Source of the DNA: Treponema sp.
GTDB lineage: Bacteria > Spirochaetota > Spirochaetia > Treponematales > Breznakiellaceae
Direction: 5' to 3'
Assembly (NCBI GenBank): GCA_031266875.1
Contig: JAISAE010000088.1
Location: forward strand, 1-64,000
Length of the DNA stretch: 64,000 nt
In this document: piece after piece, positions 1 through 64,000 of the stretch
How the letters are laid out: every line of letters begins with the position of its first letter
Position numbering within the stretch: position 1 is the stretch's first letter
Notes under the pieces: generated by a model
Seen by the model: only the letters and a program-made list of their open reading frames with translations
What the model was told of the DNA's origin: nothing
Databases searched by the model: none
Translations under genes and position numbers: made by a program

Positions 1-101
1 AAAACCGGTTATAGATTTTCTGTACGATTGTGTCTATTCCGGTATGAATAATCGTCCTTCACCATCCTTGCTGCAAAGCTAAATTATACCCACTCTCATG
101 A

Positions 102-305
102 TTACTGGTGAACGGTTACCTTTTTTATTTCATCCAAGTTCTTAACTGTATGATGATCCGTTAATGCAATTACATCAATTTTTTTGGTAACGGCTTCTTC
201 AATTATTTCAGCGGGAGCAGCTGTTCCATCAGACGCATTGGAATGAATATGTAAATCCCACTTTCGCCATTCCGAACCTTTTGAAAAATTACTGTATGTT
301 GCCAT
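102..305 (-). pseudogene. N-terminal fragment of a PHP-domain protein (PHP-ATPase-like), truncated
   Basis: EWRKWDLHIHSNASDGT...VIALTDHHTVKN is a PHP N-terminal motif; the ORF stops after 67 aa and 1-101 does not continue it. Confidence 0.6.
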
Positions 306-306
306 G

Positions 307-1854
307 TTATTTTCCCTCCGCTTCCATTGGCCTAATCATGGACTCGATAAACGCAATCTCATCTTGTGTTAAACCGTATTTTTTGTACAGTTTTTCATTC
401 GTCCAGGGTTCTGAAAAATCCTGCATGGGGACAAATTGATAAGCACCCTTCATTGTGTTTTGTGTAATTTTTACCATACCCAGCATGAAGTGAAAAAATT
501 TGGTTTGCGTATATGTAACAATATTCTCTGCTTCTTTCATTTTGTCAAAAGGCCCTATTAAAAGATATGTCTCGGTACAGCATGAATTTTGCGAACCCAT
601 AAATGGAGTTAGCCAGTCCTCCGTCATATTACCTATTCCCCAAGCCTTTGGAATGAAAACTTTATATTTATTAACCCATGCGGTGTTTTTTGTAATATGG
701 TTTTTGTCAATGTATCCAATTCCATCTTTTCTCCAGCCGAAATAATAAAATTCCACACAACCGGGGAATTTTTCTCTTTTGAAAACAGGCTTTACTCTTT
801 TGTAACTGTTTTCGACACGAACATCAAAACCAAAAGGATCATTAGCACTAATAATACTGGAAAAACTTTTTTTATTCCGAGCTCTAACTTTTCTGAAAAT
901 AGGTATAGCTTCATTGTATCTGATGAATGTAGAACAGCTTTCTTCAAGCAACGGTCTTTTGGTCTCTGAAATTATTATGCTACCTTTGTGTGTCAAAATA
1001 TGACAATTTCCAATATTCTCTTTATCCCAAAGAAAGTAGCAGACACCGCCCTTTATTTCTACTCCGGGAAAACAATCACTTGCATTCAAAAAATCATGAA
1101 TAATTCTAATTCTATCATCATGAAGCATTTCATCTCTGAATTCATCAAGTCCACGGCCTCCGGTAAACCAGCGTGAGGGGACAACCATAACCAAATAACG
1201 AGGGGTCATTTTCTTTGCTTGTTGAATAAATTTATGATATATTGGAAGCGCACTGGAACCCATACCACCCCCATCGCTCAACTGATACGGTGGATTTCCT
1301 ACAATAACATCAAACTTCATATTAAAAATTTCCTCCGGGGTTTCGGTGTGTATAAATTGATACGCATGGGTTTCAAGCTCACCGCCCCTGTCGTAGCTTT
1401 CCTGATTCGCCCCGCAAAAGACACATTTGCCGTCTTTCCAGGTATGCTCTATGCGTTCAAAACAGATATTTCCCGAATCATCATCAAAGACATCACAAAC
1501 GGAATATTTACCCGCGGCGTGTTTTGAACAATACACGGAACGGCGGGTCAGATGGGCGGTTAGTTCGGTGATGGACAGCCCGTAAATCTGGTTCTTAAAT
1601 ATATGGTTTATTCGCGTGTGTAAGCCGGGTATTTCTTTTTCCAGCCCCTTCAAAAGCCGCTTGGCGATTTCCCGCAAGAATACGCCGGTCTTCGCGCAGG
1701 GATCAAGGAATTTCGCCGTCTTATCGCTCCACAGGGATTGGGGCAAGAGGTCAAGAATCTCATTCGCCAGTTTCGGCGGGGTGAATACCTCGTCGTTGCT
1801 TAGGTTGGCAAGGCAGGAGAGGACGTCGGGATTGAAGGAACGTATGTCAATCAT
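307..1854 (-). CDS. Eco57I-like N6-adenine DNA methyltransferase / restriction-modification protein
   Basis: Motif I-like FLDPCAKTGVFL, catalytic NPPY (VGNPPYQ), internal Cys-rich zinc-finger-like segment (KCVFCGA). Confidence 0.85.
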   Translation of the reverse strand: MIDIRSFNPDVLSCLANLSNDEVFTPPKLANEILDLLPQSLWSDKTAKFLDPCAKTGVFLREIAKRLLKGLEKEIPGLHTRINHIFKNQIYGLSITELTAHLTRRSVYCSKHAAGKYSVCDVFDDDSGNICFERIEHTWKDGKCVFCGANQESYDRGGELETHAYQFIHTETPEEIFNMKFDVIVGNPPYQLSDGGGMGSSALPIYHKFIQQAKKMTPRYLVMVVPSRWFTGGRGLDEFRDEMLHDDRIRIIHDFLNASDCFPGVEIKGGVCYFLWDKENIGNCHILTHKGSIIISETKRPLLEESCSTFIRYNEAIPIFRKVRARNKKSFSSIISANDPFGFDVRVENSYKRVKPVFKREKFPGCVEFYYFGWRKDGIGYIDKNHITKNTAWVNKYKVFIPKAWGIGNMTEDWLTPFMGSQNSCCTETYLLIGPFDKMKEAENIVTYTQTKFFHFMLGMVKITQNTMKGAYQFVPMQDFSEPWTNEKLYKKYGLTQDEIAFIESMIRPMEAEGK

Positions 1855-1893
1855 ACGACGACGGTCTCCATGTCCCATATTAAAAAATAAAAA

Positions 1894-2847
1894 CTATGTG
1901 GCATTTTCAACCTTCCGTGCACTATCAACATCAAAAAACTCTTCCGTTATTTCTGATTTCAATCTCTTGTTTTGCAATAGCGATAACAAGGTTTCGATAT
2001 TGCTTCCATCTAAAACAAATTTCCCGTCTATTAATTCGACATTCCAATGATTAATTCTGGAACATTCATCTACCTTCCTAATAAATTCAGGTTCTTTATA
2101 CAGCCCCAGGTTTTCAACCACCGCCAGTTTTCTTAAATATTTCTGATTATCACCAACGAATTCTTTCAAAATTTCTATATTTTTTATAAGATTCAATTCT
2201 TCAATAGAATCGTAAAAAACATCAGCTTTCGCCTTCATTCCCTCACGGAAATTTAAACCACGTTCAAAATTCTTTTTGGATAAAACAAATAGAGCATCTT
2301 GGTAATACATGAAATCAATTAAGTTGGATATACTGAAAACGGGCGTATCTTCTATATCTTCAAATCTATTATTTTTGAATAAAAGAGGTATCAGCCCCTT
2401 TGTTTTTTTCAGTTTCCAGTTTTCAGGTATAATTTTATAGCCAGAAGCAATAATTCTATCTTTGTCTCTAGTTATAATCAAATATGCCTTGGCTTGGATA
2501 AGCTCATCAATACTTGAAACAAGGGCGTTTTGCGGCTGAACACCCATTAGGATTTTGTGGATTTTATAATAGTCTGTTTCTTGATAGTCCATTCCTTTAA
2601 TCTCACCTACTTCGTTTTCATTTCCATCTATCTTGTATTCCTCAAATGAATTTGAGTTAGAAATACAATTCTTTAATATTGAGCAAAGGCGTTTTTCGAG
2701 TTTGTTGTCTATATCGACGTACTTAATATTATAATGGGATTGCCTGTCCCGCTTATATTCCTTTACTATCGCAAGTTGGAAAACATAAGGGGCAAAAGTC
2801 TCTTTCTTTAATTCACTGTATCTCTGCTTAAGCGTCTTCTGTTTCAT
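1894..2847 (-). CDS. kwaB: KwaB-like protein (DUF4868-type), Kiwa anti-phage system
   Basis: 317 aa, the expected size; sequence style matches KwaB as I recall it; overlaps an upstream membrane protein of KwaA size and topology. Confidence 0.7.
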   Translation of the reverse strand: MKQKTLKQRYSELKKETFAPYVFQLAIVKEYKRDRQSHYNIKYVDIDNKLEKRLCSILKNCISNSNSFEEYKIDGNENEVGEIKGMDYQETDYYKIHKILMGVQPQNALVSSIDELIQAKAYLIITRDKDRIIASGYKIIPENWKLKKTKGLIPLLFKNNRFEDIEDTPVFSISNLIDFMYYQDALFVLSKKNFERGLNFREGMKAKADVFYDSIEELNLIKNIEILKEFVGDNQKYLRKLAVVENLGLYKEPEFIRKVDECSRINHWNVELIDGKFVLDGSNIETLLSLLQNKRLKSEITEEFFDVDSARKVENAT

Positions 2848-3379
2848 CGTAGCCTCCTAATAAACTTAAAAAGGGTGTTAAAGTTTTTATATAGTATCTG
2901 TCGTTAACTGATAATTCTCCCTTATAAAGAACAGTTTTTGACATATCATTATTATTATAGGTATAATGAATATCGTACAACCCATAACCTGCCATAGCCA
3001 GGACAGGATTAATAAAAATCGATTTGCTTGTTATTGTTAAAACCATTAGAATTACTAGAAATATGCCAACTGAAATAATATCAGGTAAAGAATTTAAATC
3101 AGTATTAATAAATGCAAGCAGATAGGGGATTGTATAATTTATTATATCGGGGGATCTGTTTTCAATGCTTGAAATCATTATAATGTCACCTCCCTTCATA
3201 ATCTTAAAAATGATAAAGAGTAATATTATGCTGATAACGACAAAAAAAAGCAGGATTAGCATTAAGAAAGGATGTTTAAAACAATATTTGTCAAAATCAA
3301 AATCTCTAACAACAAAAATTAAAAAAAGGGGGGAGAATGAACTAATAAACAAGAGTATACTTGTTATGATACGCGGCAT
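2828..3379 (-). CDS. kwaA: KwaA-like multi-TM membrane protein, Kiwa anti-phage system
   Basis: About 183 aa with about four hydrophobic helices (ILLFISSFSPLFLIFVVRDFDF...); overlaps kwaB by 20 bp; start ATG overlaps the TGA of the upstream methylase. Confidence 0.68.
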   Translation of the reverse strand: MPRIITSILLFISSFSPLFLIFVVRDFDFDKYCFKHPFLMLILLFFVVISIILLFIIFKIMKGGDIIMISSIENRSPDIINYTIPYLLAFINTDLNSLPDIISVGIFLVILMVLTITSKSIFINPVLAMAGYGLYDIHYTYNNNDMSKTVLYKGELSVNDRYYIKTLTPFLSLLGGYDETEDA

Positions 3380-4059
3380 CAAATAATTACCTCCTTTAAC
3401 ATAAATGCCTCCATATCCCATATTTTGAGGTAATGCACCGGGGGGAACTCTTTTTCCGGTTCGGGGATGCATATGTCTTCACCGATGTCGGAAAAGAGAG
3501 GCATGGAGTTATTCTCGGACTGGTAAAGAAGTTCGGAAAACGAAAAGTCCCGGCGTTTGACCATGCCTCCCATGAGCAGTGACCATTCGGAAAACACGAT
3601 GGGACGGGGGCTTTCATCTACGGTTTGCAGGGTCAAGGCGTCGCCCCACACGATGTTCCGGTCTAATATGTATTTGACGGTATTCGGGAGGTCGTCGTTC
3701 GGAAATAGGCCAAAGCGGTTTATGTAGTGACTGGTAAAATAATTATAAAGGCGGCTGCGACATTCACAGACGTTGTCTTCCAGTATGTCGATTCCATAGA
3801 GGCTTGCAACGGCGGCGACAGCGTAGCGTTCGTATTCAAGGCGGCTTTTCCCATATCGGGCGGCAATTTTTGTCAGTTTGCGGGCAAGGACTTCGATAAG
3901 GAAGTTACCGTTGCCGCAAGCGGGTTCGAGAAAGCGGGATTCTATGCGTTCGGTTTCCTGTTTAATCAGATCAAGCATGGCGTTGACTTCCCGAGGGGCG
4001 GTGTAGACTTCACCGTAGTCGGCTACCCTTCTTTTCGTTTTTACCTGTGTTTCGGCCAT
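3379..4059 (-). CDS. N6-DNA methylase-like SAM-dependent protein (restriction endonuclease subunit M family)
   Basis: Motif FLEPACGNGNFLIEVL; stop codon overlaps the kwaA start (TGATG). Confidence 0.75.
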   Translation of the reverse strand: MAETQVKTKRRVADYGEVYTAPREVNAMLDLIKQETERIESRFLEPACGNGNFLIEVLARKLTKIAARYGKSRLEYERYAVAAVASLYGIDILEDNVCECRSRLYNYFTSHYINRFGLFPNDDLPNTVKYILDRNIVWGDALTLQTVDESPRPIVFSEWSLLMGGMVKRRDFSFSELLYQSENNSMPLFSDIGEDICIPEPEKEFPPVHYLKIWDMEAFMLKEVII

Positions 4060-4642
4060 GACTGTCGCTTCTGGACCTCCTAGCTGGAGTATAGCATACG
4101 GCATACAGGACGTTCAAGAGGCGTGTGGAACTTCCGGTACGCGCAACCTCAGAGACTTTCTCACCCGCTTCTTTTCTGTGCCGCTCTATGGACTTGTATA
4201 TCCTGGCATACGGGCTCTTGCCGTTTTTCCAGTCCCCTTAATCGTATTGATTGCCCGCTGTGCAAGGTTAGGATGAGTCCTTTCGGGAGCATAAGTATCT
4301 GAAAAGCTAGGGCACTCAGGATCACCACTCTTGCCGGGCTTGTAATGAGCAGAGCCCGTTCCTCATGAGGCATACTGTTTCCAGCCATCAAACCATCCCT
4401 TCGCCGCCCATGAAATCGTCGTTCTTGAGGGAAAGTATTCCACAACTTGCGGAAGGTGTTCCACGAGTTCAGGGCTACAGCTCACAAGTCTACGGCCACA
4501 GCCCGCGAGTTCACGGTTCGCTTATCCGCCCCGCCGTTCTTGAGGGAAGGTGTTCCGCGACTTGCGGGCTGTATTCCACAAGTCTTAGAAACCATTCCGG
4601 GACTTCTTGACAGTCGAAAAACAGTATTCCAAGATACAAAAC

Positions 4643-5377
4643 ATGAAAAAGCAGGCGCTCTTTAGCGTGGTGTATGAAGATAAGCAGATTGTGGCGGTGA
4701 ATAAGGCTTCGGGTGTCGCGGTAGGGGGCGACCGCTGGGAGGCGGCAAAAGAACGGCTAGACCTGCTTTTGCCCTACCGCGTGTTCACGGTACATCGCAT
4801 TGACCGCGACACGTCGGGGCTGGTGCTGTTTGCTAGAGATGAGGAGACTCACCGGCGGCTTTCAATCGCGTTTGAGAACAGGCTGGTCAAGAAACGCTAC
4901 ATCGCCATTGTCCACGGCAGACCAGCATGGGCTGAAACCACTTGCGAGCTTCCCCTGGTGCCAGACGGGGATAAGCAGCACCGTACCATCGTCGACCGGT
5001 ATCAGGGCAAAAAGTCGCGTACCGTGTTCAGGCTTCTGGGAAGCGTGGGAACCTATAGCGCGATTGAGGTGCTACCTGAAACCGGACGTACTCACCAGAT
5101 TCGTGTTCATCTGGCGAGTCTGGGTTATCCGCTGGTCTGCGATCCTCTGTATGGCCGGAGTCAGAAACCAGTATTGCTCTCGTCGTTCAAGCGCGGCTGG
5201 CACGGCGATCCATTTGAGGAGCGCCCCCTGCTCGCCCGTCTTGGGCTGCACGCGCTCTCGCTTGTTACGCTTGGAAAAAAGCTCTACGCGCCGCCGGCGC
5301 GGGACATGGCGGCGCTCATCACGCAGATGGGGAAAAACACCGGCAACGAGGCGCTACTGTCGCTCTTGGAACAGTAG
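4643..5377 (+). CDS. RluA-family 23S rRNA pseudouridine synthase
   Basis: Catalytic HRIDRDTSGL motif; C-terminal GRTHQIRVHLASLGYPLVCDPLYG. Confidence 0.9.
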   Translation: MKKQALFSVVYEDKQIVAVNKASGVAVGGDRWEAAKERLDLLLPYRVFTVHRIDRDTSGLVLFARDEETHRRLSIAFENRLVKKRYIAIVHGRPAWAETTCELPLVPDGDKQHRTIVDRYQGKKSRTVFRLLGSVGTYSAIEVLPETGRTHQIRVHLASLGYPLVCDPLYGRSQKPVLLSSFKRGWHGDPFEERPLLARLGLHALSLVTLGKKLYAPPARDMAALITQMGKNTGNEALLSLLEQ

Positions 5378-5435
5378 TGAGTGGTGTCAGCCATTGGCTG
5401 GTGTAGTGTGAGTGGTGTCAGCCATTGGCTGGTGT
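5377..5435. repeat. Two direct copies of a ~30-bp unit gtgagtggtgtcagccattggctggtgta
   Basis: Direct inspection; the array begins at the stop codon of the RluA-family gene. Confidence 0.9.
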
Positions 5436-5448
5436 GAAGGGTGGCTGG

Positions 5449-7524
5449 CTATAAGGCAACGTTGGCAAAGGGCGGGGCGCGTTTGAGTACCTGCGCGACA
5501 CATTGGTGATCGCTTTGGAGCAGATCAGGGTCTGCTTCCAGCATAGCGAAAGCATCGGCGCGGGCGTGTTCAAGGATGTTTATGTCCCGCACCAGATCAG
5601 CGATGCTTAAACCAATGTTGCCTGACTGCTCAGTCCCCGCGATCTGCCCCGGCCCGCGGAGCCGCAGGTCTTCCTCGGCAATAACAAAACCATCCACGCT
5701 GTTCTTCATCACTTTAAGCCGCTCCTTGCCATCATCGGAGAGGCGATTGTTCTCGTCATTAGTATAAACAAGGAAACAGTAAGACTGCTCGCTGCCTCGC
5801 CCCACGCGGCCTCTCAACTGATGCAAGGCGGAAAGCCCGAAACGCTCGGCGTGTTCAATAACCATGCAGGTAGCATTTGGTACGTCAACGCCCACCTCAA
5901 CCACGCTTGTAGCCACAAGCACACGAATTATGCCTTGCCGGAAGTTTTCCATGGTTATCCGCTTTTCCTCCTCACTCAGCTTTGAGTGAATCAGCGACAT
6001 ATCGTACTCAGGGAAAATTTCCTCAGAAAGCCGCTTTGCCATAGACTCAGCGTCTTTGAGTGATTTGTTTTCATCAGCCTCAATAAGCGGATACACGAAG
6101 TATGCCTGCCTGCCTGCCGCAAGCTGTTGCCGCACAAAGTCATAGACCCGCGTCTCATTGGATTGAAGCGCGAGATGCGTGATAACCGGCTTCCTCCCCG
6201 GCGGCATGTCCCGAATGATCGATACGTCCATGTCCCCGAAAACCGTGAGCGCCAGCGTGCGCGGTATAGGCGTGGCGCTCATCATCATGAGGTCTGGCTG
6301 ATCACCCTTCTCCACAATTGCCTGACGCTGTAAAACCCCGAAGCGGTGCTGTTCATCAATCACGACCAGCCGCAGGTTCCTATAATACACATCTCTTGAG
6401 AAAAGCGCGTGGGTTCCTATCACAAAGTCAATTTGACCAAGCGCAAGGTTTTTGAGAAGCCGGGCGCGTCCTGATGATCTGATGTTACCAGTGAGAAACG
6501 CAGGCCGCAGACCAAGCGGTTCCAGAAGCAGCGCCGCGTTTTCCGCGTGCTGGCGTGCCAGTAACTCGGTGGGAGCCAGAAGCGCCGCCTGTCCGCCCAT
6601 TTCAGACGCCCTGAGCGCTGCCAGAAACGACACCAGCGTCTTCCCCGAACCAACGTCGCCCTGAATCAACCGCGCCATAGGGAATGGCCCGTCCATATCG
6701 CGGTTAATATCAGCAAGCGCCGCAAGCTGCCCCTCGGTCAGGCTGAAGGGCAGACGCTCAAGCAGACGCCTTTGTAAAGGCGAAACCGGCGCGTCAGGCA
6801 ATTGTCCGCCCGGCGACAGACGCCGCTCAATCGCTCGTTTTGCTATCACTATTTCAAGGTAAAAAAGCTCTTCATAGACGAGCGTTTGTTTTGCCAGCTC
6901 TAGTTCCTCAAGCGAATCAGGGAAATGAATCGCCCTGATTGCCTGCGACTTGGGAAAAAGCCTCCGGCGCTCAATGAGGTACGCCGGTAATTCGTCCTCA
7001 AGCGGCTTGGCGTACTGCTCAAGCGCCTGTTTTATACAGCGCCGCAACGTACCAACCCTTAACTTCGCGCTTAAACGGTACACCGGCATAATGTGTCCAA
7101 AATTCTTGCTCGTGTTGCCCTGCACCGCCTCTATCTCAAAGTTACTGGACTGAATCTCCCCATATTTATAGAAGAACGTTCCCCAAAGCCAGTATTGCTT
7201 CCCTACCACAAGCTGGTTTTCAAGAAAGGAACGCTTGAAACAGACCAGCACCCCTTGTCCACTCGTATCCTCAACATGAACCTTGAGGGTCTTCATCGCC
7301 CCAAAGCCGAACCAGTCATGGGCAATGACCCGAACCATTGTACACACGGTCGCGTGCTGAAAGTCCCTGATGGGAACAATCCGGCTTCGGTCCTCCCAAT
7401 CGCGGGGATAATAGCACAAAAGCCCGCCCACACTAGTAACGCCGAGGTGGGTAAACGCACTCCTCAGCTCAGTACCCACGCCTTTGATATGGTCAAGCGA
7501 CGCGCTTAGTTCCCGCAAAAACAT
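5449..7524 (-). CDS. recG: ATP-dependent DNA helicase RecG
   Basis: GDVGSGKT, DEQHRFGV, SATPIPRTLALT, HQLRGRVGRG. The longer ORF to 8040 is an out-of-frame overlap with yggT; start taken at MFLREL. Confidence 0.95.
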   Translation of the reverse strand: MFLRELSASLDHIKGVGTELRSAFTHLGVTSVGGLLCYYPRDWEDRSRIVPIRDFQHATVCTMVRVIAHDWFGFGAMKTLKVHVEDTSGQGVLVCFKRSFLENQLVVGKQYWLWGTFFYKYGEIQSSNFEIEAVQGNTSKNFGHIMPVYRLSAKLRVGTLRRCIKQALEQYAKPLEDELPAYLIERRRLFPKSQAIRAIHFPDSLEELELAKQTLVYEELFYLEIVIAKRAIERRLSPGGQLPDAPVSPLQRRLLERLPFSLTEGQLAALADINRDMDGPFPMARLIQGDVGSGKTLVSFLAALRASEMGGQAALLAPTELLARQHAENAALLLEPLGLRPAFLTGNIRSSGRARLLKNLALGQIDFVIGTHALFSRDVYYRNLRLVVIDEQHRFGVLQRQAIVEKGDQPDLMMMSATPIPRTLALTVFGDMDVSIIRDMPPGRKPVITHLALQSNETRVYDFVRQQLAAGRQAYFVYPLIEADENKSLKDAESMAKRLSEEIFPEYDMSLIHSKLSEEEKRITMENFRQGIIRVLVATSVVEVGVDVPNATCMVIEHAERFGLSALHQLRGRVGRGSEQSYCFLVYTNDENNRLSDDGKERLKVMKNSVDGFVIAEEDLRLRGPGQIAGTEQSGNIGLSIADLVRDINILEHARADAFAMLEADPDLLQSDHQCVAQVLKRAPPFANVAL

Positions 7525-7526
7525 GC

Positions 7527-8117
7527 TTATAGGGGAAAGCGTTCCAGCAACGAAACCGTGAAACCAACCAGAAAGTGGAGACCTGCGGCAATACCAACCA
7601 GAGCCAAGATCGATACGATGAGACCGTTCCGGTAATTGACGACACGCGGCCCAAAGAGAATTCGCTTGATACGGTACAGCGCTGGCTGGGAAATGGTGTC
7701 CACAATCTTCCAGAAGGGGTTGTAGTAGATGTCCTGTCGCGCTAGGTAAGCGATCAGCCGCAGTATAAGTACCACGGCGAAGAAGCCCAGCAGAAAAGAC
7801 GCCACCGACCATAGTGCTGATACCAGTATTGCCAGAATGATCCCCAGCTTGATATGCCCATAGCGCGCAAGAGTCAGGAAGACCTGATTCACGAGCGAGA
7901 GCGCCGTCATTGCCACAATCGGGGATAAGTCCAGCATACCGATTCGCAGCACAGTAAAGCGCCGGAACCAGTTCAGATACGGGTCGGTAATGCCGCTGAG
8001 GATTTCGAGCGGTCTGCCATACTGAGCCCCGCTGAACCAAGTAAGCATGATCCGCACAAAGATCAGGATCATGTAGAGACTGGTAAGAGTTGCCAGAACA
8101 TTCATAAGTGCTTGCAT
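7527..8117 (-). CDS. YggT family membrane protein (two YggT-like halves)
   Basis: Hydrophobic, typical VRIMLTWFSG...LSGITDPYLNWFRRF motif, duplicated. Confidence 0.85.
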   Translation of the reverse strand: MQALMNVLATLTSLYMILIFVRIMLTWFSGAQYGRPLEILSGITDPYLNWFRRFTVLRIGMLDLSPIVAMTALSLVNQVFLTLARYGHIKLGIILAILVSALWSVASFLLGFFAVVLILRLIAYLARQDIYYNPFWKIVDTISQPALYRIKRILFGPRVVNYRNGLIVSILALVGIAAGLHFLVGFTVSLLERFPL

Positions 8118-8189
8118 ATCTATAATTTAGCAGAACATTCCGATTGCGTCGAGATCAATTTGGCGTGAGCATCCTAGAAAAGGCCAGCG

Positions 8190-8790
8190 AGTTTCGTTGG
8201 TACCATGTCTCTGGCACCCACGTTGGCACCACACGTCTGACACCATGTCTCTGGCATCAACGCTCACCCATGACACACCATGTCTCTGGCACCACACGCT
8301 CACCCGTGTCTCACCAACGTCTCTGGCACCACATGTCTGGCCCCAACGTCTCTGGCACCCGCGTCCGTTGGCACCACATATCTGACACCAACGTCTCACC
8401 CATAACACACACGTCTGGCACCATGTCTGACACTAACGTCTCTGGCACCAACGCTCACCCATGACTCACCACGTCTCTGACACCACAGGTCTGGTGCCAA
8501 CACCCATGTCTCACTACGTCTCTGGCACCACACGCCCTGGCACCACACGTCCACCACATGTCTGGCACCACACGTTTGACACCAACGTCTCTGGCACCAC
8601 ATGTCTGGCACCATGTCTCTGGCACCAACGCTCCCATATCTCACCAACGTCTCTGGCACCACACGTCTGACACCAACGTCTCTGGCACCACCGCTCACCC
8701 ATGACATACTACGTCTCTGGCACCACACGTCTGACATCAACGTCTCTGACACCAACGCTCACTCATGTCTCACCACGTCTCAAGCCACGT
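8190..8790. repeat. Intergenic irregular tandem repeat (acgtctctggcaccacacgtctgacaccaacg)
   Basis: Dozens of degenerate copies of ctctggcacca / gtctgacacca visible. Confidence 0.92.
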
Positions 8791-8825
8791 TCAGGGCGGC
8801 GCCGGTCTGGTTCTGCGCGCCCGCC

Positions 8826-9587
8826 CTATACGTACAGCGCAGCAGCAACGAGGATCACGCAGAGGCAGAATACAGCGGCGTCTCTCGCGGTGAACGGATA
8901 GTGCTTATAAGCGCTGTCCCGCTTCCGCAGATTGAACCCCCGCAGTTCAGCGGAAATAGCGCCGCCCTCGATCTTCCGCACCGAAGAGATAAGCAGTGGG
9001 ACGCAGAGCGGCAGGATCAGCTTTATCTTCTTGAAGAAGTTTTTGGTATCAAACTCAACGCCCCGCGCAACTTGCGCTTCTATGATTCCGGCCATCTCAG
9101 CGGCAAACAGGGGGATGAAGCGGATCGCTGTGGTGAGCACAAAGGTATATTTATAGGGAATGTGCAGCTTCTGAGTCAGCGCGTTTGAAATATCGGTCAT
9201 TTTGGTTACAGACAAGATCAGGGTTAAGGGCATGGTTGCCGCGATGAGGCGGGTTACAAAGAGCAGGGAAAAAAGCAGGCCCCGGTCCGTGATGTAGATG
9301 TTCAGGGGAAGCGTGAGCAGGATCGTTCCTTCCCGAACAAAGAATATCTGTACCAGAAACAACACAATGGATAGCTTTAGCAGCGAGAGCATGACCCTGA
9401 ACGTGCGGGATACAAGTCCGGCTGTGGCTGAAAGGCAGAGGTTCACAATGATGACGCCCAGGACAAAGAGCAGCTTGTCGCTTATGAAACAGACGGCGCA
9501 GAGTGTAAACGCAAGCAACAGTTTCATCAGGGGATTGAGGCGGTATAAAAAAGAATCGCCGTCAACATAATCAAGCAATCCGTTCAT
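8826..9587 (-). CDS. ecfT: ECF transporter transmembrane component EcfT (CbiQ family)
   Basis: Membrane protein with C-terminal ISAELRGFNLR signature; directly downstream of two ECF ATPases. Confidence 0.88.
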   Translation of the reverse strand: MNGLLDYVDGDSFLYRLNPLMKLLLAFTLCAVCFISDKLLFVLGVIIVNLCLSATAGLVSRTFRVMLSLLKLSIVLFLVQIFFVREGTILLTLPLNIYITDRGLLFSLLFVTRLIAATMPLTLILSVTKMTDISNALTQKLHIPYKYTFVLTTAIRFIPLFAAEMAGIIEAQVARGVEFDTKNFFKKIKLILPLCVPLLISSVRKIEGGAISAELRGFNLRKRDSAYKHYPFTARDAAVFCLCVILVAAALYV

Positions 9588-10378
9588 TGCGCCTCCTTTA
9601 TCCGCTTCAGCATATCGTCAATCGTAAACACGTCCTCAAAACCAGGACCCAGTTCAAGGGCAAGCGCCGGTATCTGCGCCGGCAGCAGAGAGGCTTCGCT
9701 GAGCAGTGCGCGGTTCTTCATAAGCACCCGCACCGTGTCGTCGCCAATGAGCCGTCCCTTGCTCAGAACAAGCGCCCGTTCCGCAAAATCAGCAACCACT
9801 TCCATGTCATGAGAAATCATGAGGATGGTCGTGCCTTCTTTGTGGAGACGGGAAATAATCTCCATAATGAGCATACATTCGCGGTAATCCAAGCCGGTGG
9901 TCGGCTCATCAAGGATAAGCAGCGCGGGTTCACGGGCAAGTATTGAGGCAAGGGCAAGCTGCTGCCGCTCTCCCCGGCTCATGCTGAATGGTTCCCGGAC
10001 AGGGTCCAGGGCAAAGAGCGAAAGCATCCGCTCACAACGGCGGCGCTGCTCCTCAATGTCTGACACCACGTATTCAAGGCCAAACATGATTTCCTCCCGT
10101 ACAGTGTTCTGGCAAATCTGGCGATCAGGATTCTGAAACAGATACGCCGCGGTACGCGCTAAGTCGCTCACCCGCACGCTTCTGGTATCCTTACCGGCAA
10201 GCGTAACTGTTCCCGATGACGGCTTCAAAAGGCCGTTGCACAGCCTGCACAGGGTCGATTTCCCCGCCCCGTTTTCGCCAAGCAGGGCAACACATTGCCC
10301 GGCCTCTATCTCAAAGGACACGTCGCGTATGATAGACCCAGCGTCATAGCCAAAACATACCTTATCAAAGCGCAGCAT
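9584..10378 (-). CDS. ecfA: ECF transporter ATP-binding protein
   Basis: Walker A GENGAGKST, Walker B LLILDEPTTGLD, LFQNPDRQI Q-loop typical of ECF ATPases. Confidence 0.9.
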   Translation of the reverse strand: MLRFDKVCFGYDAGSIIRDVSFEIEAGQCVALLGENGAGKSTLCRLCNGLLKPSSGTVTLAGKDTRSVRVSDLARTAAYLFQNPDRQICQNTVREEIMFGLEYVVSDIEEQRRRCERMLSLFALDPVREPFSMSRGERQQLALASILAREPALLILDEPTTGLDYRECMLIMEIISRLHKEGTTILMISHDMEVVADFAERALVLSKGRLIGDDTVRVLMKNRALLSEASLLPAQIPALALELGPGFEDVFTIDDMLKRIKEAQ

Positions 10379-11231
10379 AGGCAGCTCCGTGCGCCAGCGC
10401 CTGCCGCGTCATGGCAAGCCCTTCCCCAAGATTGAGCGGCAGGTTCCCCTGATACAAAGCCTGCTCACGTAAACGCTTGCCCAAGGTTGTAACGCGGGGG
10501 ATGCTGACGCCGCTTTCTTCAAGCACGCCAGCGTGTTGCAGCACGTCTTTAACCGGGCCTTCCAGCAACAGAACACCGTGGTCCAGCACAAGCAGACGGC
10601 GGACAAATTCACACAAGAGCATGATCTTCTGCTCAACAATGATAATAGTCATGCCGTATTGCTCGTTGAGTTCCTTCAAATACTCAAAAATTCTGCGGCT
10701 TGAGTAAGGGTCAAGCTCGCCGGTCGGCTCATCAAGCACGATCAGCTTTGGGCGCAGGGCTGTAATCGCGGCAATGGCGGTCTTCTGTTTCTGTCCGCCG
10801 GAAAGGGAATTGAGCGAGCGGTGTCGCAAATCCGCGATACCAGCCATAGACAACGCTTCGCTCATCCGTGTTTCAATCTCGTCGCGGGGAACACCGAAGT
10901 TTTCAAGGCCAAAAAGAAGTTCGTCCTCCACCACTCCGGCAACCATCTGAGCGTCAATGTCCTGAAACACGCTCCCCACAATACGCGAGAGGTTTTCCGT
11001 TCCCGCATCCACCGTATCAAGGCCGTTCACCGTAACACTGCCGTAAAAGTCCCCAGAATAGTGGTGCGGCACAACCCCGTTTATAGCAAAGGTGAGCGTA
11101 GATTTCCCCGCGCCCGAAGGACCAATGATCCCAATAAAGTCGCCGTCAGCGATTTCCAGACTGATCTTCGAGAGCGCGTCCCGCGTGGCCCCGGCGTAGC
11201 GGAATGTTAAGCCATTAACGCTTATCATCAT
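10365..11231 (-). CDS. ecfA: ECF transporter ATP-binding protein
   Basis: Walker A GPSGAGKST, LSGGQKQKTAIA, LIVLDEPTGELDP. Confidence 0.9.
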   Translation of the reverse strand: MMISVNGLTFRYAGATRDALSKISLEIADGDFIGIIGPSGAGKSTLTFAINGVVPHHYSGDFYGSVTVNGLDTVDAGTENLSRIVGSVFQDIDAQMVAGVVEDELLFGLENFGVPRDEIETRMSEALSMAGIADLRHRSLNSLSGGQKQKTAIAAITALRPKLIVLDEPTGELDPYSSRRIFEYLKELNEQYGMTIIIVEQKIMLLCEFVRRLLVLDHGVLLLEGPVKDVLQHAGVLEESGVSIPRVTTLGKRLREQALYQGNLPLNLGEGLAMTRQALAHGAAYAAL

Positions 11232-11809
11232 TTACCATCGTTTATCTTTAGGGCAAGTCTGAGCGGCACATACAGTATCTGCACAATAACCGCATTGATC
11301 GTGGCAGTGCCAAAGATGATTGCCATAAAGATCGCCAGCGGGGTTGGCGTGATGTCAACACCCGTGTAGTACATGAGGTACATGATGCCGATAAAGCTGA
11401 ACCCAGAGACCAGCGTACTCACAAACGCGCAGAACACGGTCTTCACCGGAATCTTGATCCGCTCCAGTGGAAGCCGGATCAGAAGGCACATGGCCAATGC
11501 CCCGGCAAGCTCGCTGGCAAAATTGATATAGGGCTGACCAGGGAAGAACTGGCAGATAGCGCCAGCAAGAAGGCCGATGATTGCCGCCTCTATGAGGCGC
11601 GGCCTTATCAACAGGATCACGAGGCAGTACATGGCGATAATGAAGTTCGGTTTCATCCCAAAGTTAATCACTGAACCCACGAAGAATTTGAGTACAGCCC
11701 CAGCCGCCAGCAAAATACCGATGAGCAATACCTCACGAATCCCCAATCCCTTTCTTTCCCGCGCCGCAACTTCCCGTTTAACGGCCCCTTTTTCCATAAG
11801 CTGTTCCAT
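11228..11809 (-). CDS. ECF S-component-like membrane protein (resembles TrpP-type transporters)
   Basis: Six-TM hydrophobic protein, first gene of the ECF operon; INFGMKPNFIIAMYCLVILL; aaggag SD upstream. Confidence 0.7.
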   Translation of the reverse strand: MEQLMEKGAVKREVAARERKGLGIREVLLIGILLAAGAVLKFFVGSVINFGMKPNFIIAMYCLVILLIRPRLIEAAIIGLLAGAICQFFPGQPYINFASELAGALAMCLLIRLPLERIKIPVKTVFCAFVSTLVSGFSFIGIMYLMYYTGVDITPTPLAIFMAIIFGTATINAVIVQILYVPLRLALKINDGK

Positions 11810-11895
11810 AAGAACTCCTTTTGATAGAACTCGACGCCACAAGGCGCCGGTACCCAGCGACTCCGTCCAAAGACGTATTCGCTAATAAGTATAGT

Positions 11896-11927
11896 GTTTC
11901 TATATATAGAAACTCATTTTTTGTCAA
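11896..11927 (-). promoter_or_regulatory. Sigma70-like promoter of the ECF operon with a perfect palindrome over the -10
   Basis: Minus strand TTGACA-N17-TATAGA; 18-bp perfect palindrome GTTTCTATATATAGAAAC at 11896-11913. Confidence 0.7.
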
Positions 11928-12029
11928 GTAGGCCGAATTTCGATTTTTTTATGTAAGCGCCGCTGTTTCCTAAAATCACCGAAGTTAAGAACACGGCCAT
12001 CGGAGCGCAGAGCTAAACTAATCTGGTTC

Positions 12030-12450
12030 CAAGCTACATAAACGACTCTCTGAGTAGAACAAACGACGCTCCGAGTAGAACAGGCGACACTCTGAGCAGA
12101 ACAAGCGGGGTTCCGAGTAGAACAAACGACGCTCCGAGCAGAACAAGCGACGCTCTGAGTGGAACAAACGACGCTCTGAGTGGAACAAGCGGAGTTTGGA
12201 GCAGAACAAACGACGCTCTGAGTAGAACAAGCGGGGTTCTGAGTAGAACAAGCGGGGTTCCGAGTAGAACGAGCGATGCTCCAAGCAGAACAAGCGACGC
12301 TCCGAGTAGAACGAGCGACACTCTGAGCAGAACGAGCGACGCTCTGAGTAGAACGAGCGACGCTCTGAGCAGAACAAACGACGCTCCGAGTAGAACGAGC
12401 GGGGTTCTGAGTAGAACAAGCGACGCTCCGAGCAGAACGAGCGGAGTTTA
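12030..12450. repeat. 21-bp tandem repeat array (gagtagaacaagcgacgctcc), ~20 copies
   Basis: Direct inspection; the 21-bp period yields spurious minus-strand ORFs. Confidence 0.95.
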
Positions 12451-12477
12451 GAGTTAGGTTGATCTAGTTCAGAGACA

Positions 12478-12885
12478 TTGGTTGGTGTCAGAGACCATTG
12501 GTTGGTGTCAGAGACGGTTGGTGTCAGAGACATTGGGAGGTGTGAGACAGTTGGTGCCAGAGACGGTTGGTGTCAGAGACATTGGGAGGTGTCAGACAGT
12601 TGGTGTCAGAGATGGTTGGTGTCAGAGACATTGGGAGGTGTCAGACAGTTGGTGTCAGAGACATTGGGAGGTGTCAGACAGTTGGTGTCAGAGACATTGG
12701 GAGGTGTCAGACAGTTGGTGTCAGAGACATTGGGAGGTGTCAGACAGTTGGTGTCAGAGATGGTTGGTGTCAGAGACATTGGGAGGTGTCAGACAGTTGG
12801 TGTCAGAGACATTGGGAGGTGTCAGACGGTTGGTGTCAGAGACGGTTGGTGTCAGAGACATTGGGAGGTGTCAGAGACGTCAATC
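12478..12885. repeat. ~33-bp tandem repeat array (ttggtgtcagagacattgggaggtgtcagacag)
   Basis: Direct inspection; several near-identical copies. Confidence 0.95.
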
Positions 12886-12905
12886 ACTTTCATTGAGGGG
12901 CCGTG

Positions 12906-15900
12906 TTAATGGCGTGGAGTTTTCAGCATGAACATACTAACGATTGTGGAAAAGACCAGCATGATGAACGTGGAAAAGATAAAGCTGAATGGGCTGATAT
13001 GACGTCCGAACATAAGGCTGGTGTTTTCAGCGACGCTGATGATGAAGCGGTGAAGGAAAACGCCTGGGACAAGCCCCAGCGCCGTACCCGCAATGCTTAA
13101 CATGGCGATTTCTCGAAAGATAGACGCGGCGGTCTCCTCGTGGTGGAACCCTAATACACGCAGGATGGCGGTTTCCCGCGTTCGCTCGTTAATGTGTAGG
13201 TTCGTCAGGCTGTATAACACAATCATTGCAAGCGCGCCAGCAGTGGCAATGAGCATGGCTACCACAAAACCAATGCTACCCAGCAGGCGTTTGTACGATG
13301 CCTGTATCTGCGAGGTGAATTCCACGCTCATTACAACGCTGTCTGCGAGCAGACGCTGAACAAGCGCGTCCTGTTCAGCAGGTCTGAGCGGGCCGGTGTG
13401 TACCCAGATGGTTTTGTACACAGGAACGCCGAAGCAACGCTCATACACAGCGGGGCCGAGGTAACAAGTTACGCCAACATAGTTTTCGGTGATGCCGGTG
13501 AGCGTGAGTGTGGCACGCGATCCGGCGCTGTTTTCCAGCGTGAAGTGGTCGCCAACCTTCAGTCTGAGCGCGGTGGCAACGCTTTCCGTGAGTATAACCG
13601 AATCGTCCGTAAAGGGTATGGCCTTTTTCGTCAGCCGTGAGCGCAGGTTTATAAAAGCGGGGAAGCTGCTCGCGTTTTTCGGGGTGATAAGCAGCGTGTT
13701 TACCCGCTCACTGTTGGCGATAATAACACCGGACTCGTTACGCAGAAACGTCCAGTCGCTAAACGCGGAAAGCAGTTCTGGCATCACGTTAGTTCTATCG
13801 CTCTCATCTGATAAACCAAGCTGCATATTATAGATAAAAATGTCCTCAAACTGGGTGTGGGTAACATTGACCAAGGAATCACCTAGGCCGAAACCGGCAA
13901 GCGTGAGCGCGGTACAAGCGGCGATGCCAATGACGCTTATAAGGAAATGGCTCTTCTGGCGGATAAGGTTTCGCGCAGTTACCTTGTAGATGCATTTCAG
14001 GCGCTTCCAGATGGGCAGGTATTCAAGGAAAACGCGCTTGCCCGCTTTTGGCGGGCAAGGCAGCATGAGCGACGCGGGCTTTTCCCAGAGCGCGTGAGAG
14101 CAGGCATAGATTGTGGCGCCCACGACTGAGACCAGCACTAGACCGCAGGCGATAAGGCCATATAACCAGTTGAAGCTGGCTATGAACGGCGGTAACTGGT
14201 ATATCTTAGCAAAGGCGTTATAGATAAGCAGGGGCAAACCCCAGAAGCCGCCAAGCATACCAACTACGGAACCAGCCGCGCCGCTTATCCCGCAGTAGAT
14301 AAGGTATCTGGTGAGGATGCTCAGTTTCTGATAACCCAAGACCTTAAGCACATTGATCTGTATCCGTTCCTCCTTGACCATGCGGGTCATGGTGAAGAAG
14401 GCGACGAGCGCCGCGACGAGCAGGAAAAACAAGGGAAAGACTTTGGTAACCGTATCAATTTTTTCCACGTTGACGCGATAGGTTACGCAGCCTACGTTGC
14501 TGTTGCGATCAAGCACATACCACTCTGGCTGGGCGTTGGACTGTATGCCGGCCACATCCCGCCTTGCAGCCGCGATTTCATCGCTGCTGGTACGCAGATG
14601 ATCTTCTGCTTCCTGGGTGCGGCGCTCGTACTCGGCCTCGTCTTCGGCGAGGCGCAGACGCGCTTCAGCGAGGCGCCATCGCTTGGAGATGATCTCCAGT
14701 TCAGCCGCGTCAAGTTCTTCCTGCGTTTTGGTTAATTCAGCCCCGTCCGCTTCTCGTGCTTCAGCAAGGCGCTGGCGGTTCTTCGCCAGGTCCGCTTCAT
14801 GCGCCTCAACAGCGGCTATGCCCTCGTTATATGCGGCGATCTCGGCGTCATATTCCGTTACTTCCCGGCGCGCACTGGGAAACAACATTCTCAGCCATGA
14901 GTTCCGGGTCTTTTCGATGCCGGCTTGCGCGTTGTCAAGCTCTTGCTTGCTTACCTCCAGCTTTGCCCGCGCTGAGGTAAGGTCCGCTCCGCTGCTCCGC
15001 AGCCTGGCTTCCTGTTCCCAAAACAGCGCGGCGATCTGTTCTTGTTCGCGGGTGAATTGGGCGCGGCCTTCGGCAAGCTGCTCCTCCTCATTTGCGAGCT
15101 GTGCTTCTTCAGCCGTGATTTCTTCCCACGCTGTATCCAGCGCAATTCGGGCGGCGCTCAGTTCCTGCTCCGCGGCGAGTTTCGCGTCAAGGAATTCAGC
15201 TTCAGCAGTCGCCACGCTTTTACCAGCAATGCGGCGCGTTTCATCAAGAAGCTCCTGTTTACGAAGCCCGGCCCGCTGTATACCTAGGGCCTCAATTCGG
15301 GCAAGCGCCCGATCCACGCGGGTCTGATAGGCGTTGGTGAAGGTGGTGAGGCTGCGAGTGTTTTTCAGCGTGATATAACAATCGGTGTAGGCGGAAAGCG
15401 CGTACGCGGACTCATATACATAGATCACGGTATTAAGCTGTCCGCTTCCCACATCGCTGCTTTCGCGCCCAGTGGATATATAGAGCGGGCTTTTTACAAC
15501 GCCGGTAACTTTGTACTCAGTAACGCGGTATATATCGCTTTCATCACCAATGCGAAGTGTGGTTCCGGGCGCGATATGCTCAAAGTAGCCGCCGCCCTGC
15601 TGTACCAGACACTCGTTTTCCTGACTGGGGAACGCGCCTTCGATAAGCTCCATGCGGTTCACGAAGCGAGAGCCGTTCATCTGCGCCAGCGGCAGACCGT
15701 AGATGCGTACCGCGAGCGTTTCATCACGCGATTGGCTCATCAGGGCGTCGGTAACATAGGCGGGCAGCGCATACTCAACTTCACTCAAGGAGCGCAGCGC
15801 CTCAATATCAGTGGCGCTGAGACCCTGTGTTGCCTTGATGGCGATGTCCATCATATTCACGCGGTCAAAGTAGCGGTCTATTGAGGTTTTCATGTCAGGC

Positions 15901-16022
15901 GTGGTGGCAAGCAGGCCGGAAAGGAAACCAGTGCTGAGTGCGGCAACAGCAAAGATAGCAGCGCAATGGCTAACACCTTGCTTGATTTCCCGAAAGATCG
16001 TCTTACTGAAAGTTCTGTTCAC
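12906..16022 (-). CDS. FtsX/MacB-like ABC transporter permease with coiled-coil extracytoplasmic domain
   Basis: 1038 aa, N- and C-terminal FtsX-like TM segments, long Glu/Ala-rich coiled coil; paired with a LolD-type ATPase. Confidence 0.88.
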   Translation of the reverse strand: MNRTFSKTIFREIKQGVSHCAAIFAVAALSTGFLSGLLATTPDMKTSIDRYFDRVNMMDIAIKATQGLSATDIEALRSLSEVEYALPAYVTDALMSQSRDETLAVRIYGLPLAQMNGSRFVNRMELIEGAFPSQENECLVQQGGGYFEHIAPGTTLRIGDESDIYRVTEYKVTGVVKSPLYISTGRESSDVGSGQLNTVIYVYESAYALSAYTDCYITLKNTRSLTTFTNAYQTRVDRALARIEALGIQRAGLRKQELLDETRRIAGKSVATAEAEFLDAKLAAEQELSAARIALDTAWEEITAEEAQLANEEEQLAEGRAQFTREQEQIAALFWEQEARLRSSGADLTSARAKLEVSKQELDNAQAGIEKTRNSWLRMLFPSARREVTEYDAEIAAYNEGIAAVEAHEADLAKNRQRLAEAREADGAELTKTQEELDAAELEIISKRWRLAEARLRLAEDEAEYERRTQEAEDHLRTSSDEIAAARRDVAGIQSNAQPEWYVLDRNSNVGCVTYRVNVEKIDTVTKVFPLFFLLVAALVAFFTMTRMVKEERIQINVLKVLGYQKLSILTRYLIYCGISGAAGSVVGMLGGFWGLPLLIYNAFAKIYQLPPFIASFNWLYGLIACGLVLVSVVGATIYACSHALWEKPASLMLPCPPKAGKRVFLEYLPIWKRLKCIYKVTARNLIRQKSHFLISVIGIAACTALTLAGFGLGDSLVNVTHTQFEDIFIYNMQLGLSDESDRTNVMPELLSAFSDWTFLRNESGVIIANSERVNTLLITPKNASSFPAFINLRSRLTKKAIPFTDDSVILTESVATALRLKVGDHFTLENSAGSRATLTLTGITENYVGVTCYLGPAVYERCFGVPVYKTIWVHTGPLRPAEQDALVQRLLADSVVMSVEFTSQIQASYKRLLGSIGFVVAMLIATAGALAMIVLYSLTNLHINERTRETAILRVLGFHHEETAASIFREIAMLSIAGTALGLVPGVFLHRFIISVAENTSLMFGRHISPFSFIFSTFIMLVFSTIVSMFMLKTPRH

Positions 16023-16023
16023 T

Positions 16024-16725
16024 TCACCACTCGATCTGTTCTACAGGCAGGGGACTGTTTTGCTCTATAGCAAGCGCCTGTCCATTCTTGACATGAATAA
16101 TGCGATTGGCCATACGGGATATGGCCTGATTGTGGGTGATCACGATGGCGGTTTTGCCGCTTATGCGGCTGCTTTCCTGCAAGAGGCTCAGGATACGCTT
16201 GCCGGCTTCGTAATCAAGCGCGCCTGTTGGCTCATCACAGAGCAGTACCTTAGGGTTTTTGACCAGGGCGCGGGCAATGGCTACGCTCTGCTGTTCCACG
16301 CCGGAAAGCTGCGCTGGAAACGTGTTGAGCCGCCCCTCGTCCAGCCCCAGACTCAGCAGAACTTTGGCTGAGTCAAGTGGTTCGCGGCAGATTTCCGATG
16401 CGAGTTCCACGTTTTCAAGGGCGGTGAGGTTCTGGATAAGGTTATAACACTGGAACACAAAGCCCACGTCATAGCGCCGGTGTCTGGTAAGCTGCCATTC
16501 GGTCATACTGCTGATACGGCTGTTATCCAGCACGATGACGCCTTTGTCGCAGGTATCTATGCCCCCAAGCAGGTTCAGCAGCGTGGTTTTACCCGCGCCG
16601 CTCGGCCCTACGATCACGCAGAGTTCCCCCTTCTCAATGACAAAGCTCATGTTGTCTACGGCAACGATGCTGTGTTCACCCTGACCATAGTATTTGCACA
16701 CATTTTTGAATTCAATAAACGCCAT
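16024..16725 (-). CDS. ABC transporter ATP-binding protein (LolD/MacB type)
   Basis: VGPSGAGKTTLLNLLGG, LSGVEQQSVAIARAL (degenerate signature), LLCDEPTGALD. Confidence 0.9.
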   Translation of the reverse strand: MAFIEFKNVCKYYGQGEHSIVAVDNMSFVIEKGELCVIVGPSGAGKTTLLNLLGGIDTCDKGVIVLDNSRISSMTEWQLTRHRRYDVGFVFQCYNLIQNLTALENVELASEICREPLDSAKVLLSLGLDEGRLNTFPAQLSGVEQQSVAIARALVKNPKVLLCDEPTGALDYEAGKRILSLLQESSRISGKTAIVITHNQAISRMANRIIHVKNGQALAIEQNSPLPVEQIEW

Positions 16726-16850
16726 AGTCTGATAATAGAAACAAGCGGAACGCAAGACAAGTGGAACACGAGGCCGGCGGCAGCAAAAGACCGGCGTCTC
16801 GTTTCACTTTTATTGCCACAATGTGCGCTCTGCGCCGCTGAACATGACGC

Positions 16851-17789
16851 TTAATCCAAATCCGCTCTGATTATCTTCACATCATCATCAAATGCCCGCT
16901 TCCCGATGGAGGTAACGCTGTCCGGTATCATTACACTCGTTAATTGTATCTTAGCAAACGCAAAATTCCCGATGGAGGTAACGCCGCTCGGAATTGTTAC
17001 ACTCGTTAAGGATGTACTAGCAAACGCAAAATCCCCGATGAAGGTAACGCTGTCAGGAATCGTTACGCTCGTTAAGGACGTACCATAAAACGCCTTCCTC
17101 CCGATGGAGGTAACGCTGTTCGGAATCGTATAATGAGGTGATTTTCCCCCAGGATACATGATAAGCGTCTCCATGTCTTTGGAAAATAATACGCCGTCTA
17201 CACTACTAAAGCTGGCATTTTGGACATCAACCGTTATTGCAGTAAGATGTGAACAACCAGCAAACACCCCGGTCCCGATGTACTTAACGTAGCTCGGGAT
17301 CGTTACACTCGTTAAGAGCGTCTCAGCAAACGCCCGTTCCCTGAGGTACTTAACGCTGTTTGGAATCGTTACCCTCGTTAAGAGCGTCCACGCAAATGCC
17401 CCTTCCCCGATGGACCTAACGCCGTACGGGATCGTTACACTCGTTAAGGGCGTCCATGCAAACGCCCCTTCCCCGATGGATATAACACCGTACGGGATCG
17501 TTATACTCGTTAATCGCGTCCCATAAAACGCCCTTTTCCCAATGAAGGTAACGCTGTTTGGAATCGTTACCCTCGTTAAGGGTATCTGATAAAACGCCTC
17601 TTTCTCGATGGCGCTAACTGGCATCCCGTTTATCATGTCTGGAATCGGGACATCTTGCGCGCTTCCGCTATAACCAGTAATGGTAAGTAGCTTATTCGCA
17701 AGCTTTATCTTGAAATCACTCATATTCTGCGTGAATAGCGCAAGTTCCGAACACGAAACACACGCCAGAAATAGCCATGGCTTCTTCAT
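16851..17789 (-). CDS. BspA-like leucine-rich-repeat protein, paralogue 1 (lacks the C-terminal module)
   Basis: Signal-peptide-like N-terminus; 23-aa LRR_5 repeats ([19 protein letters not shown]). Confidence 0.9.
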   Translation of the reverse strand: MKKPWLFLACVSCSELALFTQNMSDFKIKLANKLLTITGYSGSAQDVPIPDMINGMPVSAIEKEAFYQIPLTRVTIPNSVTFIGKRAFYGTRLTSITIPYGVISIGEGAFAWTPLTSVTIPYGVRSIGEGAFAWTLLTRVTIPNSVKYLRERAFAETLLTSVTIPSYVKYIGTGVFAGCSHLTAITVDVQNASFSSVDGVLFSKDMETLIMYPGGKSPHYTIPNSVTSIGRKAFYGTSLTSVTIPDSVTFIGDFAFASTSLTSVTIPSGVTSIGNFAFAKIQLTSVMIPDSVTSIGKRAFDDDVKIIRADLD

Positions 17790-17849
17790 AAGAAACTCCT
17801 TGTGTTTATAGCCCGTTCAGCTTTGCTCCCGCGCCGCTGAACATGACGT

Positions 17850-19505
17850 TTAATCCAAATCCTCTAGGGTCAGCCTCACTGTTGTATCAGCAGTGATCAT
17901 GAGGCGGCGTGTATAGGTATCCCCATCACTATCTTCCGCCCGGATATCCCATGTCTCACTAGAGGGAAGCGCATACCTGAATGACTGCCCGTCATATAAC
18001 ACCTGGTCTCCCAATACATCCTTTCCCCACGTACCACTGCCAAAAGAACTAATATATACAGAGTAAAAAGTATATCCAGTATTATTCACCACCGTTATCT
18101 CAAGAGGTACAGACACGTCTTTCTTTGATTCACTACCCGCTCTGATTATCTCCACATCATGATCAAACGCCCGATACCCGATGTACCTAACGCTGTTCGG
18201 AATTGTTACACTCATTAAGGATGTATTAGCAAAGGCCCCTTCCCCGATGGAGATAATGCTGTTTGGAATCGTTACACTCGTTAAGGATGTACTAGCAAAC
18301 GCCCAATCATCAATGGAGGTAACACTGTTCGGAATTATTACACTCGTTAATTGTGTCCCAGAAAACGCCCCTTTCCCGATGGAGGTAACACTGTTCGGAA
18401 TCATTACACTCGTTAATTGTGTCCGAGCAAACGCATAATTCCCGATAGAGGTAACACTGTTCGGTATCGTATAAGCAGGTGATTTTCCACCAGGATACGC
18501 GATAAGCGTCTTCAGGTCTTTGGAAAATAATACGCCATCTACACTGCTAAACCTTGAATTTTGAACATCAACTGTTATTGCGGTAAGACGTGAATAAGAA
18601 GCAAAGGCCTCATACCCGATAGAGGTAACGCTACTCGGAATCGCTATACTCCTTAATCGTGTCGCATAAAACGCATAATTCCCGATAGAGGTAACGCTGT
18701 TCGGAATTGTTATACTCGTTAAGGGTGTCTCATTAAACGCCCGCTCCCCGATAGAGGTAACGCTGTTCGGGATCGTTACACTCGTTAAGGACGTACTAGC
18801 AAAGGCCTCGTACCCGATGGAGGTAACGCTGTTCGGAATTGTTACACTTGTTAAGGGTGTCTTATAAAATGCCCGCTCCCCGATGGAGGTAACGCTGTTT
18901 GGAATCGTATAATGAGGTGATTTTCCACCAGGATACACAACAAGTGTCTTCATGTCTTTGGAAAATAATACACCGTCTACACTACTAAACCTTGCATTTT
19001 GGACATCAACCGTTATTGCAGTAAGACGTGAACAACCAACAAACGCCCTCGCCCCGATGGAAGTAACGCTGTTCGAGATCGTTACACTCGTTAAGGAGGA
19101 CGTCTCAGCAAACGCACCCTCCCCGATGGAAGTAACGCTGTTCGGGATCGTTACACTCGTTAATCGCGTCCTAGCAAACGCATCCTCCCCGATGGAGGTA
19201 ACGCTGTCTGGGATCATTACACTCATTAAAGGCGTCCTATAAAACGCCCTCGCCCCGATGGATGTAACGGTGTTCGGAAGCGTTACACCTGTTAAGGGCA
19301 TCCCAGCAAACGCATCCTCCCCGATGGACCTAACTGGTATCCCGTTTATCCTGTCTGGGATACGGAGAGCCTTCGCACTTCCGTTATAACCAATAATGGT
19401 AACTTGACCATTCGCAAGCTCTGTCTGGAAATCACCCGCATCCTGCGCAAACAGCGCGGGCGCCGCATACAAAACGCACGCCAGAAATAGCCATGGCTTC
19501 TTCAT
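17850..19505 (-). CDS. BspA-like leucine-rich-repeat protein, paralogue 2
   Basis: Same repeats plus C-terminal [15 protein letters not shown]...LEDLD module; aaggag SD before MKKPWLFL. Confidence 0.9.
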   Translation of the reverse strand: MKKPWLFLACVLYAAPALFAQDAGDFQTELANGQVTIIGYNGSAKALRIPDRINGIPVRSIGEDAFAGMPLTGVTLPNTVTSIGARAFYRTPLMSVMIPDSVTSIGEDAFARTRLTSVTIPNSVTSIGEGAFAETSSLTSVTISNSVTSIGARAFVGCSRLTAITVDVQNARFSSVDGVLFSKDMKTLVVYPGGKSPHYTIPNSVTSIGERAFYKTPLTSVTIPNSVTSIGYEAFASTSLTSVTIPNSVTSIGERAFNETPLTSITIPNSVTSIGNYAFYATRLRSIAIPSSVTSIGYEAFASYSRLTAITVDVQNSRFSSVDGVLFSKDLKTLIAYPGGKSPAYTIPNSVTSIGNYAFARTQLTSVMIPNSVTSIGKGAFSGTQLTSVIIPNSVTSIDDWAFASTSLTSVTIPNSIISIGEGAFANTSLMSVTIPNSVRYIGYRAFDHDVEIIRAGSESKKDVSVPLEITVVNNTGYTFYSVYISSFGSGTWGKDVLGDQVLYDGQSFRYALPSSETWDIRAEDSDGDTYTRRLMITADTTVRLTLEDLD

Positions 19506-19559
19506 AAGAAACTCCTTGTGTGTATAAGCCCACACCGGCTTTATTTCCTGTGCCGCTGA

Positions 19560-21494
19560 ACATGACCCTTAATCCAAATCCGCTATGGCCAGCGTCACTG
19601 TTGTATCAGCAGTGATCATGAGGCGGCGTGTAATGGTATGTAGGGACGGAATTTGACCCGTTGGTTTTATCTTACAGGCAAACCCAACAGATGTTTACCC
19701 CTATTCATCGCGTCTCCTCTGATTACATCCACGCATACTAGTTCCATGCGTCCACGCATATTAGGCTTAGGCGCAGACGCATACTAGGCTCAGGCGTCCA
19801 TGATTACTAGTTCCATGCGTCCACGCATACTAGCTCTATGTGTCTGCACATACTAGTTCCATGCGTCCACGCATACTAGGTTCAGGCGTCCACGATTACT
19901 AGTTCCATGCGCAGACGCATACTAGTTCCATGCATCCACGATTACAGGGTGTGTATAGGTATCCTCATCGCTGTCTTCCACCTGTATATCCCCACTAGAG
20001 GGAAGCGCATATCTGAATGACTGCCCGTCATATAAAACTTGGTCTCCCAGTACATCCTTTCCCCACGTATCACTGACAGAAAGACTAATAGATACATAGT
20101 AAAAAGTATATCCGGTATTATTCACTACGTGAGTCAGGAGACACAGGCAAACTTTTCTTTGATCCGCTACCCTCCCTGATTATCTCCACATCACGATCAA
20201 ACGCCGCCGGATTCCCGATGGAAGTAACGCTGTTCGGGATCGTTACACTCACTAATGGTGTCTCATAAAACACCCCTTCCCCGATGGAGATAACACTGTT
20301 CGGAATTGCTACACTCGTTAAGGACGTCCAAGCAAGCGCATAATCCCCGATAGAGGTAACGCTGTTCGGGATCGCTACACTCATTAATGGTGTCACAGCA
20401 AACGCATGATCCCCGATAGAAGTAACGCTGTTTGGGATCGTTACACTCGTTAATTGCGTATAAGCAAACGCCGCTTCCCCGATGAAGGCAACGCTGTTTG
20501 GTATCGTTACACTCATTAGTGGCGTATAAGCAAACGCCCATTCTCCGATGGAGGTAACGCTGTTCGGTATCGTTACACTCGTTAAGTCAGTCCAAGCAAA
20601 CGCCGCTTCCCCGATGAAGGTAACACTGTTCGGAATCGTTACACTCGTTAAGGACGTCCCAGCAAACGCACCACCACCGATGGAGGTAAGGCTGTTCGGG
20701 AGCGTTACACTCGTTAGTGGCGTATAAGCAAAGGCCTCACCCTCAATGGAGGTAACACTGTTCGGAATTGTATAATGAGGTGATTTTCCCTTAGGATACG
20801 CGACAAGCGTCTTCAGGTCTTTGGAAAATAATACGCCGTCTACACTGCTAAAGCTGGAACTTCGGACATCAACCGTTATTGTAAGACTTGAACGAGTAGC
20901 AAACGCCCGCTCCCCGATGGAGGTAACGCTGTTTGGGATCATTACACTCGTTAGAAGCGTCTCAGAAAACGCCTTATTCCCGATAGAGGTAACGCTGTTC
21001 GGGATCGTTACACTCCTTAAGTCCGTATTAGAAAACGCACCATCACCGATGGAAGTAACGCTGTTCGGGATCGCTACACTCTTTAATCGTGTCCCATAAA
21101 ACGCCAGCTCACCGATGGAGGTAACGCTGTCCGGTATCGTTACACTCGTTAAGTCCGTCATATAAAACACCCCTTCCTCAATGGAGGTAAGGCTGTTCGG
21201 AATCGTTACACTCGTTAATGGTGTCTCAGCAAACGCATAAGCCCCGATGGAGGTAACGCTATCCGGAATCGTTACACTCGTTAATGGTGTCTTAGCAAAG
21301 GCCCCTTCTCCGATGGACCTAACCGGCCTCCTGTTTATCCTGTCTGGGATGCGGACATCTTCCTCGCTTCCGCTATAATCAATAATGGTAACCTGCCTAT
21401 TCACAAGCTTTGTCTGGAAATCACCCGTATCCTGTGTGCATAGCGTGAGCGCCAAACATGAAACATACGCCAGAAACAGCCATGCCTTCTTCAT
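19560..21494 (-). pseudogene. BspA-like leucine-rich-repeat protein, paralogue 3: frameshifted and interrupted C-terminal module
   Basis: LRR ORF 20118-21494 loses frame at SLPVSPDS; the C-terminal module continues in 19922-20125, is broken by 19633-19955, and its last residues (ITADTTVTLAIADLD) lie at 19569-19632. Confidence 0.8.
19633..19955. mobile_element. ~323-bp repeat-rich insertion in the C-terminal module of the BspA paralogue
   Basis: Flanked by GTGTA (19628-19632 and 19951-19955); removing it restores aggcggcgtgtataggtatcc as in paralogues. Contains ~28-bp repeats (actagttccatgcgtccacgcat). Confidence 0.65.
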
Positions 21495-21556
21495 AAGAAA
21501 CTCCTTGTGTGTATAGCCAACACCGGCTTTGCTTCCTGCGCCGCTGAATATGACGC

Positions 21557-23164
21557 CTAATCCACATACTCTTGGGTCAGCGCCAATGTTGTATCAGCAG
21601 TGATCACGAGACGGCGTGTATAAGTACCCTCATCGCTATCTTCCGCCTGTATATCCCAGGTCCCACTGGAAGGAAGCGCATACTTGAATGACTGTCCTTT
21701 ATATAACACGCCTCCCAATACATCCTTTCCCCACGTATCACTGTCAGAGGGGCTGATATATAAATTGTAAAGAATATATCCGGTATTATTCACCACCGTG
21801 ATCACAGGAGACTCAGACAAACTTTTATTTGATCCGCCATCCTCCCTGATTATCTTCACATCATCATCAAATGCCACCCTCCCAATGGAAGTAACGCTGT
21901 TCGGAATCATTACCGTTGTTAAGTCCGTCCAAGCAAACGCATTGTCCCCGATAGAGGTAACACTGTTCGGAATCGTTACACTCGTTAAGGGCGTCCTAGC
22001 AAAGGCCTCATCCCCGATGGAGGTAACGCTGTTCGGAATCATTACACTCGTTAATTGCGTCCTAGAAAACGTCCCTTCCCCGATGGAGGTAACGCTGTCC
22101 GGGATTGTTACACTCGTTAAGGGCGTCGCATAAAACGCATAACCCCCGATAGAGGTAACACTGTTCGGGATCGTTACACTCGTTAAGGGCGTCCTAGCAA
22201 ACGCATAATACCCAATGGAAGTAACACTGTTCGGAATCGTTACACTCGTTAATTGCGTCCCATGAAACGCATAATCTCCGATAGAGGTAACACTGTTCGG
22301 AATCGTTATATTCGTTAAGGGCGTAAAAATAAACGCCTTCGCCCCGATGGAGGTAACGCTGTTTGGTATCGTTACACTCGTTAAGGGCGTCCCATCAAAC
22401 GCTCCTTCCCCGATAGCAGTAACGCTGTTCGGTATCGTTACACTCGTTAAGGACGTCCCAGCAAACGCATAATCCCCAATAGAGGTAACGCTATCCGGGA
22501 TCGTATAATGAGGTGATTTTCCACCGGGATACACGACAAGCGTCTTCAGGTCTTTGGAAAATAATACGCCGTCTGCACTGCTAAACTTTGAATTTCGGAC
22601 ATCAACCGTTATTGTAGTAAGACGTGAACAATCAGAAAACGCCCCATCCCCAATAGAGGTAACGCTGTCCGGTATCGTTACACTCGTTAATTGCGTCCCA
22701 GAGAACGTCCCATCCCCAATAGAGCTAACGCTGTTCGGAATCGTTACACTCGCTAGTTGCGTTCCAGAAAACGCCCCTCCTCCGATGGAGGTAACGCTGT
22801 TCGGTATTGTTACACTCGTTAAGGACGTCCTATAAAACGCCATCTCCCCGATGGAGGTAACGCTGTTTGGGATCATTACACTCGTTAGAAGCGTCTCATA
22901 AAACGCCCACTCCCCGATAGAGGTAACACTGTTCGGGATCGTTACACTCGTTAAGGACGTCTCAGCAAACGCCCGCTCCCCGATGGAGGTAACCGGCCTC
23001 CCGTTTATCCTGTCTGGGATGTGAACATCTTCCGCGCTTCCGCTATAACCAATAATGGTAACCTGCCTATTAGCAAGTTTTGTCTGGAAATCACCCGTAT
23101 CCTGTGTGCATAGCGTGAGCGCCAAGCATGAAACACACGCCAGAAACAGCCATGCCTTCTTCAT
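21557..23164 (-). CDS. BspA-like leucine-rich-repeat protein, paralogue 4
   Basis: 23-aa LRR_5 repeats, signal peptide, C-terminal NNTGY module. Confidence 0.9.
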
Positions 23165-23227
23165 AAGAAACTCCTTGTGTGTATAAGCCCACACCGGCTT
23201 TGCTTCCCGCGCCGCTGAACGTGGCGC

Positions 23228-25342
23228 TTAATCCAAATCCTCTAAGGTCAGCGTCAATGTTGTATTAGCAGTGATCACGAGAGAGCGTGTATAGGTATCC
23301 CCATCACTGTCTTCTGCCTGTATATCCCATGTCCCACTAGAAGGAAGCGCATACTTGAATGACTGTCCGTCATATAACACCCGGTTTCCCAATACATCCT
23401 TTCCCCACGTATCATTATCAGAGGGACTGATATATACATGGTAAAAAGTATATCCGGTATTATTCACCACGGTGATCACAGGAGACACAGACACAGCTTT
23501 CTTTGACCCACTGTCCACTTTGATTATCTCCACCCTGTAATCAAACGCCTCTTTCCCGATAGAGATAACACTATTGGGGATCGTTACACTCGTTAAGGAC
23601 GTCCTAGCAAACGCATAATCCCCAATAGAGGTAACGCTGTCCGGGATCGTTACACTCGTTAGTGGTGTCCCAGCAAACGTATAAGCCCCGATGGAGGCAA
23701 CACTGTCCGGGATCGTTATACTCGTTAGTGGTGTCTCATAAAAGGCCCCATACCCGATGGAGGTAACGCTGTTCGGGATCGTATAACTAGGCGATTTCTC
23801 TCCAGGATACGTGATAAGCGTCTTCATGTCTTTGGAAAATAATACGCCGTCTACGCTGCTAAAGCTGGAATTTTCGACATCAACCGTTATGGTAGTAAGA
23901 CGTGAACAATTAACAAACGCTCTTTCCCCGATAGAGGTAACGCTGTCTGGTATTGTTACACTCGTTAAAGATGTCCTGTAAAACGCATAATCTCCGATGG
24001 AGCTAACACTGTTCGGGATCGTTACACTCGTTAAGTCCGTCTCAGAAAAAGCCCCATACCCGATAAAGGTAACGCTGTTTGGAATCGTTACACTCGTTAG
24101 CGGCGTCTCAGCAAACGCCCCTTTCCCGATGGAGGTAACGCTGTTCGGGATCGTTACACTCGTTAAAGATGTCCTGTAAAACGCATAATCCCCGACGGAA
24201 GTAACGCTGTCCGGGATCGTTACACTCGTTAGCGGCGTCATAGAAAAGGCCCTTTCCCCGACGGAAGTAACGCTGTTCGGTATCGTTACACTCGTTAAGG
24301 ACGTCCTAGAAAACGCATAATCCCCGATGGAGGAAACGCTGTCCGGTATCGTTACATTCGTTAGTGGTGTCTCAGCAAAGGCCCATTCCCCGATGGAAGT
24401 AACGCTGTTCGGTATCGTTACACTCGTTAAGGACGTCCCATAAAACGCCGCTTCCCCGATGGAGGTAACGCTGTCTGGGATCGTATAATGAGGTGATTCT
24501 CCACCGGGATACACGACAAGCGTCTTCATGTCTTTGGAAAATAATACGCCGTCTGCGCTGCTAAAGCTGGAATTTTGAACATCAACCGTTATTGTAGTAA
24601 GACGTGAACAAGCAGCAAACGCCCCTTTCCCGATGGAGGTAACGCTATTCGGGATCGTTACACTCGTTAATTGTGTCACAGCAAACGCATAATCCCCGAT
24701 GGAGGCAACGCTGTTTGGAATCGTTATACTCGTTAAAGATGTCCTGTAAAACGCATAAACCCCGATAGAGGTAACGCTGTTCGGGATCGTTACACTCATT
24801 AGTGGTGTCTCAGCAAAGGCCCATTCTCCGATGGAAGTAACGCTGTTCGGGATCGTTACACTCGTTAAGTCCGTCGCAAAAAACGCCCACTTCCCGATGG
24901 AGGTAACGCTGTTCGGGATCGTTACACTCGTTACGTCCGTCCCAGCAAAAGCCCTTTCCCCAATGGAAGTAACGCTGTTCGGGATCATTACACTCGTTAA
25001 TCGCGTCCAAGCAAACGCATAATCCCCGATGGAGGTAACGCTGTTCGGAATCGTTATACTCGCTAAGGGCGTCCCAGCAAACGCATGATCCCCGATGGAG
25101 GTAACGCTGTTCGGAATCGTTACACTCGTTAATCGCGTCTCAGCAAACGCCTCATACCCGATGGAGCTAACCGGCCTCCCGTTTATCCTGTCTGGGATGT
25201 GAACATCTTCCGCGCTTCCGCTATAACCAATAATGGTAACTTGCCCATTCGCAAGCTCTGTCTGAAAATCACCCGCATCCTGCGCAAACAGCGCGAGTGC
25301 TGAATACAAAACACACGCCAGAAATAGCCATGTCTTCTTCAT
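23228..25342 (-). CDS. BspA-like leucine-rich-repeat protein, paralogue 5
   Basis: Same architecture; start placed at MKKTWLFL with SD (aaggagtttcttatg), not the longer ORF reaching into the upstream repeat. Confidence 0.9.
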
Positions 25343-25384
25343 AAGAAACTCCTTATGTGTATAAGCCCACACCAGCTTTGCTTC

Positions 25385-26130
25385 CCGCGCCGCCTCTTGG
25401 ACAACGCTCAGAGCATCGACGGACACGCTCTAAGCATCAACGGACGCGCTCGGAACGTCAATGGACACGCTCTAAGCATCAACGGACACGTTCTGAACGT
25501 CGGTGGACACGTTCTGAACGTCAATGGACACGTTTAGAACGTCTATGGACACGTTCTGAACGTCTAAGAAGACTGAAAAAACGTCCCCACAGACGTTCTG
25601 AACATCGACGGACATACTCTGAACGTCAACGGACACGTTCTGAACATCGGTAGACACGTTCTGAACGTCGATGGACACGTTTAGAACGTCGACAGACACG
25701 CTCGGAACGTCGATGGACACGTTTAGAACGTCTCAGAAGACTAAAAAACATTCCCGCAGATACGTTCGGAACGTCAACAGACACGTTCTGAACGTCGATG
25801 GACACGCTCGGAACATCGATGGACACGTTCTGAACGTCTCAGAAGACTGAAAAAACGTCCCCGCAGACGTTCTGAACATCGACTGACACGTTCTGAACGT
25901 CGATAGACACGTTCTGAACGTCGATAGACACGTTTAGAACGTCTCAGAAGACTGAAAAAAACGTCCCCGCAGACGTTCTGAACGTCGATGGACACGCTCA
26001 GAACGTCAACGGACACGTTCTGAACATCGATGGACACGTTCTGAACGTCGACGAACACCTTCCGAACATCGACGGACACGTTCTGAACCTCTCAGAAGAC
26101 TGGAAAAACATTCCCGCAGACGTTCAAAGA
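25385..26130. repeat. ~21-bp tandem repeat array (acgttctgaacgtcgatggac) with interspersed tcagaagactgaaaaaacgtccccgcag blocks
   Basis: Direct inspection; unit contains the inverted repeat ACGTT-CTG-AACGT. Confidence 0.93.
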
Positions 26131-26148
26131 GGGTCAGTGGGGAAGGGA

Positions 26149-26592
26149 TTAGGGTGTTTCGGGTTCGGCGGCGGCGTTCCGCTTTTTGCCGCTGGGAAAG
26201 TGGGGTTTCAGGTTTTCGTAGACGGCTTTTGCACCGGGGATGTCCTGTTTTGCCGCCGCCTGTACGTTGTGGTAGACCACGAGGGCCGCATGGTAGGCTT
26301 CGCTTCCGGCTAACATGACCGTGTCTGATATGGCTTCCTCAAGCTGCCGGATCGCCGTGTGGAGCCTCCAGAGGTCGCGGGCGTCGCTAAAACCCTTGTC
26401 AAAGTCGTCTATGTCCAGGTAGCTGGGGACGAGCGCGGGGTTGTCGTGGGCGTAGTCCCTGGTTTTTTCCACGAAGGCAAGGCTTTTGTCTCCCATTTTG
26501 AGTATGGCGTGGCGTTCCTGCGGGGTCAGGGCGAAAGTATAGGGCGCAAGCGCCGTCTTTACCGCCTCAATCTGGTCATACACCTGCGTCAA
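26149..26592 (-). CDS. Conserved hypothetical protein
   Basis: 147-aa ORF with ordinary coding composition (LTPQERHAILKMGDKSLAFVEK). Confidence 0.6.
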   Translation of the reverse strand: MTQVYDQIEAVKTALAPYTFALTPQERHAILKMGDKSLAFVEKTRDYAHDNPALVPSYLDIDDFDKGFSDARDLWRLHTAIRQLEEAISDTVMLAGSEAYHAALVVYHNVQAAAKQDIPGAKAVYENLKPHFPSGKKRNAAAEPETP

Positions 26593-26930
26593 GGTAGCTT
26601 CTGGAATGGCGTCTTTGTGCCGGTTACCTTGCGGGTAACTTGACCAGCCATCTTAAACGTATCCTTTGCATTTTTGACTTCAAAAATATCACCGGCCATC
26701 TTAAACGCGCTTTCTCCGTTTTCGGCTTCAATGACGTCGCCGGACATCTCCAATGAGCATTTTTCGGTCATTGCCAGAATAGCGTCGTCCTGGATCAGGA
26801 CGACAGCTTTCTCCTTATATTGAACCTCCACCTTATCGTCCGTCATCAGCGCCTGGGAAATAAGCTTCCCGTCAAACGTGTCTTTATGAATGATCTGTAA
26901 GCCGCTTTCCGTGTCGGCGATAAACTCCCG
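26589..26930 (-). pseudogene. 5'-truncated ORF, possibly a phage baseplate/gpV-like remnant
   Basis: Reading frame continues upstream of the annotated start (REFIADTESGLQIIHKDTFDGKLISQAL) without an obvious initiation site; repetitive beta-strand-like sequence. Confidence 0.35.
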
Positions 26931-27197
26931 CGCTTGTAACCCCGGAATACACTAAGCGTCGCTTAGGCTGTAATGGCGCGGGTCTGGGTCTTCGATGCTG
27001 TCTTGGCCGACATCTTTGGAGCGTAGCGACCTAGGCGAACGGAACCCCGTCTCCGCCAACGGCGGCGGAGCATACAGATCTGTTATGCGAAGCGCGCCCA
27101 TTTATTAAATAATTTTTTCTCAACGATAGATCAATTGAAATATACATTAAAAAATAAGCATCTCCTATAAATCTTTTTAATATAGTTGATTACTTAT

Positions 27198-27437
27198 TTA
27201 ACGAGGTTCAATAATGGTATAAAATTTGTTTCTTTTGCTCGTTATTAATTCTATTCTTAAAACAGGTTTAATTCTATCCTTCCCATATAAGACTTCATAA
27301 ATATTGTTATCAAATTTTCTATACTTTATATTATTTCCAAATTGATCAGTATTATTTTTATATAAATATTGTAATACACTTCTTAATTCATGCTGTTCAT
27401 TGGTGTTGCGTCTCTGGCCTTGTGGCGCGGAGAACAT
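27198..27437 (-). CDS. Short hypothetical protein in an AT-rich island
   Basis: 79-aa ORF; no recognised motif. Confidence 0.3.
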   Translation of the reverse strand: MFSAPQGQRRNTNEQHELRSVLQYLYKNNTDQFGNNIKYRKFDNNIYEVLYGKDRIKPVLRIELITSKRNKFYTIIEPR

Positions 27438-27458
27438 AATACGAGAGGAGGGCTAAAA

Positions 27459-28981
27459 ATGCCAGTTACCTTTGTAAAAGACGATTATCGCGCCGCGGTG
27501 GAAGCGGCCTCCGGTGGAAAACAGACGGTTCTGTATGATGATCTGGGACAGCCGTCAATAATGAACATCATACCGAAATTCAACATTGAGGATGTGTTAC
27601 CCGCGGGGGTCGCCATTGGCTCAGGCGTCCACCCGGCCTTTATTGTTGGTGGGGTGGAAAAGGCCCAGATATTTATCGCCGCGCATCCAGCGATTGTCGC
27701 CAATGGCCGCGCCGTGTCCATTCCCGGCAAGGCTCCGGCCAATTATGTTACGTACGACCAAGCGAGTATTGCGCCGCGAAGGGTCAGGGGTGGCATCTCC
27801 TGACTAATTGGGAGTGGGCGGCAATCACGCTCTGGTGCCTTAAAAACGGGTCTCAGCCAAGGGGTAACACGAATTGGCGCAGGGCGCATGACGCGACCTA
27901 CGAGACGGGGAGCGCGGTGGACGGAAGAGCGCCGGGTCTTGCCAGTGGGGACGGGCGGACATTCGCCGGTTCCGGTCCCGCCTCGTGGCGGCATGACAAC
28001 ACGCCAAACGGCGTATCCGATCTGGTTGGAAATGTCTGGGAATGGACGGGCGGACTCAAACTCAATCGCGGTAGAATTTATATGCCGAATGATAATAATT
28101 ACCCGCTCCCGGAATCCTCATGGCCCGCTCAGGACGTGTGCTTTGACGCCTCCGCCGGTCCCGGCGATGGAAACGGCGCGGCAATCAGTGGAACGCCAAT
28201 CCTGTCTAATACCGTCTCGAAATTCTCTGAAAATCCCGACACCACCGCGAATCTTGATCTGGATTACGCCTATATAGCGGGCGCGGCCGGGTGGCAGGGG
28301 GTAAGCCTGTCCGCTGGGTATAACGGCCTTGTCGCCGCTACCCGCCAGCGAATGGCTCAGGCGCTTATCGCCCCCGCGCTGGTATCCACCGATACCACGA
28401 AAATAGGCGCGAAGGGCGATGATAATCTGGCAAGTCTTACAGAACGAATCGGCGCGGAAGCAATTATCACCGGTTCTTTGGACGATACCGGCAGTGAATA
28501 CCGTTTTAGAATCAGGGTTATCGGAACAGAAACAACGGCAGCCGTTATGTCTTACGCGGCGACCGTGAATAAAAATGACAGACGTATCGTGGCCTTTTCA
28601 AACTTACGACCTAAAACTACAGGTGAAAAAATTGGAACCGGTGTGCTTAATACCCTTCTGGGGCTCGGCTCTTATCTTGACGGCGACATAGCGGGCGGTC
28701 TCACGCTTACGGCAGGCTATGCCACCGCCACGGGTCTTTTTGTTATTGAAGCGACTATGCTTGATTGGGATAGTCCAGCGGTAGGGGTTCCCGCAACTAT
28801 CGGCGCCGCTATAGCCGGAGTAACGCTGGTCTATGGATTTGTGAGACCATTCATCTTTAGCCGTTCACCGCAGATGATAGCCGTGCTGGATAATATGCGG
28901 TTAAAAATAGTTCCAACAATGGGCGAATACACAGGGCGAAATAATATAGGCATCCAATTATCATATTCCCTTAAATTGTAG
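27459..28981 (+). pseudogene. SUMF1/C-type-lectin-fold phage (DGR-target-like) protein, frameshifted near 27775, fused to a LpoB/CsgG-like + P13-porin-like C-terminus
   Basis: RAAVEAASGGKQTVLYDDLGQPS..., GWHLLTNWEWAAITLWCLKNGSQPRGNT, GNVWEWTGGL, then TGVLNTLLGLGSYLDGDIAGGLTLTAGYATATGLFV; frames differ on either side of ~27775. Confidence 0.7.
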
Positions 28982-28991
28982 AAGGCTCAAA

Positions 28992-30530
28992 ATGAAAAAA
29001 ATAAATATAGCATACTTTATCCTTATTAAAACGCTGATCATGATGTTATCAGGCTGTGATGAAATGGCAACACTTTTTCACGGCGCTAAACCGGAAGACC
29101 CACCTGTTACTTATACGGTAATATTTGATGGTAATGGCGCGGGCGGCTCAGCGCCTTTAGCGCAAACTGTAAACACCGGTACTGTTATTCATTTTCCAGA
29201 TAAAGGCAGCCTGATCAATATGGGATATATCTTTACCGGCTGGAATATGAATTCAAGTGGAGGAGGCATAACTTATCCCGCTGGAGCATCTATAACCGTT
29301 ACCCAAAACATGGTTTTTTACGCACAATGGCTTGACAGTTCAGCGCCGCAATATACTGTTACCTTCAATGCGAATGGCGCAACAAGTGGTTCGCCACCTG
29401 CGGCGGAGATTGTTTATAGTGGCGTCAGTATCACTATTCCAGATCAAGGTAGTCTGACCAATATGGGATATACTTTTACCGGCTGGAATGTCAGCGCAGA
29501 TGGGCTGGGGACAAATTATGTTGCCGGATCTCTATTCATGGTTGCAACAGACGTTACCTTATACGCTAAGTGGGAAAATCAAACAAATGAAAATCCGTCC
29601 ATTCCAGTACCGTTCCTGTCCGCAAGCGCAAAAAGTTCTACTGATATTATGCTGTCATGGAACAGTATCGCTACATCCTCAAGTTACAATGTTTTTCGCG
29701 CATCTTCAGAGAACGCGCCATACATACAGATTGCCACCATAAACGAAATTACATATATTGATACGGGGCTTAATCCCAATACCACTTATTACTATATGGT
29801 CAGTGTCAACACAGACCTTGGCATAAGCAATCGCTCAAAGGTAGCAAGCGCGAGAACGATGTCCGCGCCGGTTGTTCCCCAGGGAGCTACATTGGCAGAA
29901 AAATTTGCATGGATCGCAAACAGGGCAGACAACAATGTGGTTTACGACATCGTTGTTACTCAGAGTGAGGCGATTGAACCAACTACTGTTTCTTCAAAAG
30001 GGCGGAATGTTACCGTTATTCTGCGAAGCGCCTCGTCGGATGACATAAAGACCATCACGCTTAGTTCAAAAACAGGGTCTCTGTTCGATATCGAAACAGA
30101 TGGGTATGACAATGGCTTTACCTTCAAAATTGAAAATATCATCTTGCGGGGAAAATCTAACAATAGCGTGCTTGTTACAGTGAGCCGCTACCGAACCTTT
30201 GAAATAGGCGAAGGAGCAGAAATTACAGAAAATACCAATTCTAGCCGGAACGGTGGCGGAGTTCTTGTTGATAGTGGAATAATGAACATCTATGGCGGCA
30301 AAATTCATGGCAACCGCGCAAATTCTTATGGCGGGGGTATTTATATTTCTGAGGGTACTGTAAATATATATGGTGGTATAATACATGGGAATAGATTGGA
30401 TTGTCGGTCAGCATTTTACCAAAGCAAGTCTTTCTCCCGAAATATCAAGTGGCATTATTTATGGTATCAATATATGGAATCCCTAGTCTGTTGGCAATTT
30501 CTTGTATGGTCAAACTATAATAGTCATTAA
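28992..30530 (+). CDS. Lipoprotein with two InlB B-repeat-like (Flg_new) domains, fibronectin-III-like region and a truncated beta-helix
   Basis: TVIFDGNGAGGSAP / VTFNANGATSGSPP with GYIFTGWN; FN3-like NVFRASSENAPYIQIATINEITYIDTGLNPNTTYYYMVSVN; GGGVLVDSGIMNIYGGKIHGN repeats ending abruptly. Confidence 0.75.
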   Translation: MKKINIAYFILIKTLIMMLSGCDEMATLFHGAKPEDPPVTYTVIFDGNGAGGSAPLAQTVNTGTVIHFPDKGSLINMGYIFTGWNMNSSGGGITYPAGASITVTQNMVFYAQWLDSSAPQYTVTFNANGATSGSPPAAEIVYSGVSITIPDQGSLTNMGYTFTGWNVSADGLGTNYVAGSLFMVATDVTLYAKWENQTNENPSIPVPFLSASAKSSTDIMLSWNSIATSSSYNVFRASSENAPYIQIATINEITYIDTGLNPNTTYYYMVSVNTDLGISNRSKVASARTMSAPVVPQGATLAEKFAWIANRADNNVVYDIVVTQSEAIEPTTVSSKGRNVTVILRSASSDDIKTITLSSKTGSLFDIETDGYDNGFTFKIENIILRGKSNNSVLVTVSRYRTFEIGEGAEITENTNSSRNGGGVLVDSGIMNIYGGKIHGNRANSYGGGIYISEGTVNIYGGIIHGNRLDCRSAFYQSKSFSRNIKWHYLWYQYMESLVCWQFLVWSNYNSH

Positions 30531-30553
30531 TTTATCATCGGAAAAATTTTTTA

Positions 30554-30580
30554 TAAAATATAGAACAATTCTATATTTTA
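30554..30580. other. Perfect 12-bp-stem inverted repeat (taaaatatagaa-caa-ttctatatttta)
   Basis: Direct inspection. Confidence 0.8.
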
Positions 30581-30639
30581 AATAGATATAGAGAGCAGTC
30601 GGACAAGATGTCGGTCTTATCCGAAGGCTTTGGCGACAA

Positions 30640-30902
30640 AGCAAGCTGGCCTATAGAGGCTCCAACCGATCATAGGCAGCTTTTTATCACCCGCACCCCC
30701 CTCGCACATTGTTATCGGCACGGCAAACAGGATGTGGCGAACATTGGTATCAAGAGCGGCACGACCGCTTTGATATATGAGAGCCTCGCTCGTATGAGCG
30801 AGGGATTTTCAACGCGGTGTATTTCAGAGAGGATGCTGGTATACACCGCGAATTCTAGCCTACCGGCACGCCATCCCCAGCGTACCGGTAGGCTTCTTTG
30901 TT
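30640..30902 (+). ncRNA. Candidate structured RNA / leader: consecutive hairpins ending in an intrinsic-terminator-like stem
   Basis: CCTCGCTC-gtat-GAGCGAGG (30784-30803), CGCGGTGTA...TACACCGCG (30813-30850), AGCCTACCGG...CCGGTAGGCT + tctttgtt (30857-30902), and two imperfect stems upstream. Confidence 0.4.
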
Positions 30903-30918
30903 AGGGGAACTTGAAACT

Positions 30919-31680
30919 ATGAGTATAGAACGAGCGCGTTACTACGAGAACCTACGGCGTTCCACTTACCGGAATGCGAAAGAGGCGTTCAGCGCCAGCC
31001 TAGAGCGGGCGTATGAGGGAAACAAGCCTGACCCATACCAAAGCGATCCGGCAGTACAGGCGGTGGAGGCGGACTTACGTAAGGTGTTTGACGCCAGCGA
31101 TATGCCAGAGTACGACCGTTTGCTTAGCGTCTACCATGAGGCGAAGACGGCGGCTCCAGCGAGAGGCGGAGAAGATCGCGCAAGCGGCAGCGACTCCGGT
31201 CATGGAGACCACGACACCACCAGCGCCGGAAACCGAAACGGCGCAACCGGAAGCAAAGCCGAGTCGGGACACACGCCACTGGTGGAGAAGCGGCCTATCA
31301 GCGCGATACGCGCCGAGGTGTGCCGCGTAGCAAATGAACTGAGGAAGAGCGCGGGCATGAGCAAGAGTATGGCCATGCGCGAGTCATGGGCAATGGTAAA
31401 GAGCGGCCGCGCCGCGTTCCCGGTCAAGGGAATCTCTCTTAATATAGAAGGCACGAGGCGCTCAAGCGCCTCACGCACTACGAGCGACAACAGATTCACG
31501 CCTTCCTTGTACCGGAACCGGAAAACGAGTTTGACCGGAACGCCGTCGCGGTCAAGGTGTTGGTGAACAACGCGAAGAGCCTGTACACGGTCGACTACAT
31601 ACCAGCGGTGGATACCGGCAAGGCGAAGGCGCTCATCGGGAGGCCGTATAGCTTGAGCTTCAGGTCTGACATGCAAGGTC
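30919..31680 (+). pseudogene. HIRAN-domain-like protein, frameshifted near 31450
   Basis: 30919 ORF reaches NIEGT then loses frame; the alternative frame reads EALKRLTHYERQQIHAFLVPEPENEFDRNAVAVKVLVNNAKSLYTVDYIPAVDTGKAKALIGRP. Confidence 0.6.
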
Positions 31681-31890
31681 CCGCTATTTTTTGTAATGCA
31701 AGGGCGCTAAGCGCCAAATTTCAAATGACACACACAAAACACGTAGTATTAGGAAGGGCGGCGGTTTTATTACTGGCCGTCGTCATGGCGCTGACTGCCG
31801 TTTCCGGCGCGGTGGGACAATCCCCGCGCAACAGGCCAACATTGCCCCGCGTTTCAAGGCAAAAAATAAACACGAATTTTTACATTCCTC

Positions 31891-31948
31891 TTGACGTTTT
31901 TTATACACAACTGTATTATACCATTAGTACAGTAATGTAGTAATACAA
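31891..31948 (+). promoter_or_regulatory. Promoter/operator of the GntR-ABC operon
   Basis: TTGACG-N17-TATTAT (31891-31919) with a gtatta...taatac dyad (31913-31946) just upstream of an aggagg SD. Confidence 0.6.
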
Positions 31949-31965
31949 TTAGGAGGAACAATGAA

Positions 31966-32355
31966 TTGTTCAATTTTCAAGCGACTATACCCATCTATAC
32001 CCAGTTGATGGATGAAATCAAAGGGCAGATTGTGTCAGGACGGCTGGCGGCTGGAGCAAGGATAGACTCCATACGCGACCTTGCCGCCTTTTACATGGTC
32101 AACCCCAACACGGTTCAGCGGGCCTTGCTCGAACTGGAACGGGAGGGCTTACTCTCCACCCAACGGGCAAGTGGCAAATTCGTTACGGAGGACGAAAACA
32201 TGATTCGAGAACTACGTTCAAAGCTGGCGGAGGAGCAGATCAACAAACTCCTTGCCGCCATGAAGATACTGGGCTTCAGCGTGGAAGAAACCCGCGAACT
32301 GATCGCCCGCGCTTTAGCGCAATCAGCTCTGCTGGCAAAAGGAGGCGAACTATGA
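31966..32355 (+). CDS. GntR-family transcriptional regulator (YtrA subfamily)
   Basis: PIYTQLMDEIKGQIVSGRLAAGARIDSIRDLAAFYMVNPNTVQRALLELEREGLL; TTG start. Confidence 0.92.
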   Translation: MFNFQATIPIYTQLMDEIKGQIVSGRLAAGARIDSIRDLAAFYMVNPNTVQRALLELEREGLLSTQRASGKFVTEDENMIRELRSKLAEEQINKLLAAMKILGFSVEETRELIARALAQSALLAKGGEL

Positions 32356-33059
32356 GCGACCCAATACTGGAATGTCGAGGCTTGAGCAAACGCTACGGAC
32401 ATGGCGACGCGATGGCGCTGGACAAGGTTGACCTCAGCCTTTACAGCGGGCGCATCATCGGGCTGCTGGGGCCAAACGGCAGTGGCAAAACCACCCTGTT
32501 GAAGCTGGCGAATGGGCTTCTACGCCCTTCTAGTGGCAGTCTGCTTATCAATGGCGAAGAAGTGGGGACGGCGACTAAAGCCATCGTCTCATATCTGCCG
32601 GATCGCGTTTGCCTGGACGCTTCCTCGCGGATACGCGACCTGCTGGCGTTCTATGCTGACTTTTACGCCGACTTCCGGCGCGACACCGCCGAAACCATGC
32701 TCGCTAACCTAGGGCTTGATCTGAACAAGCGCTTCAAAACCCTGTCTAAGGGCAACCGTGAAAAAATCCAGCTCGTGCTGGTAATGGCGAGAAAGGCGCG
32801 GCTCTACCTGCTTGACGAGCCTATTGGCGGCGTTGATCCAGCGGCGCGGGACTACATCATCAACACCATCCTCAACAACTACAACGAGGACGCCGCCTTA
32901 CTCATATCCACACACCTGATTCAGGACGTGGAGCGCATCCTTGACGATATCCTATTTCTAAAGGAAGGAAAAATGATTTTAAGCGGCGCGGCTGATGACA
33001 TTCGCTCAAAAAAGGGTATGTCCATTGATATGCTTTTCCGGGAGGTTTTTAAATGCTAG
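32352..33059 (+). CDS. ABC transporter ATP-binding protein
   Basis: GPNGSGKTTLLKLANGLL, LYLLDEPIGGVDP. Confidence 0.92.
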   Translation: MSDPILECRGLSKRYGHGDAMALDKVDLSLYSGRIIGLLGPNGSGKTTLLKLANGLLRPSSGSLLINGEEVGTATKAIVSYLPDRVCLDASSRIRDLLAFYADFYADFRRDTAETMLANLGLDLNKRFKTLSKGNREKIQLVLVMARKARLYLLDEPIGGVDPAARDYIINTILNNYNEDAALLISTHLIQDVERILDDILFLKEGKMILSGAADDIRSKKGMSIDMLFREVFKC

Positions 33060-33790
33060 GAAAATTACTAAAGTACGATTTCAAGGCGTTTCTGCGAATC
33101 ATGGTGCCATTCTATCTGGCGTTGATGGCGCTGTCGTTACTTGCCGGTCTTAGCCAAGGCCGGATAGCGCCAGATGGCGCATCGGAGCCTTCGCCTTTGA
33201 CTATAATCTGGGGCATTGCGGTAGTCGTGGTGGTAACCGTGAACATCATCATGCTTATCCAGCGTTTCCGGGATAACCTGCTTAAAGACGAAGGCTATCT
33301 GATGTTCACCCTGCCGGTAACAAGGTGGCAGCTGCTGGTGTCAAAGGCGCTTACCGCGCTTGTATCGCTCATCATAAGCGGGCTTGCGCTTATACTTTCA
33401 GTGCTGCTATTTGAAGTAGTGAGCGGGCCTCAGCCCCATTTTGTGGAGGAGCTGTCCGAGTTTCTACAGCGCATTACCGACCAGAACCACATCACCATGT
33501 ATTTACTCAATGCGCTGGTGGTGCTGATCGTGGTGTTTCAGCAGATCTGCCTTATCTACACAGTGTTGCTGGGCAGTCAGATACTGCCGCGCTTTCGCGT
33601 ATTAGCGGCGTTGGGCGTATACATTCTGGTGATGTATGTTGAATCACGGATAATCCTTGCTGTTGTACCGTATTTCCCGCAGACAACGTATGCCCCTCTG
33701 CTGGGACAGGGAGCTATCTCAATAGTATTTGCGGGGCTGTACTTCTGGCTCTGCGGCTGGCTTCTGCACCATACGCTGAACATGGAATAG
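33053..33790 (+). CDS. ABC transporter permease-like membrane protein
   Basis: Six-TM hydrophobic protein overlapping the ATPase gene. Confidence 0.75.
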   Translation: MLGKLLKYDFKAFLRIMVPFYLALMALSLLAGLSQGRIAPDGASEPSPLTIIWGIAVVVVVTVNIIMLIQRFRDNLLKDEGYLMFTLPVTRWQLLVSKALTALVSLIISGLALILSVLLFEVVSGPQPHFVEELSEFLQRITDQNHITMYLLNALVVLIVVFQQICLIYTVLLGSQILPRFRVLAALGVYILVMYVESRIILAVVPYFPQTTYAPLLGQGAISIVFAGLYFWLCGWLLHHTLNME

Positions 33791-33800
33791 AGGCGCGACT

Positions 33801-33834
33801 ATTCGTTGGGACGCATGGCCGTATCCCAACGAAT
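33801..33834. other. Perfect 11-bp-stem hairpin (attcgttggga...tcccaacgaat)
   Basis: Direct inspection; lies just after the ABC operon, no U-tract. Confidence 0.7.
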
Positions 33835-34058
33835 AAGCGTAACTCTTCGTGCTTGGGAGTGATTTGCCGATAATCTCAATGTTGAGACGTGGAATACATC
33901 AGTGAACCAATCCTAGAGGGATCAGACAAAGCGGACAGACGCTTAGCGGTTCGGACAGACGAGCTATTTTTACGAGGAGGTCTGCCTAACGGTAGACGGT
34001 GTTTCAGCCCTTGTTTAGGCGGCAGTCTAAAGACTTGGGTCTCCGCGCCGTGGTTTTT

Positions 34059-35183
34059 ATGAGAAAAGTCATACCTATCGTTTTTCTTTTATTATATAGC
34101 CTGCCCCTGTGGGCGCAGAGGCAGGCTGAGCGGCCATACTGGTATAGCCTTGAGCGGGGGAAACAGCTTTTTCGCAATGGAGACTATGGAAACGCGCTCA
34201 TAGCGCTTCAGGACGCGAGGCAGGATCGCCGCGATATGTATACTCGCATGAAAGCCGATATAATCACCCTGCTTTCAATCCCGGAAGTGCGCCGTATGGG
34301 GGATTCGCTTGAACTTATCGAGCCATACATAGTTGAACGCTATCATGTAAACGCCGCCGCCGCGCTTGAGGAAGTGTATTATCGCGTGTCCAAAGCAGCT
34401 ATCAACGGGTCGGCCAATAGGGTACTTGAGGAACTTGACCGTTTGAAGGTGTTTCCTGAAGCCGAATACTGGATCGGTGAAACCTATCGCATGGAAGGCG
34501 AGCTTGGATTAGCCCTCGAACAGTACAAGAAAGCCCATGAACAGCGAGCTTTTCTTGAAAACCCCGCGCTTGATACGGATATCCTGTATAAAATAGTGGA
34601 ACTCCTCAAGATCAAGCAGGAATACAGCGAGATGGAAGCGCGGGCTAGGGAGATACTCACGCAGGATTCCCTGTATTCAGGTTCTACCACTACCTTGATC
34701 GCCATGGCCAGAATACTGACCGAGAGTGGCATTAACCGGTTTTTGACGCTTTACCGGCATCATAACACCGCAACAGAACGGGCATACCAACTCTTGGGCC
34801 TGTATTACTACGACACAGAAGCGCCCAGGCCCGAAGGCTATGCCGCAGACCGGCTTAGTCCAGCGGCTGAACACCTTATGATCGCGTTCCTGAACCAGAA
34901 TACGATTCTGATTCAGGAGCTTATCCGCCGCCAGTACAACTATACCTTTAGTACGCTGGACGCGCTCATCACTGACGCCTATCATAATCCGGTTCTCGTG
35001 GCATATATGGCAGACTATGAATACTTTAAGACGATCTACTATTTTGCAGCCGCGCTCTATGCTGATGGAAAGCCGGTTCTCGGACGGCGGCTTTGGACAC
35101 TTTTGAGTCTTCACCCTGAAGCGGGCGAATGGAGTAAGCGCTCTGCGAATCAGTTGCGAAGCCCTTTCATGGATAAACCTTAG
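34059..35183 (+). CDS. Exported TPR-like protein
   Basis: Signal peptide VFLLLYSLPLWAQ; TPR-like helices (GKQLFRNGDYGNALIALQDA, ELGLALEQYKKAHE). Confidence 0.65.
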   Translation: MRKVIPIVFLLLYSLPLWAQRQAERPYWYSLERGKQLFRNGDYGNALIALQDARQDRRDMYTRMKADIITLLSIPEVRRMGDSLELIEPYIVERYHVNAAAALEEVYYRVSKAAINGSANRVLEELDRLKVFPEAEYWIGETYRMEGELGLALEQYKKAHEQRAFLENPALDTDILYKIVELLKIKQEYSEMEARAREILTQDSLYSGSTTTLIAMARILTESGINRFLTLYRHHNTATERAYQLLGLYYYDTEAPRPEGYAADRLSPAAEHLMIAFLNQNTILIQELIRRQYNYTFSTLDALITDAYHNPVLVAYMADYEYFKTIYYFAAALYADGKPVLGRRLWTLLSLHPEAGEWSKRSANQLRSPFMDKP

Positions 35184-35269
35184 TTTATCCTTACCGCTTC
35201 GGGGTATAAGGCGGCGCAGCGGCAAGAGTTCCCCTTGCGAATTTAACGTTATTCCCTTAGAATAAGACC

Positions 35270-35512
35270 ATGCTTTCCGATGAATTGAGAGATTTTTTGA
35301 AACAGGTGCTGACTTCGTGGCAAGTAATCGCGGTTGTGGTTGTGGCGATTCTGTATATTGCGCTGGTCTCCTACGTGGCGCGTTTTCGCAAGCGTACCGG
35401 CGGCCCTCCGCCAGTAAAAAAGGCGCTCAAACTCAGCTTCAACAAAAACAAGAAACCCGCAAGAACAAGCGCCCTGGATGATGAAGACGAAGAGGATAGA
35501 AGAAAAAGATAA
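35270..35512 (+). CDS. Small single-TM hypothetical protein
   Basis: One TM helix with a charged C-terminal tail. Confidence 0.55.
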   Translation: MLSDELRDFLKQVLTSWQVIAVVVVAILYIALVSYVARFRKRTGGPPPVKKALKLSFNKNKKPARTSALDDEDEEDRRKR

Positions 35513-35518
35513 ATCCTT

Positions 35519-36475
35519 ATGAAAAACTATTTTTTTGGTATTGACGGCGGAGGGACACGCTCGCGTATTGCCATTATCAACCGTGCTGGGGAGACGTTTG
35601 CCCATTGTGAGGCAGGTAGCACTAACATCTACTCGGTGTCAGAGGCAATGGTTTTTGAAAACCTCGCGGCGTTGCTGAATGGCGCATTACAGCAGGCGGG
35701 TATAGAACGCGACGCGCTTGCAGGGGGCTGTATCGGCAGCGCGGGACTTTCGCGGCAGCGTGAGCTGGCGCTGTTTCGCGGCTGGTTCGATATGCTTCTG
35801 GGCGCACATGTTCCGGTAAAGCTCTGTACCGACGGCGAAATACTCTTATACGGTGGCCTTGATGGACCTGAAGGCTATTGCCTCATCGCGGGAACCGGCT
35901 CGCTGGCGCTGGCCCGTTCCCGCGACGGCACACTCACGCGGGCTGGAGGCTTTGGCTATCTCTTAGGCGACGAGGGTGCGGCAGCCTGGATCGGCAAGAG
36001 CGCCATTGCCCGCAGCCTGCGAAGTGAAGAGCTGCGCGACCTCCCCACGCGCATGACAGCGGCGCTCCTGTCCGCCTGTACACTCAGTAACAGCTCAGAC
36101 CTGATCCGCTATGTCCATCACGACGCGAACAAGGCTGAGATCGCGGCCCTTGCCCCGCTCGTAACAGCCGCCGCCCGCAACAATGACGCGCTGGCGCTCG
36201 ACATACTGCAAAACAGCGCAACAGAACTGGCGCTCCTCGTGCGCTCGCTCATTGCCCGCACCCCGCATATAACCAACCGGACCCTGGTACTCGCCGGTGG
36301 GGTTATAGAACATGACGAAATCGTCCACCAACACCTGACAGTGCTCTTAGCCGCGGAATGTCCCGATATAGCGCCCATTACCCCTCGCCGGAACGCGCTT
36401 GAGGGCGCGTGCCTGCTGGCCATGTCCACGACAACCCCAGACCTCGCTCCCATCACCTCAACCACACAAGCGTGA
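35519..36475 (+). CDS. BadF/BadG-type ATPase family, N-acetylglucosamine-kinase-like
   Basis: FGIDGGGTRSRIAI, YCLIAGTGSLALA, GFGYLLGDEGAAAWIG. Confidence 0.88.
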   Translation: MKNYFFGIDGGGTRSRIAIINRAGETFAHCEAGSTNIYSVSEAMVFENLAALLNGALQQAGIERDALAGGCIGSAGLSRQRELALFRGWFDMLLGAHVPVKLCTDGEILLYGGLDGPEGYCLIAGTGSLALARSRDGTLTRAGGFGYLLGDEGAAAWIGKSAIARSLRSEELRDLPTRMTAALLSACTLSNSSDLIRYVHHDANKAEIAALAPLVTAAARNNDALALDILQNSATELALLVRSLIARTPHITNRTLVLAGGVIEHDEIVHQHLTVLLAAECPDIAPITPRRNALEGACLLAMSTTTPDLAPITSTTQA

Positions 36476-36775
36476 GGCCTGAGCCATTTGCCCCAGACCT
36501 CGCTCCCATCACCCCAACCACGTCCACGACAATCCCAGACCTCGCTCCCATCACCCCAACCACACAAGCGTGAGGCCTCAGACACGCGCCCCAGACCTCG
36601 CTCCCATCACCTCAACCACACAAACGTGAGGCCTCAGACACGCGCCCCAGACCTCGCTCCCATCACCTCAACCACACAAACGTGAGGTCTGAGACGCTTG
36701 CCCCAGACCTCGCTCCCATCACCTCAACCACACAAACGTGAGGTCTGAGACGCTTGCCCCAGACCTCGCTCAACC
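36425..36775. repeat. 56-bp tandem repeat array (agacctcgctcccatcacctcaaccacacaaacgtgagg...)
   Basis: Direct inspection; the first unit lies in the 3' end of the kinase CDS. Confidence 0.93.
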
Positions 36776-36783
36776 CAAAAACC

Positions 36784-37449
36784 TTAACCAATCACCGCTT
36801 CTTCCACCGGAGACCAAGGACCCTGCTCTCCTTTGGAATTCTCGTAGCAGGTCGAGTAATAACAAACCTTGCCTTTGTCCGCCTCAGTATAGGTAACAAC
36901 CAAGAACGTCTTCCGGCTGAACTTTGAATATTCCCGGATATTCGCGCCGGAAGCAGGTTTTTCGCCCCCAAGCTGCCACACGAAGCACACCCCGTAGGCG
37001 TCCAGCGGCTTTGCGGCGTTGCCCGCATGAAGGGCTCTTATCTTATGCTCAAAATGGTTAGAGGTATTTTCAACCACCGTGTCAGGCTGACTCGTGGGGC
37101 GCCCATGAGCTGTCGGCGTCATGTCTTTGGGACGAATGCCCATGTTCAGTTTTGCCGCATCGTCTATTTTTTTGTTGTACCGGACCGAAGAATTGGCAAA
37201 ATTCCGCATCGCGTCCACCGCCTTTTTCTTTGCTTCGTCCTTGAGGATACGCTTCGCCGTGGAATTGTCAGCTTTGTAGACACCCTGGGCGGTCAGAAAG
37301 GCGTTTATCTTGTCCGCAATCTCCGTAACCTCTCCCTGATCCCAGCCGTACGCGACCAGTTTCGCCGGGTCTTCCAGCGACACCTTCCAACTCGCGCATA
37401 AAGTTACTAACTCCAGTTCTTTGTTGGGAATCCAACCTTCGTTATACAT
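36784..37449 (-). CDS. Conserved hypothetical protein
   Basis: Start at MYNEGWIPNK with aaggagg SD; the upstream ORF extension is the 21-bp array. Confidence 0.65.
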   Translation of the reverse strand: MYNEGWIPNKELELVTLCASWKVSLEDPAKLVAYGWDQGEVTEIADKINAFLTAQGVYKADNSTAKRILKDEAKKKAVDAMRNFANSSVRYNKKIDDAAKLNMGIRPKDMTPTAHGRPTSQPDTVVENTSNHFEHKIRALHAGNAAKPLDAYGVCFVWQLGGEKPASGANIREYSKFSRKTFLVVTYTEADKGKVCYYSTCYENSKGEQGPWSPVEEAVIG

Positions 37450-37554
37450 ATACCCCTCCTTACTTCCAAACGTCTTTTTTGAAAGCGGCATAGCAACCTG
37501 TATAGTCTCTCCAGCCACTTTTAAAAAGTATACAGCCGCTTCTATAACTTGTAA

Positions 37555-38035
37555 AGTCATTTCTGAAATTTTCACACGTACGTCTGGAACTTTCACACGC
37601 ACGTCTGGAGCTTCTACACGCACGTCTGGAACTTTCACACGTGCGTATGGAGATGATACACGCGCATACTGAGCTTTCACACGTGCGTGTGGAGATGATA
37701 AATGTGCGTGCGGAGCTTCTACACGTGCGTCTGGAGCTTTCACACGTGCGTCTGGAGCTTTCACACGTGCGTCTGGAGCTTTCACACGTGCGTGTGGAGA
37801 TGATAAATGTGCGTGCGGAGCTTCTACACGTGCGTCTGGAACTTTCACACGTGCGTCTGGAGCTTTCACACGTGCGTCTGGAGATGATACACACACGTCT
37901 GGAGCTTCTACACGTGCGTGTGGAGATGATAAATGTGCGTGCGGAGATGATACACGTGCGTCTGGAACTTGCGCACGTACGTGCGAATCTTGCACACGTG
38001 CGTCTGGAGATGATACACGTGCGTGTGGAACTTCT
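37555..38035. repeat. 21-bp tandem repeat array (cacacgtgcgtctggagcttt), >20 copies
   Basis: Direct inspection; contains CACGTG palindromes. Confidence 0.95.
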
Positions 38036-38156
38036 AGATATGTCTGTTCGTTACTTGCGGGAACACGGCGCGGGGTCAAATTGTCATGCTGAATACCCAA
38101 AAACCATCCGTAAAGCAAGCGGGGGCAAGGAGAAGCCGCTCTAAGCGCCTCCCACA

Positions 38157-38477
38157 TTAGCCTAGATACCGCTTGAAAACCTCCACCATTGCTAAGTTGA
38201 CGTTCTTCGCAAGGTCTTCAGACACGTGATTCAGCAGTTCTTTGTGGTCATTGGCGGCAAGGTTCTCTAAAAAAAGCTCGTTGACCTCCACACCAAGGGC
38301 AATCGCTATCTTTGACAGCATATTTGGCTGGGGAAACTTGATGCCTCGTTCAATATTGCTTAAAAAAGTGATAGAGATGTCCGCGCTCTCGGCTAGATCA
38401 GCCTGTGAAAGCCCCCTTCTCGCTCGCAGTAACTTGATGTTTTTTCCTAATGTATCCTTTATAGCCTGCCCATCCAT
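38157..38477 (-). CDS. XRE-family HTH regulator
   Basis: IKLLRARRGLSQADLAESADISITFLSNIERGIKFPQPNMLSKIAIAL. Confidence 0.92.
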   Translation of the reverse strand: MDGQAIKDTLGKNIKLLRARRGLSQADLAESADISITFLSNIERGIKFPQPNMLSKIAIALGVEVNELFLENLAANDHKELLNHVSEDLAKNVNLAMVEVFKRYLG

Positions 38478-38524
38478 ACCTCATAACCTCTGAACCTTTT
38501 TTATTGAACTATAATTCTCCAGCG

Positions 38525-38567
38525 TTGACAAAATCCTATTAGGACTATATAATATAGTTCTAATAGG
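38525..38567 (+). promoter_or_regulatory. Perfect consensus sigma70 promoter TTGACA-N17-TATAAT overlapped by a 15-bp inverted repeat
   Basis: ttgaca 38525-38530, tataat 38548-38553; IR cctattaggactata/tatagttctaatagg (one mismatch) 38535-38567. Confidence 0.8.
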
Positions 38568-38620
38568 ACTATCAGTTTTCACCATGTGCGAGGAAGGCTG
38601 TATGCCTATGAAACAAAACC

Positions 38621-38682
38621 GCCGGACGGCTCAGTATGGGGCTAAACCGGTTGTTTTCAACCGCCCTTTGGGGCGGGTAAAC
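38621..38682 (+). repeat. 62-bp repeated element, copy 1 (two overlapping hairpins)
   Basis: gccggacggct..tggggctaaaccggttgttttcaaccgccctttggggcgggtaaac; also at 39168-39229. Confidence 0.9.
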
Positions 38683-38683
38683 T

Positions 38684-39028
38684 TTATGTCTTCCGGGAGG
38701 CGGGCTGGCCTAATCTTTTGAATTCAGCCAAGCGAAAGTCAATGGCTTGGGTCATAGCTGTCCCCATATCGGATAAAATACCTTCCTGAAAGCGTTTGGC
38801 GGCTTCTTCTGTGAAAGAACTCATCGAAAAGAGTTGGGGGCTGTCGAGATCAAGGGCGGCGGCTATCCGCTCTATCATTTCTGGGGAGGGAAACTTGTTT
38901 TCCTGTTCGATTTGGGCTATGTAATGGGTGGAAGTCAAGACCCGTTCCGCCAATTTTGCCTGTGAAATGCCCAACATCCGCCGCCGCTCCTTCATATTGT
39001 ACGCCAATAACGCCCGAATACTTGTCAT
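38684..39028 (-). CDS. XRE-family HTH regulator
   Basis: MKERRRMLGISQAKLAERVLTSTHYIAQIEQENKFPSPEMIERIAAALDL. Confidence 0.92.
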   Translation of the reverse strand: MTSIRALLAYNMKERRRMLGISQAKLAERVLTSTHYIAQIEQENKFPSPEMIERIAAALDLDSPQLFSMSSFTEEAAKRFQEGILSDMGTAMTQAIDFRLAEFKRLGQPASRKT

Positions 39029-39111
39029 AATCCATTATTTCAATCCTACTGAAATTGAGATTATTGACCAGTTCCCAAAAGTAACAGTTAAAAAGATATT
39101 GCAGCAAACTG

Positions 39112-39151
39112 TTCCTTTTAGGAAATTGCAATAAGCTATTCCTTTTAGAAA
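39112..39151. promoter_or_regulatory. Operator-like repeats upstream of the second XRE gene
   Basis: ttccttttaggaa (39112-39124) and ttccttttagaaa (39139-39151). Confidence 0.55.
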
Positions 39152-39167
39152 AATACTACATGGAAAC

Positions 39168-39229
39168 GCCGGACGGCTCCATGTGGGGCTAAACCGGTTG
39201 TTTTCAACCGCCCTTTGGGGCGGGTAAAC
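39168..39229 (+). repeat. 62-bp repeated element, copy 2
   Basis: Near-identical to 38621-38682; immediately upstream of the lipoprotein gene. Confidence 0.9.
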
Positions 39230-39263
39230 AAGGGGCGGAAGCCCCAAGATCAGGAGGTTTGTG

Positions 39264-39749
39264 ATGAAAAACAAACGCTTTTTCGGAATGATTGTCTGCG
39301 CGGCGCTGGCAATCGGGTTGGTTTTGACGGGTTGTCCCACCGAAGACGATGACAGTGGTGGTGGCGGAGGCAATGCTGACGGGATGGGCTCAATAACTAT
39401 CACCGGCATAAAATCGGGTCTAAATGGCGCAAAGATCGTGCATAGCACTGTTAGCGGTGCGCATCAGACGCTTAATGCTTTCACTATCGCAGGCGGTCAG
39501 ATGTCCGGGTCATCACTTGACAACACTGGAAGCGCTACGATTAGCAGCGGTTCCGTTACAATCCCTGTTAGAGGCATAGAAGGAGGTACTTCTTACCGGT
39601 TTACGGATGGAATATACGTGGTTCAGCTGACGATAAGTAATGCTGACGACCCTGCGGATGATAGGCAGTATAATCTCACTGCCAATTTTAGCGGAGGAAA
39701 AAGCACGGTGGCTGCGAACACCTCCAACGGGTTAGGAATAAATCCCTAG
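39264..39749 (+). CDS. Putative lipoprotein
   Basis: Lipobox-like GLVLTGCPTEDD; caggagg SD. Confidence 0.8.
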   Translation: MKNKRFFGMIVCAALAIGLVLTGCPTEDDDSGGGGGNADGMGSITITGIKSGLNGAKIVHSTVSGAHQTLNAFTIAGGQMSGSSLDNTGSATISSGSVTIPVRGIEGGTSYRFTDGIYVVQLTISNADDPADDRQYNLTANFSGGKSTVAANTSNGLGINP

Positions 39750-39799
39750 GTTTTCAAACCCAAGCTAGCTCTTGAAAGCAGGCTTTCATCTGGAAGAAC

Positions 39800-39830
39800 A
39801 GCCGTCCTCTCAGCAGGGCGGCTTTTTCTT
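39800..39830 (+). terminator. Intrinsic terminator after the lipoprotein gene
   Basis: agccgtcct-ctcagc-agggcggct followed by tttttctt. Confidence 0.7.
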
Positions 39831-39879
39831 GCCTTTTGGCAAAGGGGAATCGCCCGGTATCAGACGTGGGTGTCATCGC

Positions 39880-39950
39880 ACGCTAGGGTCGGAGGCGCTA
39901 GGGTCGGAAGCGCTAGGGTCGGAGGCGCTAGGGTCGGAGGCGCTAGGGTC
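39880..39950. repeat. 15-bp tandem repeat (cgctagggtcggagg), ~4.5 copies
   Basis: Direct inspection. Confidence 0.95.
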
Positions 39951-41325
39951 AATCGTCTCCTTCAGTATCGTTGCTGTTGGTATCGCCGTTCATTTCCGCC
40001 AGTTTACGGTGCAGGGTCTTGCGGCCTATGGCAAGTGTTTCAGCGGTGCGGCTCTTGTTCCCTTTGAGAAACGAAAGCGTGTCGCGGATGATGATGCGCT
40101 CGGATTCTTCGAGGCTTGCACCCAGAGGGATGCGTATCCAGCTCTCGTCTGATTGGGCGCGGAGCGTGGGCGGCAGGTCGTCTTCGGTGATGATACTGCC
40201 TTTGCTCATAACCACGGCGCTCTCCATGCAGTTCCGCAGTTCCCGCACATTGCCTGGCCAGTCGTAGGAGTAGAGCGCGGCGCGGGCTTTTTCGTTAATG
40301 CCTTCGATTCGCTTGCTGTTTTCCTCGGCAAACTCCCGCAAAAACGCGGTAATGAGGAGCGGAATGTCATCCTTGCGTTCACGCAGCGGGGGAACATGAA
40401 TCGTTACCACGTTAAGGCGGAAGTAAAGGTCTTCACGGAAGCTACCTTTTTCGATTTCCGCTTTGAGATCGCGGTTCGTGGCGGCAACGATACGCACGTC
40501 GGTCTCAATAGTTTCCTCTCCACCAAGGCGCTCAAACTTTTTTTCCTGCAAAACGCGCAGAAGTTTTATCTGGATATTCTGATCGATTTCACCAATTTCA
40601 TCGAGAAAAAGCGTTCCCTCATTGGCAAGCTCGAAACGTCCGCGGCGGCGACTCGCCGCGCCGGTAAAGCTGCCCTTTTCATGGCCAAACAGTTCGCTTT
40701 CGAGCAGGCTTTCAGAAAGCGCGGCGCAGTGTACCTTGATAAGCGGCTTTTTCGCACGCGGCGACAGACCATGAATAGCGTCAGCCACCAGTTCTTTGCC
40801 TACGCCGGATTCGCCGGTAATGAGTACCGATGCTTTGGACGGGGCAACGCGGCTTATGATGTCAAACACTTTTCGCATGGGAGCGCTGGTACCGATGATG
40901 GTCTCGAACTGCTTCTGGTGTTCCAGTTCTTCTTCCATGCGCCGGTTTTTCTGAGCAAGTTCCCGATTCTGGAGCGCTCGTTTGACAATAAATGAAAGGT
41001 GTTCAAGATTGGGCGGCTTGGTGAGGAAATCGTAGGCCCCGTCCCGCATGGCCGCAACCGCGCTGTCCACACTCCCGTGTCCGGTGAGCATGATGACCGG
41101 CATACCCGGCACTTCCGTAACAATGTACTTGAGCAGTTCTTCCCCGCTTAAGCCATCCATACGAAGATCAGTGATAACCAAGTCAATGTCGCCCTTCTGG
41201 AAGCGTTTCCACGCCTCAGCGCCCTGGTTGGCAGTTATAACCTCATAGCCGTCCAGCTCAAGGTACTCGGCCAAGCCTTCCCGTATGTGTTTTTCGTCAT
41301 CAACTACTAATAATCTGAATTTCAT
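39949..41325 (-). CDS. NtrC-type sigma54-dependent response regulator
   Basis: REC LLVVDDEKHIREGL; GESGVGKELVADAIH; ELFGHEKGSFTGA; C-terminal HTH. Confidence 0.95.
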   Translation of the reverse strand: MKFRLLVVDDEKHIREGLAEYLELDGYEVITANQGAEAWKRFQKGDIDLVITDLRMDGLSGEELLKYIVTEVPGMPVIMLTGHGSVDSAVAAMRDGAYDFLTKPPNLEHLSFIVKRALQNRELAQKNRRMEEELEHQKQFETIIGTSAPMRKVFDIISRVAPSKASVLITGESGVGKELVADAIHGLSPRAKKPLIKVHCAALSESLLESELFGHEKGSFTGAASRRRGRFELANEGTLFLDEIGEIDQNIQIKLLRVLQEKKFERLGGEETIETDVRIVAATNRDLKAEIEKGSFREDLYFRLNVVTIHVPPLRERKDDIPLLITAFLREFAEENSKRIEGINEKARAALYSYDWPGNVRELRNCMESAVVMSKGSIITEDDLPPTLRAQSDESWIRIPLGASLEESERIIIRDTLSFLKGNKSRTAETLAIGRKTLHRKLAEMNGDTNSNDTEGDD

Positions 41326-41337
41326 TGTACGTGATCC

Positions 41338-42624
41338 TTATCCAAGGCTACCCAGCCGGCGCAATTCTTCGATAGAAGTTTCCCCATAATACGCGGTGTC
41401 ATGCGACGCGGTCTCTGCCTTGTCGCCACCATAGCCAATGAGCCGCCATTCCTTCTGAGGAATGGGCAGGGAAATGGTGAAACACGTTCCCTCACTGGGC
41501 TTGGACTTAACCGTGATTTCTCCCTGATGCTCACGGATAATTTTGAACACGAGCGTCAGGCCAAGCCCCAAACCGCTTGCTTTGGTGGTGAAGTACGGCT
41601 CAAAAACCTTTGACAGATTCTCCTCTGGAATCCCGACCCCTGTATCGCTGATTCTGATAAAAACCTCTGTATCGGTCGCTTCGGTTATAACCGTAATCAC
41701 GCCGCCCTCGGACATGGCTGCTATGGCGTTTTTGATAAGGTTTAGCAAAACCTGTTTTATGTGGCGTTCATCAAAGTTAATGGCCGGCAGGTCCTTAGCG
41801 AGCCGTAATTCGCTGGCGATATGCGTCTGCTCCAGTTCAACACCGACAAAACTGATGAGTTCCCTGATGATCTCGTTGATGTCCCCCTTGCGGATGTCCA
41901 TATCCATTGGCCTCACGGCAAAGAGGAAGTCTACGACAATATGGTTTAGGCGGTCAATCTCCTCATTCACCACAGCAAGGTATTTATCCAAGAGCTTGAA
42001 ATACTTGGTCACTTCGGTACGGTCGTCCGACTCATGCTCCTTGAAATAAGCTGCTTTGTTTGCATTGGTCGCCTTCTGGATAAGCTGAATGTGAATCGAA
42101 ATCGAGCCGAGCGGGTTTTTTATCTCATGCGCGACGCCTGCGGCCAGCGTAGTGAGGCTGGCAAGGTTTTCCATGCGCCGCATAAGCGCCTCTTTACTCC
42201 GTTTCTCGGTAATATCTTCAATATAAATCAGGGAACCGCAGACCTGCCGGTCGCGCACAAGCGGTAACACATTGAAGGAGAGAAGTCGCTGCTTACCATT
42301 GGCCTCCACGTCAAACTCCCGCTCCTGCACCCGATCCCCGCTTTGGAGCGTGGTCTCAAAGAACATGGCCACTATATCGTCCTGAATCTGCGTCCAGATC
42401 GGCTTAGTTCCCTCGCTCGCGTTCAACGACAAGAAGCGTTCCGCGTATTTGTTGGCCAGAATCAGGTTATGCTCAGTATCGCAGACCAGAATTCCCTCAG
42501 TGAGCGAATCAAGCACAGTTTCCAGCCGGTCGATTTCAGTTGCCGCTGAAAAGAGCAGATCGCGGGTCTGCTCTACGGTCAGTTTATTTAGTTTTTGTAA
42601 GGCTCGTCTGATGAATTGTCGCAT
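41338..42624 (-). CDS. PAS sensor histidine kinase
   Basis: [16 protein letters not shown]-box, [32 protein letters not shown]. Confidence 0.95.
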
Positions 42625-42633
42625 AGCACCCTC

Positions 42634-43932
42634 TTATACACCAAAGTTCCGCACAAGCTCGCTGGGTAGGGTGGTCATCAAACGTTCCAGCGCCAGCGAT
42701 GGACTCTGGTTATAGGTCCCCACTGCGTTTGCCGCCTCTTCTGTATATGTTCGCCAAATATTGCGCCCAATATTCGGGGTATGAGCAGGTTCCCCGGCGG
42801 CGCTCTCAGAAACCAGCGCCAGCAGGCTACTCAGGAAGCGCGGAAACAGGTCTCGCAGTTCAAAACCACCAGCTCCGTCAATGACTTTGGCGATAACTTT
42901 TTTGGTGTTAGTGTCTGGTCTGCCAAGGCTGGCGTTTTCCGCTATAGGCGCGCTTATCTTACCCAGCGCCACCAGTTCTTCGGGCAAAGGCTGACCTTCA
43001 CGCCGCAAAAGCCACACTGTTTTAAGGGCAATCGAAGCGGCAAAAAACGCGGCGAGCGGTTGCAAACTCTCGGCTGACACTGGCAGAAATGAGTCAAGAT
43101 ACGCGCCAATGCCCTTAGTGCTTTCTTCATGAAAAAGGCTCTGTATGACCTGCGCCTCAAGTTCTAGTGGGCGCTGTACAAAGCGGTATGGGCGCAGACG
43201 CGACAGTATCGTGGGTAACAAAGTTCCCTCACGGGCGCTGGTAAGCACAATGCTTAACGACGCGGGCGGTTCTTCAAGGAGCTTTAACAGTGAGTTACGC
43301 GCCCCTTCCTGCATACGGTCAGCGTTTTCAAGGAGTAGAAACTTCCGTCTGCCAGATGGCGCAAGATGGCTCCAGTAAGCAGCGCGTCTGATCTGCGCGA
43401 TGGGTATGAGGTTACTCATGCCCTCGCTTTCCAGTTTTAGCGCGTTCTTGAGTATCGAATCAATTCGCTTTTTAAGCGCAGCTTCGGTTTTGGCTATGTT
43501 GAGCGCGTCAATATCTTCTTCTAAAGCAACGAGGTACGTGCTTATCTTGTTAAACTTGGCGTCTTCTTCCCACAGGTACGGCGAAAAGCGGGCAAGGAGT
43601 TTGCGCGTTGAGCGGATAAACAGGGTTCGCCCCGCCGCTGTATCGCGCTGAAACGCGGCGGCACTGGCGGCAATCTCGGCGTAAAACGGACGAGACCCAA
43701 GCAACAACGTGTCGGGGTCCGCAAGTACGCGGTGTCTGGCACAGGAAGCGCAGGCGCAATCTTCTGGCGCATTAGCCTGTTCGCAGGACAGGACGCGGGC
43801 AAGCTCAAGCGCCGTGCTTCCCTTACCCGAAGCCGACGGTCCCACGAACAGAAGCGACGGCGCCAGCTTTCCGGCTGCCTTATCACGGGCAAGCTGATTC
43901 GCTGCGCCCTGCCCCACAATGGTTTCAAACAT
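42634..43932 (-). CDS. DNA polymerase III delta'-like clamp-loader ATPase
   Basis: VGPSASGKGSTALELA, C-C-C cluster (CEQ..CACASC), ARNSLLKLLEEPP. Confidence 0.8.
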   Translation of the reverse strand: MFETIVGQGAANQLARDKAAGKLAPSLLFVGPSASGKGSTALELARVLSCEQANAPEDCACASCARHRVLADPDTLLLGSRPFYAEIAASAAAFQRDTAAGRTLFIRSTRKLLARFSPYLWEEDAKFNKISTYLVALEEDIDALNIAKTEAALKKRIDSILKNALKLESEGMSNLIPIAQIRRAAYWSHLAPSGRRKFLLLENADRMQEGARNSLLKLLEEPPASLSIVLTSAREGTLLPTILSRLRPYRFVQRPLELEAQVIQSLFHEESTKGIGAYLDSFLPVSAESLQPLAAFFAASIALKTVWLLRREGQPLPEELVALGKISAPIAENASLGRPDTNTKKVIAKVIDGAGGFELRDLFPRFLSSLLALVSESAAGEPAHTPNIGRNIWRTYTEEAANAVGTYNQSPSLALERLMTTLPSELVRNFGV

Positions 43933-44119
43933 AGTCTCAGAATACCTGTCAGTTGCTATGAGAACAAGCCACTTACTCGCTCATGGTTGGGACGATTCGC
44001 GGGTCAAGGCGGATGGGGCAGACGTCGTGGAGAACCTCATTGCCCACTTCCTCATCATCATCCCCATGCCGGGCGGACACCCGCCGTCTGGAAGAAACCG
44101 CGCAGTACGCATGCGGCGG

Positions 44120-44247
44120 CAAGTTCCGGCGGACTCCGCGCTAGGGGCGGCGAACTCTACGCTCAGGGCGGCCGAGTCAGAGCTGAGGGCGGCGGACTCC
44201 GCTCTCAGGGCGGCCGAGTCTGCGCTTAGGGCGGCGGACTCCGCCTA
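44120..44247. repeat. 21-bp tandem repeat (gcggcggactccgctctcagg)
   Basis: Direct inspection. Confidence 0.92.
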
Positions 44248-44436
44248 AAAGCCCCTTGCACTGCTGCCTTCAAACACCTGCTGAGCGTCGCAGCCCGGGC
44301 CGTCCCATAGGTGCAGAGTGAGTGTCTGCACTGTCCGGTGCAAGTAAGCGCCGATGCCCTGCTACGTCCTGTTAGACGCTTGACACCGTTCTATGCCGTT
44401 TATAGAGTAAAAAAGTTTATCAATCAGGAGTGTATT

Positions 44437-44715
44437 ATGGAATGGCGAGCGAGTCATATACTGGTGAAAAGCAGAGTGCAGGCGGATGAGCTTTTGAAAC
44501 GGATTAAACAGGGCGCTCAGTTTGAGTCGCTGGCGCGGGAGTTTTCCACCTGTCCATCGAAGTCTTCTGGCGGAGACCTCGGCTGGTTCGGGGCGGGGAA
44601 GATGGTTGCGCCTTTTGAGGCGGCGGTGAAACGGCTTTCCCCGGGTTCAGTGGGAGATGTGGTTCAGACCCAGTTTGGGTATCACATCATCAAATGTACC
44701 GGACGGAAGGATTAA
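44437..44715 (+). CDS. Parvulin-type (PpiC) peptidyl-prolyl isomerase
   Basis: ASHILVKS...GGDLGWFGAGKMVAPFEAA...TQFGYHIIK. Confidence 0.95.
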   Translation: MEWRASHILVKSRVQADELLKRIKQGAQFESLAREFSTCPSKSSGGDLGWFGAGKMVAPFEAAVKRLSPGSVGDVVQTQFGYHIIKCTGRKD

Positions 44716-45157
44716 TCGTCCTCGCAAGAATACGGTCAAAACTGTCGGCAAAGGCTTTGAGTTCCCGTTTTCCATACTGGGCAACCCGGTCTTTGTCGAG
44801 GCCGTTTTCTGCAAGTCCTACCATAAAGTCGCGCAGGGACAGCCGTTCCCGAATGTTTTCCGGCGTGTACTCCCATCCGCGGTCATCCATAACCATAACT
44901 GAGGCTTCTACAAGGCGCTGTGCAAGCGGTATGTCCCGCGTGATCACAAGATCGCCAGCGCGGGCAAGCGCGACAATGCGATCATCAGCCATGCCCTCAC
45001 CGGACGGGCAAAGTTCCATCAGCGCGGTTGGGCCGCTTATGCCCGGAATCGGACGGTTCGCTACGAAAACCGCCTGAATACCAGTTCGCGCCGAGGCGCG
45101 TAACACCGCCGTCCGCGTGAGACGGGGACAGGAATCTGCGTCAATAAAGATTCTCAT
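44690..45157 (-). CDS. YaiI/YqxD family (UPF0178) protein
   Basis: MRIFIDADSCP..., DLVITRDIPLAQRLVE; overlaps the 3' end of the convergent ppiC-like gene by 26 bp. Confidence 0.9.
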   Translation of the reverse strand: MRIFIDADSCPRLTRTAVLRASARTGIQAVFVANRPIPGISGPTALMELCPSGEGMADDRIVALARAGDLVITRDIPLAQRLVEASVMVMDDRGWEYTPENIRERLSLRDFMVGLAENGLDKDRVAQYGKRELKAFADSFDRILARTINPSVRYI

Positions 45158-45169
45158 CTTGCTTTCTTT

Positions 45170-46354
45170 TCAGGCTGAAAAGTTAGGCGTGGCGCTGTAG
45201 AGGGTGTAGGCTCCAGTGATGGCAAGCGGCACTCCTGCGTCCGCTGGAATGAAGGCTGAGTCGCCTTGACCAAGCGTAAGGCCGTCAATATTAGCCGCTC
45301 CTTCGGTAACAATGATAATGGCTGGACCGCATATAGGTAGCTCACGGCATTCACCATTGCCGCTTACCACGGACAGGGCGAACTCACGACTCGGCGTCTG
45401 GTAAGTATTCCCTTGAGGCGTGAGGATTTGTGGCTTAAACGCGGAGAAACTCAGGATGCGGAGAAGCTCATCAATGGCAATATGCTTGGAAGTGAGGCCT
45501 CCGCGCAGAACATTATCCGAGTTGGCCATGAGTTCCACGCCAAGCCCTTCTATGTAGGCGTGTAATACACCGGCGGGAAGGTAAACCGCCTCGCCCGGCT
45601 TGAGTTCAATCACATTGAGATAGAGCGGCGCGATTATCGCCGGATCGCACGGGTAGAGCCGCGCAAAAGAGGCAATGAACTCATAGGCTTTGACCTGCGT
45701 CGTGTGTAAACACGCAGCGAACTCGCTTAAGGCGCTTCGCGTATTAAACGAAAGGCCAAAGAGTGCCTTGAGAAAGCCGTTCAAGGCCGCGCCTTCGTCG
45801 GGGTCCCGCAACGGCTTACGCAGGGTGTCAAGCGCACTGACAAGCGCAGGGGGCGCTCCAGCGACAAACGCCGTCAGTCCTGTGTCAATGTCTGCGGGCT
45901 TTTTAAAGCCGCACATTGCCGTGAATGGCGTGAGGGCACAGAGAATCTCCGGCTTATGGTTTGCATCTTTGTAGTTACGGTTTGGCGCTTTAAGCGATAT
46001 GCCCATAGCGTTCTCGCGCTCAAAACCAGCCCGCGCCTGCGCCTGCGTCGGGTGCGCCTGTATCGAAAGTGGCTTACCAGCAGCAAGCATCTTGAACAGA
46101 AATGGTATGGTTCCAAATGCTTTTTCAGTATCCTCACCCAGATAGCGGCGGGGATTCCGGTTTATCAGTGTAGAGAGCGGGATACATGTGCCTTCATACT
46201 CAAGCGCCGAAGGCCCCTCCGCATGAACCCCCATCCATAACTCGGCCCAGGTCTTCTTTTCAGGGTTATCCTTGCCCAGCAAGTGCGGAATCCAGTCAGG
46301 CGAACCCCAATCGTAGTACTTTACCTGGTTTTCCAGCCTATATAAATGCGTCAT
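45170..46354 (-). CDS. manA: Mannose-6-phosphate isomerase, class I
   Basis: PFLFKMLAAGKPLSIQAHPTQAQAR, NHKPEILCALTPFTAMCGF, GVLHAYIEGLGVELMANSDNVLRGG. Confidence 0.95.
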   Translation of the reverse strand: MTHLYRLENQVKYYDWGSPDWIPHLLGKDNPEKKTWAELWMGVHAEGPSALEYEGTCIPLSTLINRNPRRYLGEDTEKAFGTIPFLFKMLAAGKPLSIQAHPTQAQARAGFERENAMGISLKAPNRNYKDANHKPEILCALTPFTAMCGFKKPADIDTGLTAFVAGAPPALVSALDTLRKPLRDPDEGAALNGFLKALFGLSFNTRSALSEFAACLHTTQVKAYEFIASFARLYPCDPAIIAPLYLNVIELKPGEAVYLPAGVLHAYIEGLGVELMANSDNVLRGGLTSKHIAIDELLRILSFSAFKPQILTPQGNTYQTPSREFALSVVSGNGECRELPICGPAIIIVTEGAANIDGLTLGQGDSAFIPADAGVPLAITGAYTLYSATPNFSA

Positions 46355-46689
46355 ACCTTATATTCCAGAACCTTATCAATGCGGGCGATCAGATCGAGGG
46401 CGATCTGATCAGCTTCCCGTGTTTCGTGTTCCCACGCTTCTTCCTTGGCTGTTTCGCGGCTATACATCCTCTGAATCTCATCACAGAGCAAAAACCCTGT
46501 GAGAACTGCAGTTTTAAGCGGATCACGAAGCCCGTAAGCCTTTTGAATATGCTCAATAGCCGTACGATAGTTAACTAAAAGGCCCTGGAGATATGCCGGT
46601 TCCTCTTCCGCTGAAATGAACAAAGAGGTTCCCAATATATCAATGTACAAATCACTCTTTTTTGAGCTTGAGAAAACTTTCTTCTTCAT
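46351..46689 (-). CDS. zapA: Cell division protein ZapA-like
   Basis: YIDILGTSLFISAEEEPAYLQGLL... Confidence 0.75.
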   Translation of the reverse strand: MKKKVFSSSKKSDLYIDILGTSLFISAEEEPAYLQGLLVNYRTAIEHIQKAYGLRDPLKTAVLTGFLLCDEIQRMYSRETAKEEAWEHETREADQIALDLIARIDKVLEYKV

Positions 46690-46721
46690 GGGAACCGCTC
46701 GAAACCAACCACAGTCCCGCG

Positions 46722-47141
46722 TTACTGCGGCTGTGCCTCACCCTCTGAGGACTGCTGTTCCTGAACCGGAGTATCCATGATTTCGGCTCCGGTAGTTTCA
46801 GAATTTTCGGGAATTTCCACTGGAGCCAGAATTTCTTCCACAGCTTCTAAGATATCAGCCGACGGAACATCGTCTGAGGGTACGCTTGCTGAGGGCGAAA
46901 GGCTTTTATCAATGGTGTCCTCAAACTGGTTAAGCCGGTTAAGCGCGGAAAGTATCTCCTCTTCAATGCGCCCCTGCTCTTCCTTGAAACTCTGAATCAG
47001 AGCTTCAAGCTCATCAACCTGCTTCTGGTATGAGTCAAGCTGGTCTTTAAGCTGATCATTTTCTTCGGTGAGGCGTTTTACAAAATCAATCGCCTTAGCA
47101 ACTTTTGATTCCAGAAGTTTCACATGGTCAAGTGTTCCCAT
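46722..47141 (-). CDS. Coiled-coil protein (possible cell-division accessory)
   Basis: Predicted coiled coil LLESKVAKAIDFVKRLTEENDQLKDQLDSYQKQVDELEALIQ; upstream of zapA. Confidence 0.6.
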   Translation of the reverse strand: MGTLDHVKLLESKVAKAIDFVKRLTEENDQLKDQLDSYQKQVDELEALIQSFKEEQGRIEEEILSALNRLNQFEDTIDKSLSPSASVPSDDVPSADILEAVEEILAPVEIPENSETTGAEIMDTPVQEQQSSEGEAQPQ

Positions 47142-47142
47142 T

Positions 47143-47502
47143 CTATGCCCCCAATGCCTGTCGCGCCTGCGCGACAATCACCTTAAACGCAGTCGCATCC
47201 TCAAGCGCCAGAAAAGCCAGTGCTTTTCGGTTAAGAATTATACCAGCTTTGTTCAGACCTTCAATAAACCGCGAATAGCTCATACCTTCGCTGCGACATG
47301 CCGCGTTGATACGGACGATCCAGAGTGCGCGGAAGTCACCTTTCCGATCTTTCCGGTCACGGTATGCATAAGTAAGCCCCTTGGCAACTGCATCCTTAGC
47401 AGTCTTATAGTTCGAATGTCGACGCCCCCAGTAGCCTTTGGCCAGTTTCAGTATCTTTTTCCTGTGATTCTTTCGTTTAGAACCATCCACCGCTCTTGAC
47501 AT
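47143..47502 (-). CDS. rplT: 50S ribosomal protein L20
   Basis: SKRKNHRKKILKLAKGYWGRRHSNYKTAKDAV. Confidence 0.97.
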   Translation of the reverse strand: MSRAVDGSKRKNHRKKILKLAKGYWGRRHSNYKTAKDAVAKGLTYAYRDRKDRKGDFRALWIVRINAACRSEGMSYSRFIEGLNKAGIILNRKALAFLALEDATAFKVIVAQARQALGA

Positions 47503-47528
47503 TTTCGTTAACTCCTTTTAGACACGCC

Positions 47529-47729
47529 TTAACCGTAAGGCATTAAGCGCTTTTTGATTGACGGCGTGTTATCAGCCGACAGGATACCCGCGTGGCGAAG
47601 ATTCCGCTTCCGTTTGGCAGACTTCTTGGTAAGAATATGGCGCAGGTTCTGTTTCTTATACTTCACCTTACCTGTCCCCGTGAATGAATACCGTTTGGCC
47701 GCGCTCTTTTTTGTTTTCATTTTTGGCAT
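47529..47729 (-). CDS. rpmI: 50S ribosomal protein L35
   Basis: [23 protein letters not shown]. Confidence 0.97.
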
Positions 47730-47739
47730 GATATCTATC

Positions 47740-48258
47740 CTATTTTTTGGTTTTGGGACTCAATACCATGGACATGAACCGACCTTCCATTGTCGGTGGC
47801 TTATCCATCACATAGCTTCCCTCAATTCGTTTCAGCATATCCTTGAGAACCTCCAACCCCAGTTCGGTATGAGCAAGCTCACGGCCTCTGAATCGGACCG
47901 TAACCTTGACCTTGTTGCCTTCGCTAAGAAACTCCTGAATATGTTTAGACTTGAAATCCATGTCATGCTCATCAATCTTAGGCTGCATACGGATTTCTTT
48001 CATCTTCAATAATTTCTGTTTCTTCTTTGAATCCCGGACTTTCTTTTCATTCTCGAATTTGAACTTACCGTAATCCATAATCTTGACAACTGGTGGACTG
48101 GCTTGTGGCGCGACTTCCACAAGATCAAGATTCTGCTCTCTGGCGATTGCGAGCGCTTCTATGGTAGGCATAATACCCTGCTGTTCATTCCCATCCCGGA
48201 TGAGACGAACTTCCCGCACCCGAATCTGTTCATTAATCCGTAAATCCTTACCCGACAA
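47740..48258 (-). CDS. infC: Translation initiation factor IF-3
   Basis: [33 protein letters not shown]; upstream of rpmI-rplT. Confidence 0.97.
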
Positions 48259-48362
48259 CTGACCTCCCCGTTGGTTTCCAACAATATCGCTAAAACTTAC
48301 AAATCAGTATAGGCGAAAAGTGTGCAATTGTGTCAAGTAGGTGGAACGTGGCGTGATGTTCT

Positions 48363-48788
48363 TCAGCCATTTTTTTCAAAAAGGTCCTGTAGTTCCGCCT
48401 TGATATCCTCCGTGGGTCTTGAGAATATATCCACCTCACTTTCATCGCCGACCATGCTGACCTTGCCCTCAAAAAACATCTTATCGGCAATCTGCAACCT
48501 ACGGGTCTTGATGTCGCCTTTGAGCCTGCCACCTGGACAGATCACAATCTTGTCCACAGCGTCCACCGGCGAGGTTACGGTTCCGCGAATAACGAGCGAT
48601 GTTACCAGAATTTTCGTGGCTTCAACATTCGCACCCTCTTCAACAATGAGGTCGCCATGATCAACGGCCTCAATCGTTCCCTGAAACGTTCCCTTGATAG
48701 AGAGCGTTTCCTTAAACTTGAGGTCCCCAACAAAAGTGGTAGCGGAACCAAAGATCACATGGTGGATCCCGTCTTTTCTCAGTGTCAT
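48363..48788 (-). CDS. Bactofilin-like polymer-forming protein
   Basis: FVGDLKFKETLSIKGTFQGTIEAVDHGDLIVEEGANVEATKI beta-helix. Confidence 0.85.
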   Translation of the reverse strand: MTLRKDGIHHVIFGSATTFVGDLKFKETLSIKGTFQGTIEAVDHGDLIVEEGANVEATKILVTSLVIRGTVTSPVDAVDKIVICPGGRLKGDIKTRRLQIADKMFFEGKVSMVGDESEVDIFSRPTEDIKAELQDLFEKNG

Positions 48789-49483
48789 GATTCTTGCCCC
48801 GCGCCATGAACCTGATCTTTCAGAATGGTAAGCTCTATCTCGTTTCTTTTGGGGTTTTTCCGCTGGATACACTCATTGAGCGCGGACACACGGTTCTTTA
48901 CGTCCTGAGCCTTGTCGCGTATAATGTCCAAAAGCGCATTGAAGGTATTGCGGTCAATTTCGTTGTCGGTTTGCGCGACGGCCGCGTCAAGCTCATTGAT
49001 GTTTTTCACAAAGTCAGCCATGCAGGTTTTTAGTTCAGCGCTCAGGCTTTCGGCAAGGCGCAGACGCGATTCGTCTAGGCTTATCTGAGTAAAAAGCTCA
49101 CGATTGCGGAGCGCAACCCGAATCCGCGCCAGCACTTCGGAAAAGTTAAAGGGCTTGGTAATGTAGTCCTCCACACCCAAGTCAAAACTGTCAACCTTGT
49201 CCTTCACATCGTCCAGCGCTGAAAGCATGATGATAGGAATGTTCCGAAACTCAGGATCGCTCTTGAGTATTTTGGTGACTTCCCAGCCAGACATCTTAGG
49301 CATAATGTTATCAAGTATGATGAGGTTAGGGCGGAACTCCGCCGCCTTTTCCAAACCTTCCTCGCCGTTACGCGCCAGTTCAACGCTAAACCCTAACTTT
49401 TCAAGCATCAAATCAAAAAACTCAAGATTTATATTTTCATCATCAATGATGAGAATTTTCTGTTGTTGCGCTTGCTGATCCAT
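48785..49483 (-). CDS. Response regulator (receiver domain + helical C-terminus)
   Basis: KILIIDDENINLEFF, LIILDNIMPKMSGWEVTKIL, DYITKPFNFSEVLARI. Confidence 0.93.
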   Translation of the reverse strand: MDQQAQQQKILIIDDENINLEFFDLMLEKLGFSVELARNGEEGLEKAAEFRPNLIILDNIMPKMSGWEVTKILKSDPEFRNIPIIMLSALDDVKDKVDSFDLGVEDYITKPFNFSEVLARIRVALRNRELFTQISLDESRLRLAESLSAELKTCMADFVKNINELDAAVAQTDNEIDRNTFNALLDIIRDKAQDVKNRVSALNECIQRKNPKRNEIELTILKDQVHGAGQES

Positions 49484-51215
49484 ACAGGCCTCCCTTTCGC
49501 CTTTTTAGTTTGATTATAGCCAAAGTGATCTTTATGAGCAACAGAGAAAGCGCGATAAACAGCGTTACGCGGGGGAAAAAATCACCATACTGTGTGTACA
49601 GCGATGTGGTGGTAACAATCGGTACTGTGGCGGTAAGCTGGGCCTCGACAAAGGGCTTGGCCATGGCGATAACCTTGCCGTTAGGGTCTATTGCAGCGGT
49701 CTGTCCGGACGCGGTGGACCGCACAAAGGAGCGACGGTTTTCCACAGCCCTGAACACAGCCATCGAAAGGTGCTGAGTCTGCGCTGGTAGGCTCTTCGAC
49801 CAGGCGTCATTCGTCAGGTTAACGAGGAGTTCCGCCCCGTTACGCACAAACTCGCGTGAAAGGTAGCCAAAGGTATCCTCAAAACAGATGGGGGTTGAGA
49901 ACTTGAGCCCATTTATTTCCATAACCGTGAATTCGGTTCCCTTCTCCCAGAAGTGAGTATCAGCATTCCTGAGCATATCGTAGATCATGGGAAACTGCTT
50001 CCGATAGGGGAACGACTCGGTAAATGGCACGAGGTGGAACTTGCGATAGATACCGGCGGCAATGCCTTTGGAGACATCGCCCTTATTGTTGGCGAAAAGC
50101 ATAGCCGCGTTATAGTCCACGCGGTAGTTTTCATCGGCGTTGGGGTTTTTGTCCGGCTCCTTGCGGGCGTCATCATTGCCGATTACAAAAGGCACATCCC
50201 GCGACGCGATGTAATCCAGCAGCTCCCGTATCAGACGGTACGATTCCTGATGGTCGCGGTAGGTGATATGCCAGTAGATGCGGGGGACAAAGGCGGTTTC
50301 AGACCAGACGATAAGGTCAAGGTTAGGGGTCTTGGCGATGGCCTCATCAGAAAGCCGCCGCAGCACCTCGTAATTCCTCCTATATTCTACCATATCGCCG
50401 CGCCAGGGGTCGGTGTTGTGCTGGATGAGGGCAACTGTCTTGGTAGGCGCGTCCGTGTAATTAATGCGGGAGACCGCGCCATAGACCAGAGTTCCGATCA
50501 GCGCCGCAATCCACACCACGCCAATGACGCTATCGGCCATGTCAAACGGCGTAAAGACAAACACATTTCGCTCTTTGCCTTTTTCCGTCAGCTTGAACGT
50601 AAATGACAGCTTGAAAAACGCCGCCAAGTTTAAGCCGTCCGGCAAGCCGCACAACTGCGTCCTATTCAAGGCCGCCGCCAGATACAGCGAGGGGAAAATC
50701 ACGAGAGCGGAAACGCCCCACACGCCAAAGATGTCCGCGATCTGGATAATAGGAACCATGCGCCATTGGGAATAGCCGGTTATGCCATAGGAATAGCCCA
50801 GAAAGCCCAGGGTACGCAGGTACTCGAAGCTGATCCATAACAACCACTGAAGGATATAGCCACGTTTGGGGAAGAGCATGACCGAGAGTTTTAACAAGGG
50901 AAAGAAAAACATGAAGTAGACAAGGTAGATTAGACCCACCGCGTCATCAGCAAGCGGGTGGAACACGCTTAACCAGTAGTTAAACAGCCCATACGCGCCA
51001 AAACCGAAGAGTGCGCCCCAGAAAAACGACGCGCCAAGCGAGACACGGTACAGAAGCCAGACAACTGGAACATAAACAATCCATGCAAGAAGGGGAAGAC
51101 CGTTTTCAAACAGCAGATTGGGGAATGACGCGGCAAAAAGTATGATTCCTGCTACGACCACTGCCAGATGGGTAAAAAAAGTTCTTAACCTTTTTCGGCC
51201 ATTAAACAAACTCAT
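49443..51215 (-). CDS. lnt: Apolipoprotein N-acyltransferase
   Basis: LDLIVWSETAFVP, FSTPICFEDTFGYL, NLTNDAWSKSLPAQTQHLSMAVFRAVENRRSFVRSTASG. Confidence 0.95.
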   Translation of the reverse strand: MSLFNGRKRLRTFFTHLAVVVAGIILFAASFPNLLFENGLPLLAWIVYVPVVWLLYRVSLGASFFWGALFGFGAYGLFNYWLSVFHPLADDAVGLIYLVYFMFFFPLLKLSVMLFPKRGYILQWLLWISFEYLRTLGFLGYSYGITGYSQWRMVPIIQIADIFGVWGVSALVIFPSLYLAAALNRTQLCGLPDGLNLAAFFKLSFTFKLTEKGKERNVFVFTPFDMADSVIGVVWIAALIGTLVYGAVSRINYTDAPTKTVALIQHNTDPWRGDMVEYRRNYEVLRRLSDEAIAKTPNLDLIVWSETAFVPRIYWHITYRDHQESYRLIRELLDYIASRDVPFVIGNDDARKEPDKNPNADENYRVDYNAAMLFANNKGDVSKGIAAGIYRKFHLVPFTESFPYRKQFPMIYDMLRNADTHFWEKGTEFTVMEINGLKFSTPICFEDTFGYLSREFVRNGAELLVNLTNDAWSKSLPAQTQHLSMAVFRAVENRRSFVRSTASGQTAAIDPNGKVIAMAKPFVEAQLTATVPIVTTTSLYTQYGDFFPRVTLFIALSLLLIKITLAIIKLKRRKGGLYGSASATTENSHH

Positions 51216-51595
51216 AGGCTACAAGAGCTTGCCGAATCGCTCCGGCAAGCCCAATCCTTTTGGATTGGACCGCTGACTGACCGCTTATCCGGTTCCCCAG
51301 CAAGGTTCCACACATCCTGCCGCAGTTCCTTCCCTGCCCTGAAGATAACCCTCCCATGATCATCAACCGACACAATGTCTCCGGTTTTGGGGTTCCGCGC
51401 CCGTTTACGGCCCTTCCTTACCTTTACTTCAAAGGTTCCAAACCCCCGCATCTCAATGACCATGTTGTCAACCAAGGCTTTTTTTATCTTATCAACAAAG
51501 TTGTCAACGATGAGTTTGATATATTCTCGATCAATACCCGTGTTTTCATACACAGCATCAATAAGATCAGCCTTGGTACACTTGTTTTCCGTCAT
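51212..51595 (-). CDS. HU/IHF family DNA-binding protein
   Basis: ADLIDAVYENTGI...VIEMRGFGTFEVKVRKGRKRARNPKTGD. Confidence 0.93.
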   Translation of the reverse strand: MTENKCTKADLIDAVYENTGIDREYIKLIVDNFVDKIKKALVDNMVIEMRGFGTFEVKVRKGRKRARNPKTGDIVSVDDHGRVIFRAGKELRQDVWNLAGEPDKRSVSGPIQKDWACRSDSASSCSL

Positions 51596-51607
51596 AAGCC
51601 CACGCGG

Positions 51608-51883
51608 CTACTGCGCCGCCTTGATGGAGTTAAAAAGCCGCTGCATCCGCGATTTTTTACGAGACGCCGCATTCTTCTTGATGATGCCCTTCCGCGACGC
51701 AGTGTCGAGCTTCTTGATCATGTCTTTCAGAGCTGTTTCAGCCTCTGACACCGTTTTCTTCTGGGCCAGGGCTACAAACTTCTTCGCGCTCGTCCGCACG
51801 GAACTTTTCACCGCCTTGTTCCTCATCCGGCGCACCTCACTCTGCCGATGCCGCTTCTCAGCGGAACTACTTTTACCTGCCAA
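51608..51883 (-). CDS. rpsT: 30S ribosomal protein S20
   Basis: AGKSSSAEKRHRQSEVRRMRNKAVKSSVRT; TTG start after aggag. Confidence 0.93.
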   Translation of the reverse strand: MAGKSSSAEKRHRQSEVRRMRNKAVKSSVRTSAKKFVALAQKKTVSEAETALKDMIKKLDTASRKGIIKKNAASRKKSRMQRLFNSIKAAQ

Positions 51884-51973
51884 TTTGTTACTCCTGTTAA
51901 AGCACGCTGTTTTCCAGCGCACCGTTTTTGAAACATTGCTCTGCCACTGTTTATCAGTGACAGAGCGCGTCGC

Positions 51974-52147
51974 CTACTTAAAGTCCGAAGGACGCCGTTC
52001 AACCCGCTTACACTTCGCACATTCCGCGATGTTCCTCGCCTTTCCCTTGTCGAAAAGCGTTTTCATCTTGACTTCACCGCCGCAGGAACAAGAAAACTTC
52101 TGGGTAGCGCTGCTGGTACGGGAATTCTTACTAATCGTTTGCGCCAT
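51974..52147 (-). CDS. 57-aa zinc-ribbon-like small protein (absent from the ORF track)
   Basis: MAQTISKNSRTSSATQKFSCSCGGEVKMKTLFDKGKARNIAECAKCKRVERRPSDFK; CxC...CxxC pattern. Confidence 0.75.
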   Translation of the reverse strand: MAQTISKNSRTSSATQKFSCSCGGEVKMKTLFDKGKARNIAECAKCKRVERRPSDFK

Positions 52148-52415
52148 AATATTGCCTCCTTAGATAAATACTTAATACATAAGAAAATACTATAAACCCA
52201 AAAACCATGTCAACATCATCTCAACCGTTCTGACCATAGCGGCACAACCTTTACCGGCTGATGATCCATGTGCCAAACAGTGCGCAAGTCTTCTTCCCGC
52301 CGCGCCAGCGCCAACAGTCTGCGGACGACTCGTGAAGTTCATCATGAACACGACGTTACCGCGAAGCTGCGCTATAACGCTGTCAGGAAACAACAAACGC
52401 TCATAATCGGGATTG

Positions 52416-53171
52416 TCAGTACGCCACATTCCACAGGAAAAGGCCGTGCGGCGGAGCAGTAGGGCCGGCCAACTTACGTTCACCAGAAGCGAGAAGTGCT
52501 TTGAACGTATCGGGCGATACGTCATGCTCCTCAAAGTACAGCAGTGTACCCACAATGGAACGAACCATCTTCCATAAAAAAGCATTAGCCGTGATTTCAA
52601 AAACCAGCGTATCACGCTCAACAAAAAACAGAGCGCCAAAAAAATAGCGGCTCCGTGAATGGCTGGGGTCTTTGGATAATGCAAAGGCCGAACAATCAAG
52701 CTCGCCCCGCAGACAGCGGGCATAACTGTTCAGACGCTCAATGCAAGGACGCCGCCAGAGCTGGAGCGCGTAACGCAGTTCATGGGGAAGCGCATGACGT
52801 CCCGCGATAACATAATAACGATAGGTACGGCTTTGGGCGTCAAAGCGGGCGTGAAACTCAGGACTGGCCTCCTGAGCGGAAAGCACCCGAATGTCCTGGG
52901 GCAAGAGACTGTTAAGCGCCGGCACAAAGCGTTCAGCCGCCATGTTTTTAATATCAGTATAAAAGTTGGCCACTTGCCCCGCCGCGTGTACGCCCGCATC
53001 GGTTCTGCCCGCCGCGCTCAGGCTCACCGGGCTCTTATGCAGCTTTGCCAGCGTTGCCTCAAGCGCGCCCTGTACAGTTCGTCTCGTGCTGCCGTCTTGC
53101 CTCTGCCAGCCGGAAAAGTCTGTCCCATCATAAGCCACCAGTAACCTGATATTCCTCTCAGTCCGACTCAT
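52416..53171 (-). CDS. truA: tRNA pseudouridine(38-40) synthase TruA
   Basis: LLVAYDGTDFSGWQRQ, AGRTDAGVHAAGQVANF. Confidence 0.96.
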   Translation of the reverse strand: MSRTERNIRLLVAYDGTDFSGWQRQDGSTRRTVQGALEATLAKLHKSPVSLSAAGRTDAGVHAAGQVANFYTDIKNMAAERFVPALNSLLPQDIRVLSAQEASPEFHARFDAQSRTYRYYVIAGRHALPHELRYALQLWRRPCIERLNSYARCLRGELDCSAFALSKDPSHSRSRYFFGALFFVERDTLVFEITANAFLWKMVRSIVGTLLYFEEHDVSPDTFKALLASGERKLAGPTAPPHGLFLWNVAY

Positions 53172-54009
53172 GGAGTTCTTTATTGATGTTGGCGTAGAGG
53201 CCTTTGGCATGTTCCAGCAGCGGGCTTGGTTTGTTTTTTGACGCTTTACCCAGACCAAATATCCTGGCGATGTTTATCTTTATGCTTGATAACTGATTCT
53301 CGCGCAATTCACTATTATTCTTGGAGCCATACTTATAAGTAAGCAAGCCCGTGAGGTAGATGATTCCTTCATAAGCATAGTTTTTGTCCGTATCCGGGCC
53401 GCAGCTTTTGAGTCCTGAAAGCAACTCGCTCTGGTTCTGCTCCCGTTCCAGGGCCTCGGTGTAGAAAAACTGCGCCTTACGTTTGAATAGCCCTGATAGC
53501 CAGTCGTAATGCTCACCCGGAAACTTATTGTGAAGTTCGTCAAGTAACCAGCTAGTACGCAAGGCCGCGATCCCCTGTTTGATGGTGGGCGAATATTCCT
53601 TAGGAAAGTAATCGTAACAACGGGTTACCAAGTATTGAGACGCCGCCCCGGACTTGAGGTCTCGCCCGTTGTGGAAATCAACATCAGGGAAGATGAGTTT
53701 AGTATCCGCCACCCGTTTTGCTGCATCCGCGACTCCCTTATTCTGCCTATCTTTAAGTTCCACGAAGTCCTTGTCCATCGCGGCATACCAACATTCTGGA
53801 CACACTGTGGCCTGATATACCAACGGATATACATCGCCATACTTCATTGACGGTTCGTAAAGCCGGTGCAGTTCGTCAGTAATGTTTCCGGCGATTAGCC
53901 GTCCACTTCCCGATAACAATTCTTCCCGGTGAAAAATTGTCGAACACAAGGGGCAGATGATTTTGTTCTTGGATAAGAAAGATACCTTCAGTTCCCGTTC
54001 TTCAGCCAT
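53158..54009 (-). CDS. DUF2225-family protein
   Basis: CPLCSTIFHREEL...CPECWYAAMDKDF; central TPR-like region. Confidence 0.8.
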   Translation of the reverse strand: MAEERELKVSFLSKNKIICPLCSTIFHREELLSGSGRLIAGNITDELHRLYEPSMKYGDVYPLVYQATVCPECWYAAMDKDFVELKDRQNKGVADAAKRVADTKLIFPDVDFHNGRDLKSGAASQYLVTRCYDYFPKEYSPTIKQGIAALRTSWLLDELHNKFPGEHYDWLSGLFKRKAQFFYTEALEREQNQSELLSGLKSCGPDTDKNYAYEGIIYLTGLLTYKYGSKNNSELRENQLSSIKINIARIFGLGKASKNKPSPLLEHAKGLYANINKELHESD

Positions 54010-54137
54010 GCCCTTATTATCGGTCAGGAATCCCATACCTATATGCCAAGCAGTGCCAGACATCATGCCATGCGGCGCAAGACATATACCAAAAACTCAG
54101 TGAGTTTTTAGTATAAACCACGTGAGTTTTTGGTACA

Positions 54138-54180
54138 AACTCCGTGAGTTTTACTCAAGAACTCACGGAGTTCTTTATTT
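54138..54180 (+). terminator. Perfect 13-bp-stem terminator-like hairpin
   Basis: aactccgtgagtt-ttactcaag-aactcacggagtt followed by ctttatttttt. Confidence 0.65.
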
Positions 54181-54313
54181 TTTAACTTTGCTTAGTTACT
54201 CATGTTACGCAGGAAATCCGCGAATGATACGAATGAACGCGATAGTTTTGACAGATGTCGCGGCTATTCGTGTTCACTCGCGCCTTTTGCGGCCAGCCTG
54301 CGCAGCTTGAGCG

Positions 54314-56662
54314 TTATTCGTAAATGTTCCGGCCTTGGGCGTCAGCAATGCCGGTCTTGCGCCAGAAATAGGTGTTGATCTGGTCACGCCACTCGCGGGC
54401 ATTAGCAAGCTGGCGTTCAAAGCGGGCAAGCACCGGCGAGTAGGTATGCTCATCAAGCCGGTCTTTGAGTCCCTTCCACATTTCAAGCATTTGTTTAACC
54501 TCGTCATAACCCTCGAAGTGAGTATTGTAGATGTTCTGGAGCAGGGTCTTGTTGTTTTTCATAACATAGTCATAGCGAAGCCGGTGGAAAAACAGGATGA
54601 GCTGTTCGGGGCAGGTCGCTGGATCGCCAAAGAACGCGGCATTTTCCGGCGCGTATTGCGTAACATAGCCTGTTCCTGAGCTGGTACGATCAATGCCAAT
54701 GGCAAAGCGGCCGGCGCGGTGGTAGGTTCCCCAGGGAGAAAACTCGTAGCCCTCAATGTTTGGGCCGTAATGCCCAGCCGGTGTTACCATGAAACAAACA
54801 CCAAAAGGCGCGTTGTACTTTTCATAGGCCGGGTAGGAACGGAGCAGAAGCTCAGACACCGTATCCGCGACGCCCGCATCCACAAAGGTGAGTGCGCTCC
54901 ATTCGCGGGCGATTAGCTCCGCGCTAAGACGTGGGTCCCAGCAGAGACGGCCATAACCGTACAGGTTTGCCTGCACCAATGGGTGGCCGGTCCAGTTATG
55001 GTCAAGGCCAACATTAGGAATCGCGCTAACGCCGGCAATCGTGCCAGCAATCAAAAGTTCCCGAAGCGTGGAGCCGCCTTGTACCGCGACACGGAGCGTG
55101 GGCGTTGAGTTGGGATTGTACTGCCTGATTAAGGGGCTGCCCGCGTCATTGGGAAGCCGGTTCCTCACGAGGTCAATCCGGTCCCGTACGTCATTCGCCT
55201 TGGCGTCAAGATCAGAGCCATAATCAAATGTAAGGGTAATCGTACTGCTTTCTTGGGAGGACACGGAACTAATGCTTGAAAGTCCACTCAGGTTTACCAG
55301 CTGCGATTCAAGAAGTTTAGTAACCGCATTCTCAACCGTTTCCGGCCCCACGCCCGCGTAGCTGGTAGTAACCGTAAGGATGGGCATATTGACTTCAGGA
55401 AACATAGTGGAACGTGTAGAACGCGGGTCATGGTGTGTATCAAAGTCAAGTATCTGCTCCCATTTATAAGGAAGATAACAAAGATCGATCTGCTGGCCGG
55501 TGTACTCCTGCGTTACCTGGAGTTCCAGCGTATAGCGGGTTTTGCTCAAAGCGCCGAAGAGCGGGCTGACTGGTTCCAGCACTTGGAAGTCATAGGGGCC
55601 GAACTTTACCTGAAGCAGAACATTATCAGCAAACTCGCCATCAAGCGGTTTGAACATATCGTAGGCTGCCCGCGCCCTATCAATAGACTGATCCCGCCAG
55701 TCTTGAACGCAGTTATACACAAAACAGCGCCATACCAGTTCTCCGCCGTGGGGAGCCAGCGCAGCGGCCACGGCGTTAGCGCCTTCCGCGTGATTACGGC
55801 CATAGTCAAAAGGCCCAGGCTCCATCTCAGAATCAGCCTTCACCACAAAACCGGCTAGGTCAGGGATGTAGCGGTAAATCAGGTCAGCGCGTTCTTTCCA
55901 CCAGTCAATAACACTCGCGTCAAGCGGATCGGCGGTAGGCAGCTTACCCAAGGTATAGGGCGCGCTGAACTTGGCGTTAAGCAGCAGTTTCACGCCAAAT
56001 GGCCGGAACAAGGCGGCAAGCCGCGCCACATCAGGCAGCATGGCCTCTGTGATGAGGAGTTCTCCGGGGCCAGGCCCAAAAATCCCGCCAATGGCAAGCC
56101 GGTTGATACCAATTGAAGCAAGCAGCCGCGCATAATCAATAACGCGCTGTTCGTCATAATCAACACGGCCATTCTTATAGAACAGCGACCTGCCCGCGTA
56201 ACCACGAATCACATCGCCGCTGATGGAGTCCCAGTGCGTGAGTGAACGGAACGGCGTCGCGGGCGCGTCAATAATCTCGGTTCCCACACTGATCTTGCCC
56301 AGCGCCAGCAAAGCGAGGAAACGGTATACTCCATAGAGTGCGCCGGTTTCATCCTGTCCCGCGATAATGATACGGGTGTCAGAGATCCTAATCACAAAGC
56401 CCTCAGTCTTTGTACACGGCAGTTCAAGCCCAAGCCGCTCGTTCAGCACGGGAATTGTCCCGATCAGCGTGCCGGCATCTTTGCCTTCAGCCGCCGCGCT
56501 TAAGACCGCGAAGTTTTTTGTCAAAAGCGCACTCAGTTCCGCCGCCGCGTTTTCCAGAATCAAACTCTGTTCCAGCAGACCAACGCTGCCCAGAAGCCGT
56601 GCGCACGGTACTTCGGCGCGGCGTTGAAACCAACAATCATATTCCTTTATGTTACAAATCAT
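54314..56662 (-). CDS. GH67 alpha-glucuronidase interrupted in frame by an RND-transporter-like segment
   Basis: GH67 motifs VVKADSEMEPGP, DFQVLEPVSPLFG, DHNWTGHPLVQANLYGYGRLCWDP; residues from 55411 to 55073 read as an AcrB-type porter segment. Confidence 0.85.
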   Translation of the reverse strand: MICNIKEYDCWFQRRAEVPCARLLGSVGLLEQSLILENAAAELSALLTKNFAVLSAAAEGKDAGTLIGTIPVLNERLGLELPCTKTEGFVIRISDTRIIIAGQDETGALYGVYRFLALLALGKISVGTEIIDAPATPFRSLTHWDSISGDVIRGYAGRSLFYKNGRVDYDEQRVIDYARLLASIGINRLAIGGIFGPGPGELLITEAMLPDVARLAALFRPFGVKLLLNAKFSAPYTLGKLPTADPLDASVIDWWKERADLIYRYIPDLAGFVVKADSEMEPGPFDYGRNHAEGANAVAAALAPHGGELVWRCFVYNCVQDWRDQSIDRARAAYDMFKPLDGEFADNVLLQVKFGPYDFQVLEPVSPLFGALSKTRYTLELQVTQEYTGQQIDLCYLPYKWEQILDFDTHHDPRSTRSTMFPEVNMPILTVTTSYAGVGPETVENAVTKLLESQLVNLSGLSSISSVSSQESSTITLTFDYGSDLDAKANDVRDRIDLVRNRLPNDAGSPLIRQYNPNSTPTLRVAVQGGSTLRELLIAGTIAGVSAIPNVGLDHNWTGHPLVQANLYGYGRLCWDPRLSAELIAREWSALTFVDAGVADTVSELLLRSYPAYEKYNAPFGVCFMVTPAGHYGPNIEGYEFSPWGTYHRAGRFAIGIDRTSSGTGYVTQYAPENAAFFGDPATCPEQLILFFHRLRYDYVMKNNKTLLQNIYNTHFEGYDEVKQMLEMWKGLKDRLDEHTYSPVLARFERQLANAREWRDQINTYFWRKTGIADAQGRNIYE
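55073..55411 (-). mobile_element. ~339-bp in-frame insertion encoding an RND/HAE1 efflux porter segment
   Basis: MFPEVNMPILTVTTSYAGVGPETVENAVTKLLESQLVNLSGLSSISSVSSQESSTITLTFDYGSDLDAKANDVRDRIDLVRNRLP; flanked by GTGGA at 55068-55072 and 55407-55411. Confidence 0.7.
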
Positions 56663-56735
56663 TCTAACCTCCGTGAATAGCATAACGTAAAGTATGCGCG
56701 TTGCACATAACACAAGTTTGTTCTATTATTATGCC

Positions 56736-57161
56736 ATGATTAGGTTGATGACGATTGCGGACTATGAAGCGGTTTCCGGGCTTTGGCGTACCACAGCGGG
56801 TATGGGCTTACGGAGCCTTGATGACTCAAAAGCAGGCATTTGCGCGTTTCTGGAACGGAATCCGCGCACCTGCTTTGTCGCGGAATCCGCGCTTGCTATC
56901 ATAGGCGCTATCCTCTGCGGCAACGATGGCCGCCGCGCCTACATCTATCACACTGCCGTACACGCGGAACACCGGAACCACGGTATCGGCGCCGCCTTAG
57001 TCGCGGCGGTGGAGCAAAGTTTGCGGGACATAGGCATCAACAAAGTCGCGCTTGTGGCATATACCACAAACACAGTAGGTAACGCTTTCTGGGAACGCCT
57101 CGGCTACACTCTACGGCCTGACCTTATATACCGGAACAAGACGCTCGTGGATCAGCCCTGA
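56736..57161 (+). CDS. GNAT-family N-acetyltransferase
   Basis: YIYHTAVHAEHRNHGIGAALVAAVEQ. Confidence 0.93.
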   Translation: MIRLMTIADYEAVSGLWRTTAGMGLRSLDDSKAGICAFLERNPRTCFVAESALAIIGAILCGNDGRRAYIYHTAVHAEHRNHGIGAALVAAVEQSLRDIGINKVALVAYTTNTVGNAFWERLGYTLRPDLIYRNKTLVDQP

Positions 57162-57248
57162 CTGCCGCGCTGTTCTAGGACAGTCGCCATCCAGCCCTTA
57201 TAGCTGGGATAAATTTAGACACCTCTGACACCTATCGCACAGGTTCAA

Positions 57249-57510
57249 CCGTAAGGAATTGAGGTCAATTCCAGTAAGGAATGAGAGTCAATTCTAGGAA
57301 GGAATGAGAGCTAATTCTAGGAAGGAATTGAGGTCAATTCCAGTAAGGAATGAGAGTCAATTCCAGTAAGGAATGAGAGTCAATTCTAGGAAGGAATGAG
57401 AGCTAATTCTAGGAAGGAATTGAGGTCAATTCCAGTAAGGAATGAGAGCTAATTCTAGGAAGGAATTGAGGTCAATTCCAGTAAGGAATGAGAGCTAATT
57501 CTAGGATGTT
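57249..57510. repeat. 23-bp tandem repeat (aaggaattgaggtcaattccagt), ~11 copies
   Basis: Direct inspection; some units carry the palindrome GGAATTGA-GG-TCAATTCC. Confidence 0.95.
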
Positions 57511-57670
57511 CCTTTGCCCCTCAGCTTACTGTCCTCGCCCATAACCACAGCTTCCCCACCTGACACCTCTAACACCTCCAGCGGGGTTCAAGCTAGTGCC
57601 AGACATCATTGCTTGATTCAGCAATAGTTACATTGGCAACGCTTCGTAAATGTTCAATAATACAGATATG

Positions 57671-57955
57671 GCAGATTGTATTCATGTTTCTGGTAATCTT
57701 GTATATCTCAACATTAAGGCGCTGCCCGGAGCGTCGCGTTCCCAGATACTCGGCGTGAAGGATGGCCGGCTCCGCGTCAAAGTCGCGGCGGCGCCGGAAG
57801 ATGGCAAGGCCAATGCTGAACTATGCGCGTTTCTGGCAAAAACGCTCGGCTGTCCCAAAAAAGATGTGAGCCTGCACGCCGGCGAAAAGTCGCGGCTCAA
57901 AACCGTACGTCTTCCCCTAAGCATACAGGAACAATTAGAACACGTTTGTTGTTAA
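57671..57955 (+). CDS. DUF167 / YggU family protein
   Basis: VYLNIKALPGASRSQILGVKDGRLRVKVAAAPEDGKANAELCAFLAK. Confidence 0.92.
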   Translation, partial: ADCIHVSGNLVYLNIKALPGASRSQILGVKDGRLRVKVAAAPEDGKANAELCAFLAKTLGCPKKDVSLHAGEKSRLKTVRLPLSIQEQLEHVCC

Positions 57956-58011
57956 GGTAATACGAATGGTGGCTGTGTGATACTTCGCTACTCTTTGAAC
58001 AATTCAAAATT

Positions 58012-58068
58012 TTCCACGCGGAGCTGCGGAGAGGAATTTGTTCTTCCTCTCTGCGTCTCCGCGTGGAA
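58012..58068. terminator. Imperfect 25-bp-stem hairpin between convergent genes
   Basis: ttccacgcggagctgcggagaggaa-tttgttc-ttcctctctgcgtctccgcgtggaa (3 mismatches). Confidence 0.6.
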
Positions 58069-58079
58069 GGCATCAACGC

Positions 58080-59573
58080 TTAACGTTTGAACCTCATTGT
58101 TTCCATAGTCGAAGAGTTGCGGATGATGTCAAACCAGAGTTCCTTGTCGGTTTTGTCCCGAAGAACTTGATAGAACGAGGCGAGGTCTTTAACGGGCTGG
58201 CCATTGACGCCGGTGATCAGGTCGCCGCGTAGCAGACCGATGACGGCTGCCGGAGATTCGACATATACCTGGTACACATAAACGCCCTGGTCGTTCTGGT
58301 CAAGTTTAAGACTGCTACGACGGGCTTCGGTGAGCGGAACTGCATACACGCCCGGCCAGAGGTTCTTGCTGTCGGCAGCCGCAGCGTCGGTTCGCTCCTC
58401 AATACGCACTGTGAAGTCTTGGGACACTCCGTCGCGTATAATCGTGAAGGTTGCCTGCTCCCCGGGCTTAAGATCGCCAACGAGTAAGCTTACCTGACTT
58501 GAGCCACGCGCTTCTTTACCATTCACATGGGTAATAAAGTCTCCGGGTTTGATGCCGCTCTTGTCAGCGGGCGAGCCGATGAAGACCTCTGCCGCCAGTC
58601 CGCCGCGCTTGCCGTCGAGCTTCAGCGCCTGAGTTATGTCGCGGTCAGGCTCAGTGAGAGAAACCCCCAGCCAGCCGTAACTGATCGTGCCGGTATTGAT
58701 GAATTCGTCTATGGAGCGCTTGGTGTTATTGATAGGAATGGCGAACCCAATGCCAATAGACCCGCTGTTGTTACTATTACTGGCGATCCATGTATTGATC
58801 CCGATGACTTCGCCCCTGATATTCACGAGCGGACCACCTGAATTCCCCTGATTGATGGAAGCGTCGGTCTGGATAAAGTCATTGATGTTGTTTGTCGGCC
58901 CATCGGTGCGCCCCACCGCACTGATAATACCCATCGTAACTGAGGACATGAAACTGAGCGGGTTGCCCACCGCGATAGCCCAGTCTCCAACCTTCACCGC
59001 GTCTGAGTTGCCCAGTACCGCCAGCGGATAACTGTCGCTGCTCTTGAAGGAAACCATGGCCAGGTCTTTGCGTTCATCCGTGCCGACCAGCGTTGCCGAA
59101 GATTCCTTACCGTCATTGGTCTTTACAGTAATCTCGGTAACGTCTTCCACCACATGGTAGTTGGTTAATACATAGTAGGTGTCCCGATCCTTACGGACTA
59201 TGATGCCGGAACCCAGCCCTTGCGAGCGATACTCGTTCTGTCCCTGGTTATCCTGCGGGCCAAAGAAGAACTCCCACGGGATGCCGTTGTAGTTCTGGCT
59301 CTGCCGCTGAACCACAGATACCGTGTCAATCTCGACCACTGAGGGAACTACCTTTGAGGATACGGTTTGGATCGTGGTCTGGAGGCTTTCCGCCACGGCC
59401 AGAGCGCTTTCAGGAATCATCACCTGATTCTGCTCCGCCTGAACGACCTTTCCCAGCTTTGCCATTGGGCCGAAAAACGAAAAACAGGCGAGCGCGAAAC
59501 CGAAAATCGCTCCCACCAGCACTAAGTTGAAGAATAAAAAGCTCTTCGAGGACAATTTCTTTAAAAGATTCAT
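58080..59573 (-). CDS. htrA: Do/HtrA-family serine protease with two PDZ domains
   Basis: TNYHVVEDVTEI, DLAMVSFK, QTDASINQGNSGGPLVNIRGEVIGIN. Confidence 0.95.
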   Translation of the reverse strand: MNLLKKLSSKSFLFFNLVLVGAIFGFALACFSFFGPMAKLGKVVQAEQNQVMIPESALAVAESLQTTIQTVSSKVVPSVVEIDTVSVVQRQSQNYNGIPWEFFFGPQDNQGQNEYRSQGLGSGIIVRKDRDTYYVLTNYHVVEDVTEITVKTNDGKESSATLVGTDERKDLAMVSFKSSDSYPLAVLGNSDAVKVGDWAIAVGNPLSFMSSVTMGIISAVGRTDGPTNNINDFIQTDASINQGNSGGPLVNIRGEVIGINTWIASNSNNSGSIGIGFAIPINNTKRSIDEFINTGTISYGWLGVSLTEPDRDITQALKLDGKRGGLAAEVFIGSPADKSGIKPGDFITHVNGKEARGSSQVSLLVGDLKPGEQATFTIIRDGVSQDFTVRIEERTDAAAADSKNLWPGVYAVPLTEARRSSLKLDQNDQGVYVYQVYVESPAAVIGLLRGDLITGVNGQPVKDLASFYQVLRDKTDKELWFDIIRNSSTMETMRFKR

Positions 59574-59780
59574 AGCATACGCTCCTTCTTATGAGAAAAA
59601 TTGAAACACTTAATGATGAAGTGTTTCAGTAGCTAGTCAAATTTGTTACACAACCTGTTTTGAACCGCGATTTATTCAGATTTTTGCGCTTTTTAACTAA
59701 GCTATACCTATAATAATAAAAATTTTTCCGAATAGTTACAGGTGTATACGCAGAATTCTGTTTTTGGGAACCAATTTTTA

Positions 59781-60545
59781 TCACGGGTCAAGCCTTTCGG
59801 TGAGTATCTCTGTCTGTCCGTCAAAGATCGCCACAGTGTGTTCCCAGTGCGCGGAAACCTGCTCGTCGGCGGTAACAACTGTCCAGTCGTCGTCCAGTAA
59901 CCTTATGTTGGCCTTGCCCATGTTGATCATGGGTTCGATGGCGATCACGAGGCCGTTGTTCATGCGGGGGTTTGGCCCGTGCGGGTAGTTGGAGACCTGC
60001 GGGTCCTCATGAAGACTCAGGCCAACCCCGTGGCCGCAGTATTCACGCACTACTCCGTAACCGTGGGCCAGCGCGTGTCCCTCCACAGCCCGCGCAATTT
60101 GGAGAAGCCGATCGCCAGCCTTCACTGCCTCAATGCCTTTGTACAGACACTCTCGCGTAACCACATTGAGCTGGTGAACTGCGCTGCTCACCTTGCCCGC
60201 CTCGATGCTGATAGCCTGATCGCTGATATACCCGTCCAGATCAATACCGCAGTCCAGCGAAACGAGGTCGCCTTCCCGAATACGGCGCTTGGACGGGATG
60301 CCGTGAATCACCTCGTTGTTGATGGAGATGCAGATAGCGGCTGGGAAGGGGTTTTTCTTGTGGCCGTAGCCCAGAAACACGGGTTTGCCACCTGCCTTCT
60401 TGATCCAGTTCTGCGTCCAGCGGTCGATTTCAAGGGTTTCAACACCCGGCTTCACCAGAGGAATCAGTTCCCGGTACATGGCGCTCAACATACGACACGA
60501 TAAGCGGATACCTTCAATTTGTTTTGCGTTTTTTAAACGAATCAT
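59781..60545 (-). CDS. map: Type I methionine aminopeptidase
   Basis: SINNEVIHGIPSKR, DLVSLDCGI, YCGHGVGLSLHEDPQVSNY. Confidence 0.96.
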   Translation of the reverse strand: MIRLKNAKQIEGIRLSCRMLSAMYRELIPLVKPGVETLEIDRWTQNWIKKAGGKPVFLGYGHKKNPFPAAICISINNEVIHGIPSKRRIREGDLVSLDCGIDLDGYISDQAISIEAGKVSSAVHQLNVVTRECLYKGIEAVKAGDRLLQIARAVEGHALAHGYGVVREYCGHGVGLSLHEDPQVSNYPHGPNPRMNNGLVIAIEPMINMGKANIRLLDDDWTVVTADEQVSAHWEHTVAIFDGQTEILTERLDP

Positions 60546-60575
60546 GATATGCCCTTATACCTTGTTTTCCGTATC

Positions 60576-61349
60576 TCAGACTTGCAGCTTGCGCCGGAGT
60601 CGCGCTGTATTGGGGAGACGGGGATCGCGCCGCAGGGCTTCCTGAAATATGCCCTGGGCTGACTTGAGTTCACCCAACTTAACAAGGCTTTCCGCCATGG
60701 AACGGAGCCAGCGGGCCTCGTCATGCGAGGAAAATCCCAGGTCAAGCAGGCTTTCCATACAGAGGATATACGTTTTCTCGTCCAGCGATGATTTGAGCCG
60801 CAGACGAACCAGCTCCTTCAAAACCGCCTCCACCTCAATAATGAAGTGCCGGAAGTATGGCCGGCGGCGCTCCTCCCGTACAATGTCCACTAGAAGCATG
60901 AACGCCTCGTAGTAACACTGTCGTTTTTCCAGTTCCTCAGCCAGCAGAAAAGTACAGTCCATCCAGTCTTCCTGATCCAGATACTTTTGCAGAGGGAAAC
61001 CCAGACCGCCCTGTCTCCGCCATATCTCCAGGGCGCGTTCCTCCTCAAGGTGCATAAGGTCGAAGATCACGAGTTTAGCCTGACTTGCCGGATCATCGTG
61101 TTCCTGCAAGAAAGCCCGGTAATCGAAATCCCCCTTCTTAAAGATACGGTTAAAGGCGCGGTCGTATTCGTGGCGCCGGTCTGGATTGGAGAGCACTTCA
61201 TAAGCGATGAGTAGCCGCCGCATTTCGCCTGTGGCGGCGTTACCGGCAATGTCGGGATGCAACTGCTTTGCCCGCTCACGAAAGGCTTTTTTTATCTCAC
61301 GCAGGGAGGAAGTCTCGTTGATGCCGAGAAGCCGGTAATAGTTTTCCAC
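60576..61349 (-). CDS. DnaJ-domain protein with TPR-like C-terminus
   Basis: NYYRLLGINETSSLREIKKAFRERAKQLHPDIAG. Confidence 0.92.
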   Translation of the reverse strand: MENYYRLLGINETSSLREIKKAFRERAKQLHPDIAGNAATGEMRRLLIAYEVLSNPDRRHEYDRAFNRIFKKGDFDYRAFLQEHDDPASQAKLVIFDLMHLEEERALEIWRRQGGLGFPLQKYLDQEDWMDCTFLLAEELEKRQCYYEAFMLLVDIVREERRRPYFRHFIIEVEAVLKELVRLRLKSSLDEKTYILCMESLLDLGFSSHDEARWLRSMAESLVKLGELKSAQGIFQEALRRDPRLPNTARLRRKLQV

Positions 61350-61361
61350 AATGCCGGCGCG

Positions 61362-61769
61362 TTAGGCCCCGATACGCTTACCCAGCGCCTCAGACTGGGT
61401 TGCCGAGAGAATGATATCGCTCCAGTTGACCATCATGCCTTCTTTTTCCATGGTCTTCATCAGGTTAGAAAAGGCCCTGCCGGTGAAGGGGCCGGTTTTC
61501 TTGAGAAAGGCCGCGCTCTTCTTGCCTGAGAGCCCGCTCCCTGTGGCAAGTATCTTCGGCAAAGCCTCCGGCATCTTTCCACCGAACAGGGATATGGACT
61601 CGGCGCATACCACAATGTATTCATAGCCCGGCAGACGAAACCCGTCCTCAGTCCATGCATCAATCACGTCAACGCGATGCCCCATAGCTTCCATGCCTTT
61701 TTGCAAGGCTTTTACATAATCGGGAATCCCTGTTTTCCGCGCTGTAGCACTCACAATCGCTATTCTCAT
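61362..61769 (-). CDS. Flavodoxin-like hypothetical protein
   Basis: IVSATARKTGIPDYVKALQKGMEAMGHRVDVID. Confidence 0.6.
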   Translation of the reverse strand: MRIAIVSATARKTGIPDYVKALQKGMEAMGHRVDVIDAWTEDGFRLPGYEYIVVCAESISLFGGKMPEALPKILATGSGLSGKKSAAFLKKTGPFTGRAFSNLMKTMEKEGMMVNWSDIILSATQSEALGKRIGA

Positions 61770-61787
61770 TCCATGCCTCTTCTCTGT

Positions 61788-62273
61788 TCAGGCGTGCCTA
61801 AAAATTTGATCAATGTTTGGTTCTTTGACCACCAATACCGAACACTTGGCGTTATTCATAATCTCCCGATGGGAGTGAGAAATGATGTCCCGGGCGCTCC
61901 GGTCTTTCTCCCATCCGCCCAAGATGATGAGATCAGCTTTTTTTTCGTCCGCCAGTGTCAGAATTTCCGTATACACTGCGCCACTGCGTATTTCCCGTTC
62001 GATCTTGACACCCTTAGTACGCGCCAACTCTTCGGCAAAGACGAGATATCGCTCACCATTAGCCTTGAGGCTGTTGGCATACTCATTACCCTCGTCCTGG
62101 ATGAAGATTTTGCTTAGGGTAAGTTGCCGGATCGTGGCGATATCAACAACATACACAGCGGTAAGACGACAACGGTACGTTTTAGCCATGACAATGGCAT
62201 ACTTCGCCGCCAGTACAGAAGCGTCGGAACCAGTAACTGCGACAACAATGTTAGAAAACAATGGTTTGATCAT
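61788..62273 (-). CDS. Universal stress protein (UspA family)
   Basis: IVVAVTGSDASVLAAKYAI...ADLIILGGWEKDRSARDIISHSHREIMNNAKCSVLVVK. Confidence 0.92.
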   Translation of the reverse strand: MIKPLFSNIVVAVTGSDASVLAAKYAIVMAKTYRCRLTAVYVVDIATIRQLTLSKIFIQDEGNEYANSLKANGERYLVFAEELARTKGVKIEREIRSGAVYTEILTLADEKKADLIILGGWEKDRSARDIISHSHREIMNNAKCSVLVVKEPNIDQIFRHA

Positions 62274-62277
62274 AGCT

Positions 62278-62901
62278 TCACTCCTTGCCGGCTTTCCTTT
62301 TCAGGAGCTTACTGGTAAAGAAGGCGTCCCTGTCCCGCTCTTCCAGCGCCGATTCGATATAAACTTTTGTTTCTTTAGCGGTCGGGATTACCATTTTTTC
62401 AAGTGCGTTCACCCGCCGCTGGGTTTTACGAACCTCTCTCGCCAAACGCCAGGTAATCGTCCGCACCGCCGCCAATTCAGTTATGATTTTTAGCAACTTA
62501 AAGAATTCCAATACCGTTTCATCACATTCTGCAAATGAATTTGCAATGGAATACTTCAATTCCGCATCAGGCATGGTGATTTCAAGACTGGAGAGGTTCA
62601 TGCCCGCAGCGATCACCCTTTTCTCATGTATCTCGAACCGGTATTTGATGTTACGGGAGAGCCGGTCAGACCGTTCCCGTCCCACCACAATGAGCATACG
62701 CCTAAGCGCCGGATACGCGATGGCAATCTGTGCGTCTATATCTCCTTCCAGCAACTTCACCTTCTCTACCTTCTGCATAAGCTCCATCACAAGAATTTCC
62801 CGCTTCTGCTCAAGTAGGTCATAACCTTCCTCAGCAGTAGCAAGCCGCTCCTTGGTCCTGATTAGATTGCTCTTGGTAGGAGCAATGCTTTCCCGCGCCA
62901 T
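62278..62901 (-). CDS. atpD: V-type ATP synthase subunit D
   Basis: IAPTKSNLIRTKERLATAEEGYDLLEQKREILVMEL. Confidence 0.95.
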   Translation of the reverse strand: MARESIAPTKSNLIRTKERLATAEEGYDLLEQKREILVMELMQKVEKVKLLEGDIDAQIAIAYPALRRMLIVVGRERSDRLSRNIKYRFEIHEKRVIAAGMNLSSLEITMPDAELKYSIANSFAECDETVLEFFKLLKIITELAAVRTITWRLAREVRKTQRRVNALEKMVIPTAKETKVYIESALEERDRDAFFTSKLLKRKAGKE

Positions 62902-62903
62902 AC

Positions 62904-64000
62904 CTAACCCGCCATCCGCAGGCTGTCGTTGGCTGTATTGTTCATATTGTCCGGCTTCTCCTTGGACGCCAGAATCGGGTCAAGGTACTTTTCGATGAGT
63001 TCTTGCTTGATACGTAGGAGTTCATCGCGTGGTATCTCGGTGAGTATTTCCCAGCCAATGTTCAGAGTACGCTCAATGTCACGATTCTCAAAGTCCTCCT
63101 GGGATAGAAACTTCTGCTCAAACTTCTCGCCAAAGCGCAGATACTGCTTATCCGACTCGGAAAGCTCCTCCTCCCCGATAATCGACGCAAGGTTACGTAC
63201 CTGCTTAACCTTTGAGTAGGCCGCGAAGAGCTGGCTGGACACATCCTTGTGATCATCCCGCGTCATGCCTGGCCCGATCCCGTCCTTCATCAGGCGCGAC
63301 AGACTCGGCAGGCCAGCCACCGGTGGATACACACCGCGCTGAGCCAACTCGCGGTCAAGCACGATCTGCCCCTCGGTGATATACCCCGACAGGTCAGGAA
63401 TCGGATGGCTTATATCATCATTCGGCATGGTAAGAATCGGAATCTGCGTAATAGACCCACTCGACCCGCTAATCTTTCCGGCACGTTCATAGAGCGACGC
63501 AAGGTCAGAGTAGAGATACCCCGGATACCCCTTACGGCTCGGCACCTCACCCCTAATTGAAGATACCTCACGCAACGCCTCGCAGTAGTTGGTCATGTCG
63601 GTCATAACGACCAGTACGTGCATGTTTTTCTGGTAAGCGAGGTATTCCGCTGCGGTCAGGGCGCATTTCGGCGCGACCAAGCGTTCCAGCGACGGCGCGT
63701 CCGCCAGCGATAGGAATACAACGACGTTTGCCAGTACACCAGACCGCTCAAAGTCGTCAAGGAAGAAACGCGCCACGTCATACTTAACCCCCATGGCGCA
63801 GAACACCACGACAAACGGCTCGTTAGCGTTAAGAATCTTAGCCTGCCGCACGATTTGTGCGGCAAGCCGGTTATGCGGCAGGCCATTCCCAGAGAAGATC
63901 GGCAGCTTCTGTCCCCGAATCAGGGTATTCATACCATCTATGGCTGAAACACCGGTTTGAATAAAGTCTCGCGGATAGGTACGGGCGTAAGGATTGATTG
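62904..64000 (-). CDS. atpB: V-type ATP synthase subunit B (5' end beyond the window)
   Basis: [28 protein letters not shown]; reading frame open to 64000 ([18 protein letters not shown]). Confidence 0.95.

Follow-up and report, generated by a model that had tools for sequence, protein, structure and literature searches.

Related systems

GH67 alpha-glucuronidases take part in the breakdown of xylan. Solved members include AguA of Geobacillus stearothermophilus (PDB 1l8n/1mqp) and GlcA67A of Cellvibrio (PDB 1gqi), and a GH67 enzyme is also on record for the termite-gut spirochaete Pillotina corrugata (PMC13067680). The gene described here resembles AguA and GlcA67A in its three GH67 Pfam domains and in its catalytic carboxylates. 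It differs from both by an insertion of 116 residues where the catalytic barrel part gives way to the C-terminal part. Over 111 residues this insertion resembles the PN1 subdomain of RND efflux permeases of the HAE1/MdtB-AcrB type (PF00873). It amounts to about one-tenth of a full permease, and lacks the membrane helices, the PN2, PC1 and PC2 subdomains and the proton-relay residues. No GH67-RND chimera was found in the literature on related topics, in a search not aimed at such a chimera by name.

A comparable event is the double illegitimate recombination described during natural transformation in Acinetobacter (Huelter and Wackernagel 2008, doi 10.1111/j.1365-2958.2007.06096.x, cited in PMC8116780). 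As that work is represented in the citing paper, the two cases are alike in that a heterologous segment is joined without long homology at either end. The Acinetobacter case is experimental, whereas the present one is deduced from a single natural sequence and includes a target duplication and filler.

The interrupted GH67 gene

The window is a stretch of 64,000 nucleotides from a draft Treponema genome (2.60 Mb, 112 contigs, 82.7% complete). The gene lies at 54314–56662 on the minus strand and encodes 782 amino acids. Within its open reading frame (54314–56713, minus strand), Pfam profiles match Glyco_hydro_67N (E 3e-7), 67M (E 2e-119) and 67C (E 1e-82) collinearly, as the preliminary description of a GH67 alpha-glucuronidase would have it, and orthologues occur at the same locus in three congeners. 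An ACR_tran (PF00873) match sits between 67M and 67C in the same frame. The N, middle and C-terminal domains are therefore in order while the fold between the latter two is interrupted, and the frame is open throughout, with zero internal stop codons. A GTG at 56713 is the mechanical choice of the ORF caller as start. The ATG at 56662, the start that had been proposed, is preferred, being preceded by a GGAGG-like site and agreeing with the starts of the congeners.

The N-terminal and catalytic part extends over 55416–56662 (minus strand). In a phmmer alignment to 1mqp/1l8n, residues E285, D364 and E392 of the G. stearothermophilus enzyme, which we take to be the catalytic Glu, Asp and Glu of GH67, correspond to E296, D375 and E403 of this protein (799-aa numbering). 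These conserved carboxylates precede the insertion by ~30 residues or more. The insertion point falls in a loop region matching residues 418–437 of solved GH67, with no aligned residues there. The C-terminal part (Glyco_hydro_67C; 54314–55072, minus strand) is identified by Pfam and is 89–90% identical to the congeners at the amino acid level.

In three congeners (G002, G003 and G004) the GH67 gene at this locus runs without interruption, and its product is 84–90% identical in amino acids on either side of the insert. The fourth (G001) has no GH67 match. A second GH67 gene was not detected in the draft genome, at its 82.7% completeness, and no relative sharing the fusion appeared when the fusion protein was searched against 101 genomes, or the insert against 203 genomes of the family. 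Because three congeners keep the gene uninterrupted in the same place, the insertion is, by this comparison of sequences, derived in this lineage.

The inserted segment

The RND-like segment (55073–55405, minus strand) encodes 111 amino acids and corresponds to PF00873 profile positions 34–143 of 1021 (E 5e-24 to 2e-25). A structure model of the insert, built with three RND relatives (mean pLDDT 65.5, moderate confidence), predicts one complete porter subdomain, PN1, with a beta-alpha-beta-beta-alpha-beta arrangement. Foldseek searches with this model return MexB, AcrD, AcrB and MdtB (probability 1.00, TM ~0.75). An AlphaFold model of the whole fusion made without an alignment is uninformative (pLDDT 34). 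Sequence similarity to RND proteins is present over the PN1 region, and the segment lacks both the 12 membrane helices and a complete set of porter and docking domains. Both the profile and the fold support the original reading of the insert as the N-terminal porter region of an AcrB/HAE1-type RND protein. As judged from the sequence, the case for homology far beyond chance, on both flanks as well as in the insert, is overwhelming. The term 'domain insertion', also used in the preliminary description, is apt to the extent that the piece matches a single RND porter subdomain in its entirety; any function for it would be hypothetical.

Borders of the insertion

The nucleotide match of the host gene to G003 and G002 ends at 55416 and restarts at 55072; the two matched stretches of the subject overlap by 5 bases, and the net gain is therefore 348 nt, or 116 amino acids. 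The protein alignment agrees with this length (116 inserted columns), and the GH67 of the three congeners reads PRS|TLREL at this locus with no insert. The empty sites are CGTTCTACGCTTCGG (G003), CGTTCCACGCTTCGG (G002) and CGTTCTACCCTTCGA (G004). On the minus strand the occupied site consists in order of host sequence ending in CCGCGTTCTAC, filler ACGTTCCACT, RND sequence from ATGTTTCCTGAA to GTACAAGGCGGC, and host sequence beginning with TCCACGCTTCGG. Comparison with the empty sites defines a left host junction repeat, TCTAC (55416–55420, minus strand), and a right one, TCCAC (55068–55072, minus strand), which together form an imperfect repeat.

The 10-nt filler (55406–55415, minus strand) contains the octamer CGTTCYAC of the host once more. 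By chance, such a copy within the filler has a probability of ~0.002, and the 5-nt junction repeat one of ~0.016. The RND similarity spans ~55405–55073, beginning exactly at an ATG at 55405 and finishing at about GTACAAGGC. Close RND relatives carry ATTGAT-like codons ahead of this ATG, and the filler stands there instead. The filler is therefore unlikely to be pump sequence, and the replacement of these codons accounts for the exact start of the similarity.

Previously the insert had been given as 339 bp (113 amino acids) bounded by GTGGA on both sides, with collapse of the two copies rejoining GH67 in frame. The length has to be revised to 348 nt because all three congeneric genes read PRS|TLREL. 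The GTGGA/TCCAC pair does exist, but it is not the ancestral joint. Since the host repeat is TCTAC/TCCAC and is accompanied by the 10-nt filler, a collapse of GTGGA would still leave three residues (STR) too many and would not restore the ancestral site.

Origin of the insert

In the assembly the insert occurs once. The genome has two complete RND genes, which share only ~42–43% identity with it, and the best RND relatives in the four congeners are 42–44% identical. For this stretch, RND genes in other genera of the family reach 60–70% identity at the protein level and, at best, 73% at the DNA level. The subfamily to which these belong occurs in many genera of the family and was not detected in the genus of this genome. 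A tree of RND segments places the insert inside the subfamily clade with no closer placement. The nearest named records are Treponema metagenome genomes, presumably from termite guts given their isolate names. A donor within the same genome had been envisaged, but no matching pump gene is present in its contigs (82.7% complete draft), and none was found in the four congeners. Viral contigs gave no match to either the GH67 or the RND part, and among the best plasmid matches there are only RND genes ~40% identical to the insert.

From these comparisons we infer that the fragment derives from the pump gene of another spirochaete. Two points run counter to a foreign origin. The ~17% of this genome that is missing could hold the donor gene, and the third-position GC of the insert (0.59) is nearer to that of the host gene (0.59–0.62) than to that of the sampled RND relatives (0.67–0.73).

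The lineage-specific ratio of nonsynonymous to synonymous changes (N:S) in GH67 on this branch is 30:29, compared with 113:159 in 14 neighbouring genes (p 0.20), a comparison that demonstrates neither decay nor selection. A comparison of GH67 alone, giving 30N:28S on this branch versus 19N:38S in the sister, looked raised. Relaxed selection had been considered as independent proof of the insertion; it was dropped because this branch shows raised values in the neighbouring genes too, from which GH67 does not differ significantly. Free drift would give an N:S of ~2.5–3. The observed ratio is far from such complete relaxation, which suggests that the event is probably recent.

Probable mechanism

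Based on these observations, the explanation that we tend to favour is a recent, lineage-specific illegitimate recombination by which ~333 bp from the RND gene of a foreign spirochaete came to lie in the sole GH67 gene detected in this termite-gut Treponema-like genome. The junctions with microhomology and filler, and the empty site in relatives, are both features of such an event. DNA from another spirochaete would have entered the cell, a ComEC-type uptake channel being encoded, and the fragment would have been joined at, or copied into, the CGTTCYAC site via only 5–8 nt of microhomology. The joining would have duplicated target bases and left 10 nt of filler from the host. With sense orientation and frame both retained, the reading frame stayed open and the insertion could be tolerated. 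In the product, a whole PN1 module, probably able to fold by itself, would sit in a loop shortly past the catalytic residues. Alpha-glucuronidase activity is most likely lowered or abolished, and the only GH67 detected in the genome is probably impaired.

Searches for Ku in this genome and two congeners found none. Together with the presence of ComEC, this makes Ku-dependent end joining less plausible than a capture of incoming DNA in the course of replication or repair. The 5-nt target repeat, the host-derived filler, the single copy and the lack of notable inverted repeats fit illegitimate recombination or template switching, and not transposition. However, sense orientation and retention of both frames would occur by chance in only ~1 in 18 cases, which hints at selection over accident.

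If the insertion is real, the locus gives a very early view of the in-frame insertion of a fragment across genes, and probably across genera, while three sister species still show the empty site. It would also allow the study of how illegitimate capture makes chimeric proteins in uncultured gut spirochaetes, and of how a domain-sized piece is tolerated when in frame.

Alternative explanations

The preliminary description had allowed for either a genuine insertion or an artefact. The GH67-RND chimera is present in this assembly, and the comparison with congeners shows the insertion to be derived. That a chimeric join in the assembly or library, from a metagenome or an amplified genome, placed a foreign RND piece into an intact GH67 gene is disfavoured, although it keeps an appreciable minor probability. 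The fragmentation of the draft (112 contigs) and its incompleteness are consistent with an artefact, as are the absence of the donor gene from the assembly and the fact that the only close relatives of the insert are in other termite-gut spirochaete genomes, possibly from the same sample. The junction homologies are also as short as those in chimeric molecules. However, de Bruijn graph joins need overlaps longer than 5–8 nt, which means that actual molecules would have to carry the junctions, and two separate non-homologous joins would have to return to the same host position with zero host bases lost. In addition, both reading frames are retained, and the 70 kb contig is otherwise collinear with the congeners over long stretches. 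No other such join occurs in the ~211 kb over which this genome was aligned with G004, where this is the only insertion of at least 100 nt within a reading frame in either direction. Were it an artefact, the locus would serve as a warning about chimeric proteins in draft metagenome genomes.

The alternative to an impaired enzyme is an adaptive domain insertion, in which the fusion is made and active and PN1 is kept for a new property of GH67, such as a binding surface or oligomerisation. This would agree with an insert that makes up an entire RND subdomain, predicted to fold as beta-alpha-beta-beta-alpha-beta, that lies in a loop where the alignment to solved GH67 is empty between 418 and 437, and that leaves the catalytic residues conserved and the frame open; the N:S ratio, without clear relaxation, is also compatible. 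However, the fusion is confined to a single genome among the 101 and 203 searched, and PN1 ordinarily works only within a membrane trimer. We regard this possibility as unlikely. Unlikely too, and slightly more so, is a natural functional enzyme in which a glycoside hydrolase acquired PN1, a subdomain of ferredoxin-like fold, in one of its loops by horizontal capture and has retained it under selection. If a functional reading were true, transporter subdomains could serve as portable modules in soluble enzymes.

Transposition of a mobile or repetitive element carrying the segment is very improbable. The 5-bp target-like duplication flanking the insert is reminiscent of such an event, but this duplication is imperfect, notable terminal inverted repeats are lacking, the insert is single-copy in the assembly, and it encodes an RND fragment alone with no transposase or other recombinase gene. 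A family-specific GH67 loop that only resembles RND is virtually ruled out, since the GH67 of congeners and of other genera has no extra domain at this site and the RND match is strong in both sequence and fold.

Other features

One GH67 relative (L022, G026:C124) has a long open frame of 862 aa, with an in-frame TGA within its C-terminal match. Just downstream of the GH67 gene in the window is an intergenic repeat (54081–54178, plus strand) composed of GTGAGTTTTTAGTACAAAC-like units, which occurs at many sites in the congener genomes, most of them in G002. Rfam gave no match in the window. A sequence of ~110–150 bp (33918–34068, plus strand) overlaps the start of the reading frame at 33999–35183, and has copies at ~80% identity on several congener contigs. 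Between 16851 and 25426 (minus strand) there is a row of five genes for BspA-type leucine-rich-repeat proteins, made of 66-bp repeats; LRR_5 was matched in all four of the reading frames tested. Minisatellite arrays, with units of ~15–105 bp, occur at 8202–8781, 12040–12875, 25398–26111, 36420–36771, 37570–38036 and 57251–57506, mostly between larger reading frames. Sequences like the arrays at ~8.3–8.8 kb and 12.5–12.9 kb are present in dozens of copies in the congener G003.
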